From the NCBI GenBank assembly GCA_945872155.1, contig CAMBYK010000003.1, positions 1 to 36,252 of the forward strand: 36,252 nucleotides of DNA. Direction: 5' to 3'. The notes below the pieces were generated by a model. It had not been told where the DNA came from and ran no database searches. It worked only from the letters and a program-made list of their open reading frames with translations. The position numbers and the translations under genes were made by a program. Shown here one piece after another: positions 1 through 36,252 of the stretch. This DNA comes from an uncultured Candidatus Saccharibacteria bacterium. Its GTDB lineage: Bacteria; Patescibacteriota; Saccharimonadia; Saccharimonadales; Saccharimonadaceae. Within the stretch, counting starts at the first letter, position 1; every line of letters begins with the position of its first letter.

Positions 1-1546
1 CCATTAAACGTTTTTGGTCTGGCCTCACCCGACCAAATATCGTATATTTTTGCATCGCTCGGACCAACTCCTTTTCTGTCAAAGTAGACGCATCGACACT
101 CTCTCCCTCAATTCCAGCCTGCCTGGCAATCTCTGCCACCGCCAAATGATTGTCGCCAGAAATCACCTTCACCGCCACCCCTTGTTCAGCAAAATATCGA
201 AAAGTATTCGGTGCGCTTTCCCTCACTTTGTTCGCCAAAAGCACCAACGCCCAAGGTTGCACTGCTTCCTGCAAGGCTCCGCCCTTCAAATGCCCATCAT
301 ATCCACCCAGCAACAACACTCGATAACCCTGCCCACTAAACTGTTCAATTTTTTTACTCAATTTAGCAAAATCTTCTCGCAAAACAAACTCTGGCGCACC
401 CAGCACCACAGCTCCATTCTCAAACTCTACCCCACTATATTTATGCGCCGAAGAAAATCCCACCACCGACTTCACCCGTTTACCACCACAATTATTAAAA
501 TGTTTCTTGAGCACCGTCATTGTCTGGTTATCGGCCTTCTGCGCATTAACAAAATCACCCAAAAGTGAATTCAGTGCATCCGCCCCGCCCTTAAAATCAC
601 TCAACTTTACCACTTGTGATACTTCCATCTCTTCGTCTGTAATTGTGCCCGTTTTATCCACACAGAGCACATTGACCCGCGCCAAAGTTTCAATTGATTT
701 CATATCATGAGTCAAAACTTTACCAAGCGCAAGTCGCATCGCACTAATCGCTAAAGTCATGCTAGCCAACAAAAACAGTCCTTCCGGTATCATACCAATA
801 ATTGCTGCCGTAGCCGCCTGCACAGTCGCCTTTAAGCTAGCCTCACCCCACCAAAATTGCTGCAAAAATATCAAAATCGCAATCGGAATAATCGCAATCC
901 CCGCCAACCGCACAATCTTGTTCAAACTGCGCAGAATTTCAGACTGCTCCTCATTTTTCATGGCCTTTGCCTGCAGAGTGAGTTGTGAAATGTACGAATT
1001 CACCCCTACTTTAGTAAGCCTAGCTTCACACTCACCAGATACTACAAAACTACCAGAGAGCAGCTCTGCCCCTATGGCCTTTTTTATTTCATCCGCTTCA
1101 CCAGTCAATAAAGCCTCATTCGCCCGAATTTCACCCGCTATGACCACGGCATCCGCCGGAATTTGGGCCCCTGCCGAAAACAGCGCCACATCATCCAGTA
1201 CCAAATCTTCCGCCAAAATCTCTTGCACTTTACCACCACGTCGAACCTTGGCCTTTGGCGCATTCAGCATCGTCAGCTTATCTAACACCGCCTTTGCGCG
1301 CCACTCCTGCACAATGCCGATCACCGTATTAGCAATAATAATTGGCAAAAAAGTTAAATCTCTCAGCGCCCCCACCCCAATCAAAGCCAGCGCAATCAGC
1401 AAAAACACCAAGTTAAAATAGGTAAACACATTTTCAACAATAATCTGCTTCAAGGTCTTAGAAGGCGCTTTGACTGCCTTGTTTCTTTGCCCCGCCTTAA
1501 TACGGCGTTGCACTTCTTCTTGATTTAATCCTGGGTCTTTTTCCAT
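1..1546 (-). CDS. Cation-transporting P-type ATPase (N-terminal ~515 codons; runs off window)
   Basis: Membrane ion pump driven by ATP through an aspartyl-phosphate intermediate. Reading the minus strand from the ATG at 1546 shows two hydrophobic segments near residues 40-75, an actuator domain with the LTGEADE motif, the transmembrane IPEGL motif (P254-L257), the phosphorylation motif DKTGT with Asp297, and, next to the window edge, FGRVRPDQKR, which normally lies shortly before the TGDGVND hinge. The frame is open to position 2, so the rest of the P domain and the C-terminal membrane helices lie outside. IPEGL followed by a hydrophobic stretch, with no N-terminal metal-binding CxxC, resembles the CtpE-like (calcium uptake) branch rather than heavy-metal pumps; that substrate is inference. 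A TAGAAT box ends 7 nt before the start, suggesting a leaderless transcript. Confidence 0.9.
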   Translation of the reverse strand, partial: MEKDPGLNQEEVQRRIKAGQRNKAVKAPSKTLKQIIVENVFTYFNLVFLLIALALIGVGALRDLTFLPIIIANTVIGIVQEWRAKAVLDKLTMLNAPKAKVRRGGKVQEILAEDLVLDDVALFSAGAQIPADAVVIAGEIRANEALLTGEADEIKKAIGAELLSGSFVVSGECEARLTKVGVNSYISQLTLQAKAMKNEEQSEILRSLNKIVRLAGIAIIPIAILIFLQQFWWGEASLKATVQAATAAIIGMIPEGLFLLASMTLAISAMRLALGKVLTHDMKSIETLARVNVLCVDKTGTITDEEMEVSQVVKLSDFKGGADALNSLLGDFVNAQKADNQTMTVLKKHFNNCGGKRVKSVVGFSSAHKYSGVEFENGAVVLGAPEFVLREDFAKLSKKIEQFSGQGYRVLLLGGYDGHLKGGALQEAVQPWALVLLANKVRESAPNTFRYFAEQGVAVKVISGDNHLAVAEIARQAGIEGESVDASTLTEKELVRAMQKYTIFGRVRPDQKRLM

Positions 1547-1553
1547 TCTTTCT

Positions 1554-1559
1554 ATTCTA
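1554..1559 (-). promoter_or_regulatory. -10 box of the P-type ATPase gene
   Basis: TAGAAT on the minus strand, followed by 7 nt and then ATG at 1546. No Shine-Dalgarno sequence fits in the gap, so transcription would start at or next to the start codon. Confidence 0.5.
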
Positions 1560-1598
1560 TCAAAAAACGCCCCCCAGGGCGACAAAACAATAAGTTAA

Positions 1599-1685
1599 TG
1601 GTGGGCGGGGAGGGAATCGAACCCTCACTCCCTTGCGAGAACCAGATTTTGAGTCTAGCGCGTCTACCAATTCCGCCACTCGCCC
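1599..1685 (-). tRNA. tRNA-Leu(CAA)
   Basis: On the minus strand a full class II cloverleaf can be drawn: acceptor GGGCGAG against CCCGCCC (one A-C mismatch at pair 6-67), a leucine-type D arm (GCGGAATTGGTAGACGC), anticodon loop CTCAAAA giving CAA (reads UUG), a long variable arm, and T arm GAGGG-TTCGATT-CCCTC. The discriminator is A and the CCA end is encoded (1601-1599). Confidence 0.95.
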
Positions 1686-1742
1686 AGCAGCTTTTATTTT
1701 AACACCGACCCGCCAAAATCGCAAACAAAATTACAGCCATGT

Positions 1743-1748
1743 TATAAT
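1743..1748 (+). promoter_or_regulatory. -10 box of the sortase gene
   Basis: Perfect TATAAT. The ATG at 1750 sits only 1 nt downstream and could not be transcribed with a normal start point. The in-frame ATG at 1756 is 7 nt downstream, which fits a leaderless mRNA and decides the start. Confidence 0.6.
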
Positions 1749-1755
1749 AATGCAT

Positions 1756-2886
1756 ATGGATTCTCAACCAGGTGAGCTATCTTCTGCTGAGCGACAACGC
1801 CAAACCGCCGCCGAATTAGCGCGCAAGCGCGTTTTGGCGTCCTATTCTTACGCCAACGATTCTTACAAAAAAACGCCCGTCAAGGCCGACGTTTCTACTA
1901 CCGATTGGCAAAAATACCACTCCGCCTGGCAAACCTATTACCAAAAATACTACAGTGAATATTACGTCAAAGCCGCTCGCCAATACCTTGAAACCGAAAA
2001 AATGAAATCCGAACGCCAGCTCCACGACCAAGGCGAAACTCTAGATAGTAGCCATCAAAATGCTGCGCCCACCGCCAATGAACAAGCCAAAATAGAACTT
2101 TCTTTACGTGAAAAAATTCGTCAAAAGGCCACCGCTACCGCCAAACCATCTCGTCATCGCCAACGTTTCATTCCTATTTTTGCTAGTATTCTGGTTGTCC
2201 TGACTATTTTATTCATGCAATACAACCGCCTCATTTTTGCCCCCATCATGGCCTACATCGCACCAGGAAACAGTACCGACGAAGGCATCACCGCCATCGA
2301 TCCTACCGTCACTCAAGCCCCAAGCGCCGAACCAAGATTAATCGTCCCCAAGCTCAATATCGACGTCCCGATTAATTTCGGCCTCGCCAATGACGAAGCT
2401 ACCATGATGAATGCTATGAACAACGGCGTAGCCCACTTTGCCATTCCAGGAGCCTCCGCTCTACCTGGCCAAATCGGTAATCTGCTTATCACCGGCCATT
2501 CCGCCGGCGACATCTACAGCAATAATCAATATAAGTTCATTTTTTCCGGCCTGGAACGCCTCCAAGAAAACGACAATATCTACGTCAACTATAATTCCGT
2601 CCGCTACACCTACTCTGTCACGGGTTCCAAAGTAGTCGAACCTACAGACATCGCTGCCCTCACCGTCAACAAAAATCAGCCCCAAATCATCCTCATCACT
2701 TGCCACCCTCTTGGCACTTCCCGCTATCGCCTTTTAATTTTTGGCGAACAAGTCAACCCCGTACCAGATTCCAACACCGCCACCCAGGAACAGCCCAAAG
2801 CCAGCCCCAAACAAACCACCACTATGGTCAGCAATTCTCCCACTTTATTCGAGTCCATTTGGAAATTCTTGACCGGCGGGCAATAG
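1756..2886 (+). CDS. Sortase, membrane-anchored, with long cytoplasmic N-terminus
   Basis: Cysteine transpeptidase that would attach surface proteins to the envelope. From the chosen start there are about 135 charged, KR/Q-rich residues (predicted cytoplasmic), one transmembrane helix around residues 137-157, and the sortase beta-barrel to about residue 330. The catalytic triad is visible: His248 in ITGHSA, Cys316 in LITCHP and Arg323 or Arg325 in TSRYRL. The start VPKLNIDVPINFG is typical of class D/E-type sortases. After the domain comes a tail of about 45 residues rich in Pro/Gln/Thr. The frame is open further upstream through the tRNA gene, but that extension overlaps the tRNA and is rejected. 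No LPXTG-type substrate is visible in this window. Confidence 0.9.
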   Translation: MDSQPGELSSAERQRQTAAELARKRVLASYSYANDSYKKTPVKADVSTTDWQKYHSAWQTYYQKYYSEYYVKAARQYLETEKMKSERQLHDQGETLDSSHQNAAPTANEQAKIELSLREKIRQKATATAKPSRHRQRFIPIFASILVVLTILFMQYNRLIFAPIMAYIAPGNSTDEGITAIDPTVTQAPSAEPRLIVPKLNIDVPINFGLANDEATMMNAMNNGVAHFAIPGASALPGQIGNLLITGHSAGDIYSNNQYKFIFSGLERLQENDNIYVNYNSVRYTYSVTGSKVVEPTDIAALTVNKNQPQIILITCHPLGTSRYRLLIFGEQVNPVPDSNTATQEQPKASPKQTTTMVSNSPTLFESIWKFLTGGQ

Positions 2887-2934
2887 ACCATTCAGTAATC
2901 CGCCAAAAAATGCCTACCCTACACGCACACTAAT

Positions 2935-4269
2935 TTATTCTACAACCTTCTCACGCACCAAGCTCACGCCGGCTTCATCCGGCATCACGAAATACAGCCA
3001 TGCCCCAACCAGACTTGCCTCATATTGCCCTGAAATTTTCGACAAAATCCTTTTATTCGTACCATCAAAATCCCAAACCACCATTTTGCCATCCTTGCTA
3101 TCCCAGAGTAGGGAATCATCCAGCCAACTTGCCTTCGCGGCTACATTCCAGGTTTTCTTTTTCGCCAAATCCACCACCTTGCTCGTGCCGGCGCCATTTA
3201 CCAACACTAAATTCTCCCGGCTCTTCAAACTCAAAACTTCAGAGCCTAATTCTAGCCGCAATATCTTTTTGACCTTCATACTATTCTCACCCCAGCCATT
3301 TACTTTATAAACTTCCAGTTCTTGCCCAAATCCAACTAAAACATAATTCTGCTTTTCATAATTTACCATTTCTAATTTCAAAATCATCTTCTCGCCGATA
3401 TTCAAAATTTTTTTCAATTTATCATTCTTATAAACAGCTATCTCTCGGCCCTTCGCACCATTAATCACCACAGCTACGTCAGTCTTTACATTCACAAACT
3501 GCTCCACTGCCTCATCCACCCAAATCACGATTGTCTTTTTCACCAAATCAATGTATCGCAAACTATCCTGCACCAACACCAGCACTCCGCCATCTCCCGA
3601 AAAACGCGCATCGACAATTTCTACATCGTATTCTTCAGCCAAATTCACGCTTTTGGCCGTATCGTCTAAATCCACCATCCACCAATCGCCAGTTTTTTCA
3701 CCCTTCAAAAGCACTTGCCGTTTTTCTTTACACCATCTAACCAAACTAGCATTTTCGGGCAAAATTCCAGTCAATACTTTAGGCTCTACGTCTGCATTAT
3801 GTATTTCTAGTGTATGCCAAAGCTCGCCCGCTCGCCACACAATCATCTCTTTGCCAATACTAAAGAACTCCAGATCAGACATCTGCGCCAGCTCTTCGCT
3901 CGGACGCTTTTTTAAAAACAATCTCGGATAAGTTATATCAGTCAACCAACCTGGCTTAATTTTTACCGTCTTTGTCCAGCCCGTATAGCCCTTCTTTTGC
4001 ACGGCAACTTGGTGTTTCCCGCCCGACAGCATCTGACTCCCCTTGGTCTGCCAGCCAGTGCTTTTCCCATCAATAACCACCTTCGCACCCGTCGGCGCCG
4101 TCTCAAGCTGAACCATCCCAACCTGCTTTATCCGGCCGTCTTGATTAATACGATACCCCATCACTAGCAAAGTCAGTACAATCATTATCGCTACCGCACT
4201 GGCCACCATCAAAATTTCAGCTAATATCAATCGAATCAAGCGTTGACGCTTTTTTCTTTCTCTGTCCAT
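2935..4269 (-). CDS. PEGA-domain membrane protein with propeller-like C-terminus
   Basis: 444 residues. A basic N-terminus is followed by one transmembrane helix (about residues 14-36). A PEGA domain comes next (about 50-108), recognisable by GMVQLETAPTGAKVVIDGKSTG and later KKGYTGWTKTVKIK. The remaining ~330 residues have repeated short strands (LVLVQDSLRYIDL, VVINGAKGREIAVY, LVLVNGAGTSKVVDL) like a degenerate WD/beta-propeller. The topology predicts an extracellular protein held by an N-terminal anchor. PEGA domains are thought to bind surface glycan or protein structures; no specific job can be given. It converges with the sortase gene, with 48 bp between stops. A TAAAAT box ends 6 nt before the ATG. 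Confidence 0.8.
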   Translation of the reverse strand: MDRERKKRQRLIRLILAEILMVASAVAIMIVLTLLVMGYRINQDGRIKQVGMVQLETAPTGAKVVIDGKSTGWQTKGSQMLSGGKHQVAVQKKGYTGWTKTVKIKPGWLTDITYPRLFLKKRPSEELAQMSDLEFFSIGKEMIVWRAGELWHTLEIHNADVEPKVLTGILPENASLVRWCKEKRQVLLKGEKTGDWWMVDLDDTAKSVNLAEEYDVEIVDARFSGDGGVLVLVQDSLRYIDLVKKTIVIWVDEAVEQFVNVKTDVAVVINGAKGREIAVYKNDKLKKILNIGEKMILKLEMVNYEKQNYVLVGFGQELEVYKVNGWGENSMKVKKILRLELGSEVLSLKSRENLVLVNGAGTSKVVDLAKKKTWNVAAKASWLDDSLLWDSKDGKMVVWDFDGTNKRILSKISGQYEASLVGAWLYFVMPDEAGVSLVREKVVE

Positions 4270-4275
4270 AGCCTA

Positions 4276-4281
4276 ATTTTA
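4276..4281 (-). promoter_or_regulatory. -10 box of the PEGA-protein gene
   Basis: TAAAAT on the minus strand, then TAGGCT (6 nt), then ATG at 4269. Leaderless arrangement. Confidence 0.5.
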
Positions 4282-4327
4282 TCATAAAAATACCTTAAAA
4301 TGTTGTTGCTTTTATTCCGCTTGACGT

Positions 4328-4333
4328 TATAAT
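4328..4333 (+). promoter_or_regulatory. -10 box upstream of the DUF4367-like gene
   Basis: TATAAT, with TTGCTT 16 nt upstream as a possible -35. Unlike most genes here the ATG is 26 nt downstream and has its own ribosome binding site (GCGAGG, 5 nt spacing). Confidence 0.5.
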
Positions 4334-4359
4334 AGGAATAAGCCTAATGCGAGGAAAAA

Positions 4360-5274
4360 ATGGATCAACCACAAAATAACCAACAGAGCCGTCCAAGTTC
4401 AGCCACTCATCGTGGTCCCCAAAGATCCTCTACCCTTAATCGAAACTACGTCAAAAAGCCCGCCACCCCCAGCCATCCCCTCATTACTTCCGCCGCCAAG
4501 CGTCAGGCTGAAGACCTCAAACGTCGTCAAATTTTAGCTGCCCAAATGAACCAACAGCGTCTGGCTTCGCTGCGGTCCCAAAATACTCCGCAAGCCACTA
4601 AAAGTACCCACCTCACACAACCGGATACTCCTTTTATGCGTCACCCACTGCAGAAGCGCATTGCCAGCCAGGCCCCTCGCCCAGCCACCATGCCTTCTGC
4701 CAGTGAGCGCAAAAATCTCGCCATCAAACAGGCCTTACAGTCAGTCAGCTCAATCTCTGAAGACCAAAATCAACCATCGCTTACTACTGCTATTAGGCAA
4801 CAAACTCGCCAAACCAAAGGCAAAAAAATCCTTTTGGCTTTCGCCTGTGCTGGTTGTTGCATGTTCTTATTGGGCTATTTTATTCACCTCAACCTGCCAG
4901 ATATTTCCATGCAAGTAGCCGCTATGCATACCGGCATCAATGCTTCTTATCCGTCTTATCCTCCTCGCAATTTCCAGCTTGCCAACGTTTTCACTGAAGA
5001 AAAGGACAAAGTAGTCATCGAATTTGCCGGTCCCAACCAAAAATCCTTCTCCATTTCCGAGACCAAATCTGCCTGGGATAGCACCGCTCTATTAAATAAT
5101 TTCGTCAAACCAAACTGGGATGAAGATTATGACACCATCCGCGAGCAAGGCATCACTATCTATATTTCCGAGTCCAACGCCGCCTGGGTAAATGGCGGGA
5201 TTTTCTTCCATCTAGAAGCCGAAGCCGGCACTCTTTCCAAGAAACAAATTAAGAATTTAGTCACATCTTTCTAA
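4360..5274 (+). CDS. Single-pass membrane protein with DUF4367-like C-terminal domain
   Basis: 304 residues. The first ~150 are low-complexity and rich in Gln, Pro, Arg and Ser (probably disordered, cytoplasmic). One transmembrane helix lies around 155-176 (ILLAFACAGCCMFLLGYF). The last ~110 residues form a compact domain. Features of that domain, such as VNGGIFFHLEAEAGTLSKK near the end, match the pattern of DUF4367 domains (a trp-val-gly-gly strand, then a helix starting with SKK/SKE). DUF4367 domains often sit outside the membrane in regulators or anti-sigma-like proteins; no function can be assigned. Start chosen on the SD GCGAGG. It lies 47 bp upstream of gltX, which has its own promoter. 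Confidence 0.65.
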   Translation: MDQPQNNQQSRPSSATHRGPQRSSTLNRNYVKKPATPSHPLITSAAKRQAEDLKRRQILAAQMNQQRLASLRSQNTPQATKSTHLTQPDTPFMRHPLQKRIASQAPRPATMPSASERKNLAIKQALQSVSSISEDQNQPSLTTAIRQQTRQTKGKKILLAFACAGCCMFLLGYFIHLNLPDISMQVAAMHTGINASYPSYPPRNFQLANVFTEEKDKVVIEFAGPNQKSFSISETKSAWDSTALLNNFVKPNWDEDYDTIREQGITIYISESNAAWVNGGIFFHLEAEAGTLSKKQIKNLVTSF

Positions 5275-5286
5275 TTATAGCACATC

Positions 5287-5315
5287 TTGCTCCGTTTGTC
5301 AAAAAGTAGTATACT
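5287..5315 (+). promoter_or_regulatory. Promoter of gltX
   Basis: TTGCTC (5287-5292), 17 nt spacer, TATACT (5310-5315), then TTTTGC and the ATG at 5322. The 6 nt gap predicts a leaderless mRNA. Confidence 0.55.
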
Positions 5316-5321
5316 TTTTGC

Positions 5322-6776
5322 ATGACAAAACAGATTACCACCCGTTTCGCGCCCAGCCCCACTGGCTATATTCACATCGGCAATGTGCGCAGTGCAATTT
5401 ATCCCTATTTAATCGCCAAACAATCTGGCGGCACTTTTATTTTGCGCATTGAAGATACTGATCAAGCCCGCTACGTTGAAGGCGCCACTGATTTAATCAA
5501 GAGCACCCTGCAATGGCTCGGCCTGGATTGGGATGAAGGCCCAGAAGTAGGTGGCCCTCACGGTCCTTATTTTCAGACCGAACGTCTCGAACTCTATCAC
5601 CAATGGGCTCGCAAGCTCATCGCTGCTGGCCGCGCCTATGCCGACCCTACCCCGTCCGAAACTATTGCCGCATATCGCGCCGCCGATCAAGCTGCCAAAA
5701 TTCCTTATCTCTACCGCAACCATCGCCCCACTCAAACCCCAGAGTGGCATCCTGGTATCCCGCTACGCTTTAAATCCGAACCCAAAAATTACCAGTGGCA
5801 AGACCTCGTCATGGGTGATCTCAAAACTGGCCCAGAGGTACTTGACGACATCGTGCTAATCAAAGCGGACGGCCTCCCCACCTACAATTTCGCCCACATC
5901 ATCGACGATCTCGAAATGGGCGTCACCCACATCTGCCGTGGCGTAGAATATCTTTCCAGTATGCCAAATTATCTTGCCCTCTACGAAGCCCTCGGCGTCG
6001 AACGTCCTTATTTCATCTCTTTGCCGCACATCCTTGCTCCCAACGGCAACAAAAAACTCGGCAAACGCGACGGCGCCAAATCCGTTGATCTCTATCGCCA
6101 AGAAGGTATCCTGCCAGAAGCCATGCTTAATTTTCTTGCTTGTCTTGGCTGGAATGATGGCACCGAACAAGAACTCTACACCAAGGAAGAACTCATCACG
6201 AAATTCCGCATCGATCATATCCAGAATTCTGGCGCACATTTCGATGAAGTTAAACTGCTCTGGACCAACGGGCAATGGATCCGTCGCCTCTTTGACGAGC
6301 AGGGAATCGACCAATTTTATCCTCGCACCATTGATTTTTGGCCAGAAGTAGCTACTTCCGCACCAGAGGAATACAAAAAACGCGTGCTTAGCATCATCTA
6401 CGACCGTCTCAAAACTCTTTCCGATCTCCGCGCCATGACCGATTATTTCTTTGTTGACCCCAAAATCAATCTTGCAGAGCTCACCACTAATAAATTCCTC
6501 AAAAAATTCTCCGAAACCGAACTAGGACAACTACTTACTACCAGCATTGACGCCTTAAAACAATTGCAAACTTGGGACGCAACCTCAATCCAAAACACCC
6601 TCAATCAACTTCTCGTCGACACCGGCAAAAAAACCGCCGAATTGTTCAGCCTCATCCGGATCAGCGTCTCTTTTGCACCCTTTAGTCCTGCGTTAGACCT
6701 CACGCTCGATGTCCTCGGCCGCGAAACTGTCTTAGCTCGCCTTGGCGCAGTGCGCACCGCCATCCTGAGAGACTAA
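5322..6776 (+). CDS. gltX: Glutamyl-tRNA synthetase
   Basis: Class I aminoacyl-tRNA synthetase that charges tRNA with glutamate in the cytoplasm. 484 residues, normal for the family. The N-terminal Rossmann fold shows RFAPSPTGYIHIGN, the HIGH-type motif being His18-Asn21. The glutamate/ATP pocket follows with LRIEDTD, and the KMSKS-equivalent is KLGKR (residues 245-249). The C-terminal third is helical, as in the anticodon-binding domain. Whether the enzyme is discriminating or also makes Glu-tRNA-Gln for a GatCAB route cannot be told from the window. It is immediately followed by the DUF3048 gene, which has its own leader. Confidence 0.97.
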   Translation: MTKQITTRFAPSPTGYIHIGNVRSAIYPYLIAKQSGGTFILRIEDTDQARYVEGATDLIKSTLQWLGLDWDEGPEVGGPHGPYFQTERLELYHQWARKLIAAGRAYADPTPSETIAAYRAADQAAKIPYLYRNHRPTQTPEWHPGIPLRFKSEPKNYQWQDLVMGDLKTGPEVLDDIVLIKADGLPTYNFAHIIDDLEMGVTHICRGVEYLSSMPNYLALYEALGVERPYFISLPHILAPNGNKKLGKRDGAKSVDLYRQEGILPEAMLNFLACLGWNDGTEQELYTKEELITKFRIDHIQNSGAHFDEVKLLWTNGQWIRRLFDEQGIDQFYPRTIDFWPEVATSAPEEYKKRVLSIIYDRLKTLSDLRAMTDYFFVDPKINLAELTTNKFLKKFSETELGQLLTTSIDALKQLQTWDATSIQNTLNQLLVDTGKKTAELFSLIRISVSFAPFSPALDLTLDVLGRETVLARLGAVRTAILRD

Positions 6777-6802
6777 AATCCACACAAAATTTCTGCTTAT
6801 GC

Positions 6803-6808
6803 TAAAAT
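6803..6808 (+). promoter_or_regulatory. -10 box of the DUF3048 gene
   Basis: TAAAAT followed by a 19 nt leader with GTGGAG 5 nt before the ATG at 6828, a leadered start with a weak SD. Confidence 0.4.
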
Positions 6809-6827
6809 AAAGAAAAGTGGAGATTTT

Positions 6828-7979
6828 ATGCTTAAAAAACTAGACCTTAAATTCATCAAAACTAAACCCTTTATCTTTTCCGCCATCGGAATCGGGACCG
6901 CCTTAATTATCGTCCTAGCATTGATAATCATTCCTCAACTGCTAGGCTCCAGCAATCCACAGCACACTGATAAGTCTATTTCTCAAAAACCTGCCAAGCC
7001 AATCGTCCATTACGACGTCTTGACCGGGGAACAAATCTCCGACAGCAAGCTCAACGAATCTCCTACTTTTTGCGTTCAGGTCCCTAACGGCCTAGACGGT
7101 CCCCGCCCACAGGTCGGCCTAAACCAAGCCAAAGTGGTGTTCGAAGCCATCGCCGAAGCCGGGATCACCCGTTTCGCTGCCATTTTCCAAAACCCCACTT
7201 CTTCCGTCATCGGCCCCATCCGCTCACTGCGTATGTATTACTTAGACTGGGATATTCCATTCAACTGCACCATCGTTCATGCCGGTGGTTCCGATGAAGC
7301 CATTGCCGCTGCCCGCAATTATCGCGACCTCACCGAATCTCGCACCTTTATGTGGCGTAATTATGCTGGCTACTGGGCGCCAAACAATCTTTTCACCTCT
7401 CCGGCTCTGCTAGCCAATTTCAACCAAGAACACGGATACAACACCTCAAAACCAGTCGGTTTTGCTCGCATGACCCCAAAGAAGGCTGCCAAAAACCTTG
7501 CCAAAGTCAAAAAAGACGCCACCAAAGATCCCATTCCGCTCGCATATCGTATTTCCGTCAATTTCACTTCCGCACCAACCTTTAACACCATCTACGATTA
7601 CGATGCCAACACCAACTCTTATTTCCGTTCCTACGCCACCGGCGAAGCCCACACTTCCTACACCTGTCCCGAAGGCCTCGACAAGCCTCGCCCTAAGCAC
7701 GATTGCGGAGAACCAGCCCAAATCGCACCAAAAGTAGTGATCGCTCTCATGGTCAACCAAAATCGCGCCAGCGACGGCTACCACGAAAACATTCAAACCA
7801 CTGGTTCTGGCGAAGCTTACATCTTCCAAAACGGCACCGCCATCAAAGGCACCTGGTCAAAACCCACCAAAGAAGACCAGCTTTCCTTTCAAGATGCTAA
7901 TGGCAAAAAAGTTTCTCTTGTCCCCGGCCAAACCTGGATCGCCGCCGTCCCGCTCAATACCGGCTCAGTAAATTACTAA
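6828..7979 (+). CDS. DUF3048 (YerB-like) membrane-anchored extracellular protein
   Basis: 383 residues. A transmembrane helix near residues 14-36 anchors an extracellular domain. The family signature is clear: GLDGPRPQVGLNQAKVVFE, then AGITRFAAIF, GPIRSLRMYYLD and HAGGSDEA in the first half, and the second subdomain around residues 240-380 (NSYFRSYATGEAH, GSGEAYIFQNG, PGQTWIAAVP). This matches the two-part DUF3048 layout of YerB-type lipoproteins. There is no lipobox cysteine here, so the anchor is the helix. The family has no firmly established activity. A strong terminator follows 3 nt after the stop, making this a single-gene unit. Confidence 0.85.
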   Translation: MLKKLDLKFIKTKPFIFSAIGIGTALIIVLALIIIPQLLGSSNPQHTDKSISQKPAKPIVHYDVLTGEQISDSKLNESPTFCVQVPNGLDGPRPQVGLNQAKVVFEAIAEAGITRFAAIFQNPTSSVIGPIRSLRMYYLDWDIPFNCTIVHAGGSDEAIAAARNYRDLTESRTFMWRNYAGYWAPNNLFTSPALLANFNQEHGYNTSKPVGFARMTPKKAAKNLAKVKKDATKDPIPLAYRISVNFTSAPTFNTIYDYDANTNSYFRSYATGEAHTSYTCPEGLDKPRPKHDCGEPAQIAPKVVIALMVNQNRASDGYHENIQTTGSGEAYIFQNGTAIKGTWSKPTKEDQLSFQDANGKKVSLVPGQTWIAAVPLNTGSVNY

Positions 7980-7982
7980 AAG

Positions 7983-8016
7983 AAATAGCGCAGACTCACA
8001 GTTTGCGCTATTTTTT
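7983..8016 (+). terminator. Rho-independent terminator after the DUF3048 gene
   Basis: Perfect 10-bp stem AAATAGCGCA / TGCGCTATTT with an 11-nt loop, running directly into a T tract. Confidence 0.85.
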
Positions 8017-8021
8017 GTGTC

Positions 8022-8048
8022 AAAAAAAACCACCCAAACGGGCGTTTT
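8022..8048 (-). terminator. Possible terminator of tRNA-Glu
   Basis: On the minus strand AAAACGCCC pairs with GGGTGGTTTT around a GTTT loop (one bulge and one G-U pair), followed by a T run. It lies a few nucleotides past the tRNA 3' end. Confidence 0.45.
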
Positions 8049-8056
8049 AGATAAAT

Positions 8057-8133
8057 TGGTGACTCCTGCGGGAGTCGAACCCGCGATTTTCTGGATGAGA
8101 ACCAGACGTCCTGGACCACTAGACGAAGGAGCC
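8057..8133 (-). tRNA. tRNA-Glu(CTC)
   Basis: Minus-strand cloverleaf: acceptor GGCTCCT/AGGAGTC (one G-U pair), D arm with CGTCTAGTGGTCCAGGACG, anticodon stem TCTGG/CCAGA with loop TTCTCAT giving CTC (reads GAG), T arm GCGGG-TTCGACT-CCCGC. CCA is encoded at 8059-8057. Confidence 0.95.
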
Positions 8134-8181
8134 AATTCCTATTACTTTAACACCTCTCTGGCTTTTTTGCAAGATTTAGGG

Positions 8182-8187
8182 TAAAAT
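8182..8187 (+). promoter_or_regulatory. -10 box of der
   Basis: TAAAAT, then AGTCTC (6 nt), then ATG at 8194. Leaderless arrangement without an SD. Confidence 0.5.
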
Positions 8188-8193
8188 AGTCTC

Positions 8194-9525
8194 ATGAAAT
8201 CTCTACCAATTGTCGCTCTTATCGGTCAGACCAACGCCGGCAAATCCAGCCTACTCAATCGTTTTGCGCGTAAAAATATCGCCATCGTCGCCAGAGAAGA
8301 AGGCACCACGCGCGACAACGTTTCTGCCAAAATAGACCAGTCTTTCTTACTCATCGATACTGCCGGTCTTAAAAATCCCGAAGACGACTTCGAAGCCAAC
8401 ATCCAAGATCAAATCGCCGATGCCATCGACTCCGCTGATCTAATTCTCTTAGTTCAAGATTCCACTAAGTTTATCAATCAAAGAGACCGGAACATTGCTC
8501 GTCTAGCATTAAAATCCAAAAAACCAGTTTTTTTGGTTCTTAATAAATCCGATCTCGGCGACGCTTTAGAGTTGCAAGAATTCCGCGGTCTCGGCGTCAA
8601 ACCAGAGCAAACCTTCACCGTTTCCGCCACCACCGGACAGGGCACTCGCGAGCTAAAAACTGCCATTTTACGCCATTTCTCTCTGTCAACTCCCGTCTTG
8701 AGCGCGGAGCAAAGTTCCGAAACTCTCTCTCAAAGTCCCGCCACCGAAACTCTCTCCATCGCCCTTATCGGTCGCCCCAACGCCGGCAAAAGTTCACTTT
8801 TTAATTCTCTTGCCAAAAAACAACAAGCCCTCGTCAGCTCGCGCCAAGGCACTACTCGCGACATCAACCGCGTCCAAATCAAATTCAAAGGCCAGCCCAT
8901 CGAAATCCTCGATACCGCCGGTTTGCGCAAACCGGGCAAACGCGAAGTTGGTATCGAAAAATTCTCTGCCATCCGCACCCTTGCCGCCATCGAAGAGGCC
9001 GATGTCTGCGCCTTGCTTATCGATGCCACCGAGCCACACAGCAAACTTGACCAGTCTCTCGCCGGCCAAATCGTTGACGCCGGAAAAGGAATTATTCTCA
9101 TTCTCACCAAAACCGATCTCGTAGAAGATACCGACGCCATCCTCGATAAACTCGAATATGATTTCAATTTCATCCCCTTCGCCCCAGTGCTTATTACCAG
9201 TGCCTTGACCGGCAAAAATGTCACCAAACTCTACGACCTTGCCAGTCAAATCATTCAAGACAGCCGCATCGAAATCAAAACTTCCACACTCAACCAAATT
9301 CTCAATGACGCTATTTTGAGCCACCCTCCTGCCGGCCTCAAAAACACCCATCCCAAACCCAAATACATCGTCCAAACCGACACTACGCCACCTTGGTTTG
9401 TCATTCATGGTCGCGAAATGGAGCTCATGCACTGGTCTTACAAACGCTTTCTAGAGCGCAAAATCCGCGAAAAATACCCCTTCATCGGCATGCCAATCTT
9501 TTTCTCATTCAAAAACCAAAAATAG
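8194..9525 (+). CDS. der: Ribosome-assembly GTPase Der (EngA)
   Basis: 443 residues with two tandem GTPase domains and a C-terminal KH-like domain, the layout unique to Der, which acts in 50S subunit maturation. The first P-loop is GQTNAGKSS (residues 11-19), with DTAG in switch II and NKSD for guanine recognition. The second P-loop is GRPNAGKSS (193-201), with DTAG and TKTD. The KH domain occupies roughly the last 90 residues. In both P-loops the usual Val of NVGKS is Ala, and the first has GQTN where GRPN is usual; these are tolerated substitutions. Confidence 0.97.
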   Translation: MKSLPIVALIGQTNAGKSSLLNRFARKNIAIVAREEGTTRDNVSAKIDQSFLLIDTAGLKNPEDDFEANIQDQIADAIDSADLILLVQDSTKFINQRDRNIARLALKSKKPVFLVLNKSDLGDALELQEFRGLGVKPEQTFTVSATTGQGTRELKTAILRHFSLSTPVLSAEQSSETLSQSPATETLSIALIGRPNAGKSSLFNSLAKKQQALVSSRQGTTRDINRVQIKFKGQPIEILDTAGLRKPGKREVGIEKFSAIRTLAAIEEADVCALLIDATEPHSKLDQSLAGQIVDAGKGIILILTKTDLVEDTDAILDKLEYDFNFIPFAPVLITSALTGKNVTKLYDLASQIIQDSRIEIKTSTLNQILNDAILSHPPAGLKNTHPKPKYIVQTDTTPPWFVIHGREMELMHWSYKRFLERKIREKYPFIGMPIFFSFKNQK

Positions 9526-9530
9526 TCTGA

Positions 9531-9536
9531 TATAAT
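9531..9536 (+). promoter_or_regulatory. -10 box of the small membrane protein gene
   Basis: TATAAT, then TCAAAC (6 nt), then ATG at 9543. It lies 5 nt past the der stop codon. Confidence 0.55.
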
Positions 9537-9542
9537 TCAAAC

Positions 9543-9779
9543 ATGATTGGCTTAATCTTTATTGTCCTTGGCATGTTGCCGTACGCCTATATGGAGCAAC
9601 GACACCGTGGTCGGAGAGGTTCGCTGGTCGATCTGAGGATGGTAGGGATTGTCGTAATGATTACTGGTTGGGTTATTACTTTTTTTGAGTATAGCTTTAT
9701 GGAAGCAGTTGGCCGAATAGTTGTAGAAACTTTGGCCGCTGGCTTCGTATGGGGAATACTTATACCGCAAAATAAGTAA
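9543..9779 (+). CDS. Small two-helix membrane protein
   Basis: 78 residues that I cannot assign to a family. Helix 1 spans about residues 1-16 (MIGLIFIVLGMLPYAYM), then a basic loop (QRHRGRRGSLVDLR), helix 2 at about 34-50 and a further hydrophobic C-terminal stretch. Positive-inside loops predict a hairpin in the membrane. Its perfect -10 at leaderless distance supports it being real. It marks the start of the accessory island downstream of der. Confidence 0.6.
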   Translation: MIGLIFIVLGMLPYAYMEQRHRGRRGSLVDLRMVGIVVMITGWVITFFEYSFMEAVGRIVVETLAAGFVWGILIPQNK

Positions 9780-9833
9780 TATATTCTATTTGTTAAGCTT
9801 CAATATTAACAACTCGGGCAGTGTTGAGCGTGA

Positions 9834-9839
9834 TATAAT
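9834..9839 (+). promoter_or_regulatory. -10 box of unit 1
   Basis: TATAAT, then GAGTTT (6 nt), then ATG at 9846. Its first half lies within the left arm of the inverted repeat. Confidence 0.55.
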
Positions 9840-9845
9840 GAGTTT

Positions 9846-10031
9846 ATGGAAGCTATAGCTAGCAGTATACACACTTTTTCTAGAATTGCTGAACACGGTA
9901 TGGTTAGATCTAAGAATAATATCATGGAAAGCGATCTGTCGAAGATAGAGGACGATTTTTGCCAAAGTGTAAACGATCTAGGAAATTCTTACAAAAAAGT
10001 TATAGAGCAAGAAAATGAGCAACAAGAATAA
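9846..10031 (+). CDS. Small hypothetical protein, translationally coupled to the DUF2335 gene
   Basis: 61 residues, helical and charged, with no membrane segment and no recognised family. Heptad-like spacing of hydrophobics (ISKIEDDFCQSVNDLG-like stretch in the second half) suggests a short coiled coil. It overlaps the following gene by 17 nt, implying coupled translation. Leaderless start with a perfect -10. Confidence 0.5.
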   Translation: MEAIASSIHTFSRIAEHGMVRSKNNIMESDLSKIEDDFCQSVNDLGNSYKKVIEQENEQQE

Positions 10032-10419
10032 AAGAAACTTACAGAAAAAATACGCGAACGGACAAAATCAAGTAAATACAGGAATTAGCATATCTAGCCA
10101 AAAGGTATGGAGTGCTCCACTACCGCCGCCAGAAGTACTAAACGCCTATGAACCAAAGGTCCAGAATGCCATAATATCTGGTGCCGAAGAATATCGCCAT
10201 CACCGGATAGAAACAGAGAAGAAAATTACCAATACAGAATCTTTTACTATCAAGACCGTTTCTTTGACTTACGCCATTACTACTATCTCTCTGCTTATTT
10301 TGAGCGCAATAGCACTAATGATGAACAATATCGCTGCTGGTGCGCTTATAGCTATTATAGGCACAGCAGTGAACCTGGTACCCAAATTACTCTCTAAAAA
10401 AGACGATAAGAACAGCTAA
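10015..10419 (+). CDS. DUF2335-type predicted membrane protein
   Basis: 134 residues. After a polar N-terminus comes APLPPPEVLNAYEPKV, then EEYRHHRIETEKK, then two hydrophobic segments near residues 80-100 and 104-124, ending in KKDDK. The sequence PLPPPE followed by an H-rich amphipathic helix and a C-terminal pair of membrane helices is the DUF2335 pattern. That family is often found in mobile elements and prophages, and its function is not established. The preceding 61-aa gene overlaps its start. Confidence 0.7.
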   Translation: MSNKNKRNLQKKYANGQNQVNTGISISSQKVWSAPLPPPEVLNAYEPKVQNAIISGAEEYRHHRIETEKKITNTESFTIKTVSLTYAITTISLLILSAIALMMNNIAAGALIAIIGTAVNLVPKLLSKKDDKNS

Positions 10420-10471
10420 CAATATCACCCTTTACACTGCCCGAGAATTAACAACTTGGAGATGGTGATGG

Positions 10472-10477
10472 TATAAT
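10472..10477 (+). promoter_or_regulatory. -10 box of the protease gene
   Basis: TATAAT with TTAACA 18 nt upstream (10449-10454) as a candidate -35; 9 nt to the ATG at 10487. Confidence 0.55.
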
Positions 10478-10486
10478 TAGCCTATC

Positions 10487-11431
10487 ATGAAACTCTTTAA
10501 AAAACACGAGCTGACTCAGAAAAAACACAAGATAAGCTTTAAAAAGATAGTGTCATTAGTAATTGTTTTATTTATAGCCTCAAATATATTTTTTGACGCT
10601 ATTCCTGTTCGCTGGCTTTATCACGGGTACAAATCACTTTTTAATGCCGTAAGTTGTTCTGATGAAGAACAGTATTATGTCAATGAACAAGTTATCTACG
10701 ACAGTGATGTTCTTGAAGGGAACATTACGCGAGTTCAAGATAAAGCTCTTGGTACTAGACAAGTATGTTGGTCATACAGAGAAAAGAAAAACTTTGATAA
10801 AGTCATTAAGCCAGCCACTCCTTCTATTATTCGTGTTGGGACCAAGAAATTCAAAGAACCCGAACTTTTAGCGCTCACCCAGTCAGCCGGCATTCGCCAG
10901 CCTCTAGATAAAGAGCCGGTTACCATCTATTATGTTGACAATTACACTGATTTCGTCTGGGCGAGTGGACAGTATAGTTTTGCCAAGAAGGCAATTACTG
11001 TCAAACGTTCTGCTCGTCTTGAAGAACAAAAAACAATATTGGCTCATGAATATTTACATTACGTTTGGTATCGCGATGACCTAGAAAAAGATACTCGCCT
11101 TACTTCTGAGCTTACTAATTTTTACAATAACAACCCCGACTTAAAAGAACGAATGGCGAAATATACGCCAGAAATGACCAAACCGACTGAATTCTTTAGC
11201 TATGGTTGTACTGAATGGAGTGACGGCTATTTGACGCCATATATCGTCGAAAAATGTAATAAATACATTGATCGTAGCAAGCATCAGCCTTTCTGGATTG
11301 ATACTAAAAAGTGGCAGGAGGTAGAAAGCAGACGACAGGAGGCAGAACTTGATCGAAAATTTAAGCAATTAAGGGAAGAGTTTATACGGCAGGAGGCAGA
11401 ACGCGAAAAACTATGGCAAGAAGACTTATAA
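10487..11431 (+). CDS. Membrane-anchored protein with G5-like domain and HExxH metallopeptidase motif
   Basis: 314 residues. A lysine-rich N-terminus precedes one transmembrane helix (about 22-42), so the rest is probably extracellular. Residues ~70-120 (DVLEGNITRVQDKALGTRQ to IIRVGTK) match the G5 fold pattern, a glycan-associated module. ILAHEYLHYVW contains a zincin motif, His187-Glu188-xx-His191, and E235 in the PTEFFSYG segment is a plausible third zinc ligand. The C-terminal ~40 residues are a charged coiled coil with a repeated RRQEAE/RQEAE unit. It could be a cell-wall or surface protease carried by the island. The catalytic role is inferred from one motif only. Confidence 0.65.
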   Translation: MKLFKKHELTQKKHKISFKKIVSLVIVLFIASNIFFDAIPVRWLYHGYKSLFNAVSCSDEEQYYVNEQVIYDSDVLEGNITRVQDKALGTRQVCWSYREKKNFDKVIKPATPSIIRVGTKKFKEPELLALTQSAGIRQPLDKEPVTIYYVDNYTDFVWASGQYSFAKKAITVKRSARLEEQKTILAHEYLHYVWYRDDLEKDTRLTSELTNFYNNNPDLKERMAKYTPEMTKPTEFFSYGCTEWSDGYLTPYIVEKCNKYIDRSKHQPFWIDTKKWQEVESRRQEAELDRKFKQLREEFIRQEAEREKLWQEDL

Positions 11432-11490
11432 ACTGAGTAATTATATCGTCACCATCTCCAAATTAGATAGCAAAAGAAAAGGAGATAAAT

Positions 11491-12653
11491 ATGACTATGA
11501 CATATAGGCAATATTTGCAATATCACGCTAACAATCATCCTTCAGAAATTAAAAGAAACGAAGCAGGAGCCTTATTAAATATAGTTGGTGATGATAGGAA
11601 AATAAATGGGCATTTCTTGACTGGGGAAAAGGTAAATAGAGGACTATTTCGTACTCCAGATATTAAGGAAAAACAGTCAAATGGTTATTCGGCTACGACA
11701 ATTAATCGCGTAATTAACCCTTGGTGGGTTAATTCTTATAAGGAATATTCTAAAAATAATAAAGAAGGTTCTGGCCCCCGACCCGGTGGTGGTGGCTACG
11801 ACACAACCGTAGCCGACAACGCTCGTAAACTAGCTTTCCTAAACGACAAGCTCGGTCGTATGCCTGGTCAGCTAGATTTAATCAATCAAGCAGAGCAAAA
11901 CCGCTATGCTCACATTGAAGACGACTACAACCGCGCTAACAGCGATTTGGAAGATTCTTGGAAGCAAACCCAAGAAGACCATATACAGCCACTAGACAGC
12001 GTCTGGCGAGCCGTAGGAGGCAAATTGGCGTGGCAGATGACGACTTCAAAAAGCAACAGGACGCGTACGCTCGCTACTTCTCTCGTACTGGTTCTGGTAG
12101 TTCTAGTGCAGCTCAATTCACCGTGCCGACCCTCTTAGCTCGAGCTACACAGAAAATTCGCAACGATATTGAAGACAACAACGCCGAGAACGCAAGGGCG
12201 CAGGAAACTAGCTTCAATCGTGCAAGTTTAGACTATAAAAAAGGTAAACGCGATATTCTTACAAATCGCGAACGACAACGCGCCGAGGCTAAACAAACCT
12301 TTGATACAAAACGTGCAGGTTATTGGGATAGTGTAGCTGATTTGGAGCGCCAGAGAGCAGATCATCAGGGTAAAAGTATTGGTGATATTATCAACGCTGG
12401 AAATTCTGCCCTAAGTAATGCTGAGCGTTATGCTAGGGAAGCAACAAGTGCTGGTGGTCTATCTGAGGCCATGAAGTTCAAGCCAGTTGAATACAAAAAC
12501 GCCGAACAAAAAGACTGAACTTACGATCCGACAAAAACCAAGGTTGAAGACCAGCAAGGCGAAGAAGACAATGAAAACCTTTACAAAAAATACTTCCGAG
12601 ATAAAGAAGAGGAAAAGAAAAAGAAAAGTTGGATTTCAGCTACTGCCGCTTAA
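11491..12653 (+). pseudogene. Broken coiled-coil protein gene (frameshift near 12015-12030 and in-frame TGA at 12516)
   Basis: An SD (GGAG, 6 nt from the ATG at 11491) opens a frame that reads through a GSGPRPGGGG linker into a helical, charged region (QAEQNRYAHIEDDYNRANSD) and then loses sense after about 12020. The same kind of sequence resumes in the -1 frame (FKKQQDAYARYF, RTGSGSSSAAQF) to a TGA at 12516. After that TGA the same frame continues sensibly (YDPTKTKVEDQQ, NLYKKYFRDKEEEKKK) to a TAA at 12651. Long coiled-coil proteins with a GSGSSSAA break resemble phage virion-associated proteins, which is inference. AGGAGG (12015-12020) lies 9 nt before an in-frame GTG at 12030, so the second half might be translated separately. 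Confidence 0.65.
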
Positions 12654-12661
12654 AACTAAAC

Positions 12662-12692
12662 AAAATAGCCAGTTTATAGCTGGCTATTTTTT
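12662..12692 (+). terminator. Rho-independent terminator after the broken gene
   Basis: 11-bp perfect stem AAAATAGCCAG / CTGGCTATTTT, 7-nt loop, and a T tract of six. Confidence 0.9.
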
Positions 12693-12710
12693 ATGTGATA
12701 ACCTAAATAC

Positions 12711-12748
12711 AGGCGTCCAAAAAACCATTGTGGTTTTTTAGGGTGCCT
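12711..12748. repeat. 17-bp palindromic hairpin
   Basis: AGGCGTCC pairs with GGGTGCCT (two G-U pairs) and AAAAAACCA with TGGTTTTTT around a TTG loop, with one bulged A. It is followed by ATTTTATT on the plus strand, so it may be a second, weaker terminator. It lies between the broken coiled-coil gene and the tRNA relic. Confidence 0.6.
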
Positions 12749-12786
12749 ATTTTATTGCCACCTTACTTGAAACCATAATGAGAGTA

Positions 12787-12810
12787 TGGGGCTATGGTCT
12801 AACGGTTAAG
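12787..12810 (+). pseudogene. Relic of a tRNA 5' half
   Basis: GGGGCTATGGTCTAACGGTT, starting at 12788, reads as a tRNA acceptor 5' strand (GGGGCTA), TG, a D stem GTCT and D loop AACGGTTA, then stops two bases into the D-stem 3' strand (AG). No anticodon arm, T arm or TAGCCCC acceptor partner follows. The sequence at the break becomes the end of the YqaJ-like stub on the other strand. It looks like a deletion scar at an integration site, but it is short. Confidence 0.45.
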
Positions 12811-12894
12811 TTTCCCAAACGCACTACCACCACTCTTTCCTTTACGGTATTCAAGCCACTCTTCGGAGTTCTTTTCAAATTTCCTAATTATCAT
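12799..12894 (-). pseudogene. YqaJ-type exonuclease, N-terminal stub
   Basis: 31 codons starting at an ATG that overlaps the stop of the Rad52-like gene. The peptide contains SEEWLEYRKGKSGGSAFGKL, which fits the N-terminal motif of YqaJ/lambda-exonuclease-type viral recombinases (a Trp-Leu-x-x-Arg-x-Gly segment followed by a small Ser-rich turn that starts the active-site helix). The frame then runs into the tRNA relic and stops. The catalytic domain is missing, so the gene is dead. Exonucleases of this family normally partner a single-strand annealing protein, which is the adjacent upstream gene. Confidence 0.6.
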
Positions 12895-13591
12895 TTAGCG
12901 CTCCTTTGACTTGGTTGGATTTAATAATGCGGTCTTTAGCGATATTTTTTGCAGTTATTACCGTTTCTGCTTCTCGGATTTCTTTTGGTAGGTGGATAAA
13001 GAAACTTTGCAATTCTGGCATTGTTTGAATCTGCCTCATTCCAGCAAGAGCCTCATCAATCCTCGTCTGAAGTTCGTCGTCTTGTTGTTTTGGGCTTTCA
13101 AAGAGGTTGAAATAGCTCATTGTATTTTTGCGGTTCAAATCACGTCCAAACAACTTGCCAAGCTCCTCTGCGGCGTCTTTGATAGCAAAAGCCTTGGCGG
13201 CCGGTGCGCCAGTAGCTACGGCGTCTGATTTAATATGCGCTAGATCGGCAGCTGAGAAGCCCTTATCGGTCTTTAATGGGACAGCTCCAACTCCGTCGTG
13301 AAAACTCCATTCGTTGGTGATGGGGTTTAGGTAGTGCAGCCTGACCGTGCAACAAATACTCTGTGCTAGCAGAGTTATACTTTTAATTTCTACGCGCCAT
13401 TGTTGAAATAACACGTCAAGTAGTGTCTCTACCCTACCTATTGGTAAATACTTAACTCCCTTGGCGAATGGATGGTCCTCAATATAAGCTTTGGGTGGAT
13501 TTTGATTCAAGATGTCTTTAAGCTCACCCTGCTTTTTGAACTCTATCGTGCCGCCTTCAATTATTACAGGTAAGTCCTTAGCGGTTTTCAT
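12884..13591 (-). CDS. Rad52-type single-strand annealing protein
   Basis: 235 residues from the ATG at 13591. The core KYLPIGRVETLLDVLFQ, then WRVEIKS, GVGAVPL and AFAIKDAAEELGKLFGRDL fits the Rad52/Sak-type annealing fold: strand-rich centre, then an Ala-rich helix ending in (F)GRDL. Such proteins pair complementary single strands in phage recombination. The C-terminal ~80 residues are a charged helical tail. It is the last intact gene of a minus-strand string of very small ORFs; its start lies inside the preceding 53-aa gene, and its stop overlaps the YqaJ-like stub. An AAGGA sits 12 nt before the ATG. An earlier in-frame ATG at 13618 is possible but would add an overlap and has no better ribosome site. 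Confidence 0.7.
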   Translation of the reverse strand: MKTAKDLPVIIEGGTIEFKKQGELKDILNQNPPKAYIEDHPFAKGVKYLPIGRVETLLDVLFQQWRVEIKSITLLAQSICCTVRLHYLNPITNEWSFHDGVGAVPLKTDKGFSAADLAHIKSDAVATGAPAAKAFAIKDAAEELGKLFGRDLNRKNTMSYFNLFESPKQQDDELQTRIDEALAGMRQIQTMPELQSFFIHLPKEIREAETVITAKNIAKDRIIKSNQVKGALNDN

Positions 13592-13739
13592 AGTTATTAC
13601 TATTCCTTTCGATCTCATTCTCTATCTCAACGATGGTTTTATGTATTAAATCTGCCGTGTCTGAATAAAGACAGGAAAGATTTTCACAGATTTTCTTTTT
13701 CGACCATAGCTCTTCTAGCAAGCCCTGTTTACTCTGCAT
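13578..13739 (-). CDS. Small hypothetical protein (53 aa)
   Basis: GGAGGA lies 8 nt before the ATG at 13739, giving a 53-residue product that is helical, acidic toward the end (IVEIENEIERNSNN) and has two cysteines (KICENLSCLY). The SD sits in the last codons of the preceding 50-aa gene, and the 3' end overlaps the Rad52-like start by 14 nt, so translation is probably coupled. No family is recognised. Confidence 0.55.
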   Translation of the reverse strand: MQSKQGLLEELWSKKKICENLSCLYSDTADLIHKTIVEIENEIERNSNNYENR

Positions 13740-13740
13740 C

Positions 13741-13893
13741 TTAAAAATCCTCCAAATGATCATCACACCAAGCGTCATAGATAGCGTCTGGATCTACATC
13801 TTCTAGAGTTTGGTCGTTGGTATCATCCTCATATGCTTCTCTGTATGATGGGAAGCTCATAAAATAGGCGTGTTCTGCTGCTTCATTGCTCAT
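13741..13893 (-). CDS. Very acidic 50-aa protein
   Basis: Start codon at 13893 overlaps the TGA of the upstream gene (ATGA), with AAGGAGAG just upstream; stop TAA at 13741. By my count 16 of 50 residues are Asp or Glu and only one is Arg/Lys, with repeated pairs (YEDDTND, LEDVDPDAIYD, CDDHLEDF). Small, highly acidic phage proteins can be DNA mimics or inhibitors, but composition alone does not show that. Confidence 0.55.
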   Translation of the reverse strand: MSNEAAEHAYFMSFPSYREAYEDDTNDQTLEDVDPDAIYDAWCDDHLEDF

Positions 13894-14087
13894 TTAGACT
13901 CTCCTTTTATACAGACAAAATCGCGGTTATCGCCATACATAGTACCGGTGGCTTTCCAGGTACAGTGATTGGCTTTTGCATAAGCGGCCATGTTGGCTTC
14001 TTGCTTAATACCGCTAGCAATAACTACTAGAAGAAGCACGGTTATAATAAACACTATTGCTCCTATAGTTTTAAGATTATTCTTCAT
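13890..14087 (-). CDS. Small membrane-anchored protein with paired cysteines (65 aa)
   Basis: SD AAGGAG lies 7 nt before the ATG at 14087. A transmembrane helix (about residues 7-26, IGAIVFIITVLLLVVIASG) is followed by a short external domain with NHCTWKATGTMYGDNRDFVC; the two cysteines are 18 residues apart and could form a disulphide. The start overlaps the preceding 26-aa gene and the stop overlaps the next start (ATGA). I do not recognise the family. Confidence 0.65.
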   Translation of the reverse strand: MKNNLKTIGAIVFIITVLLLVVIASGIKQEANMAAYAKANHCTWKATGTMYGDNRDFVCIKGESK

Positions 14088-14157
14088 GGTTCGCTCCTTT
14101 TTTGAAGCTCACATTTATTTTTTGTGTTTTGCTGAGATTCTTGATCTTAATCTTCAT
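14077..14157 (-). CDS. Basic 26-aa micro-peptide (paralogue of the dcw-cluster peptide)
   Basis: GAGGAG lies 7 nt before the ATG at 14157; stop TAA at 14077, overlapping the next gene. The peptide starts MKIKIKNLSKTQKINVSFKK and ends in an acidic GANHEE tail. Its segment NLSKTQKINVSFK matches NKSRAQKIKVNFK of the micro-ORF at 31494-31559 in 8 of 13 residues, with different codons at several identical residues (for example AGC/TCA, ATA/ATC, GTG/GTA). That, together with the SD and coupling, argues for a real peptide. Function unknown; it is the first gene of the minus-strand recombination operon. Confidence 0.55.
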   Translation of the reverse strand: MKIKIKNLSKTQKINVSFKKGANHEE

Positions 14158-14429
14158 CTCTTCTCTCCTCTCTTTACATCTTTGGTTATCTTGCCGAGCT
14201 GGATGACCTAACCAAAATGAAACAAATAACTGGTTGGTTTGCTTGGTGGACACCGTAGATTTGATGACTTTATGAAGCCGAATCTCATTTAGATTGGTTC
14301 GACCTCAATGGAATCATCAAAATAGCCACCCCTTTGCGCTGGGTGGCTATTTCAAAATCCGAAAATCAGCGCAAAGGCGATTTACGAATTCATTTTTAGA
14401 TGTGTTCTATCTGAATAGCTGAAATTGGC
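14158..14429. other. Non-coding spacer with a strong hairpin and possible pseudoknot
   Basis: No credible gene lies between the micro-peptide start and the phoH promoter. At 14320-14352 a perfect 12-bp stem AAATAGCCACCC / GGGTGGCTATTT encloses a loop CTTTGCGCT, and the same loop is complementary over 10 bases (CCTTTGCGCT, 14331-14340) to AGCGCAAAGG at 14368-14377. The plus strand lacks a T tract after the stem; the minus strand has TTTT, so it could serve as a terminator for leftward transcripts. Confidence 0.6.
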
Positions 14430-14460
14430 TTTACAGAGAGTTTCTACAATATGATATAAT
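14430..14460 (+). promoter_or_regulatory. Promoter of the PIN-PhoH gene
   Basis: TTTACA (14430-14435) or TTACAG (14431-14436), 18-19 nt spacer, then TATAAT (14455-14460). It is followed by a leader of about 65 nt holding a TGGGCC / GGCCCA hairpin (14477-14494) and T tracts. Confidence 0.6.
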
Positions 14461-14532
14461 CAAAACAGATTAATGAGTGGGCCAATCCGGGCCCATTTTG
14501 TTAATAGTTTTTTTCAAAAGGAGGTTATACCT

Positions 14533-16065
14533 ATGGAAAAAATTTTCATATTGGACACCAATGTTTTACTTGAGTATCCAGATATCATACCGAATGGACA
14601 CGAGGCCAGATTAGAAGAGCCTACTGTCGACCTGACAGGGGCGCATTTAGTCATTCCTTATGCCGTTATTCAAGAGCTGGCTAAGTTCAAAAAAGAGCTA
14701 GACAATGCGCGCGGTCGCGATAGTAGGTTGTTGCTCAATCGTCTACGTGATATTTTCGAATTTGAAAATCCCAACTGGGACGAAGACGCAGCTTTTGCGC
14801 TCAAAACCACTGTCGAAACCCAAAAAGGTAAACTTTCCATCTTGCCAATCGATAACACTCTCGCCAAAACGCACAAGTTCAAGCCAAAAGAAACCGATAT
14901 GGACGGACAAATTATCCTAACCACTCTACTAGCCATGGACCTGCAATTAGGGAACAAAGTTATCCTTCTAACCAACGACAACGACATGGCAATTCTTGCC
15001 AGTGGTCTTGGCGTCAGAACTCGTCGTTTCAAGTATCGTCTCCCAGATCCTTACACCGGCAGACGCGACTTGACTGTCCCTGCAGAGCTATTTGAGTCGT
15101 TCATCGATTTTGGCATCATTCATCTGGAAGACTGGAACAAAGCCATGCCTTCACAGCCACCGCTAGTAGCCAACGAATTTATCGTGATGCAGGCAGACAG
15201 CATCTACGCCGAAGGACTCGGCCCATTCGATCATATTGGCTGTTTCAAAGCCGATCTTGAAGCTATTATCCCATTATCGCTTTACAAAAAACTCCCGATT
15301 CAGCCCCGTACGCCAGGCCAAGCCATGTATATAGAAGCTCTTTGCGATCCTAATATCGACACAGTTATTGCTACTGGCCCAGCCGGCACCGGCAAAACCT
15401 TCATCGCTACCATTTATGCGCTTGAAGCCTGTCGCAAAGGAGAATTTATTGGCGCCTCAATAGTTCCTTGCCACATCAAAGACGATGGCGTCGGCACATT
15501 GCCAGGATATCTCGATGAAAAACTCGATCCCAACATCAAGCCACTCAAAAACGCTCTGCGTAATTATCTCTTAGAAACCGACCCAACTTTTAGCAAAAAA
15601 CTCAAAAAAATCAAAAAGTTTGGGGCTGTCAACAAATTACCAAAAGAGCATCAGGGCGATAGAGCAGATGAGCAGATCGTATCAATCCGGAAAAGTCTCG
15701 ACGACCAAGTTAATCTGCTTTGGGAAAATTGGTTTGGCGATCCAGTACCAATGGCTTATGCTAAAGGGCGTGACTTCTCTTACGAACTCGCCATTTTTGA
15801 CGAATTCCAAGACCATAATCACGTTCAAGCCGATACCCTCATCAAGCGTATCGGAGAACACGGCAAAGCCATCATTACCGGCGATGTTTGGCAAGTCCAC
15901 ACGCCGTATCTGACCCCAGAAAACAACGGCATCACTTACGCAGCCGACCTGCTCTACGGATTCCCAGAAGTAGCTCGCATCTCATTCTTAGAAAATGAAG
16001 TCGAGCGTCATCCATTGGTTAAGAAAATCGCTCAACGTCAGCAATCACGCGGCAAACAGCGTTGA
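14533..16065 (+). CDS. PIN-domain/PhoH-like ATPase
   Basis: 510 residues. The N-terminal PIN nuclease domain (about 1-150) shows FILDTNVLLEYPD, TDMDGQII and LTNDNDMAILA, the acidic residues expected for a metal-dependent RNase. The C-terminal PhoH ATPase has Walker A GPAGTGKT (282-289), Walker B LAIFDEFQD and TGDVWQ, the sensor-like segment. PIN-PhoH proteins are thought to unwind and cleave RNA. The start at 14533 follows a near-perfect SD (AAAGGAGG, 7-8 nt) and begins right at the PIN fold. An in-frame ATG at 14473, 12 nt after the -10, would add 20 residues and looks less likely. A terminator follows. Confidence 0.92.
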   Translation: MEKIFILDTNVLLEYPDIIPNGHEARLEEPTVDLTGAHLVIPYAVIQELAKFKKELDNARGRDSRLLLNRLRDIFEFENPNWDEDAAFALKTTVETQKGKLSILPIDNTLAKTHKFKPKETDMDGQIILTTLLAMDLQLGNKVILLTNDNDMAILASGLGVRTRRFKYRLPDPYTGRRDLTVPAELFESFIDFGIIHLEDWNKAMPSQPPLVANEFIVMQADSIYAEGLGPFDHIGCFKADLEAIIPLSLYKKLPIQPRTPGQAMYIEALCDPNIDTVIATGPAGTGKTFIATIYALEACRKGEFIGASIVPCHIKDDGVGTLPGYLDEKLDPNIKPLKNALRNYLLETDPTFSKKLKKIKKFGAVNKLPKEHQGDRADEQIVSIRKSLDDQVNLLWENWFGDPVPMAYAKGRDFSYELAIFDEFQDHNHVQADTLIKRIGEHGKAIITGDVWQVHTPYLTPENNGITYAADLLYGFPEVARISFLENEVERHPLVKKIAQRQQSRGKQR

Positions 16066-16096
16066 CTCATTTTCACCTCCAGCCCTTTGGGCAACT

Positions 16097-16121
16097 TAGG
16101 CCTCCTCGCGAGGCCTATTTT
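16097..16121 (+). terminator. Terminator after the PIN-PhoH gene
   Basis: TAGGCCTC / GAGGCCTA, an 8-bp perfect stem with a 5-nt loop, then TTTT. It ends just before the pth promoter. Confidence 0.85.
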
Positions 16122-16125
16122 ATTG

Positions 16126-16131
16126 TATAAT
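16126..16131 (+). promoter_or_regulatory. -10 box of pth
   Basis: TATAAT, then 7 nt, then ATG at 16139. Leaderless arrangement. Confidence 0.55.
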
Positions 16132-16138
16132 CTACCTT

Positions 16139-16660
16139 ATGAAGCTCGTTATTGGACTAGGCAACCCAGGCGATAAATACAATTTTACTCGCCACAACTT
16201 CGGCTTTTTAGCCCTAGATTTTTATGCCAAAATCCATCAGCTTAAATGGGAGCCCCACCCTAAATTCAATGCCATCTGGCTAAAGTCCGGTGATGCGCTC
16301 TTCATCAAGCCGCAAACTTTCTACAATAACGTCGGTACCAGCGTGCGCGCTTTTATGGATTTTTACAAAATCTCGCCCGCAGATATTTATGTGGTCTGCG
16401 ATGATTTTAATCTCGATTTTGGCACTCTCAGGCATCGCGACAAAGGCGCTGCGGGAGGAAACAACGGTCTCAAATCCATCATCGCGCAACTCATTTCCGT
16501 TGATTTTTCCAGACTCAGGCTCGGCACATCCAATCCCGAAATTCGCCAACATCTTGGAGATGTTGATTTTGTTCTCAGCCGTTTTACTGCAGAAGAAAAA
16601 TCTGCCTTACCAAGCGTCCTCAATACCGCCGCCTCACAAATCGACCAATTTTTAGCTTAG
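16139..16660 (+). CDS. pth: Peptidyl-tRNA hydrolase
   Basis: 173 residues, slightly short for the family. It frees tRNA from peptidyl-tRNA that has dropped off ribosomes. The N-terminus MKLVIGLGNPGDKYNFTRHNFGF carries the family signature with catalytic His19; the acidic partner is Asp88 or Asp89 in VCDDFNLDFG; GAAGGNNGLKSI and RLRLGTS are the other conserved blocks. It stands alone between its own promoter and the convergent dprA. Confidence 0.96.
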   Translation: MKLVIGLGNPGDKYNFTRHNFGFLALDFYAKIHQLKWEPHPKFNAIWLKSGDALFIKPQTFYNNVGTSVRAFMDFYKISPADIYVVCDDFNLDFGTLRHRDKGAAGGNNGLKSIIAQLISVDFSRLRLGTSNPEIRQHLGDVDFVLSRFTAEEKSALPSVLNTAASQIDQFLA

Positions 16661-16662
16661 AG

Positions 16663-16720
16663 ATCGGCCTTTCTGGCTATTACCCCACCCTTCATCCATC
16701 GGTCTTTTCTGGCTATTACC
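16663..16720. repeat. Direct repeat at the pth/dprA junction
   Basis: ATCGGCCTTTCTGGCTATTACC (split here as ATCGGCC + TTTCTGGCTATTACC, 16663-16684) and a 23-bp near copy at 16698-16720 differing by one base and one inserted T. The second copy contains the dprA double stop (TAA TAG on the minus strand), so the first looks like a duplicated gene end. Confidence 0.6.
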
Positions 16721-17579
16721 GTAACATCCACTTATTCCCGCCCAGCGCCCGCACCCTGCCTTTTAATTCCAACATAGTCAAGGCCTGATTAAAGCTCGCC
16801 ACTGGCAATTTTAGTTTTCTTATCATCGCTTCGCCGTCATCTACCCCGCTCTGCAAAAGCTGCAAAATTGCCGTTTCTTCCGCGTTGTCTCCGCCCAGCT
16901 CTACTATCCTCCGCCGTCCGCCCTTAGCAGGGAAGAGTCTTTCCAAAATATCCTCCGGTCGAGTATAAGGCGTCGCTCCTTGAGCTATCAGACGATGGCA
17001 GCCCGCCGAATTAATCCGCGTGATATCCCCCGGCACCGCAAACACCTCCCGTCCCTGATTTAAAGCATGAGCCGCCGTATTCAAAGTGCCGCTTCGCTCT
17101 GCCGCCTCCACGATCAGCACCACGTCACTCAGCCCAGAAATTAACCGATTTCTTTCCAAAAAACTTACTTTTGGGTGATATTCCATCCCGCTTGCCAGTT
17201 CACTCATCACCACCCCGCCACTTTGCACAATTTTCTCCGCCAGTCCACAATGCGCGCGCGGATAAATCTGGTCGATCGGCGTCCCCAGTACCGCCACTGT
17301 CAAACCGCCAGCGTCCAGCGCCGCTCGATGCGCAATTGAGTCTATACCATAAGCCAAGCCAGAAACCACTACCACACCACGTTTTGCCAGCTCATACGCC
17401 GCCTCATAAGCGATCTTTTCGCCATAGCTCGTATTCTTTCTCGCCCCCACAATTGCCACGCTCGGCAGCCTTAATTCTGGCCATTCCCCATAAAAATACA
17501 ATGTTTTTGGCATTAGCGCAATACCGTCTAACTTCTCTGTTAATTTATTCTCTAGAGGTGAAATATAGTTGATTTTCAT
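16716..17579 (-). CDS. dprA: DNA-processing protein DprA
   Basis: 287 residues. DprA binds incoming single-stranded DNA during natural transformation and loads RecA. The Rossmann-like core shows VAIVGARKNTSYG, VVSGLAYGIDSIAH, ERNRLISGLSD and VEAAERSGTLNTAAHALNQGR, then VFAVPGD. The last ~60 residues form a winged-helix (DML1-type) domain ending in GGNKWMLR. The N-terminal SAM extension of some DprA proteins is absent. The start is divergent from the strong RNA promoter at 17599. Together with the T4SS-type ATPase it is consistent with DNA-uptake ability. Confidence 0.95.
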   Translation of the reverse strand: MKINYISPLENKLTEKLDGIALMPKTLYFYGEWPELRLPSVAIVGARKNTSYGEKIAYEAAYELAKRGVVVVSGLAYGIDSIAHRAALDAGGLTVAVLGTPIDQIYPRAHCGLAEKIVQSGGVVMSELASGMEYHPKVSFLERNRLISGLSDVVLIVEAAERSGTLNTAAHALNQGREVFAVPGDITRINSAGCHRLIAQGATPYTRPEDILERLFPAKGGRRRIVELGGDNAEETAILQLLQSGVDDGEAMIRKLKLPVASFNQALTMLELKGRVRALGGNKWMLR

Positions 17580-17598
17580 AAAAAAGTTGTAAAAAGTG

Positions 17599-17627
17599 TT
17601 GACTTTCCTTATTTACTATGCTATAAT
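17599..17627 (+). promoter_or_regulatory. Strong sigma-70-type promoter of the structured RNA
   Basis: TTGACT (17599-17604), exact 17-nt spacer, TATAAT (17622-17627). It is the best match to the consensus in the window and points into a region without any open reading frame. Confidence 0.8.
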
Positions 17628-17633
17628 GCTTGC

Positions 17634-17935
17634 AGTTAGGGTCAAAAAGCCCGACACTGCACCTAAATAAATTATATTTTCTGCCTTCGTTGAGAAGCGC
17701 AGAAATTGCGTGTTCTTGAAACCCTTTCAGGTTTACAATTTCTTCAAGGTTGTAAATTCATAAGTATTACCTCCACTTAAGAAAGATTATTTCAAGGGCA
17801 TAGCAATCCCTGTAACCGGCGGGCCCCAATTTGTGTGAGGTGGGTCGCGCTTCCGGGGCTTCCCCGGTATCTAAAAAGAAGCGTTATAGGGTAAAATAGC
17901 CCCAGGTGATGCCCACCCTTACCTGGGGCTTTTTT
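17634..17935 (+). ncRNA. Structured non-coding RNA of about 300 nt, unidentified
   Basis: The region between a consensus promoter and a strong terminator has no credible ORF but many stable hairpins: GCAGT/ACTGC (17632-17660); TTTCTGC+CTTC / GAAG+GCAGAAA (17678-17705); TTTACAA/TTGTAAA (17732-17756); a nested CGCTTC ... CCGGGG-CTT-CCCCGG ... GAAGCG element (17848-17883); and the terminator. The AGGGT at 17888-17892 can pair with ACCCT in the terminator loop. I looked for tmRNA (GGTTTCGACA, tRNA-like ends), RNase P RNA (GAGGAAAGTCC), SRP RNA (GTCAGGTCCGGAAGGAAGCAGCC) and a 6S-like single rod, and found none. It could be a regulatory leader that terminates before topA, though topA has its own -10. 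Confidence 0.6.
17898..17935 (+). terminator. Terminator of the structured RNA
   Basis: Perfect 10-bp GC-rich stem AGCCCCAGGT / ACCTGGGGCT, 13-nt loop, then a run of T. No gene lies between it and topA (17936-18107). Confidence 0.92.
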
Positions 17936-18094
17936 ATGCCCCAAATTTCCCTCAAATCGCCCCACCTAACCAGAGCATAACAAAACCAACTAAAATCTAA
18001 CAAACACTAGCGTATTCATTAAAAATCCAACCAAAAATCCCAAAAACCTCAACCCGAATTTCTCCTCAAACCCTTTATGCTTGCCACAATATGT

Positions 18095-18100
18095 TATAGT
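18095..18100 (+). promoter_or_regulatory. -10 box of topA
   Basis: TATAGT preceded by TG (extended -10, TGTTATAGT), then 7 nt, then ATG at 18108. This favours 18108 over the in-frame ATG at 18081 upstream of the box. Confidence 0.5.
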
Positions 18101-18107
18101 TATAAGT

Positions 18108-20447
18108 ATGCCAAAAAATTTACTAATCGTAGAGTCTCCTGCCAAAGCCAAAACCATCGAGAAATATCTCGGGGGTGATTTCAAAGTCCTTTCTAGCGTG
18201 GGACACATTCGCAAAGACACCAAAGTGGACGTCGCTAACGATTTTGCCGTCACCTACGAAATCGACCCCGGACACAAAAAAGTCGTAGCCGAACTCAAAA
18301 AAGTTCTTAAAGACACCGAAACTGTCTGGCTTGCCACCGATGAAGACCGCGAAGGCGAATCTATCTCTTGGCACCTCGCAGAGGTCTTGGGTCTACCCAA
18401 ATCCACTCATCGCATCACCTTTCACGAAATTACCGCCACCGCGCTCAAAGATGCCATCGCGCACCCTCGCACCATCGACATGAATATGGTCTATAGCCAA
18501 CAAGCTCGTCAAACTCTCGATATGATAGTAGGTTTTGACCTCTCCGGCGTCATCCGTCGCAAAGTCCCTGGCGCCATCAGCGCCGGTCGCGTTCAGTCTC
18601 CCGCCCTCCGTCTCGTAGTCGAAAAAGAACGCGAAATCGAAAAATTCGACAATAAATTCAATTTCAAAGTTGCAGCACATTTCGACAATCTCGTGGCCAA
18701 TCTCGAAAAGACTCAGCCTTCCACCACCGAAGAAGCCAAAAAATTATTAGAATCTCTAGCCGGCAAACCTTTTACCGTCACCGCCGTCGACCATACCGAA
18801 GGTAGCAAAGCCAATCCCGTACCGCTCACTACTGCGGCTATGCAAATTGAAGCCAGCAGCAAGCTCGGCTTCTCCGCTGTTACCACCATGCGCGCCGCCC
18901 AAGCGCTCTATCAGGCCGGCTATATCACCTACCATCGTACCGATTCGCTCAATCTTTCCAGTCAAGCCATTGCCAAAATCGCCGAATTTATTACTGCGAA
19001 ATTTGGGCCGCAATATCTACAAACTAGAAAATTCAAAACCAAATCTGCCGGCGCACAAGAAGCTCACGAGGCTATTCGCCCCACCGACATCACCAAAGAA
19101 CAAGCAGGGAACAACAATTTCGAGCAAAAACTTTATCAACTCATCCGTTCGCGCACACTCGCTACTCAAATGACCACCGCCAAAGTCGCCAAAACCACCC
19201 TCAATCTTGCCCCACTCCAAACCAACTATAATTTCACCGCCAAAGGCGAAGTAATCATTTTTGACGGCTTTCTAAAAGTCTATGGCAAATCCAAAGACTT
19301 AGAACTGCCAGATCTCAAAGTAGGAGACCAACTTGACGCCATCAAAATTATCGCCCGCCAAACTTTCGCCAAACCACCCGCTCGCTACACCGAAGGTTCT
19401 CTCGTCAAAAAACTCGAAGAGCTGAGTATCGGTCGCCCATCCACCTACGCGTCCATCATGTCCGCCCTGCAAGCTCGCGGATACGTGGTTAAGGGTGATT
19501 CCGAAGGTACACCTCGAGACATATTAGAACTAACCTTACAAAATAATACCGTTACCGCAGAAACCGCCTCCGAAAAATCTGGCGCTACCAAAGGAAAGCT
19601 ACTGCCAACTCCAGTAGGCGAACTGGTCTCAGATTTCTTGGTTAGCCATTTTACCAACATCGTTGACTATGGCTTTACTGCCGAAATCGAAACCAAACTC
19701 GATCTAATCGCCGAAGCCAAGCTAGACAAACTCGCTATGCTTAAAAATTTCTACGGCCCCTTCGCCAAACTCATCGCCGATTCTGGCTCACTCGAACGCT
19801 TCAACTCCGCTATCGCCCTCGGCACCGACCCAGCCACCGGCAAACCAATTTTTTCCAAAATTGGCAAAAATGGCGGCTTTATCCAACTCGGCGAAAACGA
19901 AAAAGTTTCTGGCGAAAAACCTCGTTTTGCACCACTACCAGATGGCAAAACCGTTAAAACCGTCACTTTTGAACAAGCCCTGAAACAACTTGAACTCCCA
20001 GCCTTGCCTCGCACAGTTGGCTTTGCGCCAGACAAAACTGAACTCATTGCCGCCAGCGGACCTTTCGGCCCTTATCTAAAAGCTGGCCAATACAATGTTC
20101 CACTCAAACAAGCCGACCCCTACACTATATCTCTTGCCGATGCTACCAAACTATATCAAGAAAAGCTCGATTCTATCATCGCTAACTGGGGCGATATTAT
20201 GATTATCAAAGGCGCTTACGGCCCCTATATCAAAGGGCCTGGCCGTCGCAATAATCTCAAAATCCCTAAAGATCAAGACCCTACCAAAATCACTCAGGAA
20301 CAGGCACGAGCCATGCTCGAACAAAAGGGAACTGCTCGCAAATCTACCGCAAAAACCACCAAAGCTCGCAAAACCACGGCTACTGCAACCATCAAAAAAT
20401 CCACTCGCCATAAACCACACGCACGCGCCAAAGCCACCAAAAAATAA
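18108..20447 (+). CDS. topA: DNA topoisomerase I
   Basis: 779 residues. Type IA enzyme that relaxes negative supercoils. The Toprim domain starts at once (NLLIVESPAKAKTIEKYLG) and includes DEDREGE. The active-site tyrosine is Tyr275 in YITYHRTDS, and IGRPSTYA follows. Instead of zinc fingers the C-terminus has repeats of the FGPYLKAGQYN and YGPYIKGPGRRNN type, ending in a tail of about 45 residues rich in Lys, Arg, Thr and Ala that probably grips DNA. The first ~27 bp of open frame upstream are excluded because the promoter lies in them. Confidence 0.97.
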   Translation: MPKNLLIVESPAKAKTIEKYLGGDFKVLSSVGHIRKDTKVDVANDFAVTYEIDPGHKKVVAELKKVLKDTETVWLATDEDREGESISWHLAEVLGLPKSTHRITFHEITATALKDAIAHPRTIDMNMVYSQQARQTLDMIVGFDLSGVIRRKVPGAISAGRVQSPALRLVVEKEREIEKFDNKFNFKVAAHFDNLVANLEKTQPSTTEEAKKLLESLAGKPFTVTAVDHTEGSKANPVPLTTAAMQIEASSKLGFSAVTTMRAAQALYQAGYITYHRTDSLNLSSQAIAKIAEFITAKFGPQYLQTRKFKTKSAGAQEAHEAIRPTDITKEQAGNNNFEQKLYQLIRSRTLATQMTTAKVAKTTLNLAPLQTNYNFTAKGEVIIFDGFLKVYGKSKDLELPDLKVGDQLDAIKIIARQTFAKPPARYTEGSLVKKLEELSIGRPSTYASIMSALQARGYVVKGDSEGTPRDILELTLQNNTVTAETASEKSGATKGKLLPTPVGELVSDFLVSHFTNIVDYGFTAEIETKLDLIAEAKLDKLAMLKNFYGPFAKLIADSGSLERFNSAIALGTDPATGKPIFSKIGKNGGFIQLGENEKVSGEKPRFAPLPDGKTVKTVTFEQALKQLELPALPRTVGFAPDKTELIAASGPFGPYLKAGQYNVPLKQADPYTISLADATKLYQEKLDSIIANWGDIMIIKGAYGPYIKGPGRRNNLKIPKDQDPTKITQEQARAMLEQKGTARKSTAKTTKARKTTATATIKKSTRHKPHARAKATKK

Positions 20448-20551
20448 CATTTTAGACCACAAAAATAGCACTTATTAAACATAAGTACAATGTTTTATTT
20501 TTATTTCAAAAAATATGTTAAAATACTTGTAGAAATGCCCAACTTTTAGTG

Positions 20552-20580
20552 TTGACATTAGCACAAAAAAATGATATCAT
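20552..20580 (+). promoter_or_regulatory. Promoter of the sigma4-HARE regulator gene
   Basis: Perfect TTGACA (20552-20557), 17-nt spacer, TATCAT (20575-20580). A second extended -10 (TGTTAAAAT, near 20517) lies upstream. The ATG is 46 nt downstream with SD AAGGA, so this gene has a true leader. Confidence 0.75.
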
Positions 20581-20626
20581 AAGTGCAATCCATATTATCA
20601 ACAGAGGTGGAATAAAGGAAAAATCA

Positions 20627-21661
20627 ATGGACCAAAATGCGGAAATAATCGCCAATGCGATTACTGGCAGTCTGAACATTATTGAACAAGAGCGCGAAAA
20701 AGAAATTGTCGCGCGTCGCTTTGGGCTCTCCGGCCACAAGGAAACCCTTGAACAAATTGGTGATATGCTCTCTATCACCAGGGAGCGAGTTCGCCAACTC
20801 GAAAAAGCTATTCTTATCCGTCTTCGCATCGGTTCCGAAGATGGCAAAATCCCGGAAATGGCTACTGCGGAAAAAATCATCATCCGCAATCTTACCGAAA
20901 TGGGTCGCATTGCTAAAATCTCCGAACTAGCCGACAAAATCTACGGCCGCCCTACCACTCCAGCCGAGCGCGCTGGCCTTAATTTTATCGGAGATATTTC
21001 CGCTAATCTCACCATTATTGAAGAAAACGACAAGTATCATGCTTCTATCGGCATTGCCGAATACGGCGACGAAAAAACCGTTCTCAAAAAAATTGATGAA
21101 ATCGTTAACCTAATCAAAACCAAAAAAGCTCCAATGACCCTAGACGACCTCGACGCCGAGCTTAACTACGAACACCCCAGCCATATTCAGGCTATCGCCT
21201 CTTTGTCTAAGTTGCTTTCTTTGCTTAACGATCTCTGGGGGCTCGCCAAATGGCCCGCCGTCAACCCTAAGAACATTCGCGACAAGATCTTTGTCATTCT
21301 CGAAAACAAAAAAGAACCCATGCACTTTCTCGACATTGCCAAAGAAATTTCCGCGTCTAGCTTCAAGCGCAAAAATGTCACCACTCAGGCCATCCATAAT
21401 GAACTCATTAAAGATAGCCGTTTTATCCTAATCGGCCGCGGCATCTACGCCCTCAACACTTGGGGCTACACCAAAGGCACCGTTTCTGAAATTATCACCA
21501 AAATTCTCAAAGATGCAGGCAAGCCACTCTCTCGCGAAGAAATCGTCAAACAAGTTCTGCGTTCTCGCAAGGTCAAAGAAACCACTGTTTTGCTCAATCT
21601 CCAAAACAAAAAACTTTTCGCCAAGGCTGACAAAAATACCTACCAGCTAGCCGAAAAGTAG
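20627..21661 (+). CDS. Sigma-70 region 4-like protein with HARE-HTH domains
   Basis: 344 residues from the ATG at 20627, chosen because of SD AAGGA (7 nt) and because the frame upstream crosses the promoter. Residues ~20-75 match sigma region 4: EIVARRFGLSG followed by TLEQIGDMLSITRERVRQLEKA, the helix-turn-helix that contacts the -35 box. There is no region 2 (-10 binding), so it cannot be a normal sigma factor. The rest contains HARE-HTH-type winged-helix units, clearest in PMHFLDIAKEISASSFKRK ... RGIYALNTWGY and KPLSREEIVKQVLRSRKVK ... YQLAE, like the RNA polymerase delta subunit. A transcription factor acting with RNA polymerase is a fair inference. Confidence 0.8.
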   Translation: MDQNAEIIANAITGSLNIIEQEREKEIVARRFGLSGHKETLEQIGDMLSITRERVRQLEKAILIRLRIGSEDGKIPEMATAEKIIIRNLTEMGRIAKISELADKIYGRPTTPAERAGLNFIGDISANLTIIEENDKYHASIGIAEYGDEKTVLKKIDEIVNLIKTKKAPMTLDDLDAELNYEHPSHIQAIASLSKLLSLLNDLWGLAKWPAVNPKNIRDKIFVILENKKEPMHFLDIAKEISASSFKRKNVTTQAIHNELIKDSRFILIGRGIYALNTWGYTKGTVSEIITKILKDAGKPLSREEIVKQVLRSRKVKETTVLLNLQNKKLFAKADKNTYQLAEK

Positions 21662-21681
21662 TTTTCTCATCCTTTTTATGT

Positions 21682-21687
21682 TAAAAT
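21682..21687 (+). promoter_or_regulatory. -10 box of the T4SS-type ATPase gene
   Basis: TAAAAT, preceded by TG at -2 (TGTTAAAAT, extended form), then 9 nt to the ATG at 21697. Confidence 0.5.
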
Positions 21688-21696
21688 AAATCTGTT

Positions 21697-24693
21697 ATGT
21701 TCGGTCATATTGTTCAATTTTTACTCATGCCTATTGTTTGGATTCCCATTGTCGGCATCCTGTCTTTCTTGACTTATCAAAATCATAAACGCATCAACCA
21801 AATCAAAGTTTTAAACGTTGATTCTGTGCTTTTAATGCTTGAAATTCCTCGCACCAACGACAAAAAAGAGCTTGCCGCCGAACAACTTTTCGCCTCACTC
21901 CACGGCATTTTGCGCGACGCCAAAGAGCTCAAAAATTCCGGCGGCGTCCAAGAACACCTCTCCTTCGAAATTGTCTCCACTGGTGGCCAAATTCGCTTCT
22001 ATGTTTGGGTACCAAAAATTCTTCAAAACTTTGTCGAAGGTCAAATCTACGCCCAATATCCTACCGTGCAAATCTATAAAATCAAAGAAGACTACGTTGA
22101 TGACCGCCAGAAAAAACCGGTGGTTTACTCTGCCGAAATGGCTCTTACCGACAATCAGGCTCTACCCATCAAGACTTTTGACAACTTCGAGGTTGACCCC
22201 TTGGCTGGCATCACTGGCACCCTCGCCAAACTCGACCCCAGCCATTCCGAAGAACTCTGGATCCAAATTCTTACTCGCCCTATCCCTGACGATTGGCACA
22301 AAACCACTACTGATAGCTGGATTAAACAAGTCAAATCTGGTCGCAAAGGATTTAATCTCTTTGGTATTGACTTTGTCTGGATCGTTCAAATCCTAAACGC
22401 CCTCCTTGAACCACCCACTGGCGGTGCCGGCAACCCAGCCCCCGCAGTAGAACTATCAGAACGCGACAAAACCCGCGTCTCCAAAGCTGAAGAAAAAGCC
22501 ACCAAGCTAGGATACGAAGTCAAAATCCGTCTTGCCTATCTTGGCAACAACGAAACCGATGCCAAGCTCAATATGCAAGCCCTAGTCGGCACCTTCAAAC
22601 AATATAATTCCACCAATCTTAACGGTTTCAAGCAACTCGGCGGGAGTTTCAACCCCAACGATCTAGACGCCTACAAACTTCGCCAGTTCACCGACCGTGG
22701 CTTTATTCTCAATATCTCCGAGCTCGCCTCTGTTTATCACCTTCCTCACACCTCCGTAGAGACCCCTAACATCGTCTGGGCCACCTCTAAAACCGCCGAG
22801 CCACCCGCCCAGCTACCGGTCATTACGGGCAATTCCGCCATCGACGAAAACATCTCCGCTTTTGGCTTAACGAACTTCCGTGGCATCAACCACCAGTTCG
22901 GTCTCACGCGTCGCGATCGCTCTCGCCACGTCTATATTATTGGCCAAACCGGGGCAGGGAAGAGCGGACTTTTAGAGCTCTTCGCCCTTTCTGACACTTT
23001 TTATAACCAAGGTTATTGCATCATCGATCCTCACGGCGATTTCGCCATCAACAACCTTAGCTTCATCCCCGAATCACGCATCAAAGACGTTATCTATTTC
23101 AACCCTTCCGACACCGCCTTCCCAGTTGCCTTCAATCCGCTCGAGCTCACCGATGAAACTCGCAAACCCAACATTTCTTCTGAAGTTATCGGCGTTTTAA
23201 AACGCATGTTCGGCGACTCTTGGGGCCCCCGTCTCGAGCATATTTTGCGCTATACTCTACTTGCCCTGCTCGACCGCCCTTCCACCACCTTGCTTGATAT
23301 TTCTCGCATGCTTACCGACAAAGAGTTCCGTAAAGAAACCCTCGATTATTGTAAAGACGTCACCGTGCTCCAGTTCTGGAAACACGAATTTGGCCAATGG
23401 AACGACAAGCAAGTCAACGAATCGATCGCCCCGGTCTTAAATAAAGTTGGCGCCTTTACCGCCAACCCGATTATCCGCAATATCATCGGCCAGCCCAAAT
23501 CTTCTTTCGACATTCGTAAGATTATGGATGAGGGTAAAATTCTCATTGTCAACCTGTCCAAAGGTCTCATTGGCGAAGACAACGCTGGTATTCTCGGTGC
23601 ATTTCTCGTCACGAAAGTCCAGCTAGCAGCCATGAGCCGCTCCGACATCCCAGACATCAAAGACCGCCGTCCTTTCTATCTCTATGTAGACGAGTTCCAA
23701 AACTTTGCCACCGACTCTTTCGCCACCATCCTCTCAGAAGCTCGTAAATACGGCCTCAACCTCACAGTCGCCAACCAATATATCGCGCAAATGACCGAAA
23801 CCGTCCGCGACGCCGTATTTGGCAACGTTGGGACCACTATCTCCTTCCGCGTCTCCGCCGACGATGCCCCTCTTTTGATTAAGCAGTTCGAGCCTACCTT
23901 CGAGGCCAGCGATCTCATTCAGATGAGCAACCGCAATTTTATCATCAGCATGATTGTGAATGGCGAAAAAGCCCCTGCCTTCTCTGCTTCCACCCTAGCC
24001 ATTCCTGCCACGCCTAAAGACAACACCGCCGCCATCATCGAATATTCACGCTCTCATTTCGCTCGCGCTCGCGCCGAGATTGAAGAAGAAATTCGTTCCA
24101 CCATTGAGCAGTCCGAAAAATACAAAAAAGACCTTTCCGACTCCGGCCGCCAATCTGGAGAACAGGGAATTACTTTTCAAAAAACCAACAATTTTATGCC
24201 TAATAAAAACTTTACATCTGGCAAAAAATTCACCCCCAAACAAAAACCGAACTTAACTCCCCAAAACGATTTTCGTCGCCTCAAACTCTCACCCAATGCC
24301 GCCGAAGAAAAAACCGACCGCAATACCTTAAAAGACCTCAAAAAGCTCCTCCAAGAGTCGCCGACTACCCAGCTCACACCCAACGAGCAACCCCAAAACC
24401 TTGCGAAGCAAACGCGGAGCACTTCCGACTCTGCCTTTTCTAGCCCCATCGAACAGTCTCAAAGCTCTTCCAAGCGACAGGGAAGACCATTCCAAAAATC
24501 TGCTAAGTCGTTCTCGAAGCCCTTTAATTCGAAAAAAGCTACTTCCCTCTCCCCTGTTAGACCAGAGGTAGAAAACGTTCCGAAACCATCCAAAACAGCC
24601 TCAAACACCCCAAATTCCTCTTCATTGGCAGAGGCCGACCCCTATAAATCTGCCGATTCAGAGCACCTCTTATCTATTAGGCACTCAAAATAA
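21697..24693 (+). CDS. Type IV secretion-type (VirB4/VirD4, TraG-like) ATPase
   Basis: 998 residues. An N-terminal hydrophobic helix (about 8-27) anchors it; then a region of ~350 residues without clear motifs. The motor follows: Walker A GQTGAGKS (416-423), IIDPHGDFA, FNPSDTAFPVAFNPLEL, Walker B FYLYVDEFQNF and ANQYIAQM, which belongs to the TraG/TraM-recognition type of conjugative coupling ATPase. The last ~200 residues are polar and low-complexity (Ser, Pro, Lys, Gln). It would pump DNA or protein across the envelope, or drive a pilus. No other secretion genes are adjacent, so its partners must lie elsewhere. Confidence 0.85.
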   Translation: MFGHIVQFLLMPIVWIPIVGILSFLTYQNHKRINQIKVLNVDSVLLMLEIPRTNDKKELAAEQLFASLHGILRDAKELKNSGGVQEHLSFEIVSTGGQIRFYVWVPKILQNFVEGQIYAQYPTVQIYKIKEDYVDDRQKKPVVYSAEMALTDNQALPIKTFDNFEVDPLAGITGTLAKLDPSHSEELWIQILTRPIPDDWHKTTTDSWIKQVKSGRKGFNLFGIDFVWIVQILNALLEPPTGGAGNPAPAVELSERDKTRVSKAEEKATKLGYEVKIRLAYLGNNETDAKLNMQALVGTFKQYNSTNLNGFKQLGGSFNPNDLDAYKLRQFTDRGFILNISELASVYHLPHTSVETPNIVWATSKTAEPPAQLPVITGNSAIDENISAFGLTNFRGINHQFGLTRRDRSRHVYIIGQTGAGKSGLLELFALSDTFYNQGYCIIDPHGDFAINNLSFIPESRIKDVIYFNPSDTAFPVAFNPLELTDETRKPNISSEVIGVLKRMFGDSWGPRLEHILRYTLLALLDRPSTTLLDISRMLTDKEFRKETLDYCKDVTVLQFWKHEFGQWNDKQVNESIAPVLNKVGAFTANPIIRNIIGQPKSSFDIRKIMDEGKILIVNLSKGLIGEDNAGILGAFLVTKVQLAAMSRSDIPDIKDRRPFYLYVDEFQNFATDSFATILSEARKYGLNLTVANQYIAQMTETVRDAVFGNVGTTISFRVSADDAPLLIKQFEPTFEASDLIQMSNRNFIISMIVNGEKAPAFSASTLAIPATPKDNTAAIIEYSRSHFARARAEIEEEIRSTIEQSEKYKKDLSDSGRQSGEQGITFQKTNNFMPNKNFTSGKKFTPKQKPNLTPQNDFRRLKLSPNAAEEKTDRNTLKDLKKLLQESPTTQLTPNEQPQNLAKQTRSTSDSAFSSPIEQSQSSSKRQGRPFQKSAKSFSKPFNSKKATSLSPVRPEVENVPKPSKTASNTPNSSSLAEADPYKSADSEHLLSIRHSK

Positions 24694-24696
24694 GCT

Positions 24697-24734
24697 AAAA
24701 AAACGGCCGATCTCAAAAAAACACAGATTCGGCC
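24697..24734 (-). terminator. Minus-strand terminator downstream of the dcw cluster
   Basis: On the minus strand GGCCGAATCT pairs with AGATCGGCC (one bulge) and is followed by G and seven T. The plus strand has A tracts instead, so this ends leftward transcripts, 590 nt past the ftsQ-like stop. Confidence 0.7.
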
Positions 24735-25324
24735 AAAAAAACAGGACAAAAATCAACGAGGGAATCACTAAACAAAACTCTCCACACTAAGCTATAAGCA
24801 TAACTAAATTCAAAACCGTTCGGCAAACACGCATACACAACCGTCTTTTTGATAAATGTTTAATGTCGCACAATGCATATTTTACGCCATAAAGGGCACC
24901 CGCCACCCGCTAGCTAAAGATTCATAACCTTCATCACCTATGAGCTCTTTTTGGCTGGGGAAGCACACCGATTCTCCTCGTCACGTTTATCACGAAACGA
25001 ATAACACAGGGCGGGGGCCGGGGCCGTCACTCCACCAATAGAACTAATCAAGGGCGCAACTGCCACATCCCACATACCGCCTGCAGCCTTTCCACCACTT
25101 AATCCAGCTAACTTTGTTTGACTTTTCCACAGCTTGGTTGTGAAATATACATTTCACGCCCTTTGAACCGCCAAATCTCCCTAAATTTTTCGATTTGACA
25201 TTTCCCTATTTTATTGTTCCCTACCATTTCCCTATCTGTTGACCCCACAAAAACCGGCCCATTCGTTCCTTTTAAAACACTCTCCCAACCCCAAAGAACA
25301 AAAACCGAACAAAAGAGAACGAAA
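24735..25324. other. 590-nt gap without a convincing gene
   Basis: Lies between the minus-strand terminator and the last dcw gene. It holds a GC-rich block (25011-25027), a perfect 18-bp palindrome GTGAAATATACATTTCAC (25140-25157) and four scattered TCCCTA motifs (25178-25234). Short minus-strand frames exist (for example one with LAGLSGGKAAGGMWDVAVAP around 25000-25150) but lack a good start. It may be a long 3' UTR, an unrecognised RNA, or a gene relic. Confidence 0.5.
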
Positions 25325-25882
25325 TTACTTATAATACCCTTTTCTCGGCACGCGCACATCTATATAAGCTGTCGCTTTTTGCCCCTTTTCCTCCAGATAG
25401 CGCAACATTCGCACCGCGTCTTCCACCGATTCGGCCGAACCACGATCCAAGTTCAACTTATAATACACCGCGGAATCTTTAAGATATACATGCACCTCTC
25501 GCGTCTTATCTGCCGGGACAATCGCCTTTTCTACCTTATACCCCAACGCCGCAAAGTCTCGCTCTGCTTTCCCTACAAAATCCTTCACCCGCGCCGTAAT
25601 TTTTCTTGCCGCACTTTCGTCAACGATTTCCACCGTTGGCGGGTACTCGTTCCCTTTCGCAACTTCTTCCTGCTCCCGCATCACCACCTCTTTCCAGGTG
25701 ATAAGCATCAATGCTCCCAAAATCAAAAACAAACAAACTACTCCTGTACCAGTCAGCATTTTACGACATTTTTGTTTTTTACGCTCTTTTAGCCGCTCCG
25801 ATTCCGACTCCGCTCGCTCCCTCTGCGCGACAATCGTCCGCCCTAGCCGCACGCTATCTTCGCGCTTCCCTCCTCTACGCAC
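25325..25882 (-). CDS. FtsQ/DivIB-like division protein
   Basis: 185 residues from a GTG start at 25882 that overlaps the murG stop by 8 nt. A highly charged cytoplasmic N-terminus (about 45 residues) precedes one transmembrane helix (about 46-66, GTGVVCLFLILGALMLITW), and the extracellular part ends in MLRYLEEKGQKATAYIDVRV, close to the C-terminal strand of FtsQ, where YIDLR is typical. The region matching the POTRA domain is short. Its place at the end of the dcw cluster after murG supports the call. FtsQ links FtsL/FtsB to the rest of the divisome. Confidence 0.65.
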   Translation of the reverse strand: MRRGGKREDSVRLGRTIVAQRERAESESERLKERKKQKCRKMLTGTGVVCLFLILGALMLITWKEVVMREQEEVAKGNEYPPTVEIVDESAARKITARVKDFVGKAERDFAALGYKVEKAIVPADKTREVHVYLKDSAVYYKLNLDRGSAESVEDAVRMLRYLEEKGQKATAYIDVRVPRKGYYK

Positions 25883-27104
25883 GAGCTACCACCTCTAATA
25901 AAATCTCTGCCAAATCTTGCGCGGCCCGCGCCCGTGCCAATTCATGCAAATTTTCCGCCATCTGTTCCCGTTGTTTTGGGCTACGCACTAATTTCTGCAC
26001 TTCTTGCAACAAAATTCCTGGCTGCGCCACCATTCGTTCATCTACCACCATTTTTGCCGCTCCAGATTTTTCCAATCTTTCCGCATTTTTCACCTGATGG
26101 CCACCAGGCAACTTTTCAAATGGTACCAACACCACCGCCTTTTTCAACGCCGCTAGTTCAGCAATCGTAGTTGCTCCAGCCCTACTCACTACCACATCCG
26201 CCGCCCCCAACACCTCATCCATAACCGGGCTAAAGCTCCATAACCTAAAATTTGACACTAATTTCGCCTTGTCCCAATCCTCATATTTCTTCAGGTCAAT
26301 CATGTCTTCATAATGTTTTCGCCCTGCCACTAAGCCTACGCTGGCAAACTTCAACATCTCTGGCAAAATTTCTCGCATCGTTTCATTCAGGTGCTCTGAC
26401 CCTTGACTACCACCAGTCACAATCACCAGCGGCCTATCCACATCAAAACCAAAAGTCTTTTTCAGGCTATTTTGCTTTGTCTGGCTCACCTTTTTGAACT
26501 CCGCCGCCACCGGAATCCCCACATAACGCCAATTTTCCGGAGCTTCATCAAACGGTACGCCCATTGCCACCACTCTTGCTTGCTTCATCAGCAGTCTATT
26601 CGCCAGCCCAGGCACCGCATCCGACTCATGAATTACATAAGGGATTTTCAGAATTTTCGCCATCAGCCCCACTGGCAACCCCACAAAACCGCCCTTCAAG
26701 AAAATCACGTCTGGCCTGCTATCTTTATCGACCAGCCTTGCAAAACTCTGCACTAGCCCAATCAAAAAACCAGCCAACCCCACCATATTCCCCCAAATCA
26801 AATCTTTCAATGTAATCGAAAAATTCTCAAAATAATCTTTTAATTTCCACCCTGCATAACGGCGAAACTTCCCTGCTGCTATTTTGCGCACCCTAATATA
26901 GGGTGCCCTGATTGAGCCGTTTTTGTCTTCGCTCCCCCAACTCACCCCTATTTCTGTTGTGATTTTTACAACGTTTTTATAATACTTTCGATCAGTCCAA
27001 AATTCCATTTTGGCTCGTGGTCTTAATTCTAATAATTCACGCACTACGGCGACGGCCGGAGTAATATGTCCCCCGGAGCCCCCGCCCACTACTAATACTT
27101 TCAT
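25875..27104 (-). CDS. murG: UDP-GlcNAc:lipid I N-acetylglucosaminyltransferase MurG
   Basis: 409 residues, somewhat longer than usual. Adds GlcNAc to lipid I to make lipid II on the inner membrane face. The N-terminus MKVLVVGGGSGGHITPAVAV is the glycine-rich acceptor loop; IHESDAVPGLANRL, VTGGSQGSEHLNE (second G loop) and SRAGATTIAELAA ... PFEKLPGGHQVKNA (donor site) follow. The start overlaps the end of ftsW by 68 nt, and GAGAGG lies 6 nt before the ATG, so ribosomes probably start inside ftsW. A TATACT box just upstream within ftsW could add an internal promoter. Confidence 0.95.
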   Translation of the reverse strand: MKVLVVGGGSGGHITPAVAVVRELLELRPRAKMEFWTDRKYYKNVVKITTEIGVSWGSEDKNGSIRAPYIRVRKIAAGKFRRYAGWKLKDYFENFSITLKDLIWGNMVGLAGFLIGLVQSFARLVDKDSRPDVIFLKGGFVGLPVGLMAKILKIPYVIHESDAVPGLANRLLMKQARVVAMGVPFDEAPENWRYVGIPVAAEFKKVSQTKQNSLKKTFGFDVDRPLVIVTGGSQGSEHLNETMREILPEMLKFASVGLVAGRKHYEDMIDLKKYEDWDKAKLVSNFRLWSFSPVMDEVLGAADVVVSRAGATTIAELAALKKAVVLVPFEKLPGGHQVKNAERLEKSGAAKMVVDERMVAQPGILLQEVQKLVRSPKQREQMAENLHELARARAAQDLAEILLEVVARA

Positions 27105-28227
27105 TTTTTACCTCTCTACTAGTATAGCACGATAATTGCCCAGCCAACCCCAATGCCCCCGCCACGAACATCATGCTTGTCCCACCATAGCTCAGAAGCG
27201 GCAAAGTAATTCCCGTCACCGGCATCAAACTAATCATCGACGCTACATTAGCCACCACGTGCGCTAATATCCACGCAAAAATCCCCACCACCACCAACCT
27301 TTCTTCTTGATCCGGCAAATGTTCGGAGATTTTCAGTAATCTAAACATCAACATCACAAAGCATCCCAAAACTAATAGCAACCCCAAAAATCCAAACATT
27401 TCACCGATCACCGCAAAAACTGAATCATTAATCGATTCTGGCAAATAGCCCGCCGCTTGCACGCTATTTCCCACCCCCACACCAAACATCCCGCCTGTAC
27501 CAATGGCCATTTCGGCATTTCGCACATGATAAGAGTTGCCCGCCAGCCAATCTGCCACACGTATTTTCCTGTGGTCCGACGACGCAATCGCCCCCACACC
27601 AGCCAAAATCACTACCAAAAGAATCAGCCAAAACTTTTTCATACTAACTCCACTCATCAACAAACTAGTCAAAATAATCGCCAAAAATGCCACACCTGTA
27701 CCCAAATCTTTTTGCAAAATTACCACCAAAAATAGCGCCACCGCTGAAACAATACCAAAAGGCAACCAAAATTCTCTCGTTTCGATTTTACCTTCCTTCC
27801 TACGCACCGCCACCAATTGCGCCAAATACAGCACTAGGCCAAACTTCATTAGCTCTGCCGGCTGAAAACCAATCGGCCCCAAATTGTACCACCGGCAACC
27901 GCCTAGCTGGCAATCTGCCAACCCACTGCCTGCCACCGCCAAAAACGCCAACAAAACACATAGTAAAATGCCTAAAAACATAATTTTCTGGCTATGCTTT
28001 CTCAGCCACACATACGGCAACTTAAATCCCACCCAAAATGCCAAAATCGCCATCCCGACACTTCTCAATTGGTTCCAAAAAAACATATCGTTACTATAGT
28101 TCGTGCCATACGTAACGTTTAATAAATTTGCACGCATCGGACCAACTGCATAAATTGCAATCAGCCCCACCACCATCAAGCCAAGCACCAAAAGCGTCAA
28201 AACCTGATCACTTTTATGTTTCCTCAT
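27037..28227 (-). CDS. ftsW: Lipid II polymerase FtsW (SEDS family)
   Basis: 396 residues and about ten transmembrane segments. SEDS glycosyltransferase that polymerises lipid II at the septum with its partner penicillin-binding protein. Signatures include WYNLGPIGFQPAELMKFGLV near the middle, QKDLGTGVAFLAI and, near the end, SLMPVTGITLPLLSYGGTS. FtsW rather than RodA is favoured by the neighbours mraY and murG. The start is directly after the mraY stop (TAG ATG). The C-terminal tail, rich in Ser, Arg and Gly, is read from the DNA that also encodes the MurG N-terminus. Confidence 0.93.
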   Translation of the reverse strand: MRKHKSDQVLTLLVLGLMVVGLIAIYAVGPMRANLLNVTYGTNYSNDMFFWNQLRSVGMAILAFWVGFKLPYVWLRKHSQKIMFLGILLCVLLAFLAVAGSGLADCQLGGCRWYNLGPIGFQPAELMKFGLVLYLAQLVAVRRKEGKIETREFWLPFGIVSAVALFLVVILQKDLGTGVAFLAIILTSLLMSGVSMKKFWLILLVVILAGVGAIASSDHRKIRVADWLAGNSYHVRNAEMAIGTGGMFGVGVGNSVQAAGYLPESINDSVFAVIGEMFGFLGLLLVLGCFVMLMFRLLKISEHLPDQEERLVVVGIFAWILAHVVANVASMISLMPVTGITLPLLSYGGTSMMFVAGALGLAGQLSCYTSREVKNESISSGRGLRGTYYSGRRRSA

Positions 28228-29250
28228 CTAGATAATCCCGCCAGCGGCCGCCATAAATATCCCAATAATGGCAAAAATTCCCGCAATCACCCAAAACCTC
28301 ATCACAATTTTAGCCTCACCCCAACCCTTCGCTTCCAAATGATGATGAATTGGCGCCGAAATCAATAATTTTCTCTTAAAAACTCGCTTCCAAACCATCT
28401 GGAGCAGACTAGAACCAGCTTCCACCACCAACAAAACGCCAATCACTGGCAAAAGGAAAAACGCATTCGTCATCATCGCAATTACGCCCAGGCCTGAGCC
28501 TAACGCAAAAGAGCCCACATCGCCCATCATAAACCTTGCTGGCGGTATATTAAACCAAATATAAGATAGCAACCACCCCATCGTAGTAAAACAAAATCCT
28601 CCCAGCATCCACTGGCCACGGAAAAATGCAATCACACCAAAGGCCCCGTAGGCTACCATCATCAATCCACCAGCCAAACCATCCAATCCATCCGAAATGT
28701 TCACGGCATTACTCGTAGCCACCACCGCAAAAGCAAACAGCAGCATCATCCCCAGAGCCCCCAATTCCAAATCACCTACAAACGGCACATGGATACCCGT
28801 CCAAGCAAGCTTAAAGGCAAAAAACCAGCCTAGCGCCAACCCCACCAAAGTAATCAAAGCAAACTTCACCGGCGCCCGCAGCCCGGCCGCGCCCTTTCCA
28901 CTGCCGAAAACGTTTATAGCGTCGTCAATCAGGCCGACAGCCCCACCGATCATAAAACCAGCCAGCGGTAGCCAAGTCTGAGCGCGATCTAAGTTAGAAA
29001 TCCAAGTCACTAAAAATACCGTGGCTACGCCCACTACACCAGCCATTGTCGGGAATACACGCTTAAATTTATGCGCGTGCAATTTAGTCATAATCGGCAA
29101 GCTATCGCCTTGAGCCGTAGTTTGTTTCTGCTTCTTCCAAAACTTGTATTTATAAGCCACATGCGTGTAAAATGGCGTCAAAAAAGTCGCCATCAAGAAA
29201 GCTCCCAGTGCCAAAATCAACCCAAAAAATAGCTCATCTTTTATATTCAT
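28228..29250 (-). CDS. mraY: Phospho-MurNAc-pentapeptide translocase MraY
   Basis: 340 residues with about ten membrane helices. Transfers phospho-MurNAc-pentapeptide to undecaprenyl phosphate, giving lipid I. Motifs: GLIDDAINV (Mg-binding Asp pair), NISDGLDGLAGG, FMMGDVGSFALG and the cytoplasmic PIHHHLEAKGW. The ATG overlaps the PBP stop (ATGA), indicating coupled translation, and ftsW begins right after its stop. Confidence 0.96.
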   Translation of the reverse strand: MNIKDELFFGLILALGAFLMATFLTPFYTHVAYKYKFWKKQKQTTAQGDSLPIMTKLHAHKFKRVFPTMAGVVGVATVFLVTWISNLDRAQTWLPLAGFMIGGAVGLIDDAINVFGSGKGAAGLRAPVKFALITLVGLALGWFFAFKLAWTGIHVPFVGDLELGALGMMLLFAFAVVATSNAVNISDGLDGLAGGLMMVAYGAFGVIAFFRGQWMLGGFCFTTMGWLLSYIWFNIPPARFMMGDVGSFALGSGLGVIAMMTNAFFLLPVIGVLLVVEAGSSLLQMVWKRVFKRKLLISAPIHHHLEAKGWGEAKIVMRFWVIAGIFAIIGIFMAAAGGII

Positions 29251-30980
29251 AGTGTTTCCTTCGGTTTTATTTTTAGATAATCCAACATATAGTTATTAAT
29301 CTGATTAAAAATTGGCAACGCATCTGCCTCTCCAGACATTTGTCGACCATCTCCTAGTATTCTAACCATAATTACGTATTCTGGCAACTCGTCTTCTATT
29401 CCACCAAAACCCGCATAGCTTGCGATCGTCTCCTCCATAATGTATTTCCCATCCCGAATCACCTGTGCCGTACCAGTTTTACCACCCACATAATACCCTG
29501 GTCGATCAGTTCCGCGCAGCCTTGCCATTTTGCGCACCCCGTATAACATCTCTCGCATCGTCGAGCTCGTGCTTTCATTCACTACCGTGCGTACCGATTT
29601 CCTAGGCTTAGCTTTCACAAAGCCTACCTCATCTTTCACCTCTCCGGCCACCACTGTCGGCGTATAATAATGTCCGCCATTCACCAAAGATGAAAAGGCA
29701 GCCGCCACCTGCACCATCGTCACATTCAAGTTTTGACCAAAAGTCATATTAGCATAACGCGCATTGCGCCCGTCTCCCGTATTCGGACCCACCAACATGC
29801 CTGCCGATTCTGCTAGCTCTACTCCAGTTCTCTGCCCTAGACCAAACTTATCGTGATAGTATTCATATAACTTCTGTCTCCCCCGAGCCGTAATATCAGT
29901 CGAGCTACCACTTAGCCACCTCAGCGCCTGAATGCTCCCCGTGTTCAAAGAAAAATCCAACGCCGTTTGCATCGACACTGTCCCAATCTGCCCCTTGTAG
30001 GCATTCTCAATCGGCCAACCCTCTATATAAACTTTACCAGTATTCTCATACACGCTGTCTGGCTTCATTGCGCCGGTATCAATTGCTGCTGCAAAAGTAA
30101 AAGCCTTTAAAATACTGGCCGGCTCATAAGCATCCACCAACACATTATTTTGATAATCTTCCATCCCCTTCACATTGCCATAATTTTCTGGTTGGTAATT
30201 CGGCAAATCAGCCATTGCTAAAATCTGCCCATTACGCGGATTCATCACAATTGCACTTGCCTTATCTCCTCTAGATGCCTTGATGCTTTCTGCTAAAATT
30301 TTTTCCGTGTTTCGCTGGATGTTTCTATCAATTGACAGCACTATTTTTTTGCCATCTTGCGCTGGTACTCGCACATTCTCTTTTCCAATCGTCAAAGGGA
30401 TATTATTTACGTCCTTCACCGTTTTTAGTAATCCATTCTTGCCTTTCAAATCTTTGTCAAATGCCCCCTCCACCCCATACTGCCCAGTGCCATCCGCATT
30501 CACAAACCCCAATAATCTAGAGCCCATCTCCCCTTCCGGATAAACTCGTTTCGTTCCCTCTTGCATCCATACGCCCTTTAAATTGGCCTTTTTAATTGTC
30601 TCCGCCTCTTTTCGCATTACGTTTTTAGCCACCACAAAATATCGCCTCGTGCGATCCTCAAACACCTTTTCCCAAGATGCTAACAATTTCGGTTTTATCA
30701 CCTCGTCCAAGAGTTTTTCCGTCTTCTTCGGGTTCGCCTCCATCGGGTCCACTAGAACCGTCCACACCGTCGCATTCATTACCACCGGCGTCGGTTCATC
30801 ATCATCCATCATATAAATCTCGCCTCGTTCCGCTACAATCATATCGCGCATCACCTGTTGTTTCGAGGCTGCCTTCACCCAAGCGTCATGCTCTATTATC
30901 TGAATCAAAAATAACCGTATTCCTATCACGGCTACGGCTACAATTACTAATAATTTCAAAGCTTTAAAGCGATGCTTCAT
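29247..30980 (-). CDS. Penicillin-binding protein transpeptidase (FtsI/PBP2-type)
   Basis: 577 residues, class B monofunctional transpeptidase that cross-links septal peptidoglycan with FtsW. After a short N-terminus with a transmembrane helix (about 9-26) come a pedestal domain and the catalytic domain with all three motifs: S289-I-L-K292, S344-L-N346 and K501-T-G503 (GGKTGTAQ). No PASTA repeats. The position between the ftsL-like gene and mraY supports a division role (FtsI). It has its own -10 6 nt before the start, so it may be transcribed independently of ftsL. Confidence 0.93.
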   Translation of the reverse strand: MKHRFKALKLLVIVAVAVIGIRLFLIQIIEHDAWVKAASKQQVMRDMIVAERGEIYMMDDDEPTPVVMNATVWTVLVDPMEANPKKTEKLLDEVIKPKLLASWEKVFEDRTRRYFVVAKNVMRKEAETIKKANLKGVWMQEGTKRVYPEGEMGSRLLGFVNADGTGQYGVEGAFDKDLKGKNGLLKTVKDVNNIPLTIGKENVRVPAQDGKKIVLSIDRNIQRNTEKILAESIKASRGDKASAIVMNPRNGQILAMADLPNYQPENYGNVKGMEDYQNNVLVDAYEPASILKAFTFAAAIDTGAMKPDSVYENTGKVYIEGWPIENAYKGQIGTVSMQTALDFSLNTGSIQALRWLSGSSTDITARGRQKLYEYYHDKFGLGQRTGVELAESAGMLVGPNTGDGRNARYANMTFGQNLNVTMVQVAAAFSSLVNGGHYYTPTVVAGEVKDEVGFVKAKPRKSVRTVVNESTSSTMREMLYGVRKMARLRGTDRPGYYVGGKTGTAQVIRDGKYIMEETIASYAGFGGIEDELPEYVIMVRILGDGRQMSGEADALPIFNQINNYMLDYLKIKPKETL

Positions 30981-30986
30981 AGAACC

Positions 30987-30992
30987 ATTATA
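30987..30992 (-). promoter_or_regulatory. -10 box of the PBP gene
   Basis: TATAAT on the minus strand, then GGTTCT (6 nt), then ATG at 30980. It lies between the ftsL-like stop and the PBP start, and the 6-nt gap predicts a leaderless mRNA. Confidence 0.6.
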
Positions 30993-30994
30993 CT

Positions 30995-31336
30995 CTATTC
31001 TGCATAGCCTGCCGGCGTTGCATTTTCCATCGACACCGCCACTTTGCTGTTTTCAGCACTGGCAATAGAAGTAAGTCGAGCTTTTTCTAGCGCCAAATCG
31101 TCTTTTTTGGCCTCTAACTCGCTAATTTTAGCATCGATTTCCGAAAGCTCATAGTCATAGCTAGTCGCTCTCGTTCCTTGAGTTACGTAAATCAGCCCCA
31201 CGATCAAAACCAACACTCCCAAAATTGCCAACTGAGATAAAACTCCCAGAGTCTTCGGTACATGTCGCACCGTATTACGATTGCGGTTCCAACTCTGTGC
31301 TTGCCCGCGTCGTGACGTCCAATTTTCGTTTCTCAT
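30995..31336 (-). CDS. FtsL/DivIC-like division protein
   Basis: 113 residues: basic N-terminus (about 30), one transmembrane helix (about 31-52, LSQLAILGVLVLIVGLIYV), then a predicted coiled coil (ELSEIDAKISELEAKKDDL) and a short tail. This size and topology, between rsmH and the transpeptidase gene, is the FtsL position in the dcw cluster. FtsL sequences are poorly conserved, so the call rests on layout and context. No clear SD precedes the ATG; a large hairpin lies 33 nt upstream. Confidence 0.7.
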   Translation of the reverse strand: MRNENWTSRRGQAQSWNRNRNTVRHVPKTLGVLSQLAILGVLVLIVGLIYVTQGTRATSYDYELSEIDAKISELEAKKDDLALEKARLTSIASAENSKVAVSMENATPAGYAE

Positions 31337-31368
31337 TTTTTTATTTTTCTCGCTGTTTATTTTTTAGT

Positions 31369-31410
31369 CTGCGACTCGGAGCATGAAAAACCATGCTCCG
31401 ACACTCGCAG
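31369..31410 (-). other. Long hairpin between the micro-peptide gene and ftsL
   Basis: On the minus strand CTGCGA pairs with TCGCAG and, after an internal loop (GTGT versus AG), CGGAGCATG pairs with CATGCTCCG around a GTTTTT loop: 15 pairs in all. There is no T tract after it on the minus strand, so it is not a standard terminator in that direction; it may protect or process the transcript, or attenuate ftsL. Confidence 0.7.
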
Positions 31411-31493
31411 GAAAGTCATTTTTCTAACACTTTTCCCTACTCTAATAGGTCCTAAAAAGTCCGCCGATCAAAAACGGCCTCTGTAGGTAAAAT

Positions 31494-31559
31494 TTACTTG
31501 AAGTTTACTTTGATTTTTTGTGCGCGTGATTTGTTCGCAACTACGATTTGTTTTGGCAT
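31494..31559 (-). CDS. Basic 21-aa micro-peptide in the dcw cluster
   Basis: AAGGAGG, 4 nt before the ATG at 31559, is the strongest SD on this strand; the frame is 21 codons and ends TAA at 31494. The peptide begins MPKQIVVA and ends NKSRAQKIKVNFK: seven Lys/Arg and no acidic residue. The tail matches 8 of 13 residues of the island micro-peptide at 14077-14157. It sits between rsmH and the ftsL-like gene, followed by a big hairpin. It is below the size cut-off of normal annotation. It may be a leader peptide, a nucleic-acid-binding peptide or a partner of a core machine; none of this is shown. Confidence 0.55.
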   Translation of the reverse strand: MPKQIVVANKSRAQKIKVNFK

Positions 31560-31604
31560 ATAGCCTCCTTTTTTTGTTTTTATTTTATCAATGAGAACAG
31601 GTAG

Positions 31605-32480
31605 CTAACGCTTGCGCGCCAGTCTTAGTTTTGCGCTACGTGCCCTCGGATTGATACCTAATTCAGAAGGCCCCGCAATAATTGGTTTTTTGTTGATAAT
31701 TTCCATTTCCGATTCTTCACCCCAGCCACTTGCTTCTTTCATATACTGCTTCACCAGTCTATCCTCCAGGCTGTGAAAAGTGATAATTCCTAGCCTTCCG
31801 TCTTTCTTCAACAATTTTGCGATTAACGGCAGCGTCTGCGCGATTTCTCCCAGCTCATCGTTCACGGCGATTCTAATCGCTTGAAAAGTCTTAGTCGCTG
31901 GATGAGTCTTGCGATATCCCATCCCACCAGCAATTCCGTCTGCTAGCTGTTTAGTGCTCTGCCACGGCCGTCCATGCACGATTTTGCGTGCAATTTTATG
32001 CGCCAGCCCAGGTTTTTCTTCGCCATATTTTACCAAAATCTCCACCAAGTCACGTTCACTCCACTTATTTACAATACGTTCCGCCGTCAAATCCTGCTCC
32101 TGATCCATTCGCATGTCCAGCGGTCCTTCTTTCGTAAAAGAAAACCCCCGTTCGCCTCGGTCCAATTGCGGAGAAGAAACTCCAAAATCCGCCAATATCA
32201 TATCAAAAGTCATTCCGTACTCGATAAATTGCAGCACTGCACTATAAAAATCCGACTTTACAATCTTTACGGGTTCACCTTGGTACTTCCCGCGTAAATA
32301 ATCTATCGCAAAATCATCCCGGTCCACCAAGACCGACTCTTTATAATTCTGTGTTGCCTCCAAAATCCGACTCGCGTGCCCAGCGTATCCAGCCGTCAAA
32401 TCAAGATATGATTCTCCTGCCTTCGGCGCCAGCCCAGTCAAGACTTCAGATAGTAATACTGGTTGATGAAGTTCATTCAT
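31605..32480 (-). CDS. rsmH: 16S rRNA (cytosine1402-N4)-methyltransferase RsmH (MraW)
   Basis: 291 residues. S-adenosylmethionine-dependent methylation of C1402 in the 30S decoding centre. Motifs: LHQPVLLSEVLTGL at the N-terminus, YLDLTAGYAGHASRIL (SAM loop; usually DxTxGxGGH), MILADFGVSSPQLD, GFSFTKEGPLDMRMD and the C-terminal IITFHSLEDRLVK with ARSAKLRLARK. The start MNELHQPV at 32480 agrees both with the family and with the TATAAT 6 nt upstream; an earlier ATG at 32513 lies upstream of the promoter and is rejected. It heads the dcw cluster; no mraZ precedes it. Confidence 0.96.
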   Translation of the reverse strand: MNELHQPVLLSEVLTGLAPKAGESYLDLTAGYAGHASRILEATQNYKESVLVDRDDFAIDYLRGKYQGEPVKIVKSDFYSAVLQFIEYGMTFDMILADFGVSSPQLDRGERGFSFTKEGPLDMRMDQEQDLTAERIVNKWSERDLVEILVKYGEEKPGLAHKIARKIVHGRPWQSTKQLADGIAGGMGYRKTHPATKTFQAIRIAVNDELGEIAQTLPLIAKLLKKDGRLGIITFHSLEDRLVKQYMKEASGWGEESEMEIINKKPIIAGPSELGINPRARSAKLRLARKR

Positions 32481-32486
32481 CCTTCT

Positions 32487-32492
32487 ATTATA
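32487..32492 (-). promoter_or_regulatory. -10 box of rsmH (dcw promoter)
   Basis: TATAAT on the minus strand, then AGAAGG (6 nt), then ATG at 32480. The AAGG next to the start could still act as a weak SD if transcription starts early. Confidence 0.6.
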
Positions 32493-33201
32493 CATCCGTT
32501 TGAGATCGCCCAACTAGAAACTTCAGCGTGTTTGTTTTTGTTTGTTTTTTGTTTTATTACACAAATAAATAGCCACGATTGAAAGGCCTGCAGCCCATCG
32601 TATGTCATGACTCGTTGAGAGTTTATTGTGTGTGTTCAATTAGAGTTAATTGGGAGGTGTTTTTTCGAGGTACCCATGGTTTTGATAACGCGTATCCTAA
32701 ACGCGCACCGAAACTCCTAGTTGGTCAATCTCAAACTTTGTTAATGTGCGTGCAAAAAGCTATTGGTTCTTAGTCAATCTAATGACTTCGTAGTTCTCTC
32801 TTGTCTCGCCTTTGACTTTGTGCATTTTGCTTTCTCTTAACTTTTGCTCTTTTTCTGTGGTTTTTGTTTTATTTTTGCCACTGACCTTAGTTTATAGCCT
32901 GCCCAAAATAAAAGCAATACTATTTTGCCACAATTTCTATTCTTTCCTCACATAATCGTGGAAAAGCAAATACTATAACAGAGATAAGTTTTACACAAGC
33001 CTGTGCAAAACTATCGTTTATTTTTCTTGACCATCCGCCCCTCGCATCTGTTAAAGCCCCGCAAAACCCTGCCTTCCCTACCATCATTTGCCAAAAAACA
33101 CAAAACATTATATTAAAACCGAACAAAGCTCACCGGCCGACTCAACCAAAATCGCCTTCTTTCCCCTCTTGCTTTTTATCAAAATTATTTTCTACCAATA
33201 C
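32493..33201. other. 700-nt AT-rich gap without a convincing gene
   Basis: Begins with a T/G-rich low-complexity stretch (32528-32557). A short plus-strand frame at 32579-32773 contains RGTHGFDNAYPKRAP, faintly like the HGxDN segment of nucleotide pyrophosphatase/phosphodiesterases, perhaps a gene relic. A 12-bp imperfect palindrome (AGTTTTACACA / TGTGCAAAACT) lies at 32987-33012. A minus-strand TATAAT (near 33107-33112) faces the gap. No mraZ is found in the place expected for it. Confidence 0.5.
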
Positions 33202-33230
33202 TTGACTTTATAAACCACTTATGATAAAAT
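33202..33230 (+). promoter_or_regulatory. Consensus-like promoter pointing into a bidirectional terminator
   Basis: TTGACT (33202-33207), exact 17-nt spacer, TAAAAT (33225-33230). A transcript starting near 33237 would meet the hairpin at 33261-33277 within about 50 nt, so it could only yield a very small RNA or read through antisense to the KwaB-like gene. Confidence 0.55.
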
Positions 33231-33254
33231 AAAGATATTACTTCTTAAGACATC

Positions 33255-33277
33255 AAAAAACGGCCCCTTTAGGGCCG
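33255..33277 (-). terminator. Terminator of the KwaB-like gene
   Basis: On the minus strand CGGCCC-TAAAG-GGGCCG is followed by TTTTTT. On the plus strand the same stem is followed by CTTCTTTTCTT, so it may work both ways. Confidence 0.85.
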
Positions 33278-33290
33278 CTTCTTTTCTTCC

Positions 33291-34265
33291 CTACCCCCTT
33301 GGCGGTTCGCCGTCCGGCTCACCTAGCAGTTTCTTGGACTTAATCTCATATCGTCTGCCATTCACTGGCGACACGTAATAATCTTCGCTCAACAGATTTA
33401 CAAACATCGTTAAATCCTTATCATCCATGATGATAATAGATTTATCATCGTCCGTCATCAAGTCCAGCTGCATCTCATCCGCATAATCTATCAATTGTTC
33501 TTGCGACATTTCTTCAGCAATATCCATCGCTTCCAGCTTTTTCACTAACAGTTTGCGGTCCTGCAATAAAGCATCTAAGGTCAGCCCCTCCACCAAAGAT
33601 AATTTATACTTTTCGGTGAGTTCCTTAGCCTTAGCCTCGGCAATGGCCTGGGTCTTGTAATCATACTGGAACAGCGATTCAAATTTCGACTGATTAAAAA
33701 TCACCACGTTCTTTTCAATAATTGCCACCTGATTGTCTGCTGGCATCTTAATCGCCACCTCAGCACTAAACGGCTCAAAGCTTTCGCCGTTTAACTCCCA
33801 AGAAGTCGCACCTTTCAGGGCAGAAGAGGCCGCAATCCCCTTTGCAATGTAAAAGGTTTTCATCCCCGCCTCGCCCCCAAGATAGGTAAATTTCGCGATA
33901 ATCCCCTTAATTTTCTTAAATTCATACTCGTTATCGGTAAAATAATCAATATCCTTGTATTCGTTTTCAATCAAATGCAACAGAGTTTCAGCTCGCCCCA
34001 CCTTTTCCAAATCAGTGCGATAAATTACTTTATCATCGCCATCTGGGCGTTCATATTCACGGCATTCCAACCCCTTATCCGCCTCTTTGATGATGTATTG
34101 CACCGCTTCACTCATGAACATCGCCTTCACATTGGCCGTCAATGCATCGGAATGTCGCACCTTATAAGGTGTATAATTTTTGTTAAACAAAAATAGTTCT
34201 ACCGATACGTTATTTTTAATCTCGTCTACCTCATTTGCCCACAAGAAAACATCGAATTTTTCCAT
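33291..34265 (-). CDS. KwaB-like (DUF4868) protein
   Basis: 324 residues. The sequence pattern (an N-terminal FLFNKNYTPYKVRHSDALT, a central strand-rich part, QDRKLLVKKLEAM in a helical segment and a C-terminal LLSEDYYVSPVNGRRYEI just before the tail) fits the DUF4868 family, to which KwaB of the Kiwa anti-phage system belongs. KwaB is reported to work with the membrane protein KwaA; no KwaA-like gene is adjacent, so this is a lone member whose defence role is unproven. Leadered start: GAGG 6 nt before the ATG at 34265, with a TAAAAT about 25 nt upstream. A strong terminator follows. Confidence 0.55.
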   Translation of the reverse strand: MEKFDVFLWANEVDEIKNNVSVELFLFNKNYTPYKVRHSDALTANVKAMFMSEAVQYIIKEADKGLECREYERPDGDDKVIYRTDLEKVGRAETLLHLIENEYKDIDYFTDNEYEFKKIKGIIAKFTYLGGEAGMKTFYIAKGIAASSALKGATSWELNGESFEPFSAEVAIKMPADNQVAIIEKNVVIFNQSKFESLFQYDYKTQAIAEAKAKELTEKYKLSLVEGLTLDALLQDRKLLVKKLEAMDIAEEMSQEQLIDYADEMQLDLMTDDDKSIIIMDDKDLTMFVNLLSEDYYVSPVNGRRYEIKSKKLLGEPDGEPPRG

Positions 34266-34305
34266 TTTTACCTCGCTTTTATGCTTTTATTTTACTCTAT
34301 TTTGA

Positions 34306-34848
34306 CTAATTTTGGCCGATTTGTTCAAAATATGCCTCTTCCACCCAATCTTTCTGCCCCAGCACCATCAAAGTGCGGTGTAGGTCATCTGCTGCTTCGG
34401 CCACGCTATCCTTCTCGCCCAAAATCACTTCAATCTTGGCAAAATATCCCGGCACATTATCGACTTTGTCCAGATAAATCATCACCCCTTCCCCCATCTC
34501 CAACCCCTGACGACGCTTCGACACCTCTATTTTTTGCTCAAACCCCAATTGATGCACGATATTTGCCGCCTCAGCATAATCTTTCACCACTGTGCGATGC
34601 TCTATTTCAACGTCGCTATCTTCTATATGGCGCTTCAAAATCAACTCATAACGCGCCGGCTTGTCCACCGCCTTCATCTCTGTGCGCATAATCATCCGTG
34701 GCAAATTCATTCCGCGTTTATAATTTCTGGGTACAAACACCCTATCATGCTGCCAATAAACCGCACTAAAATTTAGTTCAATATCCGCCAATTTTTGTTC
34801 AAACTCTTCCTTATTTTTCAGTTTACATTTTACTACAACTTTTTTCAT
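34306..34848 (-). CDS. CYTH-domain protein (CyaB-like)
   Basis: 180 residues. The CYTH superfamily acts on organic phosphates in a beta-tunnel (adenylate cyclase class IV, thiamine or inorganic triphosphatases). Alternating charged residues typical of the tunnel are visible: HDRVFVP, MIMRTEMK, YELILKRHIED, EIEHRTVV, VSKRRQGLEM and FAKIEVI. The exact N-terminal ExExK signature is not clear; VKCKLKNKEEFE stands in its place, so the activity may be altered. It overlaps the rnhA stop by 4 nt (ATGA), with AAGGAG upstream, and is co-translated with RNase HI. Confidence 0.75.
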   Translation of the reverse strand: MKKVVVKCKLKNKEEFEQKLADIELNFSAVYWQHDRVFVPRNYKRGMNLPRMIMRTEMKAVDKPARYELILKRHIEDSDVEIEHRTVVKDYAEAANIVHQLGFEQKIEVSKRRQGLEMGEGVMIYLDKVDNVPGYFAKIEVILGEKDSVAEAADDLHRTLMVLGQKDWVEEAYFEQIGQN

Positions 34849-35261
34849 ATTTTCGCTCCTTCTCGCGCCTTATTAGCCCACTGGTCCGCCAGCTCATTCA
34901 TCTCAATCCCCACGTGCCCCCGCACCCAAATCAACTTAACCGGATACTGCTGATAAAGACTGTATAATTTTTGTACGATATCTAAGTTCATTATTTCCCC
35001 CTTCTTTTTCTTCCAGCCATTAGCCTTCCAGCCAGGCGCCCACTGCGTCACGACATTAATCCAAAACTGTGAGTCGCTATGAATTTCGCAACCTTCTACC
35101 CCAGCATATTCAATCGCCGCAATCATCGCCAGTCCCTCCATACGAATGTTGGTAGAAAAACTCTCGCTGCCCAACCGCACCGGCTGGCCATCTTCAATCA
35201 CCGCAAATCCCCCCGGCCCCGGATTCGGCACCGCACTCCCATCAGTCCATAAAATTTTCAT
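34845..35261 (-). CDS. rnhA: Ribonuclease HI
   Basis: 138 residues. Cleaves the RNA strand of RNA-DNA hybrids. The acidic active-site residues are present: Asp7 in WTDGSAVPNPGPGG, Glu42 in RMEGLAM, Asp63 in HSDSQFW and the C-terminal Asp in NELADQWAN, with the flexible His in RGHVGI. It has the basic handle-like segment WKANGWKKKKGE. It forms a two-gene unit with the CYTH gene and has a TATAAT 6 nt before its start. Confidence 0.95.
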   Translation of the reverse strand: MKILWTDGSAVPNPGPGGFAVIEDGQPVRLGSESFSTNIRMEGLAMIAAIEYAGVEGCEIHSDSQFWINVVTQWAPGWKANGWKKKKGEIMNLDIVQKLYSLYQQYPVKLIWVRGHVGIEMNELADQWANKAREGAKI

Positions 35262-35267
35262 AATTCA

Positions 35268-35273
35268 ATTATA
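35268..35273 (-). promoter_or_regulatory. -10 box of rnhA
   Basis: TATAAT on the minus strand, then TGAATT (6 nt), then ATG at 35261. It lies in the 40-bp gap after the FISUMP gene stop. Confidence 0.6.
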
Positions 35274-35301
35274 CCAGAGCAAAACATCTTCTCTGCAATA
35301 T

Positions 35302-36252
35302 TCAATCAGTTTTGGCCCTACAACGGACTACGCCAAAATCATACGTTCTGTTCATCATAGATGGCATATTATTCACCAACGGCGACATAAAAGTCAGCAC
35401 TACTTGATTAACAGCAGTCGCCGTCAAGAATCCAAACCCGCCCCCCAAAACATTCATACCAAAAGGACTTTCTTGATTCAATATAATCGATTGCAAACCA
35501 CCAACGTCCCCGCTGCCGTTAGCACCATAATTACCGAACAAATTACCGTACCCTATCCTATTGGGAGGACTTGCATGATTATCAACCGGCAAAGTCCAAC
35601 CTTTCGGGCAAATGGATTTGTTGGCCTCAGCATATTCAGTTGTCAAATGCCCATGCGCCGTCGCCGCATAATAATTATATAGGAACGCTTTGTCATATCC
35701 TGTTGCGGGCTCCAGTAATTTTACGTATGCAGTACAGTCTCCTTCAGGAGTATCGCAAGACGGTGCCGCAGTTCCAGTCCCATCCTCGCCAGACGGATGC
35801 ACAGCCGGCAAATTAAAGACTTCACCGTCCGGTAAATCTGTGTCATCAGAATCAAGCCCCATAACTTGCATCGGGTTCGCACTAATAGTTCCTAGGCGCA
35901 ACTCTTGCACCATCCAACAATTCCCATCCGCTAACTTACGCACCTTGTAAGTCATCCCGTCCCTAGTGTCGGTCAAAGTCCTCTCTGGAATTTTATTCTT
36001 GTCACTGGTGTGAGTCTGTGTCGTCGCGGAAACAATGTTAGAGTAATCACCGTTATGCGACTCGCCATTTTGATAAGCATATGGAGTAGTCTCAGCTCCA
36101 CAAATCGCCGGCGTCATCTGTTGCATAGTGGTAATACCACCAAAAGTTGGCGCAGCCGGTGGCTGCTTCTTAGCTACACAGCGAGCAGAAAATCCGTCGC
36201 CCTTGAGGTAGTCGTCCTGGGGGAGGATGCCGCCGCTGCCGAAGCTCAAACT
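35302..36252 (-). CDS. FISUMP-repeat surface protein (C-terminal part; runs off window)
   Basis: At least 315 residues are visible; the frame is open at the window edge, so no start can be chosen. The first ~25 residues (SFGSGGILPQDDYLKGDGFS, then ARCV) look like the end of one FISUMP (Fibrobacter succinogenes major paralogous) domain. A complete one follows, with VRKLADGNCWMVQELRL, ICPKGWTLP and the closing FGVVRCRAK. Several cysteines suggest disulphides. Such repeats occur in cell-surface proteins of CPR bacteria. No LPXTG-type motif, C-terminal helix or basic tail follows, so anchoring, if any, must be at the missing N-terminus. Confidence 0.75.
   Translation of the reverse strand, partial: SLSFGSGGILPQDDYLKGDGFSARCVAKKQPPAAPTFGGITTMQQMTPAICGAETTPYAYQNGESHNGDYSNIVSATTQTHTSDKNKIPERTLTDTRDGMTYKVRKLADGNCWMVQELRLGTISANPMQVMGLDSDDTDLPDGEVFNLPAVHPSGEDGTGTAAPSCDTPEGDCTAYVKLLEPATGYDKAFLYNYYAATAHGHLTTEYAEANKSICPKGWTLPVDNHASPPNRIGYGNLFGNYGANGSGDVGGLQSIILNQESPFGMNVLGGGFGFLTATAVNQVVLTFMSPLVNNMPSMMNRTYDFGVVRCRAKTD

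Follow-up and report, generated by a model that had tools for sequence, protein, structure and literature searches.

A conserved micropeptide gene between rsmH and ftsL in the dcw cluster of Saccharimonadia

Several classes of very short bacterial proteins have been characterized. Minimal ribosomal proteins are found in other clades, namely bTHX of Thermus and bL37 and bS22 of mycobacteria; MciZ and SidA are division micropeptides encoded by regulated accessory genes; and ErmCL and TnaC are leader peptides of translational attenuators. The micropeptide of the Saccharibacteria described here resembles the first group in its size (20-35 aa), mostly basic character, restriction to one clade and omission by annotation, but differs in that no sequence relation to it was detected in PDB chains, that some of its members are near neutral, and that any binding to the ribosome is putative. 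Like MciZ and SidA, it is very short and linked to the division machinery; unlike them, it is a fixed element of the rsmH-ftsL junction throughout the class and matches no Pfam or NCBIfam family. With ErmCL and TnaC, it shares its length, a Shine-Dalgarno (SD)-led open reading frame and a location 5' of a hairpin and a downstream gene, but it is conserved over the full length with a variable C-terminus, is kept without the hairpin and appears to be coupled to the upstream gene. No relative of the peptide, and in particular no known ribosomal protein, was detected among the families of Pfam and NCBIfam or among PDB chains; hence no solved ribosome shows the peptide. In the open-access literature we found no report of an rsmH-ftsL micropeptide gene, although reports elsewhere are possible; a paper on Saccharibacteria genetics does not mention rsmH, mraW, ftsL or unannotated ORFs.

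The micropeptide gene and its distribution

The window analyzed here is a stretch of 36,252 nucleotides from an uncultured Candidatus Saccharibacteria bacterium (contig CAMBYK010000003.1). An earlier note on this DNA described two minus-strand micro-ORFs, one between rsmH and ftsL and the other in a mobile island, and both are indeed present with the coordinates, strand and sequence given there (Table 1). The assignment of the first to the rsmH-ftsL interval holds as well, with rsmH identified by its Pfam domain and ftsL by synteny; the latter name is synteny-based because the gene has no Pfam match and adjoins an ftsI-type PBP gene. The SD of the micropeptide gene ends four bases 5' of the ATG, and an SD with an A-rich leader recurs across the loci of the family. 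The rsmH gene itself likely starts at the ATG at 32480 rather than at the TTG at 32513, judging from the sequence AGAAGGATGAATGAACTTCATCAACC. Directly upstream of the dcw cluster, the window encodes a KwaB-like protein (Kiwa defence, PF16162; 33291-34265, minus strand).

Table 1. Coordinates of the micropeptide gene, the island micro-ORF and associated features in the window
Feature	Position	Strand	Evidence or remark
Micropeptide gene, 21 aa, MPKQIVVANKSRAQKIKVNFK	31494..31559 incl. stop codon	minus	sequence and class-wide conservation
SD of micropeptide gene, AAGGAGG	31564..31570	minus	A-rich stretch 5' of SD
rsmH (mraW), 16S rRNA methyltransferase	31605..32513	minus	PF01795, E=2.3e-89
Structured RNA upstream of rsmH, 245-290 nt	32498-32742	minus	also in most of loci L003-L031, L059-L061, L200 and L204
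Spacer between micropeptide gene and ftsL	31360..31493	minus	divergent copy of genus-level structured RNA element
Presumed ftsL, 113 aa	30995..31336	minus	synteny, 5' of ftsI-type PBP gene
ftsI-type PBP	29247-30980		directly 3' of presumed ftsL
Island micro-ORF, 26 aa, MKIKIKNLSKTQKINVSFKKGANHEE	14077..14157	minus	possible relative; sequence, profile score
SD of island micro-ORF, GAGGAG	14165..14170	minus	

To trace the gene in relatives, rsmH was located first and the DNA 3' of it was read. A homologous SD-led ORF of 19-27 aa follows rsmH at all of the approximately 117 Saccharimonadia loci read, two of which are divergent. Within the genus of the window, every locus read encodes MP[KR]QI..N[KR]SR.Q..KV.F[RK] or a close variant preceded by an SD, one genome having MPRKITITSKSRAEKVQVKFVK. 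Peptides similar to MPIQVKNLSRAYKVKVRV or to MPIHIPVQNxSVETKVTVRFK occupy the same place in 37 further genomes that belong to the same order but to different families, and in many genera of the family besides that of the window; MSIKVKDQSPRARKLKVRIVK-like peptides are encoded 3' of rsmH in other families of the class. The two divergent loci encode MALRIQKVTRKKRLTVNRPQQLYSKL (L098) and a 31-aa ORF that begins MLIPVSIIRHDPRLVPVRQ (L099) and was left out of the peptide set. One genome (G432) contains two rsmH loci (L163 and L188), each with its own micropeptide, reflecting either a duplication or mixed genomes.

The class profile recovered the ORF, at 17-38 bits, in nine of nine Saccharibacteria loci that had not contributed to it (L200-L208). 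By contrast, it was found in none of 100 outgroup loci (29 from other Patescibacteria and 71 from other bacteria), where the DNA 3' of rsmH scored at most 8.3 bits; in the 29 Patescibacteria loci outside the class, rsmH is directly followed by ftsL or there is no such ORF. Conservation at all of the approximately 117 class loci against 0 of 100 outgroup loci is far above chance. The earlier note had named the lack of a conserved frame after rsmH as an observation that would speak against its claim, and what is seen is the opposite: frame, SD and position are kept class-wide. A search with the same profile that ignored synteny identified the micropeptide in 229 of 295 class genomes (genome-wide E<=0.02), and the remaining genomes were probably missed through the loss of sensitivity inherent in a short query, given that two of them (G125 and G175) were read to carry the gene.

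Coding signature, coupling and flanking RNAs

The amino-acid pattern of the family, M-[PSTA]-[IVKR]-x-[IV]-...-S-R-A-x-K-[VIL]-x-V-[RKN]-[VF], spans the whole peptide, N-terminus included. The most variable position is the C-terminal residue (K, R, C, F, V, G, L, I, T or A), and the stop context is also poorly conserved. The peptide set comprises 108 distinct sequences of 19-27 aa, in 102 of which residue 2 is P, S, T or A, in line with Met removal. The net charge in this set ranges from -1 to +8 and is mostly +4 to +6, so that the description of the peptide as basic fits the usual member but is not universal, the charge falling to -1 in a few cases.

Nei-Gojobori proportions within the genus are 0.66 for pS and 0.145 for pN (pN/pS 0.22), and the in-frame pN/pS is 0.32 for the order, 0.52 for the family and 0.32 for the class; these ratios are rough, synonymous sites and third positions being close to saturated, yet they are clearly specific to the frame, since shifted frames of the same DNA give 0.86-3.08. 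The low in-frame against high shifted-frame ratios indicate that selection acts on the peptide, in agreement with the earlier proposal for the dcw copy. Frame-specific purifying selection, a conserved start codon and an SD are thus all found, as in a protein-coding gene.

At approximately 26 loci, the start of the micropeptide gene overlaps the rsmH stop or lies within 5 nt of it, and in some of these the SD is inside rsmH, which suggests that synthesis of the peptide depends on rsmH being translated and that translational coupling of the two genes is frequent. The spacer on the other side, towards ftsL, can be as short as about 37 nt or as long as 390 nt; it usually contains a strong hairpin, after which an A-rich single-stranded segment leads up to the start of ftsL. 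In the order-level loci L063-L097, this strong hairpin lacks a U tract and is again followed by the A-rich strand, an arrangement present in most clades. The spacer hairpin may be a cistron insulator or an RNA-stability element. In family f91, the hairpin has been lost in several members and the micropeptide retained; no stable structure was found in the spacers of L160, L161, L164, L167 and L188, where the peptide is kept.

In the window's genus and in the related genus g48, the rsmH-micropeptide pair is flanked by two structured RNAs, for neither of which a plausible Rfam family was found at relaxed thresholds. The RNA between the micropeptide gene and ftsL, of about 120 nt, shows covariation, contains ATGACCTTCC as an invariant stretch, has a loop near TTACTTATAGCTCTG that is conserved, and is present in one copy per genome in g1 and g48 only (L005-L031, e.g., L012 and L025). 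The copy in the window is degenerate, having lost the conserved apical loop, and the RNA model R1 had no match in the window's own genome. In the RNA upstream of rsmH, a long helix joins the two ends (GTTTGAGATCG..CCAACTAG ... CTAGTTG..CGATCTCAAAC); of its 55 pairs predicted by RNAalifold from 29 sequences, 31 have compensatory changes on both sides, and scanning of four loci at E<=1 yielded no plausible Rfam match. A TATAAT-like box lies between this RNA and the rsmH start. Located 5' of the same RNA in the window (32760-32825, minus strand), as well as in L009, L059, L060 and L061, is another micro-ORF, itself preceded by an A-rich leader and encoding peptides such as MHKVKGETRENYEVIRLTKNQ, MTEVKVNEEYDYEVVYLSK and MRKKINVENQSQAYQVVTLTKR, several of them with a V-x-x-L-T/S-K tail; it is absent in L012 and L020.

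The island micro-ORF and viral relatives of its operon

The second micro-ORF had been proposed to be a paralogue of the dcw micropeptide. The count of eight identities among 13 tail residues is correct. With the genus profile, it appears as a weak second match in the genome (14104-14151, E=0.38); with the class-wide profile, it is the only other match in the genome, at E=0.003 and over the full length from its own ATG. Among 554 distinct SD-led ORFs of 15-35 aa from Saccharibacteria loci, its score of 20.3 bits is within the family range, and the next non-family ORF reaches 9.3. The island ORF therefore scores like a family member, but its homology is only suggestive: second matches at E<=0.02 occur in 8 of 295 class genomes, and chance alone should yield about one such match in every few hundred genomes.

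The gene at 12884-13591, designated Rad52-type in the earlier note, could not be established as such: its one match is the PHROG phrog_15333, to which no function is assigned, and searches of Pfam and PDB gave no convincing hit. It has relatives in six viral contigs, and in four of the six, a 124-125 aa protein that starts with MKIKVKDLSKGVEKVPVRI or similar is encoded two genes upstream of the phrog_15333 protein. The N-termini of these proteins were considered as relatives of the island ORF and rejected: they are look-alikes that score 6.7-9.0 bits, within background. Furthermore, no copy was found near the phrog_15333-type gene of G511, the other class genome that carries this gene. The island ORF may be a true paralogue that became mobile, with a role also in a phage-derived recombination operon, although our own judgment leans somewhat against it. 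The viral protein itself (L192, L194, L195 and L196) is uncharacterized and has no clear Pfam or PHROG match.

Candidate functions and biological significance

These observations are probably best explained by a genuine gene encoding a micropeptide of 19-27 aa that is ancestral to and retained throughout Saccharimonadia and acts in trans. Under this scheme, the peptide would be translated together with rsmH, and the finished product would act in trans, conceivably by binding, close to where RsmH works, the 30S subunit or one of its assembly intermediates. This last step is tentative and, even if the peptide acts in trans, we doubt it more than we trust it; its form, a micro ribosomal protein or an assembly peptide, is a guess. 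A role related to the 30S subunit and RsmH is nevertheless our best guess because of the coupling to rsmH, a charge that is usually positive, and the observation in the literature that the 30S factors Era and RbfA are mostly absent from Saccharimonadia, whereas RsmH is retained in CPR (PMC12641178). The charge of down to -1 in a few members fits rRNA binding poorly.

In an AlphaFold model of an RsmH-linker-peptide fusion, built by reading through the in-frame stop, the RsmH blocks mostly have pLDDT >90 and the peptide, at about 50, is undocked and forms no strand; the underlying alignment is shallow, with 24 rows. An RsmH-bound form therefore finds no support in the read-through model. When the peptide alone was modeled with a read-through tail, only one strand was predicted (residues 14-18), paired with the artificial tail at a pTM of 0.22, so that the model gives no stand-alone beta-hairpin. 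A resemblance to the N-terminal hairpin of ubiquitin, seen by eye, was set aside, the pattern being generic.

The position just 5' of ftsL also fits a cell-division or a regulatory role. By analogy with the unrelated MciZ, which acts on FtsZ, the peptide could be a trans-acting division micropeptide that adds a beta strand to a protein of the divisome or cell wall, such as FtsL, FtsI, FtsA or FtsZ; short division inhibitors provide a precedent, and the dcw location, an alternation of hydrophobic residues that would suit an edge strand, and the strand predicted by AlphaFold are all compatible with such a role. However, the partner of that strand is the artificial tail, and expression appears to be tied to rsmH rather than to division genes, which makes this role improbable in our view. 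We give similarly little credence to a cis-acting regulatory leader (uORF), the translation of which, or stalling of the nascent chain, would control ftsL-ftsI via the downstream hairpin or structured RNA. Location directly 5' of ftsL, a length (19-24 aa) typical of leader peptides, the strong hairpin 3' of the peptide in most clades and the larger covarying RNA in genus g1 would suit a leader, but no conserved stall site was found, the N-terminus being conserved and the C-terminal residue and stop context the least so. Nor is structured RNA present family-wide, as the f91 members that keep the peptide without the hairpin attest; the distance to ftsL is far from constant, and coupling is to the upstream rsmH. 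It is because the peptide outlives the hairpin, varies most at its C-terminal residue and is coupled to rsmH that we favor a trans-acting peptide over an arrest-type leader. Finally, a conserved nucleotide signal with the ORF as its by-product, which the conserved structured RNAs on both sides in the genus might suggest, can be considered refuted and is hardly credible, given that residues are kept while third positions are near saturation, that shifted-frame pN/pS is 0.9-3.1, and that the peptide is class-wide but the downstream RNA element occurs in g1 and g48 only.

A broader proposal for the trans-acting peptide, namely that a class-defining core micropeptide translated with RsmH would belong, as an unrecognized part, to the ribosome or the machinery that assembles it (or to the divisome), perhaps in place of lost factors such as Era and RbfA, and would have been borrowed by mobile elements, is unlikely to hold in full.

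A gene of about 21 codons, too short for routine annotation, is a conserved core micropeptide gene of Saccharibacteria, located after rsmH in essentially all of their genomes that were examined but in no other bacterium of the comparison, and it sits in a widely conserved bacterial gene cluster. Saccharibacteria are tiny parasites that live as episymbionts dependent on a host, and most of their genomes are well below 1.5 Mb. Near-universal retention in such small genomes, together with absence from annotation and from other bacteria, strongly recommends the micropeptide as a candidate for a function that is essential and specific to the lineage. Given that genetic tools and Tn-seq exist for cultured Saccharibacteria (PMC10633639), its essentiality and its target can now be tested. 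More generally, length cut-offs in annotation hide core genes in Patescibacteria.
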